Assembly: GCA_944322745.1 (NCBI GenBank)
Contig: CALUPV010000001.1
Location: 1 to 64,000 of the forward strand
DNA length: 64,000 nt
Source: Candidatus Gastranaerophilales bacterium
GTDB taxonomy: Bacteria > Cyanobacteriota > Vampirovibrionia > Gastranaerophilales > Gastranaerophilaceae
Direction of reading: 5' to 3'
The position numbers and the translations under genes are program-made. The notes under the pieces were generated by a model. That model was not told the DNA's origin, ran no database searches, and saw only the letters and a program-made list of their open reading frames with translations. Below are positions 1 through 64,000 of the stretch, one piece after another; within the stretch, counting starts at the first letter, position 1; each line of letters begins with the position of its first letter.

Positions 1-149
1 ATATTGGAACCACTTGTTGTCACATCTGCATTAACTTTGTTATTCAGACTTGGTAATGCATTAGCTGATACATCTGCATATGCAATCGGCATTATCGACG
101 TAGAAGCTAAAACACCGAGAGCAACCGCTGCACTAAATAATTTTCTCAT
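1..149 (-). CDS. Two-partner secretion exoprotein (TpsA-like), N-terminal fragment cut by window edge
   Basis: Reading leftwards from an ATG at 149, an open frame runs to the window edge (49 complete codons). It starts with a clear Sec signal peptide (MRKLF, then a hydrophobic stretch ending in AYA) followed by mature sequence beginning DVSANALP and continuing with N/T/S-rich residues. An ALP-type start soon after the signal peptide is typical of the haemagglutination-activity (TPS) domain of filamentous-haemagglutinin-like exoproteins. A GGAG Shine-Dalgarno sits just upstream. The divergent neighbour is a TpsB transporter, the usual partner of such proteins, and this supports the call. Only the first 49 residues are visible, so another exported protein remains possible. 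Confidence 0.6.
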   Translation of the reverse strand, partial: MRKLFSAAVALGVLASTSIMPIAYADVSANALPSLNNKVNADVTTSGSN

Positions 150-498
150 CTTTTTCTCCATTCTTTGATATTAGCATTCATAAATTCTAAAGCACAAACT
201 TGTAACTTACAAAATTTCTAAAAAAAAAATTTGCCAACTTTTTCTCAAATATTAAGAAAAGTTATTAAAACGTATTCTTTTAAAAAAATTTTACAATTTT
301 TCAAACATATCATAAATATAATGTTAAGTAATGTTATAATTATTTTTTTTATAGGCAAAAAAAAACATGTTTCGATTTCATATGTTTAAATTATGCAAAA
401 CTAAGGAATAATAAGTATAATAAAATTGATATAATTTATGTGGTTATATTATAATATATGTAGTAAGTAAATTACAAATTTATATAGAGAGTGGAACG
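150..498. promoter_or_regulatory. Divergent tpsA/tpsB promoter region
   Basis: This 349-base AT-rich gap separates two divergent secretion genes. On the + strand a TATAAT box at 450-455 would start transcription near 462, giving a leader of about 37 nt with a purine-rich GAGAGTGG ribosome site before the tpsB ATG. A second extended -10 (TGTTATAAT, ending near 340) lies further upstream. I could not assign a confident promoter for tpsA. No open frame of interest is seen here. Confidence 0.45.
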
Positions 499-2244
499 AT
501 GAAAAACATACTTGTAAAAACAACTTTGACATGTGCTTTTTCCATAATGGGAATAAGTGCATTTGCTGTTGACGGAAATACGTTTGTTAATCAAGGCGGC
601 TATGATGCCGGTTTGATTGATAATACAAATTTCATCCAAGCGAAACAATATCAAGCTAAAACAAAATATGAAGAGACGAAAGATCCTGCAGTCATAGAAG
701 AAGAAGTTAGACAGAAGATGGATCTTTTAAATACAGAACAAGTTACTTTCAAGTTAAAGAACATAAATATTACAGGAAATACTGTTTTCCCGACTTATGT
801 ACTAATGAGATTAGTTGACTTTAAAATAGGACAAGATGTTACTATTAACGATTTGATTATGTCAGCAAATGACATTACTGACTATTATCAATCAAAAGGA
901 TATATTTCAACAATTGCATATCTTCCACCTCAAAAAGTAAAAAATGGTTCTGTTGAAATTAAAATTTTGGAAGGCAAATATGGTAATGTCGAAATCAACC
1001 CTGGAAGATGGGAACGAGCTTCTTATTTAAACAAACATTACTTAAAAGATAACAATATTGAGCCCGGAAAAATTTTAAATGTTAAAGACGTACGTAACGC
1101 TTTAACAGAAATGAATACAGAAGAATATATGAAAGGTGCCGTTTCATTTGCTGATAACGAAGAATCAGAAGAATTTTCAGATGTAACATTGGATGTAAAA
1201 GATAGGTTTCCACTTAACTTAGATATCAGATATGATAACCAAGGTAGAGAATTAATCGGTACACAAAGAGGTGTTTTATATGCCGGTCTGCACGATGTAA
1301 CCGGTCATGGTGATACATTAATGGGTACAGTAGCATTATCTTCTCGTTCTCTTGGTGTTGGTGGTATGTATTCTTTACCTATCGCAGCTAATGATACAAG
1401 ATTAAATGTTGGTTATTCATATTCAAATGTTAGACTTGGAAAATCTTTAAAATATTTAAACCTAAAAGGTGAATCACATGATGTATTTGTTGGCGTATCA
1501 AGAAGATTAGCGCAAGGTGAAGACTTCAGATTATATGGCGACATCACTTTAGATATGCGTAATACTGAAATGACATCAGGTGCATTCCCTGAACTAAATT
1601 CTGCATACAGAACAAGAGTTTTAAGAGCAACATTAACAGATGTAAAAGATGATTATTATGGAAGATGGTTATTTAATGGCGGTATCGCAGGCGGTATTCC
1701 AATTGATGCTTCCGACTACAACAAAGCAAGAAATATGTCCAGCAACAACTTCGTAAAATTAAACGCAAGTGCTGCCCGTTTACAAGTATTACCATTAAAT
1801 CATTTAGCAATTTTACAAGTTAACGGACAATATGCAAACAGACACCTATACGCTTCAGAAGCTATGCAATTTGGTGGTATAGCTACAGTTAGAGGTTATG
1901 ATGAAGGTTTCCGTATCGGTGACTACGGTGTTACTGCCAGCTTTGAATACAGAATGCCAATCCCTGGCTTAAAAGCTTTATTGCCTGAAAAATATGCATT
2001 TATTAGTGATAGTATACAGCTTGCAGGATTCTATGATTTTGGATGGTTTGGTGACAGATTTATTGATGGCAGTGCTGATTACTTAATGAGTGCAGGTCCT
2101 GGTATTGTAGTTAAATTAACCAAATATATCTCTGCAAATATGTATTGGGGCTTCCCAATCGGTAAACGTTTGGCTGACTACGCAAACAACAGAGACCGTG
2201 ATACCTGCAGATTCCACTTCACTGTTACATCAAATATTTTATAA
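499..2244 (+). CDS. TpsB/ShlB/FhaC-family outer-membrane transporter
   Basis: 581 residues, close to the family's usual 550-600. A signal peptide ends at about residue 23 (ISAFA). Residues about 75-160 form the ShlB-type POTRA domain (NITGNTVFP, then a KGYISTIAYLPPQKVKNG stretch and an ILEGKYG motif), followed by a second POTRA-like segment and a C-terminal 16-strand barrel region. The VRGYDEG sequence in the barrel matches the conserved VRGF/Y tip of the L6 plug loop in the Omp85/TpsB superfamily. Family members export one cognate TpsA across the outer membrane. The divergent exported protein at the left edge is the natural substrate. Transcription ends at a strong hairpin just downstream. 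Confidence 0.92.
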   Translation: MKNILVKTTLTCAFSIMGISAFAVDGNTFVNQGGYDAGLIDNTNFIQAKQYQAKTKYEETKDPAVIEEEVRQKMDLLNTEQVTFKLKNINITGNTVFPTYVLMRLVDFKIGQDVTINDLIMSANDITDYYQSKGYISTIAYLPPQKVKNGSVEIKILEGKYGNVEINPGRWERASYLNKHYLKDNNIEPGKILNVKDVRNALTEMNTEEYMKGAVSFADNEESEEFSDVTLDVKDRFPLNLDIRYDNQGRELIGTQRGVLYAGLHDVTGHGDTLMGTVALSSRSLGVGGMYSLPIAANDTRLNVGYSYSNVRLGKSLKYLNLKGESHDVFVGVSRRLAQGEDFRLYGDITLDMRNTEMTSGAFPELNSAYRTRVLRATLTDVKDDYYGRWLFNGGIAGGIPIDASDYNKARNMSSNNFVKLNASAARLQVLPLNHLAILQVNGQYANRHLYASEAMQFGGIATVRGYDEGFRIGDYGVTASFEYRMPIPGLKALLPEKYAFISDSIQLAGFYDFGWFGDRFIDGSADYLMSAGPGIVVKLTKYISANMYWGFPIGKRLADYANNRDRDTCRFHFTVTSNIL

Positions 2245-2265
2245 TAAGTTAAATGCATAAAAGAT

Positions 2266-2295
2266 AAAAAGAGGAACCAATTGGTTCCTCTTTTT
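2266..2295. terminator. Bidirectional intrinsic terminator after tpsB
   Basis: A perfect 15-bp palindrome (AAAAAGAGGAACC arm and its complement) has A-run and T-run ends. It reads as a hairpin followed by U-tract on both strands, so it can serve tpsB and the convergent small gene at 2312-2587. Confidence 0.9.
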
Positions 2296-2311
2296 ATTGT
2301 AAAAAAAAACA

Positions 2312-2587
2312 TTAAAGAATAGCTTTACCGTCATACATAAATTTCGTACGTTCATATTCTGATTCTTTATAATAATTGAGTTCTTTTTCCTTCTCTTTTT
2401 TTGAAGATTCTTCTCTGGGTTCAATAAAAGGCTGACTTTTATCTTTTCGTTTCCAATTAAACTTAAATCCATCTAAAAGCCCGTACTCCGTCTCTGTTTT
2501 ATAAGTACCAATATTAACGGCAAAAGAAGGTGCCACTGACAAAACAGAGAATATTATAAGATATATAAATACAAACTTTTTCTTCAT
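2312..2587 (-). CDS. Small exported protein of unknown function
   Basis: 91 residues: a signal peptide (MKKKFVFIYLIIF, probable cleavage after SFA near residue 23), then a short, strongly charged tail rich in Lys and Glu (EESSKKEKEKEL). No family recognised. It starts 41 nt after the stop of the 1936-residue papain-like protein on the same strand and ends at the bidirectional terminator, so the two are probably cotranscribed. An overlapping same-strand frame at 2239-2472 has no signal sequence and crosses the terminator, so this frame is preferred. A functional link to the giant upstream protein is possible but unproven. Confidence 0.7.
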   Translation of the reverse strand: MKKKFVFIYLIIFSVLSVAPSFAVNIGTYKTETEYGLLDGFKFNWKRKDKSQPFIEPREESSKKEKEKELNYYKESEYERTKFMYDGKAIL

Positions 2588-2628
2588 TTCAACTCCTTTT
2601 TTAACATATTACTATATAATTATAGAAT

Positions 2629-5600
2629 TTAGCAAGAAGCCATCTGTGTTGCCAAAAATTCACAAGAATTAATTGCATTAAATATTTCTTGCGATTTCTC
2701 GGAAAGATAAAGTTGTGTTTGTTCATATTTTTTCATAAAGTTTGATCTTAATTTATACTCATTACTATTCGAAGGAACTCTAATAGAAGATATCAATTCC
2801 ATTCGTTCTTCAAGTAAAGAAGAAATTTCTGACAAATAATTCATCTGTTCGTTTATACCTTCAGCAACATATTTAAGTCCTTCTTCAATAATTTGCTTAG
2901 TTATTGATTCAATCATACTCTGATTTGAGTTCTTCAGTATTTCCGTATATTGAATAGAATCTATATATTTTATAAATTTATCAAAGACTAAAATATTCTC
3001 TAAACCTTTTAACTTTCTTTTTATATAAGTTTTAAAGTGATTAACAGAATCTGTCAAAGACATAGCGGTAATTTTATTCTTTTCTGAATATTCACGAACC
3101 ATAGAAGCTAATTCATCAAGAGCTGTTAAATCAATTTTAATTTCTTCAACTTTTTCTTTCACTAAATCATTTGTTTTTTGTATTTCAAAATTATTAAGCA
3201 ATGCACTGAGTGCTTTTTTAGAAAGACCTGATTGTTCTAAGAATAAATTCAATATTGTATAATTATCACCGGTATTTTTTAATTGTTCAATCAAATATAG
3301 CATTCCCACTTCAGAATCCATATTTTCTCTTGTGCCATCCTTCATAGTTACACCAAACAAAGAAAGCATGTCTTTTGTTTTTGAACCTATAGCTTCATGC
3401 TGATTTTGAACAAGTCTATATTGAATTTTAGTCTGTTGTGCAACTTGAAGTGCATTTTCAAGATATAGTTTTAAAACTTTATATTCATTAGAATTTTGTT
3501 TTCCTTCTTGAAGGAGTTTTACGACCTCATTTAATAATACTGTCGGATTTTTTACAATATGCCTTTTTATTATTAAATCTTTTATTGAATCTTGTTCTTC
3601 TAATAAAGATTCTTCATCTGCTCCTTTTTTATACATATCTATAAAATTATATATTTTTTTGATTACTTCATCCCTATATTGCGGGTCAATATTAGTCTCA
3701 ACCATTAACCAGATATTATATTTTAAAGCTGATAGTTCCTCGCTCTTCATTTGAACGAATCTGTCAATTGAAATACCGGCAGATTCAAAATCATCAAATA
3801 TTGATATTAACTCTTTTAATATTGGACCGGCAATTCTACCATCTACTTTTCCTCTTGATAATTTTAGTTGTTCAATTAGCTTTGAAAGAGGTTTGGTTAA
3901 AATTTCGAAAGAAGATTCTCCTTCAGATAATTTTTGCAATTGATAAAGATCTTTTATGAAAGATTTTACAATTTTTGTATTATCTTCATCCAAAATGAAA
4001 TCTTGTCTTTCTAATAATGAAGAAAATAATGATTGATATAATAATTCTTCTTTTATATTTAAATATTTTGATAATACGGAAGATATATAATTGCTGCTTT
4101 CAATAGTATCCATACTTTCTCTAAAAGAAACAAACATCCCATCGACTGTTTTTGCGATTGACTCATCAGGCAGGACAACAGGCTCAGGAAAAGCTTGTCT
4201 GACTTTGTATTTTTGGAAAGCTTCAGCTTTAAATGCTTTAATATATTTTTGTACATCCATTTCTGAAAGTTTAACATACAATAACCTATATAACTCTTCC
4301 GGTGTCAGTGTTTCTTCATCAGATGAACTTTTCATATTTTTATATATTTCATACGTTGAAATGAGCTCATTAAAAACTTTTGTAACTGACGAATCTCCCG
4401 AAAAATACAGACGGACATAATCATATGGTTTTCTCATCTTTATACCAACATCTTCCGGCTGCAGAACTGAGAAAAACTTATTAACTGTATCATAATCAGC
4501 CATTTGCAAACCTTGAATTAAAGTTAATAATTCTTCATCAGATGAAGGATTTAAATATTTATCAATAACTGATATAAACTCATTACTCAATGGAGAATTA
4601 ACAAGCGATATACTATCTAATGACTTTATTCTCACTGTTTCATCTATACTTTGTAAAATTATATTTTGTGCATTTGAGATAAAGTATTCGAGAGCATCTT
4701 CATTATCTATATTTGCACTTGCAATACTTTTAACTTGTTTTTTGAAGTATTCTTCAAGCTCACTTAAAGCACCATTGTATTCTGATAAAGCATCTTCATT
4801 ATAGAAGATTCCGGATATAATTGCATTTATTTCCGGTTCAGCATAATTAGTTCCATATTTTTCATTTATATCATCAAATAAAGCAGATAATTTATCATAA
4901 GAATATTCATACAAAGCCTCTAATGTACTATCCGACTTACCAATAATAGAAGAGAAAATTTCCATATGTTCTTGGAAAATCTCTTCCTGAAGTGCTTGTA
5001 AATCTTCTTTGTTTCCAGCCGAATATACACTTTCTACTAAAGTCGGATTATTAGTAGACATATAAACAGCCAACTTATCAAATAGAAATTTCAACTCATC
5101 ATCATCAGATAATTTATCAAAATCAGCCTCAGATTTTATTTCTTTTTCAAGTCTTCTTGAAAGATTTTCAACCTTTGCTTCTGCAATAGAATCTAAACCT
5201 TTAAGTTCGTCTATGTTTATTCTATGACCATTAATAATAGCCTTTTCCAAATCATTAAATTTATTTTTATCTTCATCAATATTTAATATATAAGAAAACA
5301 TCTTATACAACTTTTGATAAATATTAATAGGAACTCCCGGAAGAACTACATTATTAAATAATCCAAATTTTTCATCATCTTCTTTTGCATATCCAACTGC
5401 ACCATAAAGGCTTTTTACAGGAAGCCCGATTTTATGATCGTCTGCTAAAATAAAACCATCTTTCCAACCATAGCCATTCCCGTAATCTGTATACAGAAAT
5501 CCGTTACGACCATCCCAAAAATGTTCTTTTTCTGCTTTACCCCAAGAGTTATCGGTCCACATTATATCTTGTGCTGTTTTTTCTCCCGTAATCGGATTTA

Positions 5601-8439
5601 GAAATATTTCAGACGTAACAGAAGGAACATATTGTGCGTGGAATGCATAATCAGAATCATCAACGCTTAATGATTGGATACCGCTGCCTTTTCCTTTTTT
5701 TATTTGTTCTGCTGCATCTATAGCGTCTTTCTCCATATGATAAGGCTTACCTGTCATCTGCTCAATTATTCTTATTTGTTCATTAGCAGCCAACCCTGAT
5801 GATCCTTCTTCACGTACCCAGAATTGTCCATTTAACATTCCTATATTAGAATATTGATCTTCTAAAGCATCATACAAAAATTTATTCAGACTTTGATATT
5901 CCATTTCACAATATTTTTTCATTTGAGGAAGCGATTTTTTTATTGAATCAAATATTTCTATTTCATCATTTTGGAACTGATATAATTTACTGTTTGCTTT
6001 CTTTCTCTGTTTAATGTCTTTGATATTTTCATTTCGTGTTAAAGCTTGCTCAATACTTGCAAAACGATTCTTTAATATTTCAAGTTTTTGACGGCTTATA
6101 ACAAAATGTTGTTTTTCAAGCTGATTTAAAATTTGAGCTCTGGAAGAAGGCATTTGCCATTTATCTTGAATTGCATAATAATTCTGAGAAATACGTTCAA
6201 ACTTGTCAAACTGTGATTCTATACCTTTCCCTACTTTATCCTCACCACCAAAGATTTTAACAAGTCTTTTATATTGATCTTCTGAAATCCCTTCTTGAAT
6301 TGAGCTCATATAATGAGAAATAAAAATAGAAACAAAATGTATTCTATCCTCATATCCAAGAAGTCTAATAGCCTCTAATAAATCTTTATTTGAAGAAGAA
6401 GGAGAAGAAAGCTTTTTTGACCAACTTTGTAATTTTTCAATTACATCATGTTTATCGCCTTTAAACCCCATTGTAATTTTAGTATTTTCAAGAGCTTGAA
6501 GATTTCCTTCTTTAATTGTTTGCGCAACATTGTTAAATAAGGTTATAACAAGTTCTTTAACAGATTTTTCAAATAACTTTTTCGTAATGGCATCAAGTTC
6601 ATTTGGTATAATTGATTCTATTTTTATCATATCAGCTAATAAATCAGCCTCGAGAACCGAAGAATTAGTATCATTTCCTTCTTTATCCAACAATTTCTGT
6701 CTAAAATTTGTTGAATTAGAACTTGTTTTTATAGATTTTAAATAATTCAAAATTTGTATTTCTCTTGGAGGTAAGCCTGCTATACGTTCAAACCGCATAA
6801 CTCCATCTGGCATATTAACATCTGCTTCAACTGCAACTCTATGGGCAGCAGCTGCATTAAATAACTTTTTGTTATACAAATATTTACTTCTGGGAGAATT
6901 AAATTTTTTTATATTTTTTAACCTAATTTCAATTTGATTATATTCATCAAGCATTGAATATAATAAACCTGAATTGGTTCTAACTTTCTCTTTTTGTTCA
7001 TCTGTTATGTCTGGCAATAATGATATAACATATTCTGAAATTATTTTTTGTTTTTCTTCCAGAGGCAATTTAGAAGGAACATTCACTGAATTTTCTTCTG
7101 TACTATCTGTGTAAAAACTTTTTAGCGATGTTATTAAAAATGAAATTTCTTTATTGGACTTTCCCGGAAAAATTTCAGAAAACAAACTATTAAACTTTCC
7201 ATTAATCAATTTTTCTGTTTCATAGTGTTCCTTTTTTATTCCGGCAAGATTAACAAATGTATCTTGCATATCTTTTCTTGCTCTATAACAAGATTTTAAA
7301 AATTCTTTCTCTTTTATAACTGCCATAAGCAAATTTTTTGCATCAGCATATTGGGGATCCAAGCCTAAATACCAGCTGGTATCATTAAATATTCCGTAAT
7401 TTTCATCATCAAAAGAAATATAATACTCTGTCTGAATAGTTCCATCCCCACTAGCATGTGCATTATGCATCCAATTATGTGCAGAAGCATCTATAATTCT
7501 ATAGCCTTTTGACAATGCAATATCATAATCTATCGGTGTTTTAGGTATATTAACTTTCTTCCCTGAACCAAGCTCAGTCACATCATAGACAGACATAACC
7601 GGAGAATCTTTTAATTCCTCCATTATTAAATCAACATATCTTGATTTATCTTCATAGGCCATTAATTTTCTGCAAATGGAAATAGCAGCACAAATACCAC
7701 TTTGACGTTGATCAACCGCTTTTATTGTTAAAATATCATCTTCAGGCGTTTTAATAATCAAGTCATTTAGCATTTCATCAACAACTTGAAGTTTTTTATC
7801 TGCTAATTGCGGTACTATTTTATATTCATCTCCCATAAACTTAATAAATTTTTCAAGACAATCTTGTCTCTGAGATAAAGGAATCTCTGATGAAGAGATA
7901 AAATAATCAAGATTTTTTCTGACACGCGCAGTCCTAGCTAATGTTTCCGAATCATTTAATGGATTTTGCCCTAAAATTAATGTTGTAAATTCAGCTCGTA
8001 AATCAATTATTTTTTTCTGTTGAGGTGTTAATTTTTTTCTTGTATTAAAAAGACTGTTGCACTCAACCTCTAAATCACTTACATCTTCGTCGGAAGAAGA
8101 GATTGCTTTTCTTATCGTATCTTCCAAAACTTTTTCCCAGACTGTATTTTCCCTATTCCCCGGTGTTAAACCTTCTGAATCAAGAAAAGTTTTAAAATCA
8201 GAATCCTGTCCACCTTGTCCATATGCCAAATTTTTAGCAATATCTAATAAAAACTCAATATTTGTTCTGTCCGCCTCTGAACTTAGATTATTCAATGCTG
8301 CATATATATTTAACTTAGTATTTTCTAATATAGGTTTTTCACCTGTCTTTAATTGTTCAACTGTATTTTTATCTGTTCTTATGCTTTTAAATGCAAATTT
8401 AAAAGCACTAACATTCATTTCGGCCTTACTTATTTTCAT
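2629..8439 (-). CDS. Giant (1936 aa) papain-like cysteine peptidase-domain protein, split catalytic site
   Basis: I do not recognise the full-length family. Near residue 244 the sequence DQRQSGICAAIS matches the papain-family segment holding the oxyanion-hole Gln and the nucleophile Cys, with the exact six-residue spacing (Q244, C250; C250 codon at 7690-7692). Much later, H934 (FHAQYV) and N964 inside WTDNSWG match the family's catalytic His and the NSWG Asn, followed by a glycine/aromatic stretch (GYGWKDGF) like the papain C-terminal strand. About 680 mostly helical residues are inserted between Cys and His, and about 950 helical, coiled-coil-like residues follow. No signal peptide or membrane segment is seen. 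AAGGA lies 7 nt before the start. The catalytic set is seen; activity and target are unknown. Confidence 0.75.
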   Translation of the reverse strand: MKISKAEMNVSAFKFAFKSIRTDKNTVEQLKTGEKPILENTKLNIYAALNNLSSEADRTNIEFLLDIAKNLAYGQGGQDSDFKTFLDSEGLTPGNRENTVWEKVLEDTIRKAISSSDEDVSDLEVECNSLFNTRKKLTPQQKKIIDLRAEFTTLILGQNPLNDSETLARTARVRKNLDYFISSSEIPLSQRQDCLEKFIKFMGDEYKIVPQLADKKLQVVDEMLNDLIIKTPEDDILTIKAVDQRQSGICAAISICRKLMAYEDKSRYVDLIMEELKDSPVMSVYDVTELGSGKKVNIPKTPIDYDIALSKGYRIIDASAHNWMHNAHASGDGTIQTEYYISFDDENYGIFNDTSWYLGLDPQYADAKNLLMAVIKEKEFLKSCYRARKDMQDTFVNLAGIKKEHYETEKLINGKFNSLFSEIFPGKSNKEISFLITSLKSFYTDSTEENSVNVPSKLPLEEKQKIISEYVISLLPDITDEQKEKVRTNSGLLYSMLDEYNQIEIRLKNIKKFNSPRSKYLYNKKLFNAAAAHRVAVEADVNMPDGVMRFERIAGLPPREIQILNYLKSIKTSSNSTNFRQKLLDKEGNDTNSSVLEADLLADMIKIESIIPNELDAITKKLFEKSVKELVITLFNNVAQTIKEGNLQALENTKITMGFKGDKHDVIEKLQSWSKKLSSPSSSNKDLLEAIRLLGYEDRIHFVSIFISHYMSSIQEGISEDQYKRLVKIFGGEDKVGKGIESQFDKFERISQNYYAIQDKWQMPSSRAQILNQLEKQHFVISRQKLEILKNRFASIEQALTRNENIKDIKQRKKANSKLYQFQNDEIEIFDSIKKSLPQMKKYCEMEYQSLNKFLYDALEDQYSNIGMLNGQFWVREEGSSGLAANEQIRIIEQMTGKPYHMEKDAIDAAEQIKKGKGSGIQSLSVDDSDYAFHAQYVPSVTSEIFLNPITGEKTAQDIMWTDNSWGKAEKEHFWDGRNGFLYTDYGNGYGWKDGFILADDHKIGLPVKSLYGAVGYAKEDDEKFGLFNNVVLPGVPINIYQKLYKMFSYILNIDEDKNKFNDLEKAIINGHRINIDELKGLDSIAEAKVENLSRRLEKEIKSEADFDKLSDDDELKFLFDKLAVYMSTNNPTLVESVYSAGNKEDLQALQEEIFQEHMEIFSSIIGKSDSTLEALYEYSYDKLSALFDDINEKYGTNYAEPEINAIISGIFYNEDALSEYNGALSELEEYFKKQVKSIASANIDNEDALEYFISNAQNIILQSIDETVRIKSLDSISLVNSPLSNEFISVIDKYLNPSSDEELLTLIQGLQMADYDTVNKFFSVLQPEDVGIKMRKPYDYVRLYFSGDSSVTKVFNELISTYEIYKNMKSSSDEETLTPEELYRLLYVKLSEMDVQKYIKAFKAEAFQKYKVRQAFPEPVVLPDESIAKTVDGMFVSFRESMDTIESSNYISSVLSKYLNIKEELLYQSLFSSLLERQDFILDEDNTKIVKSFIKDLYQLQKLSEGESSFEILTKPLSKLIEQLKLSRGKVDGRIAGPILKELISIFDDFESAGISIDRFVQMKSEELSALKYNIWLMVETNIDPQYRDEVIKKIYNFIDMYKKGADEESLLEEQDSIKDLIIKRHIVKNPTVLLNEVVKLLQEGKQNSNEYKVLKLYLENALQVAQQTKIQYRLVQNQHEAIGSKTKDMLSLFGVTMKDGTRENMDSEVGMLYLIEQLKNTGDNYTILNLFLEQSGLSKKALSALLNNFEIQKTNDLVKEKVEEIKIDLTALDELASMVREYSEKNKITAMSLTDSVNHFKTYIKRKLKGLENILVFDKFIKYIDSIQYTEILKNSNQSMIESITKQIIEEGLKYVAEGINEQMNYLSEISSLLEERMELISSIRVPSNSNEYKLRSNFMKKYEQTQLYLSEKSQEIFNAINSCEFLATQMASC

Positions 8440-8545
8440 TACATATCCTTCTAATATCTCAAAGATATTAATTTTAAGCGTGATTTTTTTTGTTACTTTT
8501 CCTGTAATATAAAATATAATTTTTACATTAGTTTACTATTTTTTT

Positions 8546-9148
8546 TTATATTAAATCAACCAACCCTGTAGAATGATCAAAATGACATTTTGCAATATAT
8601 AATTCCCCTTTATCAACAGCAAGCCGAATAATCTTTGACTTTTGTAAAAGAACTTCTTCTACCCAAATTGTATGCTGTTTTGCAAAGTAATTATGACAAC
8701 TTATATCTTCATTCTTATCTAAAACAGGATAAACACATGAAATTATAGATTTAAAATCTTCAGTCTCTTCCGGATAATGCTCTTTTGCATATTTCATAAC
8801 CCCGCAATCATCATGACCTAATAATATAAGTAAAGATAACTTGAGTTTTTTTACCGCATATTCTATACTCTCTATTACATTTGGTCCCGCAGTAATTCCT
8901 GCAACCCTTATTACAAATAATTCTCCAATTCCACAGTCAAAGATAATTTCCGGAACTACTCTGGAATCAGAACAACTTAAAACAATAGCAAAAGGTTCTT
9001 GATGAAAAGCGTATTTTTTTAAAGTATCCAAACACATATTCTTTGCTGTTGGCTTTCCGGCAACAAAATTTCGATTACCATTTAATAATTTCTTTAACTC
9101 TTCTTTCGCTTTATATGGAATTCCGTTGGGCATATTATATTCATTCAT
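8546..9148 (-). CDS. Beta-class carbonic anhydrase
   Basis: Interconverts CO2 and bicarbonate. The zinc site of the beta class is intact: Cys and Asp-Arg in CSDSR, then H and C in GHDDCG about 55 residues later. About 200 residues, normal for the family. The frame can be opened at 9160, but that extension contains GGAGGA; an ATG at 9148 (MNEYNMP) lies 5-6 nt downstream of this Shine-Dalgarno and is the better start. It stands alone on the minus strand, in the same direction as the ThiF-like gene upstream (68-nt gap). A cytoplasmic housekeeping role supplying bicarbonate to carboxylases is likely. Confidence 0.93.
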   Translation of the reverse strand: MNEYNMPNGIPYKAKEELKKLLNGNRNFVAGKPTAKNMCLDTLKKYAFHQEPFAIVLSCSDSRVVPEIIFDCGIGELFVIRVAGITAGPNVIESIEYAVKKLKLSLLILLGHDDCGVMKYAKEHYPEETEDFKSIISCVYPVLDKNEDISCHNYFAKQHTIWVEEVLLQKSKIIRLAVDKGELYIAKCHFDHSTGLVDLI

Positions 9149-9216
9149 AAATTCCTCCATTACTAACTTTTTATAAAATATACATCACACATCGATATCA
9201 AAATAATATGTAAAGC

Positions 9217-9981
9217 TTACTCCTCAAATGCTTCAAAAGAATGAAGAGGAAGCCCGCATACCGGACAAAACTGTTTTTCGCTTATATATATTTTGGGACG
9301 AATAGCAACACCTAATAAACCATCTATGATTAATGGTTCTTTCTTTATCAAAACACCCTGATTGAGAATTAGCTTTAACACTTCAAATGCTTGAAAAGAA
9401 GCCACCATAGAAACAGTCGGGGAAATAGCTCCTGATGGTTTTGTTTCATTTTCTTTCTCTTCTTCTTCGTTGATATTTAAGAAACATCTTAAACAAGGTG
9501 TTTCAAATGGTATTGTTGTCATTATGACCCCTTTTGCTTTAGAAACTGCTGCATGTATTAATATTTTATTCATTTTGACTGATACTCTATTTATCAAATC
9601 AACGGATGAATGTGAATCAAATGCATCAACAAGAATATCATAATTTTTGAATATTTCTTCGCAATTATCACTATCAAGCTTAAGACAATATGCTTCTATA
9701 TCAATATCAGGATTAAATTTTATAACCCAATCTTTCGCAATCTCAACTTTATATTTACCTATCGAATTCATATCATATAATATTTGTCTATTTAAATTTG
9801 TAATATTAACAGTATCATAGTCAACTATTCCAATATGTCCAACTCCTAATGCAGCAAGATTCATAAGAACATTTGTTCCAACACCTCCAACTCCTAAAAT
9901 TAAGACTCTGGCACTTGATATTTTTTCTTGACCTGACTCACCAATAAAATCCAATAATTTATTCCTGTCATATCTATCCAT
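9217..9981 (-). CDS. ThiF/MoeB/HesA-family E1-like adenylyltransferase
   Basis: Shows the nucleotide-binding loop GVGGVGTN near the N-terminus, the acidic strand end (IVDYDTV) and N-x-x-R (NLNRQ) of the E1 fold. Two zinc-binding Cys pairs (CLRC and CPVC) complete the family signature. E1-like enzymes adenylate the C-terminus of a ThiS/MoaD-type sulfur carrier. No carrier or partner gene is visible here, so MoeB, ThiF and HesA cannot be separated. The longest frame begins with TTG at 9993, but GGAG within that extension sits 6 nt before the ATG at 9981 (MDRYDRN), which is the chosen start. Length 254 residues, normal for MoeB. Confidence 0.88.
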   Translation of the reverse strand: MDRYDRNKLLDFIGESGQEKISSARVLILGVGGVGTNVLMNLAALGVGHIGIVDYDTVNITNLNRQILYDMNSIGKYKVEIAKDWVIKFNPDIDIEAYCLKLDSDNCEEIFKNYDILVDAFDSHSSVDLINRVSVKMNKILIHAAVSKAKGVIMTTIPFETPCLRCFLNINEEEEKENETKPSGAISPTVSMVASFQAFEVLKLILNQGVLIKKEPLIIDGLLGVAIRPKIYISEKQFCPVCGLPLHSFEAFEE

Positions 9982-10072
9982 GAAAAACTCCAATTATTAG
10001 ACAATTATAATATCTATAAATGTACAAAAAGTAAAGAATATGATAACATAAGACATATTGGGAGGTTTTGTT

Positions 10073-10729
10073 ATGGTACAAAATGTATATTTAATGGAAA
10101 GAAATAAAAAAATAGGTGAAAAAGTCGTAATAAACTTTAAAAAAAGATTTTTTGATGCATATTTTGTAGAAACGAAAAAAGAAGCTTTAGAAAAAGCAAT
10201 TGATTTGATACCGCAAAATGATACCGTTTCTTGGGGTGGTTCAATGTCTGTACTTGAAATAGGGCTAATAGATCATATACAAAAAGGAAACTACAATGTA
10301 ATAAACAGAGATTTAGCAAAGACTGCCGAAGAAAGAACCGCAATGCTAAAACAAGCGCTATTATGTGATACATATTTAATGGGAACAAATGCCATTAGCG
10401 CAGATGGACAACTTGTTAATATTGATTGTATAGGAAACAGAACAGCTTCTTTAATGTTTGGGCCAAAAAACGTAATAGTAATAGCAGGAATGAATAAATT
10501 AGCAACAAATTTGCAAGATGCAATAAAAAGAGCAAGAGAAACAGCGGCACCAACAAATATGCAAAGAGTTGCAGGAAACGGATTAAGACAAACCCCTTGT
10601 TTCTCTACAGGGATATGTGAAGACTGTACTTCAAAAGATTCAATATGTTCAAATATTGTAATAACAAGACTTTGCAACCCACCAAAACGAATAAAAATAA
10701 TACTTACAGGTGAACCTTTAGGTTTTTAA
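10073..10729 (+). CDS. LUD-domain protein (LutC/YkgG-like)
   Basis: About 218 residues of the LUD (DUF162) family. Visible signatures are VSWGGSMSV (family W-G-G-S turn) and DTYLMGTNAIS(A)DG with the downstream GNR motif. A C-terminal cysteine cluster is also present (CFSTGICEDCTSKDSIC), as in stand-alone LUD proteins. Relatives take part in lactate oxidation with LutA/LutB, but neither is adjacent, so the substrate is unknown. The start is the ATG at 10073, 7 nt after an ideal GGGAGG; the longer frame from TTG at 10058 includes that site. The stop overlaps the convergent acetyltransferase stop by 4 bases. Confidence 0.85.
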   Translation: MVQNVYLMERNKKIGEKVVINFKKRFFDAYFVETKKEALEKAIDLIPQNDTVSWGGSMSVLEIGLIDHIQKGNYNVINRDLAKTAEERTAMLKQALLCDTYLMGTNAISADGQLVNIDCIGNRTASLMFGPKNVIVIAGMNKLATNLQDAIKRARETAAPTNMQRVAGNGLRQTPCFSTGICEDCTSKDSICSNIVITRLCNPPKRIKIILTGEPLGF

Positions 10730-11457
10730 CAAAAGGTATAATTCTTAGCAAAATATTTATTTTTCTGTGCAATTGCTTCCGGAGTTAACAGTAATAATGC
10801 TGAATCCGGAAGCATATTATATTGCGATTTTGCAATACATTTCTTTATAAAACTATCTATTTGAGGGTTTACCGCTTCAAACCCAAGTTTATAATAAAAA
10901 GGAATTGGATTTTCATCACTTCTATAATCAGAAAAAGTACGAGCATAACCTTTTTCTGCTGTTAGGAACAAACACCCGTCATTTCCTCTTTTTCTGCTTT
11001 CTTTAACTGCAGCATTAACCAATGCCGTTCCAATCCCTTCATATTTTTTTCCTAATAAAGAACGCAAATGCGTTATTTGGGGAATAACATTATTAGGCAA
11101 GGTAAGAACATAATCACCTTCCGGGAACAAAGAATAACAATCCATATCCATATAACCGGCCTCTTTCCCATCGACAAAAATCTTATATGAAACATAAGGA
11201 CCAATCTTCTCTTTACATAAAGAGGCTTTAACATTAAACCCGGTATCTCTATTTAAAAGTGTTACATCATCCACTTTTCTGAATCGACCAAAAGATTGAC
11301 AATATTTCGATTTTATTGCTGTTAAAGGTATTTGACCTATAGGAATTTTTTCATCGACATTTTTTCGAAATTTATAATTCTTTTCTTTATTATAGTCTGC
11401 ATTATAATTTTGTATGCTTTGTGCAGAAGTCATATTATTTATCGGCAATATTCTCAT
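10726..11457 (-). CDS. GNAT-family N-acetyltransferase
   Basis: The acetyl-CoA pyrophosphate-binding motif is visible as KKYEGIGTALVNAAV (Q/R-x-x-G-x-G/A form), followed later by FYYKLGFEAV, the typical last GNAT strand. Substrate unknown. The start is set at ATG 11457 (MRILPINN) with AAAGGA upstream. The frame can be read open to 11571, but that extension runs backwards across an intrinsic terminator (11505-11533) and encodes an implausible 38-residue hydrophobic leader. About 243 residues, with a roughly 100-residue N-terminal part that I do not recognise. Confidence 0.8.
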   Translation of the reverse strand: MRILPINNMTSAQSIQNYNADYNKEKNYKFRKNVDEKIPIGQIPLTAIKSKYCQSFGRFRKVDDVTLLNRDTGFNVKASLCKEKIGPYVSYKIFVDGKEAGYMDMDCYSLFPEGDYVLTLPNNVIPQITHLRSLLGKKYEGIGTALVNAAVKESRKRGNDGCLFLTAEKGYARTFSDYRSDENPIPFYYKLGFEAVNPQIDSFIKKCIAKSQYNMLPDSALLLLTPEAIAQKNKYFAKNYTFC

Positions 11458-11504
11458 AAATTTTTCCTTTGCAAATAAGAAAACAAGAAAATAAAAAATT
11501 TTGC

Positions 11505-11533
11505 CTAAAAAAAAGCTCCATTTAATAGAGCTT
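11505..11533 (-). terminator. Terminator of the flagellar operon
   Basis: On the minus strand a 6-bp stem (AAGCTC with its complement, 9-nt loop) is followed by a run of eight T. It lies 38 nt after the flgG-like stop and before the acetyltransferase start. This fixes the acetyltransferase start downstream of it. Confidence 0.8.
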
Positions 11534-11570
11534 CTGACATTGTTACTTCTCATTCCGAGATTGTTTGTCA

Positions 11571-12407
11571 TTAACTACTCATAAGCTCAATTGCATTTTC
11601 TAACAATTGTTTATGAGATTTTATTAACTGATTTGCAAGTTCCAATTGCATTTGAGCTTGTTGATAATATGCAGTATTAGCATCAAAGTCGACATTGGAT
11701 AATTCGATTAGACCACCTCTTACTTCACCACGACCAACAACAGGTTTGCCAGATTCTTCAGTTTCAATAAACTGACCATCTGCAACTTGGTACAACATCT
11801 GCGGATTATGAAAATTTATTATTGCTACTTTATATAATGGTGTCATTATTTTCCCACCATCGGCTTTTCCATACAATATACCATCATCTTTAAACTCAAA
11901 TTCTTCATATTTTCCAAGATATTTACCGTTACTTGGATCAATCCATAACTTTATATTTGTCGTAGGAACAGATGCCGCACCGCCATCAAATGCCGTATCT
12001 ACAAATGAATCTGCATCAACAGGTTTTGCCCCGTTCATTATTTCACCTTTGTCATTCAATATATACCCTTGAACAGCTTGTCCATCCGAACTTCTATATA
12101 CACCTTCTCCGTCAAATTTAAATTCACCAAGTCTTGTATATACAATTCGTCCCTTGTCGTTACGTAAAACAAAGTAACCGCTTCCTTCCAAATAAATATT
12201 TTCATCAGAAGTTCCCGGTGAAGATTTTCCCTGTCCGACATTTCTTAATCTTGTTTCTGCAATTGATCCATCCAAGAATGTTTTAAATGTAAATTTCTTT
12301 TCTCTATAACCGGGAGTATAAGCATTAACCAAGTTCTCAGATAAATTAGTTACCCATTCGCTTGTTATTTTTTGTGTATTTAAAGCATTTATAAATGCAT
12401 CACGCAT
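11571..12407 (-). CDS. Flagellar hook/rod protein, FlgF/FlgG-like
   Basis: 278 residues with the full rod/hook layout. The N-terminal helix with the NLSENLVNAYTPGYRE version of the basal-body rod motif is followed by EGSGYFVLRNDKG and YTRLGEF (typical of FlgF/FlgG/FlgE core). The C-terminal GGLIELSNVDFDANTAYY segment and a Q/L-rich helix close it. These proteins build the rod or hook of the flagellum outside the inner membrane. The start overlaps the stop of the fliK-like gene by one base (TAATG), showing translational coupling. I cannot separate FlgF, FlgG and a short FlgE by eye; length and core motif favour FlgG/FlgF. Confidence 0.88.
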   Translation of the reverse strand: MRDAFINALNTQKITSEWVTNLSENLVNAYTPGYREKKFTFKTFLDGSIAETRLRNVGQGKSSPGTSDENIYLEGSGYFVLRNDKGRIVYTRLGEFKFDGEGVYRSSDGQAVQGYILNDKGEIMNGAKPVDADSFVDTAFDGGAASVPTTNIKLWIDPSNGKYLGKYEEFEFKDDGILYGKADGGKIMTPLYKVAIINFHNPQMLYQVADGQFIETEESGKPVVGRGEVRGGLIELSNVDFDANTAYYQQAQMQLELANQLIKSHKQLLENAIELMSS

Positions 12408-13045
12408 TATTGCTCTCCTTTTTCTTTATCGTTCTTATTTCTATTCTGTTTACTATTATTTTGCCTGTAGTATAAATCATTATATGGTAAATTTTGTTCA
12501 TCAAATTTTTGTCTTAAAGCAACAATATTATTTCGCAAATAATTTTCGACCTCTATACTGCCGGGAATAAATTCTGCCGTCACTTTTCCATGCTTATCTA
12601 TTTTTAAAATAACAGATACATCATTATCAAAAGAAATTCTCACAGGCTTCTGAGTTTTCTGTGCTTTTTCTATCAATGATGTTAATTGATTAGTTACTTC
12701 TATAGTTTTTGTCGAAACAACATTCTGAGAAACATCAAGCTTGACAATTGACTTAAAATCACCTGTTTTAGTACTTTCAACAGAAAATTGACCTTCCTGT
12801 GCCAAATTAACAAAAAACAATGCATCTTCTAGATTTATAGAAAGTGAATTATAATCATAATCAATACCTAAAGAACATAAATCAGAGTTTAGTTCAGATG
12901 AATCTTCTGCTGAATTTAACTTCTGCATTAATATATCTGAGAAAGGAACATTGGATGAAGATAGAATTTCAACATCTTCTGGTTGCATCTGAATTATATT
13001 TTCTTTTTTTTCTACATTTTGTTTAGTTTGGGTATCTACTTTCAT
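12407..13045 (-). CDS. FliK-like flagellar hook-length control protein
   Basis: 212 residues. The N-terminal half is polar and low in conservation. The second half (VRISFDNDVSVILKIDKHGKVTAEF, then NYLRNNIVALRQKFDEQNLPY) looks like the FliK C-terminal domain, in which two strands are followed by a helix and an L-x-x-x-G/N-x-x-x turn. It is followed by a basic Asn/Lys-rich tail. Its place between fliJ and a hook/rod gene, with an 11-nt gap to fliJ and a one-base overlap to flgG, fits FliK. It is short for the family (commonly 300-600), so this is a contextual call. Confidence 0.55.
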   Translation of the reverse strand: MKVDTQTKQNVEKKENIIQMQPEDVEILSSSNVPFSDILMQKLNSAEDSSELNSDLCSLGIDYDYNSLSINLEDALFFVNLAQEGQFSVESTKTGDFKSIVKLDVSQNVVSTKTIEVTNQLTSLIEKAQKTQKPVRISFDNDVSVILKIDKHGKVTAEFIPGSIEVENYLRNNIVALRQKFDEQNLPYNDLYYRQNNSKQNRNKNDKEKGEQ

Positions 13046-13056
13046 TTTTATTCCTT

Positions 13057-13518
13057 TTAATCGTCTTCGCCTTCTTCTTCTTTTCTTTCTTTCGTTTGCC
13101 GAAAATATTTTTGTACTGCTACTTCTGACAATAATTTATTTTCAGCTTTTTTTTCTTCTTCTTTATATACCTCTAGAGCTTTTTCTTTATGCTTTTCTAG
13201 TACTTTTACTTCTTTTTCGCATTCTACTAATTTTCTCTTTTCTTCTTCCAGAACTTCAATTGCAGCTTGTTTCTGTTTTTCAAGTTCTTCTCCTTTTTCA
13301 TAAAGATGTTTCAAATATTTATCATAAGAGTCCATCATTCTGAAATCGGTTGTAGAACGCATTGTCTTTATAACACCTGCTATTTCTCTATTATTTTCAT
13401 CAATTAATCCTTGTATTCTATCTACCTCATTTTTTGCTTTAAGAACTTCTTGAAGTTGTTCTTCTTTCTTCCTTATTCTAAAATCAAGTACCTTTTGCAA
13501 TCTATATCTGAATGGCAT
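13057..13518 (-). CDS. fliJ: Flagellar export chaperone FliJ
   Basis: 153 residues, nearly all coiled coil, starting MPFRYRLQKVLDFR, the classical FliJ opening (F-R-x-x-L-x-x-V-L-x-x-R), with Glu/Lys-rich heptads throughout. FliJ links the FliI ATPase to the FlhA export gate. It is the first gene of the minus-strand cluster with a FliK-like and an FlgG-like protein. FliI itself is not in the window; the operon may be split from other flagellar genes. Length matches FliJ (about 147). Confidence 0.87.
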   Translation of the reverse strand: MPFRYRLQKVLDFRIRKKEEQLQEVLKAKNEVDRIQGLIDENNREIAGVIKTMRSTTDFRMMDSYDKYLKHLYEKGEELEKQKQAAIEVLEEEKRKLVECEKEVKVLEKHKEKALEVYKEEEKKAENKLLSEVAVQKYFRQTKERKEEEGEDD

Positions 13519-13731
13519 TTTTTACATACTTATAGCTATACATTTGAATTATGCAATTTTTCAGACAAAAACAATACATCTATTTGTATGAAATATAAAT
13601 TTTTTTTAATGAAAATCCCAACAAAGTCAAGGTTTAAATTATTTATTGTAATAACTGGACTATATTCAATATTGATATATAATAGAGAAGGAAAGTTACA
13701 ATAAAAAATAGTTTTGGTAAAGGGGATTAAT

Positions 13732-14502
13732 ATGCCGGCAAAACATATTGATTTTAATATAGATGCAGCACAAGGTTTTGGTATCTTTAAGAATGATAAA
13801 GAATCTGAACTATTAGATTATGTAAGTTCAGTAAATATATCTTGCGGATTTCATGCAGGAGACCCCTTATTAATAAGAGAATATTTAATAAAATGTAAAG
13901 AAAAAAACCTTACTATAGGTGCACATATTGGTTTTAATGATATACAAGGTTTGGGTTACCGTCCAATGGAACTTAAACCTGATGAAATAGAAGCTATTGT
14001 CATATATCAAATCGGAGCATTAGCCTCTTATGCAAAATCATATAATTTAGTTATAGACCACGTAAGACCACATGGAGCAATGTATAAACTTGCTAGTGAA
14101 AATTATGATTTTTCACTGTCCATTGTTAAGGCAATTCAGAAATTTGATAAATGGCTAAATTATACTTGCCTTGATAATGAAATTCTTGAAAAAGTTTCAG
14201 CTGATACTGGTATTGTTGTTAACAGAGAACTTTTCATAGACAAAACATACACACAAGATTTTAAAGTTGATTGGGAAAACCAAACATACATAAATGAAGA
14301 TGATTCTTTAAACAGAATTAGAACAGTTTTACACTCTTCACAAATAAAAATAGGAAACGGAATGTTTATGCCAGTAAAAACTGACACTATACATTTTGAT
14401 ACGAAAAATCCAAACATTAAACAGCTTCTAAAAAAAGCAAATGAAATAATAACTCCAACTCCATCAAACTACAATAAAGTAGAAGCATCCGGTTGGGTAT
14501 AA
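13732..14502 (+). CDS. pxpA: 5-oxoprolinase subunit A (LamB/YcsF family)
   Basis: Motifs of PxpA in order: FNIDAAQGFG (D-N-x-D-x-x-E/Q-G-F/Y-G form), SSVNISCGFHAGDP, IGAHIGFNDIQGLGYR and DHVRPHGAMY. PxpA acts with PxpB and PxpC to open 5-oxoproline to glutamate using ATP. Neither partner is adjacent, so they must lie elsewhere or the protein has another role. Start ATG 13732 follows AAGGGG; the longer TTG start at 13714 would include it. The stop lies 11 nt before the yvcK ATG. About 256 residues, normal. Confidence 0.88.
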   Translation: MPAKHIDFNIDAAQGFGIFKNDKESELLDYVSSVNISCGFHAGDPLLIREYLIKCKEKNLTIGAHIGFNDIQGLGYRPMELKPDEIEAIVIYQIGALASYAKSYNLVIDHVRPHGAMYKLASENYDFSLSIVKAIQKFDKWLNYTCLDNEILEKVSADTGIVVNRELFIDKTYTQDFKVDWENQTYINEDDSLNRIRTVLHSSQIKIGNGMFMPVKTDTIHFDTKNPNIKQLLKKANEIITPTPSNYNKVEASGWV

Positions 14503-14513
14503 AGGAGTTAAAA

Positions 14514-15842
14514 ATGAAATTTAATAAATTATTCATTCGTATACCAAAAGATGCAGGTTGGCTGCTTCCCGGACTTGAAGTTAAAAGATGGTTTCTGTTA
14601 ATAATCACAGGGGCTATCCTTGCTGCAATAGGATTATGTATAATATATAATTTAAGGCCGGTATATTCACTTATCAATATGATAGTTAAAATTACACAAA
14701 TGCTGCCTTCTGAAATAATAGGATGGCTATTAATCTTTTTTGGAGCATTTCTATTCTTTTTAGGCTGGTTAAGAACAAATTATTCTATTTTGGACGTCAA
14801 TAATGAAAGAAACAGACACGCAGTATTAGAAGATTTATACAGAAGAAGAAAATTAAACAGAGGTCCTAAAATTGTAGCTATTGGCGGCGGTACAGGTCTG
14901 TCAACAATGCTTAAAGGTATAAAAAAGATTACCAATAACATAACTGCTGTAGTAACAGTTGGTGATGACGGAGGAAGTTCAGGTAAATTAAGAGAAGAAC
15001 TTGGGGTTTTACCTCCGGGTGATATCAGAAGCTGTATAGCAGCTTTAGCTGATGATGAAGATTTAGTAGCAAAGTTATTCCAATATCGCTTTAAAGATTG
15101 TGCAGGTTTATCAGGTCACAGTTTCGGAAATCTGTTTTTAACTGCAATGTGTTCAATAACAGGAGATATGGTTAGAGCAGTTAAAGAATCCTCTAAAGTT
15201 TTATCTATAAGAGGAAGAGTTTTACCATCTACCTTAGATGATATGAGATTGGTCGCAGAAATGGATGACGGTTCAATAATAAAAGGAGAATCGAATATCC
15301 CTGAATCTGGAAAAAAAATAAAAAGACTATTCTCAGAACCCAGCAATTGCAAAGCACTTGAAGATGTTATTTGGGCAATTCATGATGCCGATTTAATAAT
15401 TTTAGGTCCCGGAAGCCTATATACGAGTGTTATTCCAAACCTTTTAATAAAAGATATTGCAAAAGCGGTAAACAATTCAAAAGCAAAAAAAATATATGTA
15501 TGTAATATTATGACTCAGCCAGGAGAAACAAACGGATTTACCGTTTCAGACCATATAAAAACACTTATACAGCACGCAAAATACAATAAAATAATGGACG
15601 CTGTACTTGTAAACAACGATTTACCGACAGAATTACTTGCTCCATATAAAGATGCAGGTTCAGAGCCGGTTATTGTTGATAAAGAAGAAATAAATAGACT
15701 TGGAATAGAAATAGTTCAGAAAAATTTAATAGAAGACAGAAGATATGAAGACGGGCATTCTTCCTTTGTAAGACACTCTCCAAGCAGGCTCGCCAGAATT
15801 ATATATTACTGGTATAGAAAAAAAGAAAAGGATAAAAACTAA
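14514..15842 (+). CDS. YvcK/CofD-like gluconeogenesis factor with N-terminal membrane anchor
   Basis: Two hydrophobic segments (about residues 27-48 and 62-85) precede a YvcK core: VAIGGGTGLSTMLKGIK, VTVGDDGGSSGKLR, LPPGDIRSCIAALA, SGHSFGNLFL, and ILGPGSLYTSVIPNLL. The YvcK family binds UDP-sugars and affects cell-wall precursor flow and growth on gluconeogenic carbon in Bacillus. The membrane-anchored form is known from cyanobacteria-type homologs. The start at 14514 has AAAGGAG 6 nt upstream. The longer TTG frame overlaps pxpA and is rejected. It is coupled to panB by a TAATG overlap. UDP-sugar binding here is inferred from family. Confidence 0.9.
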   Translation: MKFNKLFIRIPKDAGWLLPGLEVKRWFLLIITGAILAAIGLCIIYNLRPVYSLINMIVKITQMLPSEIIGWLLIFFGAFLFFLGWLRTNYSILDVNNERNRHAVLEDLYRRRKLNRGPKIVAIGGGTGLSTMLKGIKKITNNITAVVTVGDDGGSSGKLREELGVLPPGDIRSCIAALADDEDLVAKLFQYRFKDCAGLSGHSFGNLFLTAMCSITGDMVRAVKESSKVLSIRGRVLPSTLDDMRLVAEMDDGSIIKGESNIPESGKKIKRLFSEPSNCKALEDVIWAIHDADLIILGPGSLYTSVIPNLLIKDIAKAVNNSKAKKIYVCNIMTQPGETNGFTVSDHIKTLIQHAKYNKIMDAVLVNNDLPTELLAPYKDAGSEPVIVDKEEINRLGIEIVQKNLIEDRRYEDGHSSFVRHSPSRLARIIYYWYRKKEKDKN

Positions 15843-16702
15843 TGACCGCTGATAATATAAAACCGGTTACATCAAAAACCTTTAAGAAGTTAAAAGAAAA
15901 CAAAGAAAAAATTACAATGCTTACGGCTTATGATTTTTCTACCGCAAAGTATATTGATGAATGTGGTGTTGATTCAATATTAATTGGTGATTCACTAGGT
16001 ATGACAATATTAGGCTATGAAACAACTATAAAAGTGACTATAGAGGATATGCTTACATTTACAAAAGCTGTTTCTAACGGAGTTAAAAGAGCATTAGTTA
16101 TTGCCGATATGCCATTTCTTTCATATCATTTAAATAAAGAACAAACAACACTAAATGCAGGGAAATTAATTCAAGCAGGAGCAAAGGCAGTTAAACTTGA
16201 AGGTGCTTCTGATTTTATCCTTGATGAAGTATATCATTTAACTCAATCAGGAATAAATGTTGTAGGACATCTTGGCTTTACGCCCCAATATATAAATACA
16301 CTAGGAGGATACTTTGTACAAGGAAAGACCTACGAGAATACAATAAAAATGCTAAATGCAGCAAAAAAGCTTGAAGAAAACGGAGCTTTTTCTATAGTTC
16401 TTGAAATGGTGCCTGAAGAATCAGCAAAATATATAAGTGAAAATTTATCTATACCTACTATTGGAATTGGAGCAGGGAAATATTGTGACGGGCAAGTACT
16501 CGTCATAGATGATATTTTAGGAAAATATCCTGGAAATATACCTAAGTTTGTTAAACAATATTCAAATATCAAAGAAATAATGAAAAATGCAATATTACAA
16601 TACAATCAAGAAGTAAAATCAGGAGACTTTCCTTCAAAAGAATATTCTTTTAATTTAACAAACGAGGAGAAGGACAGATTTGAATACCTTATTAATAAAT
16701 AA
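15842..16702 (+). CDS. panB: 3-methyl-2-oxobutanoate hydroxymethyltransferase
   Basis: First committed step of pantothenate synthesis: methylene-THF plus ketoisovalerate to ketopantoate. PanB landmarks are ITMLTAYD, ILIGDSLGMTILG, VIADMPFLSY, KLEGA, GHLGFTPQ and IGIGAG..CDGQVLV. The active-site Glu lies in the VLEMVP segment. 286 residues, normal. The start codon shares a base with the yvcK stop, and panC starts inside its end. PanB and PanC together feed CoA synthesis; coaE is elsewhere in the window (40970). Confidence 0.96.
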   Translation: MTADNIKPVTSKTFKKLKENKEKITMLTAYDFSTAKYIDECGVDSILIGDSLGMTILGYETTIKVTIEDMLTFTKAVSNGVKRALVIADMPFLSYHLNKEQTTLNAGKLIQAGAKAVKLEGASDFILDEVYHLTQSGINVVGHLGFTPQYINTLGGYFVQGKTYENTIKMLNAAKKLEENGAFSIVLEMVPEESAKYISENLSIPTIGIGAGKYCDGQVLVIDDILGKYPGNIPKFVKQYSNIKEIMKNAILQYNQEVKSGDFPSKEYSFNLTNEEKDRFEYLINK

Positions 16703-17543
16703 CATAGAGAAAATAAAGCAGAATGTAAAAAGTTGGAAAGAGGAAAAATGTAAAATAGGGCTTGTTCCTACTATGGGAGCGCTACATAATGGGCACGCTT
16801 CCTTAATAGAAAAAGCAAAACAAACATGTGATAAAGTAGTTGTAAGTATTTTTGTCAATCCAATTCAATTTGGACCAAATGAAGATTTTGATAAATATCC
16901 AAGAACTATTGAAAATGATTTGGAACTATGCAAAAAATATGGTGTTGATATTGTTTTTTCACCTACACCAAAAGAAATGTACGGAGAAAACAAAATACTG
17001 TCAAATACAGAACTAACTTATGTATGTCCACCTTATAAATTTGTAGATTGTTTATGCGGAAAATCAAGACCGGGACATTTTGACGGAGTTGCAACCGTTG
17101 TAATGAAGTTATTCAATATAGTAAATCCGGATTATGCATTTTTTGGACAAAAAGATGCGCAACAACTATTTATTTTAAAAAAAATGGTAAAAGATTTAAA
17201 TCTTGATATTGAAATAATACCTTGCCCCATAGTAAGAGAACCTGACGGATTAGCATTAAGTTCAAGAAATACCTATTTATCAACAAAAGAAAGAGAATTT
17301 GCCCTTTCCATTTCAAAAGCCCTTAGAGAAATCGAAAGACAATATAATACAGGGATTACAGATGCAAACATATTATTTGATGTAGGATTTTCAGTTTTGA
17401 ACCAAAACATTAATTTAGAATATCTCGAATTTAGAGACTTCGAGACATTTGATAAAATTCAAAACGTAAAAAAGAATACACTTATAGCAATTGCTGCTAA
17501 AGTAGGAAAAACGAGGTTGATTGACAATATAATAATAGGGTAA
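16680..17543 (+). CDS. panC: Pantothenate synthetase
   Basis: Condenses pantoate with beta-alanine using ATP. Motifs: VPTMGALHNGHASLI (HIGH-like), VSIFVNPIQFGPNEDF, GHFDGVATVV, FFGQKDAQQL and GLALSSRNTYL (KMSKS-like). 287 residues, normal. It starts with TTG at 16680, 23 bases inside panB. GGAGAAGGA lies just upstream and the next in-frame ATG would remove the first conserved strand, so the TTG start is preferred. Its stop touches the next ATG directly. Confidence 0.95.
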   Translation: MNTLLINNIEKIKQNVKSWKEEKCKIGLVPTMGALHNGHASLIEKAKQTCDKVVVSIFVNPIQFGPNEDFDKYPRTIENDLELCKKYGVDIVFSPTPKEMYGENKILSNTELTYVCPPYKFVDCLCGKSRPGHFDGVATVVMKLFNIVNPDYAFFGQKDAQQLFILKKMVKDLNLDIEIIPCPIVREPDGLALSSRNTYLSTKEREFALSISKALREIERQYNTGITDANILFDVGFSVLNQNINLEYLEFRDFETFDKIQNVKKNTLIAIAAKVGKTRLIDNIIIG

Positions 17544-18524
17544 ATGGCATACAAACAAAATAATACACTATCAAAATTAGAAACACTCGCACAAATTTTA
17601 TATGGTGTGAAAGTTTTTCGTTTTATTTTTTTCTTTTATGCCTTTTTATCATTTGTATTCTGGTTTTTAAATTGTTTAGAAGTTGAATGGCTTTATTTAT
17701 TTACAAAATTATTTATAATTCCGGTTATAATAGTTAGAACTTTTTATGTACCGGAAGGAGTTTCAGCTGATTTTACTCTTGCTATTGTCGGTGGTATTTC
17801 TCTAATAATAGGATTTATTTTTGATTTTTCAGTAAATACAATGTATCAAAAAATTCTTAAACTCCAAGAAGAAGAAGAAAGAAGAATACAAAAAAGGAAG
17901 ATGCAAAGAAAGAAAATTGCAAAACCAACAATGGCACCACTAGAAGCAGATATAACAACAACTGAACCATTAGAAAACTCAAAATTAATATTCTTAATTC
18001 AACCACACGTTAATAAGATAAAAAGAAAAGAAACTGATTTAGAATTAACTTTCCAAGAAGTTGAAATATGGAAACAAAGAGTAAACAAGAAGTTATTAGA
18101 AAATGTAATTTATTCAAAGCCAATGCAAAAAGGTTATTACAGAAAAAATTTATTTCTAATGTACAAAGATTTTAACTATGTTGATGATTTTATATATTAT
18201 ATAAAGCCAACTTTGGACTCTATTGTTTTAGAATTCAGAAGATACGGTATATCTTTATCATTCAGCTACGTGCTAAGCGCTATTGCTAAAATTGAAACAC
18301 TTGAGAAAGAACTGGATTGCATGGATACAATTCTATCGTTAAACTTTATAAATGATTTTATAGTAACAAACCGATTTAAGATAACATATGACAATAAGCC
18401 TATACATCAATATTCTATGCTATTAAAGGGTGAATATAATCTATCAAAAAATCTATCAATATCAAATAAACAACCTTTATATTCACTATCTGACGGAAAA
18501 CATACAGAAAGAGGAGAAATATAA
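17544..18524 (+). CDS. Unknown membrane protein in the pan-dut operon
   Basis: 326 residues; no family recognised. Three hydrophobic segments lie in the first 100 residues (about 22-43, 50-66, 78-98), then a charged linker (LQEEEERRIQKRKMQRKK) and about 200 soluble residues with helical pattern. The soluble part probably faces the cytoplasm because of the positive linker. ATG follows the panC TAA with no gap and the stop is 2 nt before dut, so it is certainly part of the operon. Its role is not predictable from the sequence. Confidence 0.8.
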   Translation: MAYKQNNTLSKLETLAQILYGVKVFRFIFFFYAFLSFVFWFLNCLEVEWLYLFTKLFIIPVIIVRTFYVPEGVSADFTLAIVGGISLIIGFIFDFSVNTMYQKILKLQEEEERRIQKRKMQRKKIAKPTMAPLEADITTTEPLENSKLIFLIQPHVNKIKRKETDLELTFQEVEIWKQRVNKKLLENVIYSKPMQKGYYRKNLFLMYKDFNYVDDFIYYIKPTLDSIVLEFRRYGISLSFSYVLSAIAKIETLEKELDCMDTILSLNFINDFIVTNRFKITYDNKPIHQYSMLLKGEYNLSKNLSISNKQPLYSLSDGKHTERGEI

Positions 18525-18526
18525 GT

Positions 18527-18961
18527 ATGAAAATGAAAATAACAAGAATGCCACACAACAAGCATTTGCCTGAATACAAAACAGAAGGATCATCAGGTAT
18601 GGATTTATATGCTGCTATAGATAAAGAAGTTACTCTAAAGCCATTGGAAAGAGCACTTATCCCAACCGGGATAAAAATAGAAATTCCTATAGAGTATGAA
18701 GCACAAATAAGAGCACGTTCTGGCTTATCTGTAAAGCACGGAATAACACTTATAAATGCAGTAGGAACTGTTGATGCGGATTATAGAGGAGAAGTATGTG
18801 TAGGTTTAGTAAATCTTTCAAACGAAGAATACACAATAAAACCAGACGATAGAATTGCACAGATGGTAATAGCCAAAGTAGAAAAAGCACAAATTGAAAT
18901 TACAACGGAATTAGCAGAATCAAAAAGAGGTGAAGGTGGCTTTGGTTCAACAGGATTCTAA
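18527..18961 (+). CDS. dut: dUTP diphosphatase
   Basis: Trimeric dUTPase with all five motifs: SSGMDLYA, RSGLSVKHGI, VGTVDADYRGEV (catalytic Asp), DRIAQMVI and the C-terminal P-loop-like arm RGEGGFGSTGF. It hydrolyses dUTP to dUMP and keeps uracil out of DNA. 144 residues, normal. Last gene of the operon that starts with pxpA, followed by a 17-bp terminator. The GAGGAG upstream supports the start at 18527 (MKMKITR). Confidence 0.97.
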   Translation: MKMKITRMPHNKHLPEYKTEGSSGMDLYAAIDKEVTLKPLERALIPTGIKIEIPIEYEAQIRARSGLSVKHGITLINAVGTVDADYRGEVCVGLVNLSNEEYTIKPDDRIAQMVIAKVEKAQIEITTELAESKRGEGGFGSTGF

Positions 18962-18964
18962 ATA

Positions 18965-19002
18965 AAAAAGAAGGCTCTTTTAATAAAAAGAGCCTTCTTT
19001 TT
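18965..19002. terminator. Strong bidirectional terminator between dut and secG
   Basis: Perfect 17-bp stem with an AATA loop and A/T-rich ends, so it works for both dut (+) and the convergent secG operon (-). Confidence 0.95.
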
Positions 19003-19013
19003 ATAAATTAAAA

Positions 19014-19238
19014 CTATCCAAATAAATGATACCCTGTAATAAAAGAACATACCAAAAATATGGCAGAAAGGATATATGTAAAATGATTTAAACCTTTTTC
19101 GGCACTTTTTTGAGATGAAAATAAGTTTGCAGCTCCACCTATAGCACCAAGTCCATCACCCTTTGGTGAGTGTAACAATACTAAAAATATTAATAAAACT
19201 GCAGAAATTATTTGAATAATCCATATAGTAGTTAACAT
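19014..19238 (-). CDS. secG: Protein translocase subunit SecG
   Basis: 74 residues with two transmembrane helices (about 4-24 and 52-72) and the conserved cytoplasmic loop SPKGDGLGAIGGAANLFSSQ between them, a SecG hallmark. It assists SecYE/SecA transport at the inner membrane. It is downstream of the yggU-like gene by 10 nt and ends at the shared terminator. Confidence 0.95.
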   Translation of the reverse strand: MLTTIWIIQIISAVLLIFLVLLHSPKGDGLGAIGGAANLFSSQKSAEKGLNHFTYILSAIFLVCSFITGYHLFG

Positions 19239-19248
19239 ATTTTTCCCT

Positions 19249-19590
19249 TTATTTTTCCTTATGAAGTGAGTCTATCACAAAAATAAGCTTTTGTCTCAAC
19301 TCGTCAAGATTTGTATCTTTTATTAAAATTTTTTTTAATTTTGATTTTTCTCCTGATACAATAGATATCTTTGACTTATTAACAGAAAAAAATTGTGAAA
19401 AATAATCCAATAATTCTTTATTCGCCTTATTTTCTATTGGAGGAGCTGATATTTTTATTCTTATATATTCATTAGTATAATCAACAATTTTAGAGAACGA
19501 AGAATTCGGAACTAATCTAACTACTAAGATTATTCCTTCAGATGTTTCAAACAAAATCTTAGAAATATCATACATATTTGCATTATACAT
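19249..19590 (-). CDS. DUF167/YggU-family protein
   Basis: About 113 residues. The family core is visible: VRLVPNSSFSKI, then IRIKISAPPIENKANKELLDYFS and KISIVSGEKSKLKKI. The family's biochemical role is not established. Start uncertain: TTG 19593, ATG 19590 and a later ATG (MYDISK) are all possible and no strong Shine-Dalgarno is present. Probably cotranscribed with secG, 10 nt downstream. Confidence 0.85.
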   Translation of the reverse strand: MYNANMYDISKILFETSEGIILVVRLVPNSSFSKIVDYTNEYIRIKISAPPIENKANKELLDYFSQFFSVNKSKISIVSGEKSKLKKILIKDTNLDELRQKLIFVIDSLHKEK

Positions 19591-19669
19591 CAAGTGAAGT
19601 ATGTATTAGCATTTTTATTGGAAAAATTAAATTTACATTGTAAAATTAAATCAAAATACAAGGTATATT

Positions 19670-21880
19670 ATGGAACAAGAAAATATATTTATCGGTTTAG
19701 AAAAAATTCTAAGAGAACAAAATCGTTCAGATGAAGATATTCAAGAAATATATAAAGCATATAAATTTGCTGAGAAATTACACGCCGGGCAATATCGTGT
19801 AAGTGAAGAGCCATATATAATTCACCCTGTAGAAGTTGCAAAAATATTAGCAACACTTAGAGTAGATAAACATACTCTAATGGCATCAATTTTACACGAT
19901 ACAATAGAAGATACAGGCATCACGCCGGAACAACTTGGTGCAGAATTTGGAGAAGATGTATTAAATTTAGTTTTAGGAGTAACTAAATTAGATAAATATC
20001 AATTCAAATCAAAGGAAGAAAGACAAGCCGAAAGCTTCAGACGAATGTTTATAGCAATGGCAAAAGATGTCAGAGTCATATTCTTAAAACTTGCCGACAG
20101 ACTCCATAATATGCGTACACTAAACTATATGACACCTGTAAAACAAATAAGAATAGCCCAAGAAACACTTGATATTTTTGCTCCACTGGCAAACAGATTA
20201 GGTATCGGAAAAATAAAAGCTGAACTTGAAGATTTATCATTGCGATATCTTAACCCAGAGAAATATTTTGAAATAGCGCAACTTGTAGCGCAAAAAAAAG
20301 CCGAACGTGAAAATACAGTTAAACTTTTGATTGATGAAATTTCTGAAAGTTTAAAAAAGAATGAAATAAATGCAGAAATAACAGGAAGAGCAAAGCACTA
20401 TTACAGTATATACAAAAAGATGCAGAGACTAAATGTTGCATTTAACGATTTATACGACATTACAGCAGTAAGAGTTATAGTAGATACAGAACGTCAATGT
20501 TATGAAGTACTTGGTATAATCCATTCATTATTCAAACCAATCCCAGGAAGATTTAAAGACTACATAGCAATGCCAAAAGGTAACGGATATAAATCATTAC
20601 ATACATCAGTAATTGGTCCCAGACAAAAGCCATTGGAAGTACAAATAAGAACAAAAGAAATGCACAAAGTTGCAGAATATGGTATTGCGGCTCACTGGAA
20701 ATATAAGGAATCAGGTTCTATAAAGGCAGCTTCTGAAGATGACATTAAATTTTCTTGGATGCACCAAATGATTGAACTTGAAAAAGAAGCTTCAAATGCA
20801 AATGATTTTGTTGAAAAAGTAAAGATAGACTTATTTGGAAATCAAGTATTTGCTTTTACGCCTATGGGAGACATAATTGATTTACCACAAAATGCAACAC
20901 CTATCGATTTTGCATTCAGAATTCACTCAGAAGTTGGTTATAAAACAACAGGAGCTTTAATCAATGGTAGAATAGCACAACTTGATACAAAACTAAAAAA
21001 TGGCGATATTGTTGAACTATTTACATCAAAAACAGGTACTCCAAAACTTCATTGGCTAAAATTTTGTGTGACAAAACAAGCACAATCAAAAATAAGACAA
21101 TGGTTCAAGAAACATAACAGAGATGAATACATTGATAATGGCAGATCAATGCTTGAACAAGAAATTACAAAAGCAGTGTATGATGAAAATATCAAAAATG
21201 GTCATATGCTGGAAATTGCAAAGACATTAAATTACATTTCTGTTGATGACTTGCTTGCAGCTATAGGTAATGGCGAAACAACAATAAATAAAGTTACAAG
21301 CAAAATAAAAAAACCGGTTGAAGAAGAATCAAATCAATATGTTTCAAATAAGAAAAAGAGTCAGTATAAAGATGAAATTGTAGGGTTAGAAGGTATGCTC
21401 TACAGCTTTGCGAAATGTTGTTCTCCTGTTCCGGGTGAACACATTGTTGGCGTTGTAACCAAAGGCAAAGGTGTTTCTATTCACAGAATAGATTGTCCTT
21501 CTTTAGACACAGTACCTGAAGAAAGATTAATGAAAATCAGTTGGAAAAATAATGAAAATCCAAACAAAACATATGTAACTTCAATAAGAATCAATTGTGT
21601 TGATAAACTTGGTATGTTAAAGGATATCTTAATCAAAGCAGCTGACACAAATACTAATATTACGTATGCAAATGTTAAAACAAATTATGCAAAAAAAGTT
21701 GGTATAATAGAACTTGGAGTTGAGGTTAACGGTATTGACAACTTAAATGCTGTAATTAATGCGTTTCAATCGTTACCGGATGTACATTCTGTAAAAAGAA
21801 TTCAAATGAATTCAAAGATAAAAACATCTCCTGAGCTAAAACAAAAGCAAAAAAATAAGCAGAAAAAGAAGACTAATTAG
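19670..21880 (+). CDS. Bifunctional (p)ppGpp synthetase/hydrolase, RelA/SpoT family
   Basis: 736 residues with the full long-RSH layout. The HD hydrolase domain holds HPVEVAKIL and ILHDTIEDT; the synthetase domain holds YHSIYKK-like HYYSIYKKMQR, RFKDYIAMPKGNGYKSLHT and EVQIRT. A TGS domain (VFAFTPMGDIIDLPQNATPIDFAFRIHSEVG), a zinc-finger/RIS-like segment (CCSPVPGEHIVGVV) and a C-terminal ACT domain follow. The intact HD motif suggests both synthesis and hydrolysis of the alarmone. AAGG precedes the ATG by 7 nt. The 3' end overlaps the convergent exported-protein gene by 8 bases. Confidence 0.95.
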   Translation: MEQENIFIGLEKILREQNRSDEDIQEIYKAYKFAEKLHAGQYRVSEEPYIIHPVEVAKILATLRVDKHTLMASILHDTIEDTGITPEQLGAEFGEDVLNLVLGVTKLDKYQFKSKEERQAESFRRMFIAMAKDVRVIFLKLADRLHNMRTLNYMTPVKQIRIAQETLDIFAPLANRLGIGKIKAELEDLSLRYLNPEKYFEIAQLVAQKKAERENTVKLLIDEISESLKKNEINAEITGRAKHYYSIYKKMQRLNVAFNDLYDITAVRVIVDTERQCYEVLGIIHSLFKPIPGRFKDYIAMPKGNGYKSLHTSVIGPRQKPLEVQIRTKEMHKVAEYGIAAHWKYKESGSIKAASEDDIKFSWMHQMIELEKEASNANDFVEKVKIDLFGNQVFAFTPMGDIIDLPQNATPIDFAFRIHSEVGYKTTGALINGRIAQLDTKLKNGDIVELFTSKTGTPKLHWLKFCVTKQAQSKIRQWFKKHNRDEYIDNGRSMLEQEITKAVYDENIKNGHMLEIAKTLNYISVDDLLAAIGNGETTINKVTSKIKKPVEEESNQYVSNKKKSQYKDEIVGLEGMLYSFAKCCSPVPGEHIVGVVTKGKGVSIHRIDCPSLDTVPEERLMKISWKNNENPNKTYVTSIRINCVDKLGMLKDILIKAADTNTNITYANVKTNYAKKVGIIELGVEVNGIDNLNAVINAFQSLPDVHSVKRIQMNSKIKTSPELKQKQKNKQKKKTN

Positions 21881-22751
21881 CCGAATTTTTTAATAAAAGT
21901 TTTTCAAATTCTACTAGTGCTTCAAGACCTACAAGTTGTTCCAAAGCAGCTCTATTTTCTAAAAATTCCAGTTCTAATTTTGCTTTATTATCAAGAGCTG
22001 AACGATAATATGCATCAGCTATAAGCAACTGTTCTTCATTTTCGTAAAAAGAAGCATTATATCTTTCCTCACGTTTTTTTATGTTCTTCTCACACATTGA
22101 AAGTAAATTATAACTGGTCATATAATCATAATATAAATCAATTACTTTTTTCTGCATATTATCTACTTTAGTAATAAGAACAATCATATCTGCATCTGTT
22201 ACTTTGGTATATTTATAGTTTAAATCTTTATCATTATAAGAAAGTGAATTTAAAAGATGTCCGCTAAATAATGCCGCCGTTGCGCTAAAAGGATCGCCCA
22301 ATCCTGCACCAGCTATTGATGATACTGTGGATAACGGTCTTATAATTTTTTTTATAATTGTTTCATCCGGTTTATCTGCATCAGGATTTGAAAGTTTGTA
22401 CAATGCAAACTTAATAGTTTCGCTTCTTAATGCAGCTCCTGCCCACAATATTTGAATATGCTCCAACATTTCTTGTTTTTCAAGTGTCAAAAGTTTTGAA
22501 ATTTCATTAGATAAATCCTTTAAAGAACTATCAGCATAAGTTGAGTTTCTTATATACTCTTTAGCATATGACGCTGTCTTTTCTTTTTGTGACTGTGTTA
22601 AATCAGTAAGTTTATATTCTCTTTCCAAATCGTATGTAACACCTAAACGGTAAGCAGGCGACTTCGGTTCTGTAAGTTCTTCTTCTGTTATAGAAAGAAC
22701 AGGATTTACAAATAAAATTAATATTAAATATAAAAATAAAAACTTTTTCAT
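21873..22751 (-). CDS. Exported helical protein, TolC-half-like, paralog of its upstream neighbour
   Basis: 292 residues with a signal peptide (MKKFLFLYLILILFVNPVLS). The rest is almost all helical. The C-terminal 100 residues (DLYYDYMTSYNLLSMCEKN to AALEQLVGLEAL) have the Y..L..A...L..G rhythm of an outer-membrane efflux (TolC) helical hairpin, but there is no room for a beta barrel. Its start overlaps the stop of the neighbour by ATGA. The two are paralogs (for example LWAGAALRSETIKFALYKLSNP versus LLWRATIDNNTLIKFTMNKL). Function unknown; a periplasmic coiled-coil component is the cautious reading. Confidence 0.75.
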   Translation of the reverse strand: MKKFLFLYLILILFVNPVLSITEEELTEPKSPAYRLGVTYDLEREYKLTDLTQSQKEKTASYAKEYIRNSTYADSSLKDLSNEISKLLTLEKQEMLEHIQILWAGAALRSETIKFALYKLSNPDADKPDETIIKKIIRPLSTVSSIAGAGLGDPFSATAALFSGHLLNSLSYNDKDLNYKYTKVTDADMIVLITKVDNMQKKVIDLYYDYMTSYNLLSMCEKNIKKREERYNASFYENEEQLLIADAYYRSALDNKAKLELEFLENRAALEQLVGLEALVEFEKLLLKNSAN

Positions 22752-23590
22752 TGATTGCTTATCTTTTCCGTATTAACCAACTGATTTTTTAAAGCATATT
22801 GAGATAAAATCAAACTATCAACAGCTTTTTTACCTGCTAACCTTTCTAATGAGAGATAGCATTTCTTTGCCTCTTGCTCTTGTTTATATTCCTGAAGCTG
22901 CATATCCTCATATAAAGCAGATGACACTACCAGTTCTGTAACTGATTTATTTTTCAATGCCCTTGAATAATTTTTATTATAAAGAATAATCCTTGAACGA
23001 GTATCCTTAAGTTTATTCAATGCCCCTTTATACTCATAATAAGAAGATATTATTTTTTCTTGAAGTTCTTCAATGGTTCCCGCCAGTTGTATCAATTCAG
23101 TATCAGTAATTGGAGCTTGTTGACCAGCTGATGCTTCTTTATTAATAAAATTATTAGCCAATCTACCTGCAGAAAATGAAGCCGATTGAAGCATTGCATT
23201 AGACCCTGTAAACATAGGTATAAAACTTGCTCCGTAAATAAGTGAAGACAAACCCTTCGCCATTAAGGAAGAATGTAATCTTCGTTGAGATTCAGGTGTA
23301 TTCAATTTATTCATTGTAAATTTAATCAAAGTATTATTATCAATAGTTGCCCTCCAAAGAAGTTCAATATCTTTAACCTCTTCTTCTTTTTGCATTTTTA
23401 TCAAATCTTCAACTACTTCTCTATCTTGTATTACAAGATTTTTATTATAAACATCTTCTTTTGATTTAAGCTTAAGCGTATTTTTTTCAGTAGGTTCTAA
23501 ACGAATTACTTCTGCATATGAACGAACAAAACCGGAAAAAGAACCGAATAGAAATAAAAATATAAAAGTTTTTATAAATATTCTTTTCAA
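22748..23590 (-). CDS. Exported helical protein, TolC-half-like, first of a paralogous pair
   Basis: 280 residues; signal peptide about 27 residues (FIFLFLFGSFSG ... SYA). The central stretch contains a small-residue/hydrophobic segment (AKGLSSLIYGASF). The end is a helical hairpin resembling one half of TolC (IISSYYEYKGALNKLKD ... ERLAGKKAVDSL). Same order of features as its downstream paralog, with low identity, so the duplication is old. The overlapping ATGA implies equal translation and perhaps a heteromer. No transporter genes are adjacent. Assignment to a known family needs a profile search. Confidence 0.75.
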   Translation of the reverse strand: MKRIFIKTFIFLFLFGSFSGFVRSYAEVIRLEPTEKNTLKLKSKEDVYNKNLVIQDREVVEDLIKMQKEEEVKDIELLWRATIDNNTLIKFTMNKLNTPESQRRLHSSLMAKGLSSLIYGASFIPMFTGSNAMLQSASFSAGRLANNFINKEASAGQQAPITDTELIQLAGTIEELQEKIISSYYEYKGALNKLKDTRSRIILYNKNYSRALKNKSVTELVVSSALYEDMQLQEYKQEQEAKKCYLSLERLAGKKAVDSLILSQYALKNQLVNTEKISNQ

Positions 23591-23684
23591 ACAGCTATCC
23601 CTTCATCCTTCCTACACTTTTATAACATATAAATACTATCGTTTCCAATAAATAAACTTCATCTTTAAAATATTTTAAGCTTAA

Positions 23685-24902
23685 TTAAGAAAAAGGTCTA
23701 AACTGCATCTTTCGCTTATGTTTTTCTTGTATATCTTTTATGCCGGAATAACCTAAAGAAATACTCCCGCGTCCATATATACCTTCAATTTTATCAATAA
23801 CCAAAGAAACCCCCTCACCTTTTTTATGCGAAATTTGCTCAAATAAAGGCAATTGAACCTTTTCTGTATCTTTTAATTCCGCAACATAAATACCTGATGA
23901 ACGATAAACTATTTCTTCATTAAAAACAGATTCAAAAAGTTCTATTACTGTTTTCTTTAATATAAATTCAGAATCAGTTGCAACATCAAGTTTTTTATCT
24001 TTTACAAATACCCTAAAATCTTTGGTTCTAAGCATTACATATATTAAAGAAGTTTTTTGATTATTCATTCTTAATTTTTTACATATATTATGAAGGTGCA
24101 TTTCCAGTTCGGTAATAATATATCGTTTATTTCTTGAAAACTCGGGAAATGCGCGTGTTCTTTGTATAGACTTCGGTTTTTCTTCAATCCCAGTTAAAGG
24201 AATTACACTAATTCCCATTAATTCATATTTAAGTTCCAAGCCTTTTTTTCCATAATTAACTTTGTAAAAGTTATCATCCTTTAATAAAATTTCATCCGCA
24301 TAAAAAACACCATATTTTCTTAAACTCCTTGCAATATTTTTCCCAACGCCCCAAACTTCTTCCACAGGAATATTTTGCAGTTCATCTTTTATATTATTAC
24401 TTTCTATTACATATATACCATTTTTATTTTTTGCCTTATGTGTTGCAAGTTTTGCTAAAACTTTAGAATTAGCAATACCAACAGAAACAGAAACTCCTAT
24501 ATGCGATTCAATATCTTGTTTTATTTTGATGGCTATTTCTTTGAAAGACAATTTTAAAACTTTATCTAACCCGGTTATATCCAAAAAAGCCTCATCAATA
24601 GAATAAACATCAACTTTATCAGAATAACTGCTTATCAACTTCATCATTCTCTGAGAAAGTTCATGATATAAAGAAAAATCAGCACTTAAATAGTTAACTC
24701 CGGGAAAAGTTTTCTTAGCCATAAAGTAAGGCATCCCCATTTTAACACCGAGCTTTTTCGCCTCATAAGAACGAGCTATAACACAACCGTCATTATTGCT
24801 TAACACACATACAGGTTTTCCTTTTAGAGAAGGATTCATTAATACTTCGCAACTTGCAAAAAAATTATTTCCATCAACTAATGCAATTATTTTATGTTTC
24901 AT
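23685..24902 (-). CDS. umuC: Y-family DNA polymerase, UmuC type
   Basis: 405 residues. Motifs: ALVDGNNFFASCE (Y-family start with metal-binding Asp), YSIDEAFLDITG (catalytic DE), SVSVGIANSKVLAKLATHKAK, and the helix-hairpin-helix VWGVGKNIARSLRKYG. A UmuC-type C-terminal tail follows (SLGYSG). Low-fidelity translesion polymerase, normally activated by UmuD'. No separate umuD is present; the LexA-like gene 83 nt upstream on the same strand is the only autopeptidase nearby. SOS control through the palindrome at 25570-25587 is likely. A GC hairpin lies between the two genes. Confidence 0.93.
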   Translation of the reverse strand: MKHKIIALVDGNNFFASCEVLMNPSLKGKPVCVLSNNDGCVIARSYEAKKLGVKMGMPYFMAKKTFPGVNYLSADFSLYHELSQRMMKLISSYSDKVDVYSIDEAFLDITGLDKVLKLSFKEIAIKIKQDIESHIGVSVSVGIANSKVLAKLATHKAKNKNGIYVIESNNIKDELQNIPVEEVWGVGKNIARSLRKYGVFYADEILLKDDNFYKVNYGKKGLELKYELMGISVIPLTGIEEKPKSIQRTRAFPEFSRNKRYIITELEMHLHNICKKLRMNNQKTSLIYVMLRTKDFRVFVKDKKLDVATDSEFILKKTVIELFESVFNEEIVYRSSGIYVAELKDTEKVQLPLFEQISHKKGEGVSLVIDKIEGIYGRGSISLGYSGIKDIQEKHKRKMQFRPFS

Positions 24903-24923
24903 ATATAAAACCTAATAAAAATT

Positions 24924-24956
24924 TTGCGGGGTCTATAGGGAGGAAATGCCCCGCAA
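24924..24956 (-). promoter_or_regulatory. GC-rich hairpin between lexA-like gene and umuC
   Basis: An 8-bp perfect stem (TTGCGGGG with its complement) with a 17-nt loop. It is the most GC-rich spot for kilobases and lies directly before the umuC start on the transcript. On the minus strand the stem is followed by AAAATTTTTATT, so it may be a leaky terminator. The loop contains CCTCCC, complementary to a Shine-Dalgarno. A role in lowering umuC expression relative to the repressor gene is inference. Confidence 0.5.
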
Positions 24957-24985
24957 TAGAAGAATAAATGTGTATATTTGAATAA

Positions 24986-25561
24986 TTAAAATTTTCGTAC
25001 AATTCCTTGTGCAACTCCAAAGATTATTAACTGTTCCTTCGGATATAAATTAGGATAATTAGAATTTGCAGGTTCTAACCATACTTTTCCTTGCTTATTT
25101 CTATAAGTTTTCAATGTATATCCACCATCTATATACGCTATAACAATATCTCCGTCCTTTGCAGTATTTGTTTTTTGGACAATTACTTTATCACCTTCAT
25201 AAATACCAAGTTCTATCATTGAATCACCTGAAACAGTAAATAAGAAAGTTGAAGGACTATTTATATTAAAGCTTTCATCGAGAGATAGTCTTTTTTCAAT
25301 ACTATCATCAGCAACAGATGCAAATCCGGCTTTTACAACTGAAGAAAATAAAACAGCTCCAAACAAATCTTTATTAATGTAAAATCTGTTATTTCTTTCA
25401 TAAATCAACTCTTCTTCCTTGAGTTTATTGAAATATTGCCATACTGAATTTTTATGTTTAAATCCAAAATCTTTGGCAATAATATCAAAGCTTGGAAGTG
25501 CTTCTTTACCATATGATTCTTTTAGTTTTTCAAAGAATATTTTTTGTTTTTCTGTAAGCAT
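24986..25561 (-). CDS. LexA-like SOS repressor (winged helix plus S24 peptidase)
   Basis: 191 residues. N-terminal winged helix (residues about 1-60: LTEKQKIFFEKLKE, ALPSFDIIAKDFGF, SVWQYFNKLKEEELI) as in LexA, then an S24 domain. The cleavage site A78-G79 (VVKAGF), Ser114 in SGDSM and Lys151 (TLKTY) correspond to LexA's A84-G85, S119 and K156. RecA-stimulated self-cleavage is expected from the family. A perfect palindrome lies 9 bases beyond the start codon, so the gene is probably autoregulated. The umuC gene follows, so this protein may also act as the UmuD-like subunit. A truncated copy lies at 28382-28516. Confidence 0.88.
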   Translation of the reverse strand: MLTEKQKIFFEKLKESYGKEALPSFDIIAKDFGFKHKNSVWQYFNKLKEEELIYERNNRFYINKDLFGAVLFSSVVKAGFASVADDSIEKRLSLDESFNINSPSTFLFTVSGDSMIELGIYEGDKVIVQKTNTAKDGDIVIAYIDGGYTLKTYRNKQGKVWLEPANSNYPNLYPKEQLIIFGVAQGIVRKF

Positions 25562-25600
25562 ATTTATATTATAGACAATTGTCTATAAATTGTCAAGAGA
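25446..25600 (-). repeat. Direct repeat copy 1: 5' end of lexA-like gene and its operator
   Basis: About 155 bases, covering the first 39 codons of the lexA-like gene and its upstream palindrome, recur in the same orientation at 28401-28555 (offset 2955). Similarity is high but not complete, with scattered substitutions. The two copies bracket the accessory patch with the XRE gene, the duplicated coiled-coil genes and the phage-type lysozyme. Confidence 0.85.
25570..25587. promoter_or_regulatory. LexA-type operator, perfect palindrome
   Basis: TATAGACAATTGTCTATA is an exact 18-bp inverted repeat immediately upstream of the lexA-like gene. It lies in the divergent gap with the XRE gene. Position and symmetry suit an autoregulatory SOS box. 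A diverged form (TATAGGCA-TT-TGCCTATA) stands at the matching place before the lexA fragment at 28525-28542. Confidence 0.8.
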
Positions 25601-25663
25601 GATTTGCAGACCGTGTTGAAAAAAACAGCATAGTATAAAGTTTTTAGATATATAATGCTTAAT

Positions 25664-25864
25664 ATGATTACAATAGAATTATATGAACTTATATGGCTGC
25701 ATAAATTAAGGTATCAGGCAGCGGAAGCAACTGACATCAGCAAAGCTACCATTTCAAAGCTGGTTAAAGGTGAAAACATTGACATTAAGCTCAGCACAAT
25801 AAATAAACTCTGCAATTATTTTAAATGCGATATTAAAGATATAGTTAAATATAAGCCTGATTAA
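25664..25864 (+). CDS. Small XRE-family HTH regulator
   Basis: 66 residues, almost only a helix-turn-helix: AEATDISKATISKLVKGENIDIKLSTINKLCNYFKCDIKDIV, the HTH_26/YozG-like form of Cro/CI proteins. Start chosen at the ATG at 25664 (MITIEL). The earlier ATG at 25655 is inside a TATAAT box (25651-25656). With this start the mRNA would have almost no leader. It is divergent from the lexA-like gene and shares its upstream palindrome region. Targets unknown; it could be a mobile-element remnant regulator or control the next genes. Confidence 0.8.
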   Translation: MITIELYELIWLHKLRYQAAEATDISKATISKLVKGENIDIKLSTINKLCNYFKCDIKDIVKYKPD

Positions 25865-25963
25865 ACAAAAAAATCCAAATTTATAAAAATAAAGCCCATT
25901 GGCATTTCTATTGATTTTATAGAAATTGTTACGCACTATCGGCTTATATAAAAAAATTAAATG

Positions 25964-25972
25964 TGTTATAAT
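25964..25972 (+). promoter_or_regulatory. Extended -10 promoter 8 nt before the start codon
   Basis: TGTTATAAT (TGn plus perfect -10). Eight bases separate it from the ATG at 25981, so transcription should begin 0-2 nt before the codon. There is no Shine-Dalgarno. The same arrangement is kept in the duplicate at 26638-26646. Confidence 0.7.
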
Positions 25973-25980
25973 TATTTGTT

Positions 25981-26586
25981 ATGAAAAAGTTTATTATTAT
26001 ATTAATTTCTATATTTTCATTATTATCATCATTTGCATTTGGCTTTTTTATAAAAAAGTTTGTTGATGATAAAAAGTTTTATAATCTTGAAATTGAAAAA
26101 AATAATTTAGAAGAAAAGATTAATCAATTTAAAGATATAAATTCTGATAGCTGCAAATTTGAGATGAAAAAATTAAAAGAAAAAATTAATCAACTTGAAA
26201 AAATAAACTTTAAATTATCTATGTCCGCCAATTTTAGAAATTCGGATGATGACAAGAAATTGGAAAAATTAACAGATGATATTTTTTTTGATAAGAACTC
26301 ACTAACTAAAGATAAACATTCTATAAATGGGTGGTTTAAAGTTTATAGTTCCGCAGATACAGATACAACTACATCGTATGTTAATGCTGTTCCTGTATAT
26401 TCTGAATTAAACAAATTCAGTACTACTTGTGAATCAGATGTATTATGTCGTATATATATAAAAGAATTTGATAAAGATGGCAATATATTAATAGATGAAT
26501 TTGATGGATATAATCATTGCGGCAACTATTCAACATTTATAAATGGAGAAATATATTTTAATACTTTATGCAAATATAAAGAATAA
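25981..26586 (+). CDS. Membrane-anchored or exported coiled-coil protein, copy 1 of tandem duplication
   Basis: 201 residues, family not recognised. An N-terminal hydrophobic segment (IIILISIFSLLSSFAFGFF) is followed by basic residues, which fits an uncleaved anchor or a signal peptide. Then comes a Lys/Glu/Asn-rich coiled coil (about 35-75) and a C-terminal domain with four Cys (TTCESDVLCRIYIKEFDKDGN ... YNHC ... NTLCKYKE). The neighbour 26655-27266 is a close duplicate. DNA identity is near perfect over the first 100 bases and falls in the C-terminal half, suggesting diversification of an exposed domain. Confidence 0.75.
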   Translation: MKKFIIILISIFSLLSSFAFGFFIKKFVDDKKFYNLEIEKNNLEEKINQFKDINSDSCKFEMKKLKEKINQLEKINFKLSMSANFRNSDDDKKLEKLTDDIFFDKNSLTKDKHSINGWFKVYSSADTDTTTSYVNAVPVYSELNKFSTTCESDVLCRIYIKEFDKDGNILIDEFDGYNHCGNYSTFINGEIYFNTLCKYKE

Positions 26587-26637
26587 ATCCGCAGGTTTAT
26601 TTTAACCTAAAGACTCATATATAAAAAAATATAAATA

Positions 26638-26646
26638 TGTTATAAT
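26638..26646 (+). promoter_or_regulatory. Extended -10 promoter 8 nt before the start codon (duplicate)
   Basis: TGTTATAAT again, with eight bases to the ATG at 26655, matching copy 1. The sequence between the box and the ATG has changed (TATTCGCT versus TATTTGTT) while the spacing is kept, which argues for functional spacing. Confidence 0.7.
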
Positions 26647-26654
26647 TATTCGCT

Positions 26655-27266
26655 ATGAAAAAGTTTATTATTATATTAATTTCTATATTTTCATTATTAT
26701 CATCATTTGCATTTGGCTTTTTTATAAAAAAGTTTGTTGATGATAAAAAGCTTTATAATCTAGAAATTGAAAAAAATAATTTAGAAGAAAAGATTAACAA
26801 CTTTAAAGAAATAAATTCTGATAGTTGTGAAATTGAGAGAGAAAAGTTAAAAGAAAAAATTAATCAACTTGAAAAAATAAATCTCAAATTATCTAAATAT
26901 ACGAATTATAGAAATTCGGATAACGAAAATAATTTGGAAAAATTAACAGATGATATTTATTTTGATAAAAATTCTTTAACAATAAAGAAATATTCAATAT
27001 CAGGCTGGTTCAAAATGTATACTTCAAAGGAGAGATATACACACAATACTGAGGATAATTCTGAATACTATATACTAATAAAATATGATGCTGATTGTAA
27101 AGAACCCGCATTATGTCTTGAACATATAAAAGAATTTGACAAAGATGGTAATTTATTATCAGATGAACCGAATAAGTACGGCGTATGTTATAATGGGGCA
27201 GGCGGATGGATTAACGGGGAAATAGCTTACGAAGCCTTATGCAGATACAAAAAAAACGGAAAGTAA
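26655..27266 (+). CDS. Membrane-anchored or exported coiled-coil protein, copy 2 of tandem duplication
   Basis: 203 residues; same design as the gene before it: identical first 32 residues (hydrophobic segment, then KKFVDDKK), coiled coil to about residue 75, and a variable cysteine-bearing domain (CKEPALCLEHIKEFDKDGN ... CYNG ... ALCRYKK). The middle block (RYTHNTEDNSEYYILIKYD) has no counterpart of equal sequence in copy 1. The stop lies 2 nt from the convergent lysozyme stop. No function can be named; location beside phage-type genes suggests accessory origin. Confidence 0.75.
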   Translation: MKKFIIILISIFSLLSSFAFGFFIKKFVDDKKLYNLEIEKNNLEEKINNFKEINSDSCEIEREKLKEKINQLEKINLKLSKYTNYRNSDNENNLEKLTDDIYFDKNSLTIKKYSISGWFKMYTSKERYTHNTEDNSEYYILIKYDADCKEPALCLEHIKEFDKDGNLLSDEPNKYGVCYNGAGGWINGEIAYEALCRYKKNGK

Positions 27267-27268
27267 TA

Positions 27269-27922
27269 TCACTCTCCGTCAGGTGTAAGAAATAACTTCT
27301 TTTCCCTTGCTCTTCTGTTAACTAACCCTCTTAAAACTTCGTATTCTCCTGTTTTTTTATTTTTTTGTTTGTTATATTCCTCCAATTTATCAGCAGCTCC
27401 TTGATAATCGCCTGCATTTAGTTTTGTAAGTAAATCTGACGGTTTGTCAAATATTCCCTTTCCAAGATTAAACATAAAACTGGCTAATGCTATTTTTTGG
27501 TTGCTTGTTAAGGGAACTTCAATATTTTTTAATCCTTCAATATGTTCTTCAAAATCCTTTCTGTATAATTCTTCTGCTTTTTCTTTTGTAATTTTCATTC
27601 CAAGAGTAATTGGTTTTCCGTCAACCAATTTGGTATGACCATATCCTATTGTTAGTACGTCATTTTCGGTAGGATAATATGCATTCGGGCTGAATTTTTC
27701 TTCCCCTTGTATAAATATTCTCGCCTTTTGTAATTCTGCATCTGAAAATTTAGTATTATTACTCCATCTTGGTGCAGTTTCTATAGATTTATTGTTTATA
27801 CTTTGGTTCAGTTTTTCTAATCGACTATTTTTGTATTTTTTTAGAATATCATTTTCCTTTAAATTTTCAACATTGTTTTTATCTATTGTTTTGGGAAACA
27901 ATAAATCCGCTCTTCTTTGCAT
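27269..27922 (-). CDS. Phage-type lysozyme (GH24 endolysin-like)
   Basis: 217 residues: about 60 unplaced N-terminal residues, then a GH24 muramidase domain (FIQGEEKFSPNAYY, TIGYGHT, PITLGMKITKEKAEELYRKDFEEHI, PLTSNQKIALASFMFNLGKG, AGDYQGAADKLEEYN, GLVNRRAREKKLF). The catalytic Glu is E74 or E75. The position matching T4 lysozyme Asp20 appears to be Thr85, though acidic residues (E86, D88) are adjacent, so catalysis should be tested. No signal peptide or holin nearby. It cleaves peptidoglycan in relatives; here it may be a prophage remnant. The 30-residue ORF before it looks phage-derived too. Confidence 0.85.
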   Translation of the reverse strand: MQRRADLLFPKTIDKNNVENLKENDILKKYKNSRLEKLNQSINNKSIETAPRWSNNTKFSDAELQKARIFIQGEEKFSPNAYYPTENDVLTIGYGHTKLVDGKPITLGMKITKEKAEELYRKDFEEHIEGLKNIEVPLTSNQKIALASFMFNLGKGIFDKPSDLLTKLNAGDYQGAADKLEEYNKQKNKKTGEYEVLRGLVNRRAREKKLFLTPDGE

Positions 27923-27928
27923 TTTATC

Positions 27929-28021
27929 TTAATAACTTTGTGCTGTAGAAGTTCCGCCTCCTTTATCCGTAAATTTACCTTCTTCATCCCTTGGATGATC
28001 TGCTTCATTCCATGCTGCCAT
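27929..28021 (-). CDS. Tiny (30 aa) phage-like ORF with HPRD-GKFT motif
   Basis: Starts at 28021 with GGAG and AAAG upstream. The product includes WNEADHPRDEEGKFTDKGGG. An HPRD(E/K)xGKF(T/A) segment is, from my knowledge, frequent in phage head and structural proteins. It lies just upstream of the phage-type lysozyme (6 nt between stop and start). It may be a genuine small protein or the preserved end of a larger phage gene. Confidence 0.5.
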   Translation of the reverse strand: MAAWNEADHPRDEEGKFTDKGGGTSTAQSY

Positions 28022-28400
28022 TCTTTTCTCCTTTCATGATTTATTTAAGAACTACAATTTAACTGACAGTATTTAATACTTTATTCCTTTAAGTTATTAT
28101 TAATAGTCTTTTACTTACTGTTCGTTATATTTTTAGTATAAATCTTTTTGTGAAACATTCAAGATATATCGCTTAGAAACAATATTTTAAAGAACTTTTT
28201 TATCGTCAAAACCATGGCTGTGAGGCAATTACAATTATATGTAAATTATTGTAAAAAACTCATTTTTTACATTACTATGTAACTCAAAAATTTTTATATA
28301 TAATACAAGAATATCTGTGGGCTTCTTTGTAGAATAAATTCAGAAAAAATTATTCACAGTTCTTTATAAAAAAATCCAAAGTTAAACAAAAAGAAAATTT
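28022..28400. other. AT-rich gap without recognisable gene
   Basis: No convincing frame is seen. It contains one AT-only inverted repeat, TGTAAAAAA-CTCA-TTTTTTACA (28250-28271), which could act as a weak terminator. Together with the repeat that follows it looks like decayed mobile DNA. Confidence 0.4.
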
Positions 28401-28516
28401 GAATTTTTATGTTTAAATCTAAAATCTTTAGCAATTATATCAAAACCTGAAAGCGCTCCTTTGCCATATGATTCTTTTAGTTTTTCAAAGAATATTTTTT
28501 GTTTTTTTGTAAGCAT
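28382..28516 (-). pseudogene. 5' fragment of a second lexA-like gene
   Basis: From an ATG at 28516 the frame gives MLTKKQKIFFEKLKESYGKG and continues through IIAKDFRFKHKNS, matching the intact lexA-like protein at 24986-25561 with few changes. After about residue 39 homology stops abruptly and the frame ends at a TAA (28382-28384), giving 44 residues. The winged helix is incomplete and the peptidase domain is absent. It is therefore a remnant of duplication or recombination, not a working repressor. Confidence 0.85.
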
Positions 28517-28555
28517 ATTTATATTATAGGCATTTGCCTATAAAACATTAAGAGA
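28401..28555 (-). repeat. Direct repeat copy 2 of the lexA 5' region, with diverged operator
   Basis: Second copy of the segment at 25446-25600, same orientation, ending 1 base before the stop codon region of the ABC ATPase gene. Its operator half-sites are TATAGGCA and TGCCTATA: still symmetric but changed at corresponding positions on both sides. This pattern suggests co-variation rather than random decay. Confidence 0.8.
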
Positions 28556-28556
28556 A

Positions 28557-29522
28557 TTATTTCCTTTTGGACTTATCATACAAAAAGCAAGATACACAAG
28601 AATTTTCAAGTGTATAGCAATCAGGATGATTTATCTTACATATATCCATTTTTAAGTTACACCTAGGCTCAAAAGAACAGCCCTGAAAACAATCTTTTAT
28701 AGAAGGAGGCTGTCCTTCTATTGCTTCTAACTTTTTTGAATTAAAATCAGGCAAGGTTTTTAACAATGCCTTTGTATAAGGATGTTTTGGATTTTTAAAT
28801 AATTCAACAGCAGAAGAATATTCAACAACATGCCCGGCATACATAACAGCAACCTTATCGGCAGATTCATATACCAAACCAAAATCATGAGAAATAAAAA
28901 TAAATGATGTACCAAAATTATTTTGAATTTCTTTTAAAAGATCCATTATTTGAGCTTGAACAGTAACATCAAGTGCAGTGGTCGGTTCATCAGCTATTAT
29001 AATTTTTGATTTACAAGCTATTGCCATAGCAATTATAACTCTCTGGCGCATTCCACCCGAAAATTCATGAGGATACGCATTCAATCTTTCTTTGGAATTA
29101 GGTATCTTTACCATATCTAAAACATCAATCGCTATTTTTTCAGCTTCTTTTCCTTTTACATTTTGGTGAACTTCTATAATTTCTAAAAGCTGAGAACCGA
29201 TACTATAAAGAGGATTTAAAGACGTCATAGGATCTTGAGGAACAAGCGCTATTTCTCTTCCTCGAATATATTGCATTTCTTTTTCGGGTAAAGAAAGTAA
29301 ATCTTTGCCATTATATATTATTTGTCCTGAAGTAATTTTCGCATTTGGAGCAAGCAGCCGAAGAACAGACATTGCTGTAATTGTCTTACCGCAACCTGAT
29401 TCTCCGACAAGAGCAAGCATTTGTCCTTTTTCCAATCCTAAATTTATATTATGCAATGCTTGATAATCTTTATCATCAGAATGAAAACTCAGATTAAGAT
29501 TTTTAATTTCCAAAATATTCAT
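28557..29522 (-). CDS. Oligopeptide/dipeptide ABC transporter ATP-binding protein (OppD/DppD-like)
   Basis: 321 residues. Walker A GESGCGKT, Q-loop VPQDPMTSLNP, signature FSGGMRQRV, Walker B IIIADEPTTALDV and H-loop ISHDFG are all present. The C-terminal oligopeptide-transporter extension holds four Cys (CFQGCSFEPRC ... C), as in OppD. It energises peptide import at the inner membrane in relatives. No permease, second ATPase or binding protein is next to it, so it is a lone subunit here or the partner genes lie elsewhere. The start follows AAGTTAATAT; no strong Shine-Dalgarno. Confidence 0.93.
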   Translation of the reverse strand: MNILEIKNLNLSFHSDDKDYQALHNINLGLEKGQMLALVGESGCGKTITAMSVLRLLAPNAKITSGQIIYNGKDLLSLPEKEMQYIRGREIALVPQDPMTSLNPLYSIGSQLLEIIEVHQNVKGKEAEKIAIDVLDMVKIPNSKERLNAYPHEFSGGMRQRVIIAMAIACKSKIIIADEPTTALDVTVQAQIMDLLKEIQNNFGTSFIFISHDFGLVYESADKVAVMYAGHVVEYSSAVELFKNPKHPYTKALLKTLPDFNSKKLEAIEGQPPSIKDCFQGCSFEPRCNLKMDICKINHPDCYTLENSCVSCFLYDKSKRK

Positions 29523-29569
29523 AAGTTAATATTAACTTATGTTTTTAGTCTTTGCAATTAGTATAAGGT

Positions 29570-30415
29570 CTATACTTCAATCTGCCCTTTAAACGAATAA
29601 TCAGCCCTGCCTGACATAAAAATATCATGCTTTGTATCATTAATATTTCCGTCCCACTCGATTAAAAGCTGACCACCCGGTAAATTTACTTTTACCTTAT
29701 TATCACATAAACCGTTTAATATCGCAGCAACTACACTTGCACAAGCCCCTGTTCCACATGCCAGAGTAATTGCGCAACCTCTTTCCCAAACATCTAAGTT
29801 TATTTCATCACGTGATAAAACTTTGATAAATTCAACATTTGTTTTTTCCGGAAATAAAGGATGTTTTTCTATCTCTCGTCCGTATTTCAAAGCTAAAGCT
29901 TTTGTATCTTCATCAGTAATTATAATACAATGAGGATTCCCCATACTAACTGCATTCGCAATAAAGGTTCTATCTGATACTATAATTTCAAAATTTAAAT
30001 TATCAGATATTCTTACAGGAATTTTTTCGGGTATTAATATCGGTTCAGACATATTAACTCTGACAAGACCATTATCTAATATTTGGGGAATTATTGTACC
30101 GGCTTTAGTTTCAACAGAAAATTCTTTCTTATTTACAAGTCCTTTCTCATAAACATATTTAGCAAAACATCTAATACCATTTCCGCACATCTGAGCAATT
30201 GAACCGTCATTATTATAAAATATCCAACCAATATCAGTATCCTTCGTATCAGGATTAACAATAATCAAACCATCTGCACCAATTCCGAAATGTCTGTCAC
30301 ATAATTTTATTGCAAGGTCATTAGGAGTTTTATTTGTTTTTTTATATTCTTCATAGTCAAGAACTACAAAATCATTACCCAAACCTTGCATTTTTGTAAA
30401 ATTAATTATTGTCAT
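29570..30415 (-). CDS. dapF: Diaminopimelate epimerase
   Basis: Converts LL- to meso-diaminopimelate for peptidoglycan and lysine. Motifs: FTKMQGLGNDFVVLD, both catalytic Cys contexts (AQMCGNGIRCFAKYV and LACGTGACASV), and VSMGNPHCII. 281 residues, normal. The start is ATG 30415 (MTIINF), 7 nt after GGAG; the longer frame from 30451 is rejected. It overlaps the end of the upstream GHL10-like gene by 14 bases, so the two are cotranscribed. Confidence 0.96.
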   Translation of the reverse strand: MTIINFTKMQGLGNDFVVLDYEEYKKTNKTPNDLAIKLCDRHFGIGADGLIIVNPDTKDTDIGWIFYNNDGSIAQMCGNGIRCFAKYVYEKGLVNKKEFSVETKAGTIIPQILDNGLVRVNMSEPILIPEKIPVRISDNLNFEIIVSDRTFIANAVSMGNPHCIIITDEDTKALALKYGREIEKHPLFPEKTNVEFIKVLSRDEINLDVWERGCAITLACGTGACASVVAAILNGLCDNKVKVNLPGGQLLIEWDGNINDTKHDIFMSGRADYSFKGQIEV

Positions 30416-32423
30416 TATTTTTTCTCCAAAATCTTTTCTTTTTCTTCTCATTATACTTAACTTGAGGCATATAATTTTTTTCCGGCACTTTTAAATTAAA
30501 CTCTCTATTCTCATAAGTTTTGTTATAAACTCTTGTTTTTAAAGCTTCAATATATATATCATCCAAATGAGCATAGTCAAATATTATTGCACCTCTTGCT
30601 TTAAACTCTCTTGTTTTATGTATTTGAATTAATAAATCTTCGAAAGGTCCGCCCATAAAAGTGACAAAAATACCTGGGTATATCTTGGTTGTAGGACTTG
30701 TATTATTTACAATATCTTTCAAAAGTAAAACTGCAGTATTTTTATCTCCTGTTAATATCAAAGGCGTAAAACCATCTACAAGATTATTCATTGACCAAGT
30801 TTTCCAATTTTGCATTTTTGTTGCGGATGCTTTCTTTAAATCAGGGAAAACAACAGTTGTAAGTTTTATATTTCTATTTTCAGTAAGTTTTTTCACACTC
30901 TTTATAAATTCCGAGATTTGTCTTTGCCTGTATAATGTCCACAATTGCCAATCGCCTGTACCATAAATTATATTTATTGGATCAAGCCCATACATTGCTT
31001 TAAACTCATCCCTTGCAACTTTCGTATATCCCCAGTTTGTTAAAGCATAATTAGGGTAGGATGGATCTACAGTCTGGGGATATCTTACATAATCCAGATT
31101 TATACCATCTATTTCATAATCAGAAATTATTTCACTTAAAATACCTAATAGATAAGTTTGAACTTGGATATTCGCAGGATCTAAAAAGTAACCGTTATGT
31201 TCGGATAATGACGGTACTGGAATTTCAGAATCATAATTTGAGAGTCTTTTATTTGCCCACGTTGGATATACACTTAAAACATGATTAGGCGTTGTTTGAG
31301 GATTATCATTACCGACATAAAAACTTTCAAACCAAATATGAACTTTCATATTTCTTTTGTGCGCTTCTTTAATCCATATTTCAAGCGGATCAAAACCTAA
31401 GAACTCTTCTCTCTGCCATATAACACCGTTATCTCTAAGATATTTACTTGGATATATTGTTTTTCCATGAAAATATGTTTCTAAAAAAATGTCCGTTATA
31501 CCGGCATCTTTAATTCGTTCAACAGTTTTTTCTATCTGGGAAGGTGTTTTTTCAACAGGACGGACCCAAACACCTTTTAACTCATTATTTATGTATGGTA
31601 TTGCATTTTTTATTGCATCATCTAATGATGACATTGCATCGGTAATAAAGGATTGCGTTTTTTCGGGCTTCTTTTCTGCTTTTCTCAAGAGTTCTCTTGA
31701 ATTTTCCAAATATTCACCGGCCTTTTTGTCATTATAAAGAATATCTTTTTGTCTGTAATATTCAATAAGCCCGCTAACTTCCTTTATTTTTTCTTTTGCT
31801 GCATACACAAGGCTATCGGGAGTCAAGAATACTCTCAAAGAGTTACCGGTATAATCAATATAAACCTTCGAACCGACTTGAATATTTTTAATAATCCAAG
31901 TTTTAGCCTTGCCATGTCCTGAAATTACAAAACCATTTTTCGGAATAATTGAATCCGCACCATTTAAACGTACAACCATGTTATTTTCAACAATTGCTTC
32001 AGTACCAAACTCATTTGTTCCGGTTCTTAATCCATAAGCAGGTGTATAAATTACCAATTGATTTGGGCCTCTTAACCCCGGATAATAAGAATTTACATTT
32101 CCTTGTTTTTGAGGATCTATCGCATCAATATTAATCTGACTTTCCTGATAAATAATACTATCTGAAGGAATAGTATTCTCCACAGGTAAAAGAGCATAAT
32201 TTAAGACTTTCTCATTTAATTCCATTTTGGGAACTTTATCTGTCACAGAAATTTCTTTTGAAGTTTCATTATTAACATTAATTTCACTTTGTTTTTCATT
32301 CATAATAACAGGATTTATTTTAATACTTAGATTATCCTTTAATGCAGGAGAATCTGTTCCAGCATATACATCTTGCTGAAGCAAAATAAATAATGAAAAC
32401 AAAATTCCCAAATACTTTTTCAT
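30402..32423 (-). CDS. Exported GHL10 (DUF187)-family glycosidase-like protein
   Basis: About 673 residues. The signal peptide begins at MKKYLGILF (ATG 32423) and ends near VYA. Residues about 130-210 form a beta-rich domain, then a coiled helix pair. From ELKGVWVRPVEKTP onward there is a TIM barrel of the GHL10 type with FLETYFHG, KVHIWFESFYVG, FLDPAN, DGINLDYVRYPQ and GAIIFDYAHLDD. Relatives act on carbohydrates in the envelope (YngK-type), but the substrate is unknown. The acidic NLDYVRYP motif probably holds a catalytic residue. The longer frame starting at 32447 lacks a signal start and is not used. Confidence 0.88.
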   Translation of the reverse strand: MKKYLGILFSLFILLQQDVYAGTDSPALKDNLSIKINPVIMNEKQSEINVNNETSKEISVTDKVPKMELNEKVLNYALLPVENTIPSDSIIYQESQINIDAIDPQKQGNVNSYYPGLRGPNQLVIYTPAYGLRTGTNEFGTEAIVENNMVVRLNGADSIIPKNGFVISGHGKAKTWIIKNIQVGSKVYIDYTGNSLRVFLTPDSLVYAAKEKIKEVSGLIEYYRQKDILYNDKKAGEYLENSRELLRKAEKKPEKTQSFITDAMSSLDDAIKNAIPYINNELKGVWVRPVEKTPSQIEKTVERIKDAGITDIFLETYFHGKTIYPSKYLRDNGVIWQREEFLGFDPLEIWIKEAHKRNMKVHIWFESFYVGNDNPQTTPNHVLSVYPTWANKRLSNYDSEIPVPSLSEHNGYFLDPANIQVQTYLLGILSEIISDYEIDGINLDYVRYPQTVDPSYPNYALTNWGYTKVARDEFKAMYGLDPINIIYGTGDWQLWTLYRQRQISEFIKSVKKLTENRNIKLTTVVFPDLKKASATKMQNWKTWSMNNLVDGFTPLILTGDKNTAVLLLKDIVNNTSPTTKIYPGIFVTFMGGPFEDLLIQIHKTREFKARGAIIFDYAHLDDIYIEALKTRVYNKTYENREFNLKVPEKNYMPQVKYNEKKKKRFWRKNNDNN

Positions 32424-32562
32424 ACTTATATGATAGTAAAAAACCATAATTTTGTTAATAAGATTTCAGGATAATTTTATAAAAAAACATAATTAAAAAA
32501 AGATTAATTATTTAAGAAATTGAAGATTTTTATATTATCATTTTAGTAAGGAGATTTAGAAT

Positions 32563-33621
32563 ATGGAATATAAAGATTATTATAAAATACTGGGGGTAGA
32601 CAGAAATGCAACAGAGGCAAAAATAAAATCTGCCTACAGAAAACTTGCAAGACAGTATCATCCGGACGTAAATAAATCTCCTGATGCTGTAAACAAGTTT
32701 AAAGATATAAATGAAGCCTATGAAGTTTTATCAGATAAAGAAAAGAAAAATAGATATGACAGTCTTGGTGAAAACTGGCAACAAGGTGCAAATTTCACAC
32801 CACCTCCAGGTTTTGAAGGATTTAACTTTAATAATTTTAACCAAGGTGGTTTCTCTCAAAGCTTTTCAGGCGGAGATTTTTCTGACTTCTTTAGTTCAAT
32901 TTTTGGTGATTTAATGGGCGGAGCCAGAACTCAAAGAACAAGAAAAACTTCTTCTCAAGGTTTTTCTTATGAAGATTTATTTGGTAGCAGAACAGCAGGT
33001 CAAAGCGGATGTTCATCAGGTGGTTGCAGTAGCAGTAATCAACAAGAAACGAACTTAGATATCACTCAAGACTTAAATATCACTGCAAAAGATTTAATGA
33101 GCGACAAACCAATTAATGTCAAAATGAATACTGTAGAAAAATGTATGAAATGTAACGGAGCAGGAAGTGTATGCAGTGAATGCGGCGGCACAGGTATTGT
33201 AAGCAAGTCACGTAATTTATCAGTAAAAATACCTAAAGGTGTTAAAGAAGGTCAAAAAATCAGACTAAAAGGTGAAGGCAAAATTGATAACTACGGTAGA
33301 AAAGGTGATCTTTATTTTGTAATAAAATTAAAGGATTCCGAATATACAATAGATGGTGAAAATATAACAAAAACAATAGAAATAACACCTGCAGAAGCTG
33401 TTATTGGCTGTAAAAAAGATATCCAAACTTTGCACGGGATAATCGGTATTAAAATTCCACCAGAAACAAGATATGGTAAAATTTTAAGATTAAAAGATCT
33501 TGGTCTGCCAAAGAAAACCGGTGGATACGGGAATTTAAATATAAAAATCGCAATTAATATCCCGAAAACAATTACTGAAAAACAAAAAGAACTATATAAA
33601 AAGTTATTAGAAACAGAATAA
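32563..33621 (+). CDS. DnaJ-like co-chaperone with a reduced zinc domain
   Basis: 352 residues. J domain at 1-68 with HPD (33-35), a Gly/Phe-rich linker (about 75-155) with a small Cys-Ser patch (SGCSSGGCSSS), then a short zinc module with only two CxxCxGxG repeats (CMKCNGAG and CSECGGTG). Two C-terminal substrate-binding domains follow. Standard DnaJ has four such repeats, so one of the two zinc centres at most can form. It stimulates Hsp70 in relatives. No dnaK or grpE adjacent. AAGGAGA precedes the ATG. It is probably a specialised second J protein. Confidence 0.88.
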   Translation: MEYKDYYKILGVDRNATEAKIKSAYRKLARQYHPDVNKSPDAVNKFKDINEAYEVLSDKEKKNRYDSLGENWQQGANFTPPPGFEGFNFNNFNQGGFSQSFSGGDFSDFFSSIFGDLMGGARTQRTRKTSSQGFSYEDLFGSRTAGQSGCSSGGCSSSNQQETNLDITQDLNITAKDLMSDKPINVKMNTVEKCMKCNGAGSVCSECGGTGIVSKSRNLSVKIPKGVKEGQKIRLKGEGKIDNYGRKGDLYFVIKLKDSEYTIDGENITKTIEITPAEAVIGCKKDIQTLHGIIGIKIPPETRYGKILRLKDLGLPKKTGGYGNLNIKIAINIPKTITEKQKELYKKLLETE

Positions 33622-33622
33622 G

Positions 33623-34504
33623 TTATTTTAATTCGTTAACTGTTTTAAAGTGCATTTTGGCAATTTCATTCAAGCGGCCAAAAGAATATTTTGAGATAAA
33701 AGTTTTAGCTTGTTCAATAACTTTATCTGAAGCACCTTTTGATAATTGCAATTCATATTTTAATTCAAGTTCCTGCATTCTTTTAACAAATTCAGCACGT
33801 GCTAGAACTGATGCCGCAGCAACCGCTATATCTGACTCTGCTCTTACCATCTGATTCAATACTATACTTCTTCCTTTTTGCATTAGTGCATTTTTTATGA
33901 GACTTTCATCTCCGAATTTATCTGCCAATGCATAATTGCAAGGAGATTTTTCTAAAATATTTTCAATAGCTCTGGCATGTCCCCACGCAAGCAGTTTATT
34001 TAGATTATTAAATTTAAAATACAACTCATTATATTTTACAGGTGTAATAACTACTACAGAATGAACGGAATTTGCTTTTATTTGATTTGCAAGCATTAAT
34101 ATTTTTTTATCATCTAGTTTTTTACTGTCTTTTATTCCTAAATCAATAAATTTTTGCTTGTTATCTTTATCAGCTTGAACGCCCGCAACAACCAATGGAC
34201 CAAAAAAATCGCCCTTTCCTGATTCATCTGTACCTATATATTTTTCCTGGTTAAAATCTGTCAAATTAGGTTGTTCAAAACAAGAATTTATACCTAAAAT
34301 TTTATCTATTTCAATTGCAATATTTTCAATATTTTTTCCCTGGATTAAAAGTTTACCGCTTGTATAATAAACGGCTTGAAATGTATTCGTTTTAGCTCTC
34401 CAAAAAGAATATTGAACAACATCAAAAACGGCATTTAAATCAAGCAATAAATCTTTTACTTTAGCTGCTTGTAATGGGGTAATTTTTTGAGAATACGTAT
34501 TCAT
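33623..34504 (-). CDS. rnhC: Ribonuclease HIII
   Basis: 293 residues: N-terminal TBP-like substrate-binding domain (about 1-85), then the RNase HII/HIII core with YIGTDESGKGDFFGPLVVAG (the DEG/DES acidic motif of HIII). KDSKKLDDKKI and ARAEFVKRM complete it. It cleaves RNA in RNA-DNA hybrids. The N-terminal extension separates HIII from HII. Convergent with the dnaJ-like gene, with only 1 base between stops. Confidence 0.94.
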   Translation of the reverse strand: MNTYSQKITPLQAAKVKDLLLDLNAVFDVVQYSFWRAKTNTFQAVYYTSGKLLIQGKNIENIAIEIDKILGINSCFEQPNLTDFNQEKYIGTDESGKGDFFGPLVVAGVQADKDNKQKFIDLGIKDSKKLDDKKILMLANQIKANSVHSVVVITPVKYNELYFKFNNLNKLLAWGHARAIENILEKSPCNYALADKFGDESLIKNALMQKGRSIVLNQMVRAESDIAVAAASVLARAEFVKRMQELELKYELQLSKGASDKVIEQAKTFISKYSFGRLNEIAKMHFKTVNELK

Positions 34505-34570
34505 AAATCTAAAATAGCATAATTAAATATTTTTATGAATATGTTATACTAAATCAAAAAGGGAAAAAAT

Positions 34571-35197
34571 ATGAAACTTGATATAAGAGTAACAGGACCA
34601 ATTGATGTTAATACATATATATTAAAAGATGAAGAAACAAAAGAAGCCGTATTAATTGATGTAGGTGGTTCATTTGAAAGTATAAAGAAAGAACTGGACG
34701 ATGAAGGTTACACAATTAAGTTCATATTAAACACCCACGGACATTTTGACCATGTTTTGGGGGAAACTGAAATCCCGGAAAAATATCCTAAAATTCCAAT
34801 ATATTTACATAAAGACGACAATTTTCATTTAGGACGCTTAAAGCTTGAAATGGGGTACTTTGGTCTTAAACCCAATTCTAATCCCTTGATAATAAAAGAT
34901 TTTATTGATGAAAATACAGACTTAACAATTGGAAATCACAAAATACAAGTATTCCATACACCCGGTCATTCACAAGGTAGTTTAAGCTATTATACGGACG
35001 GTAAACTATTTTCCGGAGATGCATTATTCTTTCATTCTATAGGAAGAACTGACTTTGATGACGGTGACTATGACACTCTAATCAATTCAATAAAAACAAA
35101 ATTGCTGACTCTTCCGGATGAAACAATTGTATATCCGGGGCATGGACCAAGTACAACTATTAAAGATGAAAAAAACTATAACACCTATTTAAAATAA
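34571..35197 (+). CDS. Metallo-beta-lactamase-fold hydrolase (glyoxalase II-like)
   Basis: 208 residues. Metal motif THGHFDHV, a distal His in HTPGHSQGSLSYY, Asp in LFSGDALFF and final His in YPGHGPST complete the binuclear site. Glyoxalase-II-like hydrolases act on thioesters such as S-lactoylglutathione; the natural substrate is not determinable here. An extended -10 (TGTTATACT) stands about 20 nt upstream and AAAGGG provides ribosome binding, a conventional leader unlike the leaderless genes in this window. Confidence 0.9.
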   Translation: MKLDIRVTGPIDVNTYILKDEETKEAVLIDVGGSFESIKKELDDEGYTIKFILNTHGHFDHVLGETEIPEKYPKIPIYLHKDDNFHLGRLKLEMGYFGLKPNSNPLIIKDFIDENTDLTIGNHKIQVFHTPGHSQGSLSYYTDGKLFSGDALFFHSIGRTDFDDGDYDTLINSIKTKLLTLPDETIVYPGHGPSTTIKDEKNYNTYLK

Positions 35198-35231
35198 AAA
35201 AGAGACCACTTAGAAATAAACCTTATTTACA

Positions 35232-35360
35232 TTAAACTGTTTCCGGTAAAAGCTTTGTTTTTAAAAGTAAATAATCTTCCAAACCTTTGATAACTTCATC
35301 TCTAAATCCCATTAAAAAAGCGCCAAGATTTTCAGCTAAGTTTTGATTTAATTCGTTCAT
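35232..35360 (-). CDS. Small helical protein (42 aa)
   Basis: A frame too short for most ORF lists: starts MNELNQNLAENLGAFLMGF and ends in LLPETV. AAAAGGAT lies 4 nt before the ATG at 35360. Composition suggests one amphipathic helix, so it could be a small membrane-associated peptide. It lies alone in the 410-base gap between the MBL hydrolase and the 151-residue protein. No homology known to me. Confidence 0.5.
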   Translation of the reverse strand: MNELNQNLAENLGAFLMGFRDEVIKGLEDYLLLKTKLLPETV

Positions 35361-35608
35361 ATCTATCCTTTTTCTATCCGATATTAGTATTATCGGCATA
35401 TCCTTTTTATATCTTTAATGAAGAAAAAAAGAAAGAAATATTTCTTTACAAAAGATTTTAAAAATCACTCCGTTAAATGGTTGATTTAATTCTCATATAA
35501 ATTAAAACTTTAAATATTATTTACACCAAAAGAACGATATTTAAATAAAATAAATGTGATAACCTAGATGTACAAAAGTAAAGAAAAAGTAAAACAGAAA
35601 GGATAATT
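35361..35608. other. Gap upstream of the 151-residue gene
   Basis: AT-rich, no gene recognised. It should hold divergent promoters for the small minus-strand ORF and for the plus-strand operon starting at 35609. I did not find an unambiguous -35/-10 pair. Confidence 0.3.
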
Positions 35609-36064
35609 ATGCAAATAGGAAAGCTCAGTTTACATACTACAAAAGCAGCTCAACATACAACTGCAAACCAAAATGCACAAGCAAATAAATTAAGTACAAA
35701 TCCCTTTGGAGTAAGTTTCAAAGGAAATGTTATACAAGCAGATGTATTTGAAAGTGCAAAAAAATCATCTACAAATATAGCAGAAAAAGGCAAACTATTT
35801 GCAAGTGCCGTTGTAAGCGGAATTAATAATTTTAATGAATCATTCAAATCAAGAATAAATGCAATTGTTTCGTTTGGTAAAAAAGTAACATCTAATGTAT
35901 TTGATACAATTGAAAAAATTGGTAATACAGAAATCAATTTTGATATGAGTGGTATTACAAATAAACTTTTCCCTGATAGAGAATATTCCGTAAAAAATCT
36001 GAGCAATAAATCAGTTGATGAACTAAAGAATATGTGGGCAGACTTAACCCCCGCTGTAGCATAA
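35609..36064 (+). CDS. Unknown 151-aa protein with N-terminal SFKGN motif
   Basis: The first 45 residues are Thr/Gln/Asn-rich, ending in NPFGVSFKGNVIQADVF. The rest is amphipathic helix with a final SVKNLSNKSVDELKNMW segment. From memory, short motifs like FKGN/FQGK after a polar leader recur in gut Melainabacteria proteins, but I cannot verify this here. No signal peptide. AGAAAGGA lies 6 nt before the ATG. The next gene (HEAT-like) begins 28 nt after the stop, so they form an operon ended by a hairpin. Confidence 0.7.
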   Translation: MQIGKLSLHTTKAAQHTTANQNAQANKLSTNPFGVSFKGNVIQADVFESAKKSSTNIAEKGKLFASAVVSGINNFNESFKSRINAIVSFGKKVTSNVFDTIEKIGNTEINFDMSGITNKLFPDREYSVKNLSNKSVDELKNMWADLTPAVA

Positions 36065-36092
36065 ATCAAGAATAGATGAAGGGAGAAGAGAA

Positions 36093-36461
36093 ATGGATAA
36101 TAATAAAAAAATAAGAAATATTATACAAGCATTAGGGGAACATAAAGACAGTCAAGCTGCTATTGATTTATTAACAGAACTTGGAACAAATTCTCCTGAT
36201 GACGAAATAAGAGAATTCACAGCACAAACATTAATAAGAAAAAATACTCATGAATCATTAAGAGTTGTTCTTATTTCGAAAGGAAAAGGAATAAACGACT
36301 TAAGTGCAAGAGTTGCAATGGCTTCTATAAATGAACTTTTATCATTAAAAGATAAAACAGAAGCAATAAAAATTCTTGATGATACAATTAAAATGCATTC
36401 TGAAGAAGATGTTAGAAATACAGCTCGTTCAGTACGTGCATTAATGACTTTCTCTTCATAA
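36093..36461 (+). CDS. Small HEAT-repeat-like helical protein
   Basis: 122 residues, wholly helical. The helix pairs repeat in a HEAT/armadillo-like rhythm (AAIDLLTELGTNSPDDEIREFTAQTLIRK, then ARVAMASINELLSLKDKTEAIKIL, then EEDVRNTARSVRALM). GGGAGAAG precedes the ATG. Such folds bind proteins; no specific partner is evident apart from the upstream 151-residue protein in the same operon. Confidence 0.65.
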   Translation: MDNNKKIRNIIQALGEHKDSQAAIDLLTELGTNSPDDEIREFTAQTLIRKNTHESLRVVLISKGKGINDLSARVAMASINELLSLKDKTEAIKILDDTIKMHSEEDVRNTARSVRALMTFSS

Positions 36462-36493
36462 ACACCAAAATATCCATTAGGGATTTTTCATAA

Positions 36494-36519
36494 AAAAGCT
36501 CCAACTATTTGGAGCTTTT
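36494..36519 (+). terminator. Intrinsic terminator before leuB
   Basis: AAAAGCTCC stem with its complement, 8-nt loop and T-run. Ends the small operon 35609-36461. Confidence 0.85.
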
Positions 36520-36574
36520 AAAGTATATAATATTTTTGTTATAGAATAACATGTAGTAACAAAAAGGGGAATGA

Positions 36575-37654
36575 ATGAAAACATATAATATTGCATTACT
36601 TGCAGGAGACGGTACCGGTAAAGAAGTTACAGATGAAGCGGTAAAAATATTAAAAGCTGTCGGAGAAAAGTATTCAATTGAATTTAATTTTGAACCTGCA
36701 TTAATTGGCGGATGCGCTTATGATAAATACAAAACTCCATTACCTGATGTAACACTTGATATTGCTAAAAAATCTGATGCTGTATTATTAGGTGCTGTTG
36801 GTGATTGGAAATATGATACTTTGCCGCCCGAAGTAAGACCTGAAAGAGCTTTGCTTGGGATTAGAAAAGAATTAAACCTATTTGCCAATTTAAGACCGGC
36901 AACAGTTTATCCGGAACTAACTTCTTTATCACCATTAAAAGAAGAATTTGTATCAGGAACCGATATAATGATAGTGAGAGAATTAACCGGAGATGTTTAT
37001 TTCGGAGCCCCCAAAGGCATTGAAACAAGAAATGGCGAAAAATTCGGCTTCAATAATATGTGCTATTATGAAAGTGAAATAAGAAGGATAGCACACACGG
37101 CATTCAAAGTTGCAATGCAGAGAAATAAGAAATTATGCTCGGTTGATAAAGCCAATGTTCTTGATGTTTCAAGATTATGGAGAGAAATAGTTGCAGATGT
37201 TTCTAAAGAATACCCTGAAGTAGAACTTTCAAATATGTATGTTGATAATGCAGCTATGCAAATAATAAGAAACCCGAAACAATTTGATGTTATATTAACA
37301 GGAAACATTTTTGGAGACATACTTTCTGATGAAGCTTCAATGCTTTCAGGTTCATTGGGATTACTTCCAAGTGCATCTTTATCTGATACAAAACTTGCTA
37401 TGTATGAGCCAATCCACGGAAGTGCACCTGACTTAAAAGGGCAAAATATAGTTAACCCAATAGCAACAATTTTATCTGCAGCAATGATGCTTAAATATTC
37501 ATTTAAGCTTGATGAGGAATATAATGTAATAGAAACAGCTATCAGAAAAACATTAAAAGACGGATTCCGAACTCAAGATATTGCCCAAAAAGATACATTA
37601 ACTGTCGGAACCAATAAAATGGGTGACATAATAAAAGACAATATACTTCATTAA
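36575..37654 (+). CDS. leuB: 3-isopropylmalate dehydrogenase
   Basis: 359 residues. NAD-dependent oxidative decarboxylase of leucine synthesis. Landmarks: [11 protein letters not shown], the [22 protein letters not shown] block, [12 protein letters not shown] (LeuB-type RELTGG/D), [15 protein letters not shown] and [26 protein letters not shown]. The final [18 protein letters not shown] region is also LeuB-like. AAGGGG precedes the ATG. Other leu genes are not in the window. Followed by a 290-base gap holding a candidate structured RNA. Confidence 0.95.
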
Positions 37655-37754
37655 TAATAATCCAATAGTGTTAATTTGACAGAATTATTTACGCAAAAAT
37701 AAAACTATTCCATAGTGGAGTGAAAAACAATAAAAAATCCTTTATATTAAATAT

Positions 37755-37844
37755 GTAGATTGGAACAAACGAACACTGTCTTTCGGGGTTGCGAAAAAGT
37801 ATTATTAAATTAGTTCGGCAAATCTGTTTCAATCTACACTTTTT
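37755..37844 (+). ncRNA. Candidate structured small RNA closed by a 14-bp helix
   Basis: Bases 37754-37767 pair with 37825-37838 without a break (14 bp, one G-U). Inside, CGAAC (37770-37774) pairs with GTTCG (37813-37817), and a TTTCG/CGAAA apical hairpin (37781-37796) closes the fold. A TATATT box at 37743-37748, with GTGAAA 17 nt further upstream, would start transcription at 37754-37756, exactly the foot of the helix. Five T follow the helix. No frame of coding quality exists here. I do not recognise an Rfam class; 6S and SRP RNA do not fit. A cis-leader of the next gene is less likely because that gene has its own -10. Confidence 0.6.
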
Positions 37845-37945
37845 ATGTGCATTTTTCCCCGAGAAGAATAATGTTTTTTGTGAAAAATATGCTAGAATAT
37901 ATAATAAGTATAAATTCTAAACAATTCACTTATAGAGGTTAGATA

Positions 37946-38434
37946 ATGAATAAATCACACAAAACTATAATTTTATCAGTTATTACTTTATTAATGATGC
38001 TTACAAGCAACTATTACAATGATGTATTTGCAGCAACAACAACACCTGTAAAACCTCAGGCATCAGCATACCTAAGTGTGTCGCCAATTGATGTTGTTAA
38101 TCATCCAAGTAAATATTTAAACAAAAATATCACTTTTACAGCAGAATTTGTAGCATTTACGTCACTAGGACTTGACTATAAACCTGCATTTAGAGATGGA
38201 ACAAAATATATAGGTATTCTTATAAAAAGACCGGATGTCACAGATCATGTAATTCCATTATCAGAAATGAAAATTTTTATTTCTCGTGAATTAGCAGAAA
38301 AAAATATAGATATTGAAGCCGGGGACAAAGTTAAAATAACAGGTAAGGTATTTTCAAACGCACTTGGAGATCCTTGGCTAGATGTTACAACTTTTACTAT
38401 GCTTACGCATAAAAATAAGTCTGCAAAAAAATAG
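37946..38434 (+). CDS. Exported protein with probable OB-fold domain
   Basis: 162 residues. Signal peptide about 1-30 (LSVITLLMMLTSNYYNDVFAA). The mature part (SPIDVVNHPSKYLNKNITFTAEFVAF ... GDKVKITGKVFSNALGDPWLDVTTFTML) has the strand pattern of small OB-fold (BOF/tRNA_anti-like) proteins, ending with basic residues. Periplasmic or surface location inferred. GAGG lies 9 nt before the ATG; an extended -10 (TGCTAGAAT) is upstream. Followed by the GH57 gene after 23 nt, so probably cotranscribed. Confidence 0.65.
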   Translation: MNKSHKTIILSVITLLMMLTSNYYNDVFAATTTPVKPQASAYLSVSPIDVVNHPSKYLNKNITFTAEFVAFTSLGLDYKPAFRDGTKYIGILIKRPDVTDHVIPLSEMKIFISRELAEKNIDIEAGDKVKITGKVFSNALGDPWLDVTTFTMLTHKNKSAKK

Positions 38435-38457
38435 ATAATTTTCATCAGGAGTTAGTT

Positions 38458-40980
38458 GTGAAGGATAATAAAAAAGTATATTTAGCAATACACGGACACT
38501 TTTATCAACCGCCAAGAGAAAACCCTTGGCTTGAAACAATTGAAATACAAGACAGCGCAAATCCATACCACGATTGGAATGCAAGAATAGGTGCAGAATG
38601 TTACACTCCAAATTCTGTATCTAAAATTGTTACTCAAGAAAACAAGATAATGGATATTGTTAACAATTATTCTTATATAAGTTTTAATTTTGGTCCAACA
38701 TTGCTCTCTTGGATGGAACAATATTCACCATATTCATATCAAAGAATAATCAAAGCAGATGTGGAAAGTATTCCCAATAATAACGGTCATGGTAATGCGA
38801 TAGCGCAAGTGTACAACCATATGATACTTCCGCTTGCAAATAGAAATGATAAATATACACAAATTTTATGGGGTATAAAAGACTTTCAATATCGTTTTGG
38901 AAGAGCTCCTGAAGGTATGTGGCTGGCAGAAACAGCTTGTGATGATGCAACATTAGAAGCACTTGTTGATTGCGGAATTAAATTTACCATACTATCACCT
39001 TATCAAGCAAAAAGCATAAGGAAACTAAATTCAAAAGACAACTGGCAAGATGTAAGCTGGGGCAATATAGATCCTGCTAGGGCTTACAGATACTATATAA
39101 AATCAGACAAATCAAAATATATTGACTTATTTTTCTATGATGGTTCCATTTCAAAATCCGTAGCATTTGATGAACTGCTAAAAGACGGAAACAAATTTAT
39201 ATCAAGATTAAAAGAAGGTATTTCTAATCAAAGAGATTATAATCAGCTTGTAAACATTGCAACAGATGGTGAAAGCTATGGTCACCATACTAAATTTGGA
39301 GATATGGCTTTATCATATGTTTTAAAAATCAGAGCAAAAGATGAAGGTTTTATCATTACAAACTACGCAAATTATCTTGAACAAGAACCACCCAAATATG
39401 AAGTTGATATAAAAGATGTTTCATCTTGGAGCTGTGCCCATGGCGTAGGCAGATGGTGTGATGATTGCGGATGTTCAACAGGCGGGGTATACGGCTGGAA
39501 TCAAAAATGGAGAAAACCATTAAGAGAAGCTCTTGACTATGTTAGAGATGAACTTATTAAAATCTTTGAAGAACAAGGTTCCATTTACTTCAAAGATATC
39601 TGGAGCGCAAGAAATGATTATATTTCAGTTATCTTAGACAGAAGTAAAACATCTATAAATAATTTTATTAAGCGTAATCAAAAATACAAATTGGAAAAAC
39701 AAGATATCATAAAAGCTTTGAAATTAATGGAAATTCAACGCCAAGCAATGTTAATGTACACCAGTTGCGGTTGGTTTTTCTCTGAAATATCAGGTATTGA
39801 AACAACTCAAATTATGAAATACGCCGCAAGAGCAATGCAATTAGCAGCATCCTTCACTTCAAAAAATATAGAAGAAGGCTTTTTGGCTATTCTTTCGAGA
39901 GCCCAAAGTAATATAAACGGATTTGGAACAGGAAAGGATGTATATGAAAGATTTGTAAAACCATCAATTGTTTCAATAAAACAAATTGCTGCATTATGGG
40001 CAATATCATCAACATACGAAAATTTTGATGATAATTCTTCTTTATATTGTTATAACATCAAAAAACATTTTTATAAGCATACATCAAATGGTACAACAGG
40101 CTTTTCTGTCGGCAGAATAGAAATAGAATCCAAAATAACTTTAGAAAAATATGATTTCTTCTTTGCTTGTCTTCAATTCCCGGAAGGAGATTTCCACTGC
40201 GCAATAAAAAGATACGATGACAGTGAAAATATAACAGATATTTCAAAAAAACTTATTGAAACATACACGAATAAACCAATAACTGAAATAATAAGACTTT
40301 TAGATCATATTTTCGGGAATGATTATTATACTTTAAGAGATGTATTAATTGAAGAAAGAAGTAAAATTCTTTTAACATCAATAAAAGATAAATTAAGCAA
40401 ATTTTCAAATAACTACAGAGATATGTACAATGATGGTAAAAGTTCCATACTGCAACTCATCGCAATGGGGATAAATGTGCCACAAGAATACAAACTGGCT
40501 GCCCAATACACATTAACAAGTGATTTCAATGAATTATTTGAGGACTGTACTAATATCATTGATGAGAACATAATCCAAAAAGCAGTAGAAATAAATGAGG
40601 AGGCATCTGCTTTCAAAGTTGAAATAGATAAAACTCCAACAAGTACAATCTTTTCACATGAAATTCAAAAAACAATTTATAATTTTTCCAAAAATTTCGA
40701 AATTCACAGACTTGATAAAATACTAAAATTATTTGAATGTGCAGGGAAATTACAACTAAAAGTTGATATCGCAGAAGCACAAAATATGTACTTTAACAAA
40801 ATCTACTTAAAATTTACAAAACTACTTGATTCTGTACTTGAAGCAAATGACAATATTGAAGAAGTTAGAGATTTCTTATTCTCCATTCTTGTTTTAGGTG
40901 AATATCTAAATATAAATACAGATTTTTATAAATCTTCAATTCTAAAACTGACAGCAAAAAAAATCGAACTTACAAATTAA
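38458..40980 (+). CDS. GH57-family amylolytic enzyme with DUF3536 C-terminal region
   Basis: 840 residues. The GH57 barrel begins IHGHFYQPPRENPW. E158 in MWLAET fits the family's catalytic nucleophile and D270 in ATDGESYGHH fits the acid/base. The long helical C-terminal half (about 400-840) corresponds to the DUF3536 companion region. Relatives act on alpha-glucans (amylase, branching or glucanotransferase). It lacks a signal peptide, suggesting a role in cytoplasmic storage glucan. Starts with GTG, 7 nt after AGGAG. Overlaps the convergent coaE end by 11 bases. Confidence 0.9.
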   Translation: MKDNKKVYLAIHGHFYQPPRENPWLETIEIQDSANPYHDWNARIGAECYTPNSVSKIVTQENKIMDIVNNYSYISFNFGPTLLSWMEQYSPYSYQRIIKADVESIPNNNGHGNAIAQVYNHMILPLANRNDKYTQILWGIKDFQYRFGRAPEGMWLAETACDDATLEALVDCGIKFTILSPYQAKSIRKLNSKDNWQDVSWGNIDPARAYRYYIKSDKSKYIDLFFYDGSISKSVAFDELLKDGNKFISRLKEGISNQRDYNQLVNIATDGESYGHHTKFGDMALSYVLKIRAKDEGFIITNYANYLEQEPPKYEVDIKDVSSWSCAHGVGRWCDDCGCSTGGVYGWNQKWRKPLREALDYVRDELIKIFEEQGSIYFKDIWSARNDYISVILDRSKTSINNFIKRNQKYKLEKQDIIKALKLMEIQRQAMLMYTSCGWFFSEISGIETTQIMKYAARAMQLAASFTSKNIEEGFLAILSRAQSNINGFGTGKDVYERFVKPSIVSIKQIAALWAISSTYENFDDNSSLYCYNIKKHFYKHTSNGTTGFSVGRIEIESKITLEKYDFFFACLQFPEGDFHCAIKRYDDSENITDISKKLIETYTNKPITEIIRLLDHIFGNDYYTLRDVLIEERSKILLTSIKDKLSKFSNNYRDMYNDGKSSILQLIAMGINVPQEYKLAAQYTLTSDFNELFEDCTNIIDENIIQKAVEINEEASAFKVEIDKTPTSTIFSHEIQKTIYNFSKNFEIHRLDKILKLFECAGKLQLKVDIAEAQNMYFNKIYLKFTKLLDSVLEANDNIEEVRDFLFSILVLGEYLNINTDFYKSSILKLTAKKIELTN

Positions 40981-41563
40981 TTATTTGTTTTAAAAATGAA
41001 TCGACTTGCTTTCTTAAAGATATTAAATCCGAATTATTATAAATAATATAATCGGATTTTTTTATCTTTTCATCTTCCTTCATTTGAGAAGCAATTCTAG
41101 TCTTTGCATATTGTTCTGTATATCCATTTCTTTGAATAAGCCTGTTTAACCGAACATCATAATCAGCAGACACAAATATTATTTTGTCAAAACTATTCTC
41201 TTGCTTTGTCTCAAACAATAATGGTATTGAAACGAAAACAAACTTTTCTTTTGAATTTTCTTTGTAAAATTCTTCAACTTTTTCTGAAATACGTTTATGA
41301 AGTATCTCTTCTAATTTAATCTTCTTCCAACCAACAGAAAAAATAATTTTCCCAAGTTTTTCTCTTGATATATTTAAGTTTTCATCAAGAATATCATCTT
41401 CTGCAAAAGCATTTTTAATTTCGTTAATAGCAGACAAATCAGAAGCTAATATAAAATGATTTATTTTATCTGTATCCGCAACTTTGTATCCATATGATAG
41501 AAGTATTTTCTCTACTTGAGATTTTCCGCTTGCTATATTTCCTGTAATTGCAATCTTTTTCAT
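40970..41563 (-). CDS. coaE: Dephospho-CoA kinase
   Basis: Last step of CoA synthesis. P-loop GNIASGKS at the N-terminus, the DTD-like VADTDKINH motif, and the lid segment RLIQRNGYTEQYAKTRI-ASQM (R-Q-x-x-R pattern of CoaE). 197 residues, normal. The start at 41563 (MKKIAITG) is preceded by GAGG with 4-nt spacing; the longer frame from 41575 includes it. Pathway link with panB/panC at 15.8-17.5 kb. Confidence 0.94.
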   Translation of the reverse strand: MKKIAITGNIASGKSQVEKILLSYGYKVADTDKINHFILASDLSAINEIKNAFAEDDILDENLNISREKLGKIIFSVGWKKIKLEEILHKRISEKVEEFYKENSKEKFVFVSIPLLFETKQENSFDKIIFVSADYDVRLNRLIQRNGYTEQYAKTRIASQMKEDEKIKKSDYIIYNNSDLISLRKQVDSFLKQIINL

Positions 41564-41629
41564 AATACCTCGCATTGTTAATATACAACATTAAAAAAAA
41601 ATATACAAACTTAATTTTGTAAGGCTCAC

Positions 41630-41658
41630 TTGACAAATAGTTAGGTTTACCTTACAAT
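41630..41658 (+). promoter_or_regulatory. Promoter with overlapping DtxR/MntR-type operator
   Basis: TTGACA (41630-41635) and TACAAT (41653-41658) are separated by 17 bases, an almost ideal housekeeping promoter. The spacer and -10 contain TTAGGTTTACCTTA, an imperfect inverted repeat of the kind bound by DtxR-family regulators (TTAGG...CCTAA). A related half, TAAGGCTCAC, lies at 41620-41629. A metal-loaded repressor here would block polymerase, giving autoregulation of the operon. Confidence 0.75.
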
Positions 41659-41677
41659 CGATAAAAAAGGAATAATT

Positions 41678-42109
41678 ATGGATAATTTAAGTGCAAGTTT
41701 AGAAGATTATTTAGAAATAATATGCAATTTATTAGAAACGAGCCAAAGTGTAAAAGCCGTAGAGATTGCCAAAAAGCTAAACATATCAAGAGCATCAGTT
41801 TCTGAAGCATTAATGAAACTGGCAGAAAAAGACTTAATTATATATGAGGGACACAAAGGAATAACGATAACTCCAACAGGCTTAAAAAAAGCACAAGAAG
41901 TTATACTAAAACACAGAACACTAACAACTTTTTTTGAAAATACTCTTGGCTTAAATAATACAATAGCAGAAGAGAATGCATGCAAAATTGAACACGTAAT
42001 AAGTGATGAAGTATTTTTCAGAATAAAAACATTTCAAGAATATTGTGAAAAGAATAAAAAATTTATAGAAGACTTTAAGGAAGGACATAAAAATACCAGC
42101 CATGAATAA
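41678..42109 (+). CDS. DtxR/MntR-family metal-dependent transcriptional regulator
   Basis: 143 residues. Winged helix: SLEDYLEIICNLLETSQSVKAVEIAKKLNISRASVSEALMKL, then LIIYEGHKGITITPTG. The dimerisation/metal domain follows: LKHRTLTTFFENTLGL and the ENACKIEHVIS motif with conserved metal ligands (E, C, E, H). The absence of an SH3-like domain and the length suit MntR better than IdeR. Metal identity (Mn or Fe) is not certain. AAAAAGGA precedes the ATG. The stop overlaps the next gene by 8 bases, so that protein is under the same metal control. Confidence 0.88.
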   Translation: MDNLSASLEDYLEIICNLLETSQSVKAVEIAKKLNISRASVSEALMKLAEKDLIIYEGHKGITITPTGLKKAQEVILKHRTLTTFFENTLGLNNTIAEENACKIEHVISDEVFFRIKTFQEYCEKNKKFIEDFKEGHKNTSHE

Positions 42110-43157
42110 CATTCAAGTTTTGGGGAAATTTCTGGATCAGCCGATTCTAGTATCAAAATTTCAAAAAACAGTACCGGGAATATTAACCGCAGGAGCAGCT
42201 GCATACACTATACACAAAGTAAACACAACTCCAAAAGAAAAAAGAAAAAACTGCGCAATAAAAACCGGTATAACACTTGGACTAACAGCCGCCTCCGCTA
42301 TAGCTGCACCATATATTGCTTCAGCAATAACAAAAAGACCACTTAATGATTCATTAAACACTGTAAAAAACAAAAATAAAGAACTTATTGATACATTTGT
42401 AAAAGAAACAAATTTGAAAGAGACAACAAAAGAAATTTTAAATAAGGGAAAAGAAAAAATCCTTAGTTTTAAAGAAATAAAAAGATTATTTGAAGATATA
42501 AAAGACAAAAATTTTTTAGAGAAACTTATTCCGTCACCACAGAACGTGAGTGCAAAAGATATATTTTCAGAAATAGGTTATTTATCCGTATATGGAGCTG
42601 TTCCTGTAATAGGGGGAATTGCAGGAGGCACTATAGCTGATAAAGTTACTGATAAAAAAAATTGGAAAGAAAAAATACCTAATAAGATAAAAGAAGGTTC
42701 ATATCAATATTTAGCTAATATTTTTATGTGCAATGTTGGAGCAGGAATTGCGCTTGGAATTTTAGAAAAACTCAAAATAACGTCAAAATCCGCAAGAGCA
42801 GCTGGAATGACGGCAGGTATTATTTTAACCGGCATAATAGGAGGAAGTAAAATAGCAAACCTAATCGGAGAGAAATTTATTGACCCTATTTGTTATAAAG
42901 ATAAAAAGCATAAAAACAACGATGACATATTAGACATAAATTTTATTGGAAAAAGTTCAAGTGAATACATAGCAAAAAACAAATGTAAACACAACCATAA
43001 ATGCAGAGAAAGAAAACCCGAAGTTCTTGATATAGGATTACATACAGATGATATTGCAACCGTTTCACTCCTTTCAGGCTTAAAATGGATAGAGCCGGCA
43101 CTACCAATAATGTATACTTTATCAGGATATAGAGCCGGCATCGGTTATCGTAATTAA
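42102..43157 (+). CDS. Unknown multi-pass membrane protein in metal-regulator operon, CxHxHxC patch
   Basis: 351 residues, family not recognised. Hydrophobic glycine/alanine-rich segments occur at about 25-40, 52-75, 155-180, 215-232 and 242-262, and near the end (about 320-345). Between the last two is a polar stretch with CKHNHKC (about residue 298-304), a plausible metal-binding site, plus several His/Asp after it. Translation is coupled with the DtxR-family regulator (8-base overlap) and shares its operator. This suggests metal transport, storage or sensing; no known transporter signature (NRAMP, ZIP, CDF, FeoB) is visible. Ends at a strong hairpin. Confidence 0.7.
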   Translation: MNNIQVLGKFLDQPILVSKFQKTVPGILTAGAAAYTIHKVNTTPKEKRKNCAIKTGITLGLTAASAIAAPYIASAITKRPLNDSLNTVKNKNKELIDTFVKETNLKETTKEILNKGKEKILSFKEIKRLFEDIKDKNFLEKLIPSPQNVSAKDIFSEIGYLSVYGAVPVIGGIAGGTIADKVTDKKNWKEKIPNKIKEGSYQYLANIFMCNVGAGIALGILEKLKITSKSARAAGMTAGIILTGIIGGSKIANLIGEKFIDPICYKDKKHKNNDDILDINFIGKSSSEYIAKNKCKHNHKCRERKPEVLDIGLHTDDIATVSLLSGLKWIEPALPIMYTLSGYRAGIGYRN

Positions 43158-43179
43158 ATTATTAATTTCCTTTTTGTTT

Positions 43180-43208
43180 ATCCAAATTCTCAAATTTGGA
43201 TTTTTTTT
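43180..43208 (+). terminator. Terminator after the metal-regulator operon
   Basis: ATCCAAATT stem pairing with AATTTGGAT around a short loop, followed by eight T. Directly before the convergent thioredoxin stop. Confidence 0.9.
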
Positions 43209-43512
43209 ATTTTAAATAATCCAATAGAATGTTTAATAAATCATATTTTGATTTATAACCTGAGAACTTAGCTAATACATCACCATCTTTAAAAAGAACA
43301 AAAGTGGGGAAAGCGCCAATATCATATTTATGCACTAAATCCTGATTTTTATCAGAATCTACCTCTCCAATCCAAATATTTTGCTCCGCAATTTCTTTTA
43401 AAATAGGTTTTTGCATTTGACAATATCCGCACCAAGAAGCTGTAAAAACAACTATTTTTATTCCTTCTTTTATACTTTTTTCAAAATTATCTGTGTTTAA
43501 TTCTTGTAACAT
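43207..43512 (-). CDS. Thioredoxin
   Basis: 101 residues with the thioredoxin fold: FTASWCGYCQMQKP active site (CGYC rather than CGPC) and the cis-Pro loop GAFPTFVLFKDG. Disulfide reductase in the cytoplasm. The Tyr in place of Pro in the active-site pair should raise the redox potential relative to standard thioredoxin (known effect for CxxC variants). No partner reductase adjacent. GGAG lies 8 nt before the ATG. Confidence 0.92.
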   Translation of the reverse strand: MLQELNTDNFEKSIKEGIKIVVFTASWCGYCQMQKPILKEIAEQNIWIGEVDSDKNQDLVHKYDIGAFPTFVLFKDGDVLAKFSGYKSKYDLLNILLDYLK

Positions 43513-43586
43513 AATAAACTCCTTTTAAAACTTTAGTTTATTACACAAGTTAAAGTTTTTTATCCTCCAACTGAATAAAGGAATAA

Positions 43587-44441
43587 CTAACTTTTTATAA
43601 TGGTCAATAATGCGTTATTATATTCCTTTTGACATTTAGATAAACATATTTGAAAAAGAAGAATTACAATAAAAATAATTTTGAATAATCCTTTATTTAT
43701 ATTTTTAAAATTTTTTACACAATATAAATAAGAACTCACAAGCTTATACATATTTGTAATTTGTATATTTACTTGAGATTTATTTTCATAATGAATGATA
43801 TTAGCAGAAGGAACATATAATGCAGATAAATTTTGTTTTTTTAATCGAAAACAAAAATCAATTTCTTCAAGATACATAAAATAATCTTCATCAAATCCGG
43901 CTAATTGATCAAATATTTCTTTTCGCACAAAAAAATTGGCACCAGAGATTATTTCAACTTTCTGCTCTGCATTTATATTTATTCTTCTTGGTTTTATAAA
44001 TTTTCCTTTTAACAAATATAAAAGTAAAATTTCATTTGGAGTTGGAAGATAGCCACAAGAATAGAGATATTTACCAAATGCATCCACTAGTTTACTACCA
44101 AATAGAACAAATTCATTATTTCTTTCCGCAGTAGAATATAGTATGTCTATAACTTCATTCTTCAATTTTGTATCCGGATTTAAAAGAAAAATATATTTTC
44201 CTTTAACAATACTCCTGCTCTGATTTACCGCTTTTGCAAATCCCAGATTTTTTTCATTTATTATTAACTTAATATTAGGAAACTTTTCTTTTATTATAGA
44301 AACTGTTCTATCTTTTGATGCATTATCAATAACAATAATTTCATAGGATACTTTACTTGTTTTTTCTATTATAGAATTTATACATTCTTCTATATACAGT
44401 TCCGAATTATACGTAACGATAACAATAGAAACATTATTCAT
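43587..44441 (-). CDS. Family 2 glycosyltransferase (rhamnosyltransferase-like)
   Basis: About 284 residues. GT-A core: SIVIVTYNSELYIEEC, IIVIDNASKDRTV, NLGFAKAVNQS, FLLNPDTKL (DxD-like) and EDYFMYLEEIDFCFRLK (ED-type base). A hydrophobic C-terminus (GLFKIIFIVILLFQICL) probably associates with the membrane. Start chosen at ATG 44441; the frame also opens with TTG at 44444. It overlaps the upstream radical SAM gene by 8 bases, so the two are coupled. Probably builds a surface glycan. Confidence 0.9.
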   Translation of the reverse strand: MNNVSIVIVTYNSELYIEECINSIIEKTSKVSYEIIVIDNASKDRTVSIIKEKFPNIKLIINEKNLGFAKAVNQSRSIVKGKYIFLLNPDTKLKNEVIDILYSTAERNNEFVLFGSKLVDAFGKYLYSCGYLPTPNEILLLYLLKGKFIKPRRININAEQKVEIISGANFFVRKEIFDQLAGFDEDYFMYLEEIDFCFRLKKQNLSALYVPSANIIHYENKSQVNIQITNMYKLVSSYLYCVKNFKNINKGLFKIIFIVILLFQICLSKCQKEYNNALLTIIKS

Positions 44442-46155
44442 CAATCACACCTATTAAATCTTTTATTTTTGAAAAAAAGTTCTTTTTATTTCCTTCTTTA
44501 TATGAAAAATATAATAATGTTTCATCAGGATTTCTATATACTTGTTTAAAAAAGAAATTTAATTCTTGTAATTTTCTATCATATTCAGACTGAACATATG
44601 GTATCCCCAGCTCAAATGCATGATATTCAGACTTTTTATCAGGCGTTGTAAGCTTTATACCAAATTCATCCATATGTTCAAAAACATAGGAATATCTCTT
44701 TAACATGTACCTATGAAAAGTTATATAGAAAATATATTTTTTGTTTTCTTTTAGAAAGTCAATCGTTTCACAGAAATCAGAATATGTTTCTCCTGGGAAC
44801 AAATATATTACTGTTAGTCTATTTGCAATACCTATTTGTGATGAATCTTTTAAAATCTGTTTTATTACTTTTATATTTGTGCCTTTATTCATCAAATCAA
44901 GAACTTTTTGAGAACCTGATTCTAAGCCCCAAGATACACATCTTAAGCCTGAATCATATAAATGGAATAAAAATTTTCTATCATAAACTTTTTCAAAACG
45001 TAAGAATGTCGTCCATCTAATATCTAATTTTTCTTTTATCAATAAATCGGCAAATTCTCTTGCTGTTTTGGGCGCCAATGCCGAATCAGTAAGGTAAAAA
45101 TACTTAGCTCCGTATTTTTTATTTAAATACTTTATTTCATTAATTACTTTACTTAGTTCTTTGTTTGTATATTGAAGTCCAAAATCGCAGAACTTACATT
45201 TTCCCCAATAACATCCTTTTGAAATATTTATAGGAAAAACTTTTTCAGGTAAGAAATACTCTTTATTTATCGTATAGTCAAAATCTTGTGAAAAACCTAT
45301 AGAAACTTTCTCTGTCAATAAATTATTAAACTCAATTTTTCCGTTTCTTTTATAGATTATACTTGGCACTTCTGCAATATCAGACTTTCCTTCAATATAT
45401 TCTAATAATTTTTTTGTCGGAATTTCACCATCACCAATCATAACAAAATCTGTATAATTATCAAAAAAGTTAAAATCATTTCTGATATTTTCCATAGTTC
45501 GACTTATATGTGTACCGCCAAGAACTGTTGTTATATTATATTTATTTTTTAATATATATGAAAGTGTAAGTCCCGCGAGCATTTGTCCTTCAAAATTTAC
45601 TGATATTCCAACGCAAGCAGGCTTGTTTTTCGCAATTTCAGATGCTTTTATCTCCATATATGAATAAAATATATTATGAGTATTTACTGCTTCTATTTTA
45701 TATTCATCATATTTTAATTCTTGTTTTATATTCTCAATTTTTTCATCATATATTATTTGCGGATAATAAGGAACAGATATTAATTCTATCGCCTTTGCAA
45801 TAACAAATGAAGCTATTTTATATTTTTCCGGATTATAATATTCTCTTGTTCTCACTATATGAACAGATTCATCAATCTTATCTTTTATGAACTCGTATAT
45901 TTTCTCATTCTCTTTAAAATATCTTACTATATCTTTTTCTTTTTCTGAAAGATTACTTCTTTGTCTGATAGACACAATTTGATTATAAGTTTTATTAAAA
46001 TGTTCATCTGTAAGCTTTTCATTATAGAAATCAATATTCAAATCAAAAATTACAGTCTCGTAACCAAAATTCTTAAGATAACCAGAAATTGAAGAGATTC
46101 CTGTAGAGGGAGACTTTTTTGTCCATACAGGAGGAAAAACAAATATCACTTTCAT
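44434..46155 (-). CDS. B12-binding-domain radical SAM protein, paralog 1
   Basis: 573 residues. The N-terminal Rossmann-type cobalamin-binding domain runs to about 220 (VFVFPPVWT..., GISVNFEGQMLAGLTLSYILK, TVLGGTHISR), without a clear DxHxxG His. The radical SAM core begins at KGCYWGKCKFCDFG: the three Cys are spaced C-x4-C-x2-C instead of the usual C-x3-C-x2-C. Later motifs: LRCVSWGLESGSQKVLD and YLFPGETYSDF. Relatives perform methylations or rearrangements; the substrate may be a sugar, lipid or peptide of the surrounding glycan locus. Tandem paralog directly upstream. Confidence 0.85.
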   Translation of the reverse strand: MKVIFVFPPVWTKKSPSTGISSISGYLKNFGYETVIFDLNIDFYNEKLTDEHFNKTYNQIVSIRQRSNLSEKEKDIVRYFKENEKIYEFIKDKIDESVHIVRTREYYNPEKYKIASFVIAKAIELISVPYYPQIIYDEKIENIKQELKYDEYKIEAVNTHNIFYSYMEIKASEIAKNKPACVGISVNFEGQMLAGLTLSYILKNKYNITTVLGGTHISRTMENIRNDFNFFDNYTDFVMIGDGEIPTKKLLEYIEGKSDIAEVPSIIYKRNGKIEFNNLLTEKVSIGFSQDFDYTINKEYFLPEKVFPINISKGCYWGKCKFCDFGLQYTNKELSKVINEIKYLNKKYGAKYFYLTDSALAPKTAREFADLLIKEKLDIRWTTFLRFEKVYDRKFLFHLYDSGLRCVSWGLESGSQKVLDLMNKGTNIKVIKQILKDSSQIGIANRLTVIYLFPGETYSDFCETIDFLKENKKYIFYITFHRYMLKRYSYVFEHMDEFGIKLTTPDKKSEYHAFELGIPYVQSEYDRKLQELNFFFKQVYRNPDETLLYFSYKEGNKKNFFSKIKDLIGVIDE

Positions 46156-46206
46156 ATTTACACCAATTATATAAGTATAATTATATCAGAAATTTTGTAA
46201 ATTAAT

Positions 46207-47952
46207 CTACCTAAAAAATTTTCTTATTTCCAATGTTTTAAAATATTCCAGAAATTTCACATACCAATGTTTCATATATAAAGGGTTTTTTGATACATAA
46301 AGATTAATTTCGTCATATCCTCCCATTGTTATTATATTAATTCTTTTTATTTCATCTTCTATCTTTTGACAATCCCATCTCTCATACTTATGTGAAAACT
46401 CATTAGGACTATATTCCCACCTAACTTTATCTGTATTAAGTCTAATATCAAATTCACTTAAATGATCAAATATATAAGAGTACCTCTTCAAATAAAATTC
46501 GTGAACTCCTAAATAAAAAATATATTTTTCATTCTCTTTTACAAAGTTCACAGATTCACAAAAATCATCATATGATTCTCCCGGGAAATGATACATAAAA
46601 CTAACTTTATTTGCAATTCCCAGTCTATAAGCATCTTTGAGAATTCGCGATACTATAGATAAATTTATCCCTTTATTCATTTTATCAAGAATTTTCTGTG
46701 AACCTGATTCCAAACCCCAATTGAGACATCTTAACCCTGACTTATACAATAATTTTAGCAAATGATAATCAAACTCTTTATCAAATCTACAGAATGTCGA
46801 ATATCTAATATTCAGTTTTTCTTTTATAAGTTGTTTTGCAAACTCTCTTGCTGTCGAAGGAGAAAAAGATAAATCTCTCAAATAAAAAAACTTCACACCA
46901 TATTTTTTCTTATAAAATTTTATTTCTTTTATAACATTATTGATATCTTTAACACTATATTTGCTTGAGAACAAATCACAAAACTTACACTTCCCCCAAT
47001 AACATCCATCTGTAATAACTATAGGCAATACTTTTTCAGGAAAAAAATAATGATATTCATTTATATATTCAAATTTCTGGAAGTAAAAATCTTTAGGCTT
47101 TTCATCACTATAACGATTTTCTATAATTTTTTTATTATCATCTAAATATAATATATTATTAACAGTTTCAATCTTTTTTTGACCTTTGAAATAATCCATT
47201 AACTGCATCATTGTTATAGGATTATTTTCATACATAAATATATCAGAAATATCAGAGAATACAGTTATGTCCTGTTTTAGGTCAGTTTGAATTAAAGGAA
47301 TATAATTTCCAAAAATTACAATGTTTTTTTGACCATTTTTTTTTAATATTGAAGCTAAAGTCATCGCAGGAATAATTTGACCTTCTATATCTGCAAGAAT
47401 ACAAACAGAATTAGCATTTCTCTTTATTATTTTTTGTGCCAAAGAATTCATATATTCTATAAAGATATTTCCTTCTTTATTCTTTATCATATTCTTATAA
47501 TCAATAAACTCAAAACCGGTCTCATTACCAATAACACTTCTTTCGTATAATATCCAAGTATCATAAGGGAGAGAAAGGAGCTCAAGTGCTTTATTTATCA
47601 CATAATGAGCGATCTTGTATCTTACCGGATTATAAAAATCTTTTGTTCTTAAAATATTTTTTGCTTTTTCAATTTTACCTAAAATTCTACTATATTCGGA
47701 CTCATCAAAAAATTTCTTTATTTGTATTTCTTTTGGATGTTTATAATCCAAAAGATTATTTACAACATTATAGCAAAGGGAATATGTATCTTTTATTTTT
47801 TCTTCATTTAAAATCAAATTATAGAAATCAATATTAGCATCATAAATATATACACTATAGCCCTTGCTTTCTAAAAAGCCGGCAATATCAGGAATGGCAG
47901 ATGAAGGTGTACAAACACTTCTTAACGGAGAATGAACAAATATTGTATCCAT
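46207..47952 (-). CDS. B12-binding-domain radical SAM protein, paralog 2
   Basis: About 581 residues, same layout as paralog 1: cobalamin-type N-terminal domain (VHSPLRSVCTPSSAIPDIAGFL, SVCILADIEGQIIPAMTLA) and a radical SAM core with DGCYWGKCKFCDLF, again C-x4-C-x2-C. LRCLNWGLESGSQKILD and YHFPGESYDDF follow. The start is ATG 47952 (MDTIFVHSP) after AAGGA; the longer frame from 47973 would cross the promoter, whose TGGTATAAT box lies just upstream. Divergent from asnB. The cobalamin half is less conserved between paralogs than the radical core, so substrates may differ. Confidence 0.85.
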   Translation of the reverse strand: MDTIFVHSPLRSVCTPSSAIPDIAGFLESKGYSVYIYDANIDFYNLILNEEKIKDTYSLCYNVVNNLLDYKHPKEIQIKKFFDESEYSRILGKIEKAKNILRTKDFYNPVRYKIAHYVINKALELLSLPYDTWILYERSVIGNETGFEFIDYKNMIKNKEGNIFIEYMNSLAQKIIKRNANSVCILADIEGQIIPAMTLASILKKNGQKNIVIFGNYIPLIQTDLKQDITVFSDISDIFMYENNPITMMQLMDYFKGQKKIETVNNILYLDDNKKIIENRYSDEKPKDFYFQKFEYINEYHYFFPEKVLPIVITDGCYWGKCKFCDLFSSKYSVKDINNVIKEIKFYKKKYGVKFFYLRDLSFSPSTAREFAKQLIKEKLNIRYSTFCRFDKEFDYHLLKLLYKSGLRCLNWGLESGSQKILDKMNKGINLSIVSRILKDAYRLGIANKVSFMYHFPGESYDDFCESVNFVKENEKYIFYLGVHEFYLKRYSYIFDHLSEFDIRLNTDKVRWEYSPNEFSHKYERWDCQKIEDEIKRINIITMGGYDEINLYVSKNPLYMKHWYVKFLEYFKTLEIRKFFR

Positions 47953-47999
47953 AATACAATTCCTTTTTTTCATTATACCAAAAATATGGAATATTAATA

Positions 48000-48005
48000 T
48001 ATAAT
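48000..48005 (+). promoter_or_regulatory. -10 box of asnB-like gene, leaderless
   Basis: TATAAT with only 6 bases before the ATG at 48012, so the predicted first transcribed base is the A of the start codon. The start codon is fixed because Cys2 must be N-terminal in the mature enzyme. No Shine-Dalgarno is possible. Confidence 0.65.
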
Positions 48006-48011
48006 ATAGTT

Positions 48012-49709
48012 ATGTGCGGAATTTTCGGATATAAAAATTTTAATCTTAATTCTAACGAAATAAAATCTGAACTTTTTCATAGAGGACCGGATGACTTTGG
48101 AATAATAAATCAAGACAAATGGACTTTCTGTCATTCAAGGTTATCAATAATAGACACTTCCGATTCTGCAAAACAACCAATGGAATATGACGGCAATATT
48201 ATCCTGTTCAACGGAGAAATATACAATTATAAAGAACTTGTAAATGAATATCTAAGAGGTACATCATTAAAATCATCCTCTGATACTGAAGTACTTCTTG
48301 TCTTAATATCTAAGTACGGTTTAAGTATCCTAAATAAACTAAATGGTATGTTTGCTTTTGCATTTTATGAAAAAAAGACAGGAAGTATTTTTCTTGTAAG
48401 AGATCGTTTTGGTGTAAAACCCTTATACTATTATAAAAGTAATAATACTATTGCCTTCTCGTCAGAAGATTCTGTTTTAATGAAAATTCTAAATCTTCCA
48501 TATTGCGTAAATTATCAGTATATAAACAATCTAATCAATAAAGAAATGTCTGACTTTGATGAACAAACAATACACAAAGATATATTTTCCGTAAAAGCAG
48601 GAGAATATATAGAAATAACAAATGACAATAAAATAATTCAAACAAAATACTATACCTTTAACGACTTTAAAATAGATAAACTTGAGAATAAAGATATAGT
48701 AAATTACTATGAAGAGCTTCTGACAGATTCCATAAAATTAAGGAATCGTTCTGATGTTCCCATTGCATTAACATTATCAGGAGGAATTGATTCTTCTGTG
48801 ATATATATACTGGCTCGAGAGAAACTAAATACAAAATATACGCTATTCACATATTCTCACGACAACATTAAGTTAGACGAATATCCTATTGCAGAGAAAT
48901 TGGCGCAAGAATACAATGATAAAATAATAAAAATAAGATATAACCCCAAAAGTGATATAGAAAATTTTGAAAAATCGCTTCTGGCACTAAATGCACCAAT
49001 ATGGTCAAGTGCGCATGCCGGATATTTTGAAGTATATAAAACAATAAAAGAAAATGGATTTAAAGTAGTTATTGAAGGACACGGGGCTGATGAATTATTT
49101 GGAGGATGGCCTTTTATGTTTCCTTTTGCTGTGAAGCAGGCATTCGCAAATCATAACTATTTACTTGGTTCTCAAATCCTTAACCTATATGAAAAATACA
49201 ACAAAATCTCAATTAAAAAGAAAAATAAACTTGATCTTCTTAAGATTATTCTCCCTATTAAAAATACAGATAAAGATGTATTTATAAGAATCTTAGACTA
49301 CATTTTTAGAGAAAGAATACTTCCTATAAACTTAAGGTGTTGGGACAGAATTCCTATGGCAAACTCCGTGGAATCAAGAAGTCCTTTTCTTGATTATAGA
49401 ATTGTTGAATTTACAAGAAAACTCCCATTGCAATATAAAATAAACAAATATGGAAATAAAGCCATTTTAAGAGCTATACTAAGAAAATATAAAAAAGAAT
49501 TCATATATAATAATGAAGTAAAACAGCCTTTTTTGGCTTCTGAATTTGATTTTATAAAAAATAACCATAATTATCTGCTAAAATATTATGATAGAAATAA
49601 ATTTAATTATAATATTTCAGACTGGATTAATAACAATTTTTCTAACGGATATAATCCTAAAATATACAAAGCTTGTGCTTTAGGATTTTTAGCATCTTAT
49701 TATAAATAA
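48012..49709 (+). CDS. Asparagine synthetase-like glutamine amidotransferase
   Basis: 565 residues. Class II amidotransferase domain with catalytic Cys2 (MCGIFGY), HRGPDDFG, FNGEIYN and a synthetase domain with LSGGIDSSVIY (PP-loop) and GADELFGGW. In AsnB it makes asparagine; homologs inside surface-glycan clusters amidate sugar acids instead (as in O-antigen loci). Location between radical SAM and glycosyltransferase genes favours the second, but true AsnB is not excluded. The last 53 bases overlap the convergent glycosyltransferase coding region. Leaderless promoter immediately upstream. Confidence 0.88.
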   Translation: MCGIFGYKNFNLNSNEIKSELFHRGPDDFGIINQDKWTFCHSRLSIIDTSDSAKQPMEYDGNIILFNGEIYNYKELVNEYLRGTSLKSSSDTEVLLVLISKYGLSILNKLNGMFAFAFYEKKTGSIFLVRDRFGVKPLYYYKSNNTIAFSSEDSVLMKILNLPYCVNYQYINNLINKEMSDFDEQTIHKDIFSVKAGEYIEITNDNKIIQTKYYTFNDFKIDKLENKDIVNYYEELLTDSIKLRNRSDVPIALTLSGGIDSSVIYILAREKLNTKYTLFTYSHDNIKLDEYPIAEKLAQEYNDKIIKIRYNPKSDIENFEKSLLALNAPIWSSAHAGYFEVYKTIKENGFKVVIEGHGADELFGGWPFMFPFAVKQAFANHNYLLGSQILNLYEKYNKISIKKKNKLDLLKIILPIKNTDKDVFIRILDYIFRERILPINLRCWDRIPMANSVESRSPFLDYRIVEFTRKLPLQYKINKYGNKAILRAILRKYKKEFIYNNEVKQPFLASEFDFIKNNHNYLLKYYDRNKFNYNISDWINNNFSNGYNPKIYKACALGFLASYYK

Positions 49710-50622
49710 CTATGTAAACCAATTTCCTATAACGAAATGAATTATATACATTAATATTTTTTTGACTTTTAATTAAATTAATTGCTTTTTCAACTTGGAG
49801 TATAATATCCTGATTATCTTTTATGTAAATAAACCTATTATAAATATAAATACACATTTTTAGAAAAATATTATCAACAAAGACTTTAAATTGGTTTTTA
49901 TAATAATCCTGCGCTATTGAATAATTATATATTTTAAATAAGGAATCAAACATTTCTTTATATGAAAGGTTGCTGGAACTGTTCTCTGTAATTCTATAAT
50001 TATAGAGAACTTCATCTATCATCATTATTTCCGGATTTTTGGAAAATAAATATATTGAAAACAACATATCTTCTGAAAAATTAAAACACTCATTAAACAT
50101 AATTTTGTTTTCTTTCAAATAATTAACATTATAAAATTTATTCCAAATAACATAATTTAAAAGAAGTACTGAATTACTGATATTAGCAAAAGGTAATGGT
50201 TTTGTCTTAAATTTACGGCATTCTTTAGAGTCAGAATAATCAATTATTCTATATTCCCCTTCTTTATGATATCTATATCGAAAAAATAAAATATCTGGAT
50301 TATTTTTTTCCATAGCAGAAAGTAAACAATCACAAGTATTTGGTTCAATCCAATCATCTGAATCAACAAATAAAAGATATTTCCCTTTAACTTGTTTGAT
50401 TCCAATATTTCTAGCATAAGAAACACCTTTGTTTTCCGTATAAAAATATCTTATTCTCTTATCTTGAAAAGAATATATAATATCTTTTGATGAATCAGAA
50501 GATCCATCATCTACACAAATTATTTCTATATCCTTGCAGGTTTGATTTAAAATACTTTTTATACAATTATATAAATATTTTTCGCTATTATAAAAAGGAA
50601 TTACAATTGAGATTTTTGGCAT
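49657..50622 (-). CDS. Family 2 glycosyltransferase (EpsJ/CapM-like)
   Basis: 321 residues. GT-A motifs: ISIVIPFYNSEKYLYNC, IICVDDGSSDSSKDI, ENKGVSYARNIGI, LLFVDSDDWIEP (DxD) and CFNFSEDMLFSIYLF. Transfers a sugar in polysaccharide assembly. The C-terminal 18 codons lie antisense to the end of the asnB-like gene (53-base overlap), an unusually long convergent overlap. Divergent from the radical SAM gene at 50696 across 73 bases. Confidence 0.9.
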   Translation of the reverse strand: MPKISIVIPFYNSEKYLYNCIKSILNQTCKDIEIICVDDGSSDSSKDIIYSFQDKRIRYFYTENKGVSYARNIGIKQVKGKYLLFVDSDDWIEPNTCDCLLSAMEKNNPDILFFRYRYHKEGEYRIIDYSDSKECRKFKTKPLPFANISNSVLLLNYVIWNKFYNVNYLKENKIMFNECFNFSEDMLFSIYLFSKNPEIMMIDEVLYNYRITENSSSNLSYKEMFDSLFKIYNYSIAQDYYKNQFKVFVDNIFLKMCIYIYNRFIYIKDNQDIILQVEKAINLIKSQKNINVYNSFRYRKLVYIVIYNKMLKILKHKLCIF

Positions 50623-50695
50623 TGTTTAAACCATATCGATTAATACTAAATTTTATGATAACATTATTTTCATAGAAATAATAGAAATAATAGAA

Positions 50696-51658
50696 ATGTC
50701 ATTTTTTTCTAGCATAAAAACTTTTTTTATAAGAAATACTTATAGAATAGAAGGCTATAGGTTAAGAAGCTATTTTAATATTTCAAATAATAAAATTGAT
50801 GCTATTTTTTCAAAAACAAAATTTAGAAAAATAATTTTTAAAATATTTTTTAGGACAATATATTTTTTTAAATATATATTGAACTTAAAACCAAATATCC
50901 ATTCTATAGATTTTAATCTAACAACAAGGTGCAACCTAAATTGTAAAGATTGTGCATCTTTAATGCCATATTATAAAGCTGAAAATCAGTGGACAATAGA
51001 CATTGAAACATTTAAAAAAGATCTGGATAATCTTCTTTTATACACAAACAAAATCTATCGATTAAAATTAATAGGCGGAGAACCTTTACTTGTAAAAGGT
51101 ATAGAAGAAATGCTTGATTATGCCTGTTCAAAGAAAAAAATTATTTCTATTATTATTACAACAAATACCTCAATAATTCCATCTGATAAACTTTGTAAAA
51201 CATTAAAAAAATATAACAAAAAAGCCCTTGTTGAACTTTCAGACTATTCAAATTCAATAAAGATATCAAAATGTACAGAAATAGAAAAAAAACTGAAAGA
51301 AAATGATATATATTATTTCATATCCAATTACGAATGGTTTGAATGCGGAAAAATATATAAAAGAAACAGAACTCAAGCTGAACTAATTCAAATATATAAA
51401 AACTGCTTCCAGTCTCCTTGCTTATCTTTATTTGATGGAAAAATATATAATTGCACAAAAGCAGCAGCTATAAACCGATTAACAAATTTTAAGTTCGACG
51501 AGCAAGAAATTATAGACATAAGAGACATAAAAATAAGAAGAAATGCACTGAAAAAGTTTTATTCAAGAAATTTTTATAGTTTCTGTACTTTTTGTACATC
51601 ATCTCAAAAAAGAGTAGAAAGAGGAATTCAGACAAAAGAAAGATTTAATATTACATAG
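50696..51658 (+). CDS. SPASM-like radical SAM protein of polysaccharide locus, copy 1
   Basis: 320 residues. An unusual basic, aromatic N-terminus (about 65 residues, FFIRNTYRIEGYRL...) precedes the core LTTRCNLNCKDCASLMPYY, with normal C-x3-C-x2-C. GGEPLL and a C-terminal set of Cys (CFQSPCLSLFDGKIYNC ... FCTFC) suggest an auxiliary cluster. Similar enzymes accompany capsule or O-antigen genes, but their reaction is not known to me. Paralog at 55281-56225. No strong ribosome site; ATG follows an AATAGAA triplet-like repeat. Stop overlaps the convergent RgpF-like gene by 8 bases. Confidence 0.82.
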   Translation: MSFFSSIKTFFIRNTYRIEGYRLRSYFNISNNKIDAIFSKTKFRKIIFKIFFRTIYFFKYILNLKPNIHSIDFNLTTRCNLNCKDCASLMPYYKAENQWTIDIETFKKDLDNLLLYTNKIYRLKLIGGEPLLVKGIEEMLDYACSKKKIISIIITTNTSIIPSDKLCKTLKKYNKKALVELSDYSNSIKISKCTEIEKKLKENDIYYFISNYEWFECGKIYKRNRTQAELIQIYKNCFQSPCLSLFDGKIYNCTKAAAINRLTNFKFDEQEIIDIRDIKIRRNALKKFYSRNFYSFCTFCTSSQKRVERGIQTKERFNIT

Positions 51659-53069
51659 ACCGTTTCAATTTCTTTATTGAATCCATTAAAGTATTAATGT
51701 ACATAGATGCTTCTATATCAGGTATAACATATGAAGTAAAGAACCCATCTCGTTGAACTAAAGATGGCATTATTCTTTCTATAGAATGTGTCAATAGTCC
51801 ATCACATTTATCCAAAGGTTCTATTGGGAAATCATCTATTTTAAAATTCATTTCTAATATTGATTTGCATGCTTGTGTTTTAACCCAAAACATATTACCA
51901 AAAGCACAAATAACATCATTTTTTTCGAGATTTATATTTTTGCCAAGTCTTAATCTCACTATATTTTGAGCATTTTCATAATTATTTAACCATTCATTAC
52001 CAATAGTACTATATGGTTCAAACTCGGGTGGATAAGGGATAAGTAAACCTAAATATTTATTTTCTTCGAACTTGTTTAATAAATTATTTACATACTGCCT
52101 ATTATATAAAAGAGAATTAAAACAATGATTTCGAAACTCTTTTGCAGTTATTTTGTTTTGTTTGCTTTGTTTTGAATGAACGAAACCTATATAATCATAC
52201 TTTTCAAATAAATCCCTACAAGTAACAAGTAGCGCAACATTATCACGACCTCTATTTACCTGTATTCTATATTCTATGTAATTTGATATATCACAAAGTA
52301 CAGTACCAAACTTTTTTATTATATCCTCTTTTGTAGTAACTATATATATATCTATACTTTCAGGAATATTTTTTAAATAAAATGAAATATATCCAATTAG
52401 TTCTTCAGCATATATATATACTATCAAAGCTATTTTTTTAGATAAATATTGTGATTTTTCAGCATATTCTGAAGAGAGTACATAATTCATTGAAAATATA
52501 GAATTGACATTTTTACAATTTCTCGAATTTATTATATCTTCAATTATTATATCAAAATCGTAATCTGAGCTATTTTTTAAATAATCATATATCCTTCTAA
52601 GTTTTTCTGAAAAAAAAGAATATTCTTCCTTATAAAAATATGATTTATGCAGAAATGGAATATTTAAGTCTATTATATTTGTATCTATATCAATAATATT
52701 ACTTGATAGATAATTTACCTTATCATCGTTTGAATTTATAGAATTTCTGGAAAAAACAACAAAAGACTTATAATTATAGAATCTGGGATCAATTGACCAA
52801 ACTGTATATGATGACATTTTCGTAAACACCTCTTTTATATTTGAAAAAGGTCCATAAAATAAATCATTTGCAATAATATATTCATCATAACTGCTATTAT
52901 CTTGGATAGCACTTTCTATAGAAGAATGAACTTCTGTACATATTCCATCTATTGGTTTACTATTAATAAAAATTATTTTATCAACATATTCACTAATCTT
53001 ATTTAGAAAAAATAAAACATTAGAATTAATTTTTTCATAACTATATAATAAAATTCTTTTTACTGGCAT
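51651..53069 (-). CDS. RgpF-like rhamnan/polysaccharide synthesis protein
   Basis: About 472 residues. Family landmarks: ANDLFYGPF, then IYAEELIGYISFYLKNIPESIDIYIVTT, NRGRDNVALLVTC, DYIGFVHSKQSKQN, GLLIPYPPE and CAFGNMFWVKTQAC. HSIERIMPSL and related residues close it. This matches the rhamnan synthesis F (RgpF) family, glycosyltransferases adding rhamnose or side chains. Start ATG 53069 shares one base with the stop of the epimerase gene (TAATG), with AGAGGA before it; the longer frame from 53087 is rejected. Cytoplasmic, no signal peptide. Confidence 0.88.
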   Translation of the reverse strand: MPVKRILLYSYEKINSNVLFFLNKISEYVDKIIFINSKPIDGICTEVHSSIESAIQDNSSYDEYIIANDLFYGPFSNIKEVFTKMSSYTVWSIDPRFYNYKSFVVFSRNSINSNDDKVNYLSSNIIDIDTNIIDLNIPFLHKSYFYKEEYSFFSEKLRRIYDYLKNSSDYDFDIIIEDIINSRNCKNVNSIFSMNYVLSSEYAEKSQYLSKKIALIVYIYAEELIGYISFYLKNIPESIDIYIVTTKEDIIKKFGTVLCDISNYIEYRIQVNRGRDNVALLVTCRDLFEKYDYIGFVHSKQSKQNKITAKEFRNHCFNSLLYNRQYVNNLLNKFEENKYLGLLIPYPPEFEPYSTIGNEWLNNYENAQNIVRLRLGKNINLEKNDVICAFGNMFWVKTQACKSILEMNFKIDDFPIEPLDKCDGLLTHSIERIMPSLVQRDGFFTSYVIPDIEASMYINTLMDSIKKLKRSM

Positions 53070-54073
53070 TACAATTCCTCTTTCCAATAAGAATAGATAT
53101 TTTTATATATTTCATACTTCATTTTTTTTACCGTTCTTTTTGGTTGCTTGATTGCCCATTCAATCATTTCAGAAATAATTTTTTCTAAATCTGTATTATC
53201 ATTAAAGCCTAACATACTTTTTGCTTTTTCCTGACTACTGTATGCATATTTAGCTTCACGCCGTTCTTCTAAAAAAACAACTTCTGTATTATATCCGAAA
53301 TTAAGGGCACATTTTCTGAAAATATTCATAGCTTCTTTTATTGTTATATTATAATCAGAACCAAGATTATATATTTCGCCACCAAAATCGTACAGTAATT
53401 TTTCTATAGGTTCACAATAATAATAAATATCAGAGAAAGCTCTTTTTTGAAGACCATCCCCATATATTGTCAATGGCTGTCCGTCTAACATTTGCCTAAT
53501 CCAAATACCAATAACATTTCTATATTTATCCCATATATTCTGGTATTTCCCAATTACATTATGTGGTCTTATTATCGAATAATCCAGTCCGAAATGTTCT
53601 TTTGCTTGCAATAAATCAAGTTCTGAAGCATATTTTGCAATTCCATATGGATCTATCGGCATTGGTATCATTTGTTCGGTAAAGGGCGGATTATATTTTT
53701 CTCCATATACAGCCATTGAAGACGTAAAAATTATTTTTTTTACATCATAATTAATTGCTGCATTTATAACATTGGATGTAGCAACTAAATTATTAGAATA
53801 ATTATGATTTCTTATATAATGACTCAATCCCTCTGCAGCATATGCAGCAAAATGCAGAATATAATCAGGCTTTTCTTTTTTCACAATTTGATTAAACAAA
53901 TTATAATCTTTAATATCCACATCATAAAGAATTATACCGTCAGCAATGTTTTCTCTATAACCACCGCTAAAATTATCTACACCAATTACAATATAATTTT
54001 TCATTAATAAATATCTTGAAATATTGCTTCCAAAAAGACCAGCTATACCTGTAATTAAAACTTTATTTGTCAT
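53069..54073 (-). CDS. NAD-dependent sugar epimerase/dehydratase (SDR, GalE-like)
   Basis: 334 residues. GITGIAGLFGSN-type glycine-rich loop (LITGIAGLFGSNISRYL), DVDIKDY, FAAYAAEG, SSMAVYG and catalytic Y-x-x-x-K (YGIAKYASELD) of extended SDRs. The RPHNVIGKYQ segment is typical of UDP-sugar epimerases. Probably supplies a nucleotide sugar to the cluster, perhaps a 4-epimer. The C-terminal 45 residues are basic and helical. Translationally coupled to the RgpF-like gene. Confidence 0.9.
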   Translation of the reverse strand: MTNKVLITGIAGLFGSNISRYLLMKNYIVIGVDNFSGGYRENIADGIILYDVDIKDYNLFNQIVKKEKPDYILHFAAYAAEGLSHYIRNHNYSNNLVATSNVINAAINYDVKKIIFTSSMAVYGEKYNPPFTEQMIPMPIDPYGIAKYASELDLLQAKEHFGLDYSIIRPHNVIGKYQNIWDKYRNVIGIWIRQMLDGQPLTIYGDGLQKRAFSDIYYYCEPIEKLLYDFGGEIYNLGSDYNITIKEAMNIFRKCALNFGYNTEVVFLEERREAKYAYSSQEKAKSMLGFNDNTDLEKIISEMIEWAIKQPKRTVKKMKYEIYKNIYSYWKEEL

Positions 54074-54119
54074 AAAATATACAATCCATAGATAATAACC
54101 CTATTTTAGCACACACTTC

Positions 54120-55259
54120 CTATTTAAGATAGGAATTAACAGCAGTCTTTAAAAAATCAACAGACTTTTCTTTTAAAGTTGAAAGTTTTTCTTCTACTTT
54201 ATCATAATCTATTTGATTAATATGGACATCGTCAAAAGATTTGCATATTAGATTACTTAAACCAAGTATTTCCAACAAATATTTAACTCTTGTAGACCCT
54301 ACTCCTTCAATATATATGAAATTTTTTCTAAATATTATTGAAAAACAAACCCCATGAAATGAATCAGTTATAACAAATTCTGCATTTTTAATATAATTTA
54401 GCCAATCAGAAACCTCATAAAATTTATTTACTTTTCCACAAGGTAAATCAACAGGATAAGAATGAATATTAATTAAAGGAAGATTATATACATTTTTAAT
54501 TTTGTTTAATATATAATCTGTTTCTTTCTGTTTTATATTATAAGCTTTTGACAACAAATAATATGCAATATACTTTTCTTCAAAACAAATAGATTTATCT
54601 TTCAATAATGGAGCAAAAGTTTCTTCACCGACAATCAAAGTAGGATCAATAGTAATTTGTACACCATAATCAGAATCAAATGTTTTTTTTAAAACATCAA
54701 CAGCAGATCCTTCTCTGATGGAGATATAATTAAATCTTTGCAAAAGTTTTTTTACCTCGTAAATTAATTTTTCATCCCCGATAAATTGTTCCATACCAAA
54801 GCTTGCAGAAAATGCAATTTTCAAACGACAATCCTTTACAAAATCAAGAAAATAATGTTTTGAATATGGTTTTGTATTGAAAGTATTAAAAACTTGATCT
54901 GAACCAGAGATAAATACTTTATAATAATAGTTCAATAAAAGAAATTGAAAGCCATATTTTTTTTTAGGAGTTAAAGATAAATATTTCTTTCTGAAATTAA
55001 TAAAAGCCTCTCCCAAAAATTTAGTTTTTATATCACGATCTTCTTCTATATCAAAATTTAGTATATTGACACTATAACCAAGCTTTTTTATCAGTTCACT
55101 CATAGCATAACAAACCAAATTTGCTCCATAATTTGTATTCGAAGAAGAAAAACATAAAATACAAATATCTGCCTTTTCTTGTTTTTCACAATTTTTCCAA
55201 TAGTGCTTTTTCACTTTGCATTTTTTTTTGCAGTTTTTACAATTACTTATAGTTTGCAT
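54120..55259 (-). CDS. Polysaccharide pyruvyl transferase-family protein
   Basis: 379 residues. Motifs: CFSSSNTNYGANLVCYAM, VFISGSDQVFNTF, YISIREGSAVDVL, and the substrate-binding VITDSFHGVCFSIIF. Family members add pyruvyl ketal groups from phosphoenolpyruvate to glycans (CsaB type). The first 30 residues are Cys-rich (CKNCKKKCKVKKHYWKNC), an added zinc-like patch I do not recall from standard members. An extended -10 (TGTTATAAT) followed by AAGG suggests an internal promoter. Confidence 0.88.
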   Translation of the reverse strand: MQTISNCKNCKKKCKVKKHYWKNCEKQEKADICILCFSSSNTNYGANLVCYAMSELIKKLGYSVNILNFDIEEDRDIKTKFLGEAFINFRKKYLSLTPKKKYGFQFLLLNYYYKVFISGSDQVFNTFNTKPYSKHYFLDFVKDCRLKIAFSASFGMEQFIGDEKLIYEVKKLLQRFNYISIREGSAVDVLKKTFDSDYGVQITIDPTLIVGEETFAPLLKDKSICFEEKYIAYYLLSKAYNIKQKETDYILNKIKNVYNLPLINIHSYPVDLPCGKVNKFYEVSDWLNYIKNAEFVITDSFHGVCFSIIFRKNFIYIEGVGSTRVKYLLEILGLSNLICKSFDDVHINQIDYDKVEEKLSTLKEKSVDFLKTAVNSYLK

Positions 55260-55280
55260 TACAATAAACCTTGTCGATTA

Positions 55281-56225
55281 TTATAACATATCAGAAGATA
55301 ATTGTTCGGCAGGAACTATTAAAGGAAGACTCCGTTCTTTTATGAAATCACAATAATAACAAGACGAAAAACAGTCATTATTATAATAATCAATTATCTG
55401 TTGTTTTGTAATATGATTATTTAGATTCAAAGTTTCTTGCTGTTCAAATGAAAATAAATTTAAATCATAAAATGCAGCACTTCTCGGACAAATAAAAAAA
55501 TATCCTTTATAAACAGATAGGCAAGGATTTAAGCATTTTCTAAAATAAAGTCTATTTCCTTCATCTGTTCTTTCATATTTTTTTATTTTAAAAACAGGAA
55601 TCCACATATCTTTTTTATAAATATACTTGCATTGTGTTTTTTTTATTTGTCCTAATATTAGTTCATGCTTTAATTTTCCTTCTAAATCTTTATTTTTTGA
55701 ATAATTTGACAGTCTTATAATTATTTTTTTGTTGTAACGTTTCAAAACATCTAACATTTTGTAGTCAAAATCAATTGTTCCATTCGTAAATATCCATATA
55801 TTTATAACTTTTTTATTTAAAGCCACATATTCGCATATCTTTGCAATGTCATTAACAAGCATTGGTTCACCGCCTGTTATAAGAAAATTTTGTATGCTAT
55901 CTACACTTTTGATTAAATTGTCAAACTGGATTTTAAATTCATTATATGAAAGCATGTTTTTTTCAATTCTTTTCAACATAGGTATATATCCGGCACAATG
56001 TTTACAGTTCAATGTACACCTATTGGTAACTAAAAACTCTATTTGCGGAATAGTTAATTTTTTAAATAAATAAAATTTAATTTTTTCATTTATCAATAAT
56101 ATTTCGCGCAGGACGAACTGAAAAAAGAACGGAATTCGGGATGGAAATAATCGATGAATACCATACATTCTTACCAATACATTTTGTTCTATATTTCTTT
56201 TATTAAAAACCGAAAGATTTCTCAT
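55281..56225 (-). CDS. SPASM-like radical SAM protein of polysaccharide locus, copy 2
   Basis: 314 residues, paralog of the protein at 50696. Basic/aromatic N-terminal 65 residues, core LVTNRCTLNCKHCAGYIPM (C-x3-C-x2-C), GGEPML, WIFTNG, and a C-terminal Cys set (CLNPCLSVYKGYFFIC ... CFSSCYYCDF) for a second cluster. The reaction is unknown; the presence of two copies beside a pyruvyltransferase and epimerase implies modification of a glycan-linked substrate. Starts 6 nt after the yqeG stop with no clear Shine-Dalgarno, suggesting readthrough coupling. Confidence 0.82.
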   Translation of the reverse strand: MRNLSVFNKRNIEQNVLVRMYGIHRLFPSRIPFFFQFVLREILLINEKIKFYLFKKLTIPQIEFLVTNRCTLNCKHCAGYIPMLKRIEKNMLSYNEFKIQFDNLIKSVDSIQNFLITGGEPMLVNDIAKICEYVALNKKVINIWIFTNGTIDFDYKMLDVLKRYNKKIIIRLSNYSKNKDLEGKLKHELILGQIKKTQCKYIYKKDMWIPVFKIKKYERTDEGNRLYFRKCLNPCLSVYKGYFFICPRSAAFYDLNLFSFEQQETLNLNNHITKQQIIDYYNNDCFSSCYYCDFIKERSLPLIVPAEQLSSDML

Positions 56226-56230
56226 AAATA

Positions 56231-56710
56231 TTATTTTCTAATAACAATACGTTCAAGTTTTCTTACAAATCTTGTTAATTTATTTTCCGTATCTTTAGTA
56301 ATTGAGTCAACTAATACAGTTTTTGCGCCCAACAATCGGCCTGCAAGGATATCTGTCAACGGTCTATCTCCAACTACTATTGTTTCTGACGGATTTATAT
56401 TAACTGATTTCAAAAATTCTCTCATTATTTTTGGTGATGGTTTATTGGCATTGCCAATAACAGGAAAATCAGACATTGATTGCACTTTTTCAACATATTC
56501 TTTATTTTTATTGTTACTTATAATTGCAATAACAAAATTTTGTTTTAATGAGTCCAACAGTTCTTTGACCTTTTGAGGATATTCACCCGATTTTGATGGC
56601 ATTACAGTACTATCCAAATCAAATAATACAGCATTTATTCCTTTTGATTTCATTTCTTTAAAATCAATATCAAATAAAGAAACTAAATTATAATCAGGTT
56701 TTAAAATCAT
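56231..56710 (-). CDS. YqeG-family HAD phosphatase
   Basis: 159 residues, HAD subfamily IIIA. Motifs: LFDLDSTVMPSK (catalytic Asp pair DxDST), IISNNKN, KPSPKIM (Lys) and VVGDRPLTDILAG (acidic motif). Homologs such as Bacillus YqeG are phosphatases with undefined substrates in some organisms and lipid phosphate in plant and cyanobacterial relatives. Start overlaps the U32 gene stop by ATGA, so the two are translationally linked. Confidence 0.93.
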   Translation of the reverse strand: MILKPDYNLVSLFDIDFKEMKSKGINAVLFDLDSTVMPSKSGEYPQKVKELLDSLKQNFVIAIISNNKNKEYVEKVQSMSDFPVIGNANKPSPKIMREFLKSVNINPSETIVVGDRPLTDILAGRLLGAKTVLVDSITKDTENKLTRFVRKLERIVIRK

Positions 56711-57957
56711 CTTAAATTTTTCACTCCAATTGTTCTTGCCAGTGCGTACTTATATGATTTCGGCTCAGCTGAAAGTTCAAGCCAGGATATATCATTAGTA
56801 TTTGAAAGTTCTTTTTCTTCCTTATGCTTTTCATCCCAGATTTTTACAACTTTTGTTCTAAAACACTCATCTGGTGTAATTATTTCTATTTCATCATTTA
56901 ATAAAAATTTATTTTTTGTTAAAACTTTATATTTATTACCTTCTTTTTCCAAGAATACACATAAGCAATCAGCACCTGCGAGTCCTTTAGAGATATCATA
57001 ACTATAACCTTCGCTATCAGGTTTATGCAGATAGAACCCCGTAGTATAACCTCTGTTTCCTATTTTTACAATTTCATTATAATTAGCTTCTTCATCAATT
57101 TTACCGGTATTTAGGTAGTCATCAATTGCTTTTCTGTAGGCTTTTGCCACTGCTGAAACATAATATAAGCTTTTTGTTCTGCCCTCTATTTTAAATGAAT
57201 CAACACCAATATCAATAAGTTGAGGAAGATAATTAATTAAAGCCAAATCCTTTGGACTTAAAATATGAGTGCCACGTCCGTTTTCTTGTATATCAAAATA
57301 CTCTCCTTCACGAGTTTCTTCAACAAGTTTATAACTCCATCTGCAAGATTGAGAACAATTACCGTGATTAGCTTTTCTTTCACCTTTCGTCATATAATCA
57401 CTTATTAAACAGCGACCTGAAAAAGAAACACATTGGGCTCCGTGTACAAAAACCTCTAATTCCATATCGGGAACCTTGTTTTTTATTTCTTCTATCTGTT
57501 TTAATGATAAATCTCTTGATAGAACAACTCTTTCAGCCCCCATATCTTGCCAAAACTTAACTGCTTCATAGTTTAGGATATTTGTCTGGGTACTTACATG
57601 AAGAGGAATTTCACTCATATATTTTCGAATTACATTATAAACACCAAAATCAGAAAACAATATTGCATCGGGCTTTGCTTCATTTATTTTATCGGCACAT
57701 TCTATCATTCTTTCAATATCATCACTATATGCAAAAATATTTAAAGTAAGATATACCTTTTTTCCAAAAGAATGAGCTAAATCAATACACTCTTTTAAAT
57801 TATAAAGTGTAATTAACTCACCTTTACGCATTGCTCTTAAACTGAAGTCAACCATTCCTAAATATACTGCATCTGCACCATAATGAATAGCATAATCTAG
57901 TTTTTCTTTACTTCCTGCCGGTAATAATAGCTCCGGTCTTTTTAAATTTACTTCCAT
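56707..57957 (-). CDS. Peptidase U32-family protein (TrhP/YrrO-like tRNA hydroxylation factor type)
   Basis: 416 residues. Landmarks: PELLLPAGSKEKLDYAIHYGADAVYLG, STQTNILNYEA, LSRDLSL, EVFVHGAQCVSFSGRCLIS and NHGNCSQSCRWSYKL (Cys cluster). The DSFKIEGRTKS..YV segment and a C-terminal beta domain complete the U32 plan. Many U32 proteins are now known to act in RNA hydroxylation with prephenate-derived cofactor rather than as peptidases. A TAAAAT box 6 nt before the ATG suggests leaderless transcription. Confidence 0.92.
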   Translation of the reverse strand: MEVNLKRPELLLPAGSKEKLDYAIHYGADAVYLGMVDFSLRAMRKGELITLYNLKECIDLAHSFGKKVYLTLNIFAYSDDIERMIECADKINEAKPDAILFSDFGVYNVIRKYMSEIPLHVSTQTNILNYEAVKFWQDMGAERVVLSRDLSLKQIEEIKNKVPDMELEVFVHGAQCVSFSGRCLISDYMTKGERKANHGNCSQSCRWSYKLVEETREGEYFDIQENGRGTHILSPKDLALINYLPQLIDIGVDSFKIEGRTKSLYYVSAVAKAYRKAIDDYLNTGKIDEEANYNEIVKIGNRGYTTGFYLHKPDSEGYSYDISKGLAGADCLCVFLEKEGNKYKVLTKNKFLLNDEIEIITPDECFRTKVVKIWDEKHKEEKELSNTNDISWLELSAEPKSYKYALARTIGVKNLR

Positions 57958-57977
57958 ATAACAATTTTACTACAAAG

Positions 57978-59543
57978 TTATTTATCTTTCTGAATTTTAT
58001 TTTTATCCCCTATAAACTTTACACTTGTTTTAAATGGATTAGATGTATAACCAAAAGTACTTTCATAATGTACTTCTTTTTCTTCATATTTTAAACTGTT
58101 ATTTATATAAAGTATATTATATGGATCTGAATATATTCTCTTATAGTCATTACGTTTGACCAGATAATCATTGACTAATGCATTAGTTGGAACAATTATA
58201 TAATCATGTTTATAATTCCGTCTTAAAATTTCATCCCAATTTTCTTTTACATTATAGAAATTATCCAATAAATCTTTAGTTTGTTTATAATAAACTTCTT
58301 CATAACGTCCATCCATATATATAAGATTATTAGGGAATAACTTATAGATAATATAGCTTCCCATATCAAAAGGTGCTAAAATATTACCTTTTAACTCTTT
58401 CTTACTAATAAAATTAACAACATCAACAGGCTGCATAGACAAATTCGGATGGTATAAATAATTTATGTTTAAAATAAGATTGCACAGAGAAAATATAATT
58501 ACTATACAACTTAGTAAAACAAATATTTTTCTGGAGTCCAAATTAATTTTTATTTTTTTTATGATGAAATCAAGAACATTAAGTAATTCATCATATAAAA
58601 ATACAGCAGAAGTAATAATAAAAAATGGTGTATTTTTTATATATTTAAAAGACAAATATGCACAAACAATGAGTAATATATATTTTGTATAATCAAGTTT
58701 GAACTTCTTAATAGAACAAATTAATAATAATAGATTAATTAAATATAATACTTTAAATTCAATCAGGAACAGCTTATTCGGATGAGCAAACGGGCTAATC
58801 CATTCAGTAACAAACGGTCGTTCCATTGTTGTTGCCATGAAAATAAATTTTACATAATCAACTCCATAAGGATTTATAAACATTACAAGAAATGAAAGCA
58901 ATAATACATACAAAAAGTGCTTATTTTTTTTTCTATTTAAAAGTTCACCAATAAAATAGATAAATAATAACCCCAATAAAGAAACACACCCGCCATGTAT
59001 ATTTACCCAAAATAGCATAATAACAGGGAGCGTATATAGTAATTTATAATTTTTAGATAATCTTACCTTTTCTAAAATAAAAATTGAAATAGAAAAGAAT
59101 AAGAAAGTAAAAAGATGACATCTTATCCAAGATTGAGTAATTGTAGGCATTGCAAGCACGATAAAAATAAAATACAAAAGGTTGAATAATAAATTATTAT
59201 CTTTTTTGTGCAACCTTATAGTTTTATACAAAAATAAAAGAATAAGAAAGACTAAAATCGTTTTAAAAAATAAAACACCAATATATCCAAATAAGTTTTG
59301 TATTAAAGAAAAAATAATACTAGCACCCCACTCATGGTCAAGCCATATGTGAGTTGGAGTATAAGAAAAAATATCTGTTTTCAAAATACTTCCAAGTTGA
59401 AAAAAAGCATTACCTTGAAGTAATCTAGCCCAATAATCCATATCTACAGCAGAAAAAATTACAGTATTAAAAAGAATAAACAGAAATACTGAAACTATAA
59501 AGAAGAAATATAAAAAATAATAATTATCAATAATTTTTCTCAT
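57978..59543 (-). CDS. Multi-pass membrane protein, GT-C glycosyltransferase-like
   Basis: 521 residues with about 10-11 transmembrane segments to residue 375, then a soluble domain of about 130 residues. A short loop after the first helix holds acidic residues (SAVDMDYWARLLQG), and a second has DHEWGASI, the arrangement seen in GT-C enzymes using polyprenyl-phosphate sugars. The extracytoplasmic C-terminus includes FDMGSYIIYKLFPN and YMDGRYEE. Family assignment by topology only. It is the first minus-strand gene of the block and is followed by the U32 gene after 20 nt. Confidence 0.7.
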   Translation of the reverse strand: MRKIIDNYYFLYFFFIVSVFLFILFNTVIFSAVDMDYWARLLQGNAFFQLGSILKTDIFSYTPTHIWLDHEWGASIIFSLIQNLFGYIGVLFFKTILVFLILLFLYKTIRLHKKDNNLLFNLLYFIFIVLAMPTITQSWIRCHLFTFLFFSISIFILEKVRLSKNYKLLYTLPVIMLFWVNIHGGCVSLLGLLFIYFIGELLNRKKNKHFLYVLLLSFLVMFINPYGVDYVKFIFMATTMERPFVTEWISPFAHPNKLFLIEFKVLYLINLLLLICSIKKFKLDYTKYILLIVCAYLSFKYIKNTPFFIITSAVFLYDELLNVLDFIIKKIKINLDSRKIFVLLSCIVIIFSLCNLILNINYLYHPNLSMQPVDVVNFISKKELKGNILAPFDMGSYIIYKLFPNNLIYMDGRYEEVYYKQTKDLLDNFYNVKENWDEILRRNYKHDYIIVPTNALVNDYLVKRNDYKRIYSDPYNILYINNSLKYEEKEVHYESTFGYTSNPFKTSVKFIGDKNKIQKDK

Positions 59544-59683
59544 AAATGCATTCTATCATAATATAGGAAATCCTTTTGTTAAGTTATATGAAGCACTTAA
59601 AATCAATCATGATGGGCATTTTTACTTTTTAGAAAAAATTGTTAAATAAAAAACTAAAGTTAAAAGAAAAAATGACGACACAC
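59544..59683. promoter_or_regulatory. Gap with promoter of candidate small RNA
   Basis: Divergent region between the membrane protein and the small RNA. A TTAAAA sequence (59660-59665) lies 18 nt before the TATAAT box at 59684-59689. No other structure is seen. Confidence 0.45.
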
Positions 59684-59694
59684 TATAATGTCAA

Positions 59695-59762
59695 GGGCAA
59701 TAGCCCCATAAAACCTCCCTCCCCAAAGTCTAGTAGCCGCCTTAGTTGGACGGCTTTTTTTT
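59695..59762 (+). ncRNA. Candidate Yfr1-like small RNA (about 67 nt)
   Basis: A TATAAT box (59684-59689) predicts transcription from about 59695-59696. The transcript then has hairpin 1 GGGC-AATA-GCCC (59695-59706), an unpaired CU-rich stretch CCTCCCTCCCC (59714-59724), and a terminator hairpin AGCCG...CGGCT (59735-59755) with eight T. Cyanobacterial Yfr1 RNAs (54-69 nt) have the same order: hairpin, single-stranded CU-rich core, terminator. The core here can pair with Shine-Dalgarno sequences of the GGGAGG type used by genes in this window. The core differs from the known ACUCCUCACAC, so homology is unproven. Confidence 0.72.
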
Positions 59763-59944
59763 ATTGTTTGAAGCTTTTGTTAACTTTTATTAAGTTTTGC
59801 GTATATATTGCATATCCCTTTATCTATCTGCGTTTTTGACATTTTATATTTTTTATATATTTACTTTGTATATACTTTTTATAGCAATTAATTCTTCTTT
59901 TTTGTTTTTATATTAATACAAGATACGAAAAAGAGGATTACAAA
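59763..59944. other. Leader/promoter region of the 186-aa gene
   Basis: AT-rich, no gene. It should hold the promoter of the gene at 59945. A weak TATATACTTT sequence is present, but no clear box pair stands out. Confidence 0.3.
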
Positions 59945-60505
59945 ATGGGTTACGCTTTATTTGCTCAAAGAAAAGTTTGTTTAACTGGACAATTAAACTC
60001 TGTTAGCTTACAACAAACTCAACGTTCTAATGAACAATACTTATTAGCTACTCAGACTCTTTCTCTTCAACAACAACTTTCCTCTATGCAAGCTGCTCAA
60101 TCCCTTGAATTGTCTGACTTGTATGAATTATTATCTCATGCTACTGCTGATGGTGGACTTGATCAAACTTACGTTGATGAAATTAATAAAAATAAAGACA
60201 GTAACGGTAAAACTCAATACGAAAATTTAACTAAAGATGCTCAGGAATTAGTTGACAAGCACGAAACTGCAAATAGAGATGCTATCAATGCAAAAATTAA
60301 AGAAGTTGAATCCGGTTTTGAAGCCGAATTAGACGAGATTAACAGAGAAATTTATTTAGTTTCTATTAAAGAAAATGCTGTTGAAATGGAAGTTAAAAGA
60401 CTTGATACTCAAGTTTCTTCTCTTCAAAAACAACTTGAAGCCGTTGAAGAAGCTGAAAGCTCTGCTATTGACAGGGCTACTCCTAAATTTAACGGCGTTG
60501 GTTAG
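59945..60505 (+). CDS. Unknown 186-aa coiled-coil protein, codon use of a highly expressed gene
   Basis: Begins MGYALFAQRKVCLTGQLN and continues as Gln/Leu/Ser-rich helix (SLQQTQRSNEQ, SLQQQLSSMQAA), a short polar middle (about 65-110), and a second coiled coil (NAVEMEVKRLDTQVSSLQKQLEAVEE). It ends in ATPKFNGVG. No signal peptide. It uses ACT, TCT, CGT, GGT and CAC/AAC codons more than neighbouring genes, suggesting strong expression. AGAGGA lies 8 nt before the ATG and a strong terminator follows. I do not recognise the family; structural or secreted by a flagellar-type route is a guess. Confidence 0.75.
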   Translation: MGYALFAQRKVCLTGQLNSVSLQQTQRSNEQYLLATQTLSLQQQLSSMQAAQSLELSDLYELLSHATADGGLDQTYVDEINKNKDSNGKTQYENLTKDAQELVDKHETANRDAINAKIKEVESGFEAELDEINREIYLVSIKENAVEMEVKRLDTQVSSLQKQLEAVEEAESSAIDRATPKFNGVG

Positions 60506-60558
60506 ACTTATTTTATTCAAATTTTTATATATTTTATCCTTTTTTCGTTTTTATCTTT

Positions 60559-60582
60559 GGAGGAACTCCGTTCCTCCTTTTT
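60559..60582 (+). terminator. Strong terminator after the 186-aa gene
   Basis: GGAGGAAC pairs with GTTCCTCC around TCC, followed by five T. Confidence 0.9.
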
Positions 60583-60702
60583 ATTTGTATTAGACTATAT
60601 TTGACATCTTAAGTATAAATTATTTTTTCTTAATATATAAAAGCATTTAATTTTTTACCGAGTATAATTAGCATATATAAATTTTGGGGATATCATTAGT
60701 AA

Positions 60703-60951
60703 ATGGCAAAAAGTTTTTGTAATCTCACGACAAAAAATAAAAAAAATTATAATATCAAAAGAATTTTAGACAAAGATTCAATGGAAATAAACTATCTTTT
60801 TGAAAATTCCCAAAAAACACTTGAAGAAATGACGGTTATTGAAGCAGAAAGAAGAATAGCACTTGAAAATTTAAGGAAATTAACAAGCGAACTTCAAACC
60901 AAAAGATTAAGATACAACTCCAAATCTTTTTGCAAATACTTTACATTATAA
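60703..60951 (+). CDS. Small helical protein (82 aa), unknown
   Basis: MAKSFCNLTTKNKKN start, then a coiled-coil-like helix (EINYLFENSQKTLEEMTVIEAERRIALENLRKLTSELQTKRLR). No family recognised and no signal peptide. TATAAT lies near 60663 and a GGGG stretch about 14 nt before the ATG is a poor Shine-Dalgarno. The alternative start ATG 60781 (MEINYLF) would leave 56 residues. Its charge pattern resembles small coiled-coil chaperones but this is only compositional. Confidence 0.5.
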   Translation: MAKSFCNLTTKNKKNYNIKRILDKDSMEINYLFENSQKTLEEMTVIEAERRIALENLRKLTSELQTKRLRYNSKSFCKYFTL

Positions 60952-60952
60952 T

Positions 60953-61111
60953 TTATTGATTTCTGTCAATGGGAACTGTTATTTTGGCAAGTTTAAAAAG
61001 GTCAAATAACCTACGGCCACCGCCATTCTTAAAGTTAATATTTTTTTTGGTATTTTCAATTTTTTCACCATTTTGAAGTTCTACCGCAAATTTAACCAAT
61101 CTTGGATTCAT
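60953..61111 (-). CDS. Small basic protein (52 aa), unknown
   Basis: Too short for most ORF lists. Starts MNPRLVKFAVELQNGEKIEN at 61111, with GAGGT 8 nt upstream, and ends in KLAKITVPIDRNQ. Basic, glycine patch in the middle (NGGGRRLFDLF). It is convergent with the 82-residue gene (stops 1 base apart) and divergent from ricT. Real translation is supported mainly by the ribosome site. Confidence 0.55.
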   Translation of the reverse strand: MNPRLVKFAVELQNGEKIENTKKNINFKNGGGRRLFDLFKLAKITVPIDRNQ

Positions 61112-61209
61112 AAAACCAACCTCACAATATAAAACTAACCACCTTACTTATATATAAAGTATTTTAATAACAAAAAATTGCCCAGAAGATAAACAATATA
61201 TAAAATTTA

Positions 61210-61218
61210 TGCTAAAAT
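61210..61218 (+). promoter_or_regulatory. Extended -10 of ricT, leaderless
   Basis: TGCTAAAAT (TGn plus TAAAAT) ends 6 bases before the ATG at 61225, placing the predicted transcript start on the start codon. No ribosome site exists between box and gene. Confidence 0.65.
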
Positions 61219-61224
61219 ATTTTT

Positions 61225-62151
61225 ATGATTGCAGTAAAACTTATAAGAAATAAACAAGTTCCTCTTGATATACCTGAAGGTACAATAATAAAACATGGCG
61301 ACTTAGTTATAGTTCTTACCGAAAAAGGAGAAGAAGTAACAGCTGCTTATTATGTACCTCCACAAGTAGAAAGTATACTTAAAAGAAAAAAAGTTCCATC
61401 TATTCCTTTTGTCAGAATTATGACTGAAGACGATAAAAAAGAGTATGAAGAAATTCAAAAAATGGAAGAGCAAGGTTATAAAGATTGCCTTGAACTCATA
61501 AAGCAACATAATCTTCAGATGAACTTAATACAATGTAAATATACATTTGATAAAAGAAAAGTTACTTTTTATTACACAGCACCTGAAAGAGTTGATTTTA
61601 GAAATCTTTTAAAAGATTTAACAAAAGTATTCAAACGAGTAAGAATAGACTTAAAACATATAGGTGTTAGAGATGAGACTTCCTTATGCTGTGGAAACGG
61701 TTTATGCGGAAGGCCGTTTTGTTGCTGCACTTTTAAACGACAATTTGATTCCATTAATATAAAACTTGCACACGATCAAAGTATGCCAATTACTCCAAGT
61801 AAAATTTCCGGGACATGCGGAAGGTTGCTATGTTGTTTAAATTATGAATATAAAAATTATATTGAAACAGCAAAAGAGATGGTCCCAATAGGTTCTGGTG
61901 TAATGACCCAAGATGGAGTAGGAAGAGTTTGTGCATTAAATATACTTACTGATAAAGTATCTGTAAAACTGTCCGACGGAAAAATAAAAGAATATCCCAA
62001 TAAAGAAGTTGAGATGATTGATACCGATGTAAATATTGAGATAGACACAAATTCTGCTGGTTACAAATATGCGTCTATGCAACAAACAGAAGAGCATATA
62101 GATATAAAATTATTTGAAGATGATAAAAACAGTTCAACAGGAAACATCTGA
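61225..62151 (+). CDS. PSP1-domain protein RicT (YaaT)
   Basis: 308 residues. PSP1 core: DLVIVLTEKGEEVTA, CKYTFDKRKVTFYYTAPERVDFRNLLKDL, RIDLKHIGVRDE, then the cysteine-rich cluster-binding part CCGNGLCGRPFCCCTF and GTCGRLLCCLNYEY. In Bacillus the RicT/RicA/RicF complex carries Fe-S clusters and controls mRNA maturation with RNase Y. RicA and RicF are not adjacent. The final 45 residues are acidic and variable. The promoter lies directly upstream, so the mRNA should be leaderless. Confidence 0.94.
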   Translation: MIAVKLIRNKQVPLDIPEGTIIKHGDLVIVLTEKGEEVTAAYYVPPQVESILKRKKVPSIPFVRIMTEDDKKEYEEIQKMEEQGYKDCLELIKQHNLQMNLIQCKYTFDKRKVTFYYTAPERVDFRNLLKDLTKVFKRVRIDLKHIGVRDETSLCCGNGLCGRPFCCCTFKRQFDSINIKLAHDQSMPITPSKISGTCGRLLCCLNYEYKNYIETAKEMVPIGSGVMTQDGVGRVCALNILTDKVSVKLSDGKIKEYPNKEVEMIDTDVNIEIDTNSAGYKYASMQQTEEHIDIKLFEDDKNSSTGNI

Positions 62152-62166
62152 TTAATTTCAATATTC

Positions 62167-63165
62167 CTATATATTAAAAGGCAAAGTTAAAACAAAGGTT
62201 GTTTGTCCTTCTATTGACGAATCGACTTCAATATTTCCATTGTGTGCCAGAACTATTTGCTGAGACAAATATAGCCCCAAGCCTGTTCCTGCTTTTCTAA
62301 ATTTTGAATGACCACAATAATATTTTTGAAAAATCAAATCTAAATCATCTTTAGAAATTCCAGTTCCTTTGTTTGTAAATAATAGTTTGACTTTTTCATC
62401 ATATAATTTTGTTTCCAATATAATTTCAGAAGCTTCGGGACTAAAAGAAAGAGCATTTTGCAATAAATTTTTTATTACTCTCTTCAATTGAAAAACATCA
62501 AAATCAATTTCAACATTTTTTGTTTGTTCCAAATTAACAATTATCTTATGTTCTGTCTGAATAGCAATCTGACGCATTTCTTCCACAGTAGATTTAATGA
62601 AAGAATTAATAGAATTTCTGGACTTATTTAATTTAATAGTTTTTTGTTCTAATTTATATGTTTCAAGCATATTTTCAATCAAATCCTTTAGTTCTTGATT
62701 TGAAGATTTCATTAATTTTAATATTTCCGATTGTTTTTCGTTCAAAGAGCCAAAGCGACCATCCAATAAATAATTTAAAGAATTCAATTCTGCAATAACA
62801 GGCACTTTCATATCATGAGTTAATGTTGCGGCAAATTCTTCTTTAAAAAGTTGTAACTGTTTTTCTTGTTTTATAACTTCTTCCAGAGATAAATTCTTCT
62901 TAGATAAAGTTGTTTGATATTCTTTTATCATCAACTCCCTATCATACATTGTTTCAAAAAGACGATTCGTTGATACTTCCAATTCTTTATTATTTAAATT
63001 ATCGAGTCTAACATTTATGTCTCCGTATCTGACTCTTTTAACAGCCAAATATATTTTTGAAACATCATTCAAAAGTCGATTATATTTTTTCAATATATAT
63101 ATAAATCCGGCAAATAAAAAAAGATAAATAATTATAAGAAAAGTTATTATGCTAAAAGATATCAT
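62167..63165 (-). CDS. Sensor histidine kinase
   Basis: About 332 residues. One N-terminal membrane helix (SIITFLIIIYLFLFAGFIYIL) with little extracytoplasmic part, a HAMP-like helix linker, and HisKA with the phospho-acceptor in TLTHDMKVPVIAEL. The HATPase domain has N box NLLQNALSFSP, and GTGISKDDLD and GTGLGLYLSQQ G boxes. No response regulator is adjacent, so the partner is elsewhere. With so short an outside part it likely senses an intracellular or membrane signal. Start is ATG 63165 (MISFSI); the longer GTG frame from 63183 contains the promoter box. Confidence 0.9.
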   Translation of the reverse strand: MISFSIITFLIIIYLFLFAGFIYILKKYNRLLNDVSKIYLAVKRVRYGDINVRLDNLNNKELEVSTNRLFETMYDRELMIKEYQTTLSKKNLSLEEVIKQEKQLQLFKEEFAATLTHDMKVPVIAELNSLNYLLDGRFGSLNEKQSEILKLMKSSNQELKDLIENMLETYKLEQKTIKLNKSRNSINSFIKSTVEEMRQIAIQTEHKIIVNLEQTKNVEIDFDVFQLKRVIKNLLQNALSFSPEASEIILETKLYDEKVKLLFTNKGTGISKDDLDLIFQKYYCGHSKFRKAGTGLGLYLSQQIVLAHNGNIEVDSSIEGQTTFVLTLPFNI

Positions 63166-63171
63166 ATCAAA

Positions 63172-63180
63172 ATTATAACA
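63172..63180 (-). promoter_or_regulatory. Extended -10 of the histidine kinase gene, leaderless
   Basis: On the minus strand TGTTATAAT ends 6 bases before the ATG at 63165. It stands only 4 bases from the tsf terminator, leaving no room for a -35 outside that hairpin, consistent with an extended -10 promoter. Confidence 0.7.
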
Positions 63181-63183
63181 CAA

Positions 63184-63215
63184 AAAAGAGGCACCTTTAT
63201 AAAGGTGCCTCTTTT
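63184..63215. terminator. Bidirectional terminator between tsf and the histidine kinase
   Basis: Perfect 15-bp stem (AAAAGAGGCACC arm) with an AT loop and T-run ends. On the minus strand it ends tsf transcription just before the kinase promoter. Confidence 0.92.
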
Positions 63216-63226
63216 ATTAACGAAAT

Positions 63227-64000
63227 CTATTTTACCATTTGATTCATAACTTCTTCAGCAAAATTATCTTGTCTTTTTTCAAGACCTTCACCTAATGTCC
63301 AACGAACAAAAGATTTAATTTCTAATTTACCGGCTAATAAAGCTTCAATGGTTTGATCAGGATTTTTAACAAACGGTTGTTCCATTAAACATTTTTGCGA
63401 CATTAGTTTGTTTACACGCCCCTCAACTATTTTAGCTCTGATATTTTCAGGCTTCTTAGCCAAATCTTCCTTACCCATTTCAATTCTGGTTTCTTCATCT
63501 ATAACAGATTGCGGAATTTCTTTTCTTGAAACAAATTCCGGAGCAGAAGATGCAATATGTAAAGCAACATCTTTTAAAAGCACTTCATCTTGAGCTGTAG
63601 CAGACAGTAAAACACCAATTTTACCATTATGTACATATGTTGCCAGATTTCCTTGAAGAATTTCAAATCTTCTAATACTGATTTTTTCACCAATTGTAGC
63701 AATTTTGTCTTTCACTGCATCTTCTATCTTCATATTACAACAAGCACAAACAGATGAATTCAATGCATCCATATCTTTTGGTTTTGTAGTTGCAATATGC
63801 TTAGCAAGACCATTAACAAAAGTTTTAAAATCTTCATTTTTTGCTACAAAATCTGTTTCACAGTTAACTTCAACAATAGCACCAACGCCATTTTCAATAT
63901 ATGTTGCAACTAAACCTTCAGCAGCAATTCTGTTTTGTTTTTTCTCAGCAGAAGCAATACCTTTTTGTCTCAAAAATTCCATTGCTTTTTCAATATCGCC
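63227..64000 (-). CDS. tsf: Elongation factor Ts, N-terminal part cut by window edge
   Basis: The frame runs on past the first internal Met to the window edge (GDIEKAMEFLRQKG, the normal EF-Ts context), so the true start lies beyond 64000. Visible: EVNCETDFVAKNEDF, the nucleotide-exchange motif for EF-Tu (TDFVAKN), the core repeat ILQGNLATYVH-NGKIGVLL and a C-terminal QPFVKNPDQTIEALL and VRWTLGEGL. A CACC motif (SSVCACCNMK) in the core is an unusual cysteine patch. Ends at a strong terminator. Confidence 0.95.
   Translation of the reverse strand, partial: GDIEKAMEFLRQKGIASAEKKQNRIAAEGLVATYIENGVGAIVEVNCETDFVAKNEDFKTFVNGLAKHIATTKPKDMDALNSSVCACCNMKIEDAVKDKIATIGEKISIRRFEILQGNLATYVHNGKIGVLLSATAQDEVLLKDVALHIASSAPEFVSRKEIPQSVIDEETRIEMGKEDLAKKPENIRAKIVEGRVNKLMSQKCLMEQPFVKNPDQTIEALLAGKLEIKSFVRWTLGEGLEKRQDNFAEEVMNQMVK

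Follow-up and report, generated by a model that had tools for sequence, protein, structure and literature searches.

A conserved small RNA family of the Gastranaerophilales with an exposed C/U core and a sigma-28-type promoter

Is a short hairpin-terminator element in a Candidatus Gastranaerophilales genome a copy of Yfr1, the small RNA of Cyanobacteria, or an RNA of another family? The element lies near the 3' end of the 64,000-nucleotide stretch of DNA that was analysed (the window). An initial annotation of the window described a GGGC/GCCC hairpin, an 11-base unpaired stretch and a terminator with eight T, and proposed a homolog or functional analog of Yfr1 in a non-photosynthetic relative of Cyanobacteria. 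The three parts are found at the place that it gave, both in the sequence and in the fold. The element is very probably a real small RNA gene, and it appears to be one without an Rfam 15 family. Its parts, and the other features discussed below, are given in the table.

Features of the predicted RNA gene, a candidate target site and flagellar genes. Positions are those of the window unless a locus or contig is named; copies are those of the small RNA in different genomes.
Feature	Position	Strand	Basis or remark
Sigma-28 type -35 element TAAAGTTA	59655..59662	+	TAAAG, 16-17 bases, CGA/T in 71/73 copies; sigma-28 consensus
Sigma-28 type -10 element GACGACAC	59674..59681	+	n11 after the -35 octamer; 5/8 bases as in consensus GCCGATAA
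TATAAT	59684..59689	+	in 9/73 copies, hence not conserved
Predicted transcript, about 75 nt	59688..59762	+	putative ends, the 5' end placed from the position of the sigma-28 -10 element
5' hairpin (hairpin 1) GGGC-AATA-GCCC, 4-bp stem	59695..59706	+	fold and cross-copy hairpin tests
C/U core CCTCCCTCCCC, putative mRNA-pairing stretch	59714..59724	+	near-invariant columns; unpaired in the minimum-energy fold
Unpaired linker AAAGTCTAGT, conserved	59725..59734	+	near-invariant columns
Intrinsic terminator AGCCGCC-TTAGTT-GGACGGCT and T-run	59735..59762	+	stem kept in 36/36 diverse copies
Terminator stem	59735-59755	+	sequence and fold
T-run, eight T	59755-59762	+	sequence and fold
Predicted target site GGGAGGTTTT, ribosome-binding site of the LUD-domain gene 10073-10729	10060..10069	+	10-base perfect complement
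Hook-type gene, FliK-like and FliJ-like genes	11571-13518	-	FliK-like and FliJ-like below cut-off
Flagellar basal-body and export genes: FlgF/G type, rod proteins, FliE, FliF, FlhA-like, FliI	L054 3109-13454 (G000:C2)		own genome
FliA homolog	G000:C11:35873-36535		own genome; sigma-70 regions 2-4

In the minimum-energy fold of the window copy, 28 unpaired nt separate the two stem-loops. The match of the covariance model in the window spans 59689-59760. Against shuffled sequences, the fold stands out only mildly (z -1.91; 11 of 200 shuffles equally good), and hairpin 1 of the window copy taken alone reaches a dinucleotide-shuffle p of 0.055. What sets the element beyond chance is its conservation across genomes. 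The initial annotation held that no coding frame is present. A mechanical 66-aa frame with a TTG start (59639-59839) does run across the RNA gene; it is unlikely to be coding because the indels between copies are not multiples of three.

Conservation of the core and hairpins was looked for in homologous genomes and is found across the order. Of the 41 genus genomes, 34 match strongly in a DNA search (E <= 1.8e-6); the remaining seven give chance-level DNA matches only and no covariance-model match. A first covariance model, R1 (33 distinct copies; threshold E <= 0.01), has matches in 347 of the 383 genomes of the family, and these cover 38 of 41 genera. The initial annotation is supported in that the RNA is structured and conserved, exposes a C/U core and belongs to a non-photosynthetic relative of Cyanobacteria. 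A second model, R2, draws on 59 copies, taken from the own genus and from 20 other genera. It matches 277 of 382 genomes drawn from the class: 266/276 of the family, 10/10 from other families of the order and 1/96 in the rest of the class. In a draw from the phylum it matches 170 of 386 genomes, all inside Gastranaerophilales, and none of the 213 genomes outside the order. Group sizes in both draws are taken from genome numbering and order, and the large covariance scans used strict filters that may miss weak matches. The single match in the rest of the class is marginal (G444, E 0.0027), lacks a sigma-28 promoter and is probably due to chance. A genome scan with a short pattern gives, among the matches listed, 35 of 80 in Candidatus Gastranaerophilales (including Zag_111), one in Melainabacteria GWF2_37_15 and some chance matches in unrelated bacteria. 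The element thus belongs to a conserved small RNA family that, one marginal match apart, is seen only in the order Gastranaerophilales.

Most matching genomes carry one copy; some carry two or three. G007, G009, G010 and G035 have two copies each, and G023 has a tandem pair. Tandem copies are located at G485:C16 5958, 6320 and 6682, at G484:C1 78385 and 78542, and at G023:C15 21920 and 22088; every tandem copy has its own sigma-28-like promoter, and the repetition may perhaps serve dosage. The RNA lies less than 200 bases from a contig end at 10 of 58 loci (L005-L008, L018, L021, L022, L024, L034, L126), so some of the genomes that lack a match may owe this to assembly gaps.

The sequence of hairpin 1 varies freely while its pairing is kept: GGGC/GCCC, GACC/GGUC, GAAAAACC/GGUUUUUC and others. 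For each of the 59 copies in the A2 set, 200 mononucleotide shuffles were folded, and never more than 1.5% of them did equally well. With dinucleotide shuffles, p <= 0.05 is obtained in 31 of 36 diverse copies (mean -8.3 versus -2.1 kcal/mol); the other five are the window copy (0.055), L119, L140, L147 and L148, the last three being copies from two other families of the order. A covariance check over relatives was proposed with the initial annotation. In an alignment fitted to the model, 42 pair cells are changed on both sides, against 12.1 in shuffled alignments, all of them in hairpin 1. RNAalifold, applied to an unfitted alignment of the 36 diverse copies, recovers the terminator only and misses hairpin 1. 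The terminator stem is GCCG/CGGC in 36/36 diverse copies, one with a GU pair; since it is invariant in the A2 alignment, it contributes no covariation. The core is near-invariant (CCTCCCTCCCC in most own-genus copies, CCTCCTCCCC in most other-genus copies), and the linker AAGTCTAGT is near-invariant to the same degree. At least nine of ten core positions are unpaired in the full minimum-energy fold of 23 of the 36 copies only.

These data bear on the notion that the element is a chance hairpin-terminator pattern or an unrecognised repeat. The mildly unusual single-sequence fold, the loci close to contig ends and the genomes with two or three copies would fit it. Stems that change around a fixed core, a fixed promoter spacing and a single copy in most matching genomes make it extremely improbable.

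The surroundings of the RNA are variable. Upstream, on the opposite strand, a gene for a 521-aa protein or a U32 peptidase-family gene is found at 31 of 38 genus loci. Downstream genes vary within the genus; RicT occurs in the fetched downstream stretch at 10 of the 38 loci, and the small ORFs between the RNA and RicT can be absent. Five loci from G007, G009 and G010 have none of the five neighbour genes of the window, and none of 20 other-genus loci matches these five genes within about 1 kb. Outside the genus, 33 loci from other genera and families were compared, and the commonest neighbour recurs at four of them. Varying neighbours, an own promoter and an own terminator indicate a stand-alone unit. 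No plasmid match was found, and none of five viral-contig stretches with the short pattern matches the covariance model; carriage by mobile elements is rejected on these grounds.

The same context weighs on a reading of the element as leader or attenuator of a downstream gene. In the window, a 186-aa ORF (59945-60505, +) does begin 183 bases downstream on the same strand. It is present at only part of the genus loci, the downstream genes differ both within the genus and between genera, and the terminator stem is kept in every diverse copy; a leader function is highly improbable. The 186-aa ORF has no Pfam or NCBIfam match. Its start resembles, by eye, that of a 323-aa protein encoded behind a sigma-28-like site in L084.

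The promoter was annotated as TATAAT. This hexamer is present in the window, and it is rejected as the promoter: it is rare among the copies, and a start at about 59696 would fall inside hairpin 1. The sigma-28-type motif listed in the table has a spacing of 16 in 57 copies and of 17 in 14. A narrower frame of it fits 70 of 73 copies. In 300 rounds of random sequence from a first-order Markov model, it fits 0.7 on average and never more than 4; as related sequences, the copies are not independent observations. The count covers 73 of 76 places; left out are a contig-end copy without upstream sequence, L150 (a near-copy of L146) and L143 (G444). The consensus of 25 copies, from the window and from other genera and families, is TAAAGTTTT...TGCCGATAA. 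It matches, in sequence and spacing, the E. coli sigma-28 consensus, given as TAAAGTTT-n11-GCCGATAA in the part of PMC2859248 that was consulted. GCCGAT is the majority -10 sequence across genera, and the -10 of the window itself (GACGACAC) is a weaker version of the consensus. Transcription would start at about 59688, just before hairpin 1.

All 41 genus genomes encode a sigma factor of the FliA/WhiG family with a score above the curated cut-off. On the other side, a relaxed sigma-28 motif is found upstream of only 6 of 21 flagellin rows of relatives, with 2.1 expected; the 21 rows are those kept from 30 loci after nine without an ORF were dropped, and at least two of them are repeats. Counted across the own genome, the bare sigma-28 pattern shows no excess either (35 matches against 67 in the backwards control). 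Judged from motif and sigma factor gene, the small RNA is very probably under sigma-28 control.

Kinship with Yfr1 was the first proposal, and likeness is evident. Yfr1 (RF01116) is described, in the part of PMC2190773 consulted, as two stem-loops with an unpaired 16-20 nt stretch that contains the ultraconserved ACUCCUCACAC, 54-69 nt in total. Both RNAs are short, stand-alone and widespread in their lineage, and both have a 5' stem-loop, an unpaired C/U-rich stretch with CUCC and a 3' terminator, in the same order and at similar size. A diverged Yfr1 would be the same ancestral RNA of the phylum with its core changed from ACUCCUCACAC to CCUCC(C)UCCCC. The differences are as follows. The core of the window is CCUCCCUCCCC and not ACUCCUCACAC; 28 nt are unpaired instead of 16-20, and about 75 nt are predicted instead of 54-69. 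The promoter is of another type, sigma-28-like. The present RNA is found, in the class and phylum draws, in Gastranaerophilales only, the marginal match apart. A pattern of Yfr1 core plus terminator is absent from 12/12 Gastranaerophilales genomes and from two others of the class; it is a narrow control, because it finds Yfr1 in one of seven other phylum genomes (G490).

The search with the Rfam Yfr1 model that had been proposed as a check is negative. At gathering score the whole window has no Rfam match, Yfr1 included, and up to E = 10 the stretch 59540-59960 has eight low-scoring matches, far below gathering scores and none to Yfr1. RF01116 has no match at E <= 0.5 in 20 loci with the RNA, yet it matches the cyanobacterial G490 locus, used as positive control, with 57.5 bits. 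Conversely, the covariance model of the window RNA misses that locus and finds nothing in the phylum genomes drawn from outside the order. Descent from Yfr1 is very unlikely. The RNA of the window resembles Yfr1 in layout and in its probable way of working and, on the model searches, is not a member of it; of the two original proposals, homolog and analog, the second is plausible.

Two other groups of known RNAs invite comparison. Anti-Shine-Dalgarno (CCUCCUCCC) sRNAs of alphaproteobacteria, SmelA075/SmelA099 and RS0680a, are reported in the consulted part of PMC3927594 to carry the motif in the loops of two to four hairpins and to have an expression tied to stress. The C/U motif is nearly the same here: CCUCCUCCCC in most other-genus copies, where the CCUCCUCCC motif is found, and mostly CCUCCCUCCCC in the own genus. 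Several copies in some genomes are common to both. In contrast with those loops, the motif is here a single-stranded linker between one hairpin and a terminator. The sigma-28-dependent sRNAs of E. coli (UhpU, MotR, FliX, FlgO) are UTR-derived, bind Hfq and are conserved among some Enterobacteriaceae, according to the part of PMC10578931 consulted. Control by the flagellar sigma factor, proposed for the window RNA, would be shared with them, whereas the window RNA is free-standing, has a C/U core and is also found in genomes without detected flagellin. Among the open-access papers listed on small RNAs in Gastranaerophilales, Melainabacteria or Vampirovibrio, no title or abstract opening describes a small RNA peculiar to the lineage.

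The core is of a kind that could pair with ribosome-binding sites, and target prediction at starts of the GGGAGG type had been suggested. Of the ribosome-binding sites of 148 genes called crudely in the own genome, two contain GGAGG and three GGGAG; this rarity implies a core that would act selectively and not globally. Predicted duplexes of the core region average -5.7 kcal/mol at starts, compared with -3.9 inside genes. Duplexes of -10 kcal/mol or below are predicted at 14/148 starts, as well as at 7/148 sites inside genes, as any G-rich site would give them. The best-pairing start is that of the LUD-domain gene (-23.8 kcal/mol), whose site is the only 10-base perfect complement in the window; this candidate target was picked after the fact. 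The site is kept in two close species, G011 and G014, and is seen in three species altogether; its conservation is weak support, because much of the leader is also kept in these two. No LUD homolog was found in the stretches taken from G019, G032, G003 and G018.

A gene that we take to be rubrerythrin-like (L051, own genome; start codon at about 520, -) has a GGGAGG ribosome-binding site and is a second candidate target. The stretch ends within this gene, which is not one of the 148.

In the own genome, the full complement GGGGAGG(N)AGG is found only in the RNA itself. In 23 genomes, 25 of 40 matches are the other strand of the RNA; the other 15 compare with 12 in the backwards control, and of nine of these 15 that were examined, one precedes a start codon, by 10 bases. 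A conserved mRNA bearing the full complement was sought and is rejected, as these counts give no sign of one.

The near equality of these counts, and the linker AAGTCTAGT conserved as strongly as the core, would suit a different function: core and linker might bind a protein (a hub or a regulator) instead of mRNAs, with hairpins that are only protective. The anti-Shine-Dalgarno type of the core, like that of the RNAs in the consulted part of PMC3927594, speaks against this, and such a function is unlikely. Anti-Shine-Dalgarno action of the small RNA is somewhat more probable than not.

A trans-acting, sigma-28-controlled anti-Shine-Dalgarno RNA is probably the best explanation of the sequence data. 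RNA polymerase with a FliA/WhiG-type sigma-28 would transcribe a free-standing RNA of about 75 nt and stop at the intrinsic terminator. The 5' hairpin and the terminator would protect the ends and leave the C/U core exposed. The core, which would mimic the 3' end of 16S rRNA (anti-Shine-Dalgarno), would pair with those mRNAs, a minority, whose ribosome-binding sites resemble GGGAGG. This pairing would block their translation while the sigma-28 programme is on.

The own genome has basal-body and export genes, its FlhA homolog scoring below the curated cut-off, and a PF00669 search finds no flagellin in it. This agrees with MEL.A1, from which filament genes are reported absent in the consulted part of PMC3787301. 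Among 26 genomes chosen for carrying the RNA, 13 have flagellin and none was found in the other 13 (PF00669); in the own genus, one of six has it. The RNA thus also occurs in genomes without detected flagellin.

A second FlhA-related protein is found in 39 of 41 genus genomes (for example at G000:C9:49370-50428). It is mostly about 490 aa long and matches only the part of FlhA that runs from positions of about 316-344 to the end, 678.

Tentatively, an ancient RNA arm of the sigma-28 regulon may have outlived the flagellar filament in Gastranaerophilales and be kept across the order, even where basal-body and export genes stand without detected flagellin, so that sigma-28 would now run a translational switch and not motility; this switch might possibly act on lactate and redox metabolism. 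The finding adds to Gastranaerophilales a small RNA family that spans the order and matches nothing in Rfam 15. Under the proposed control, the flagellar sigma factor would be connected with an RNA of the anti-Shine-Dalgarno type, and a sigma factor kept where flagellin is not found would have an output open to test. A layout like that of Yfr1 can occur beside Cyanobacteria without detectable homology.
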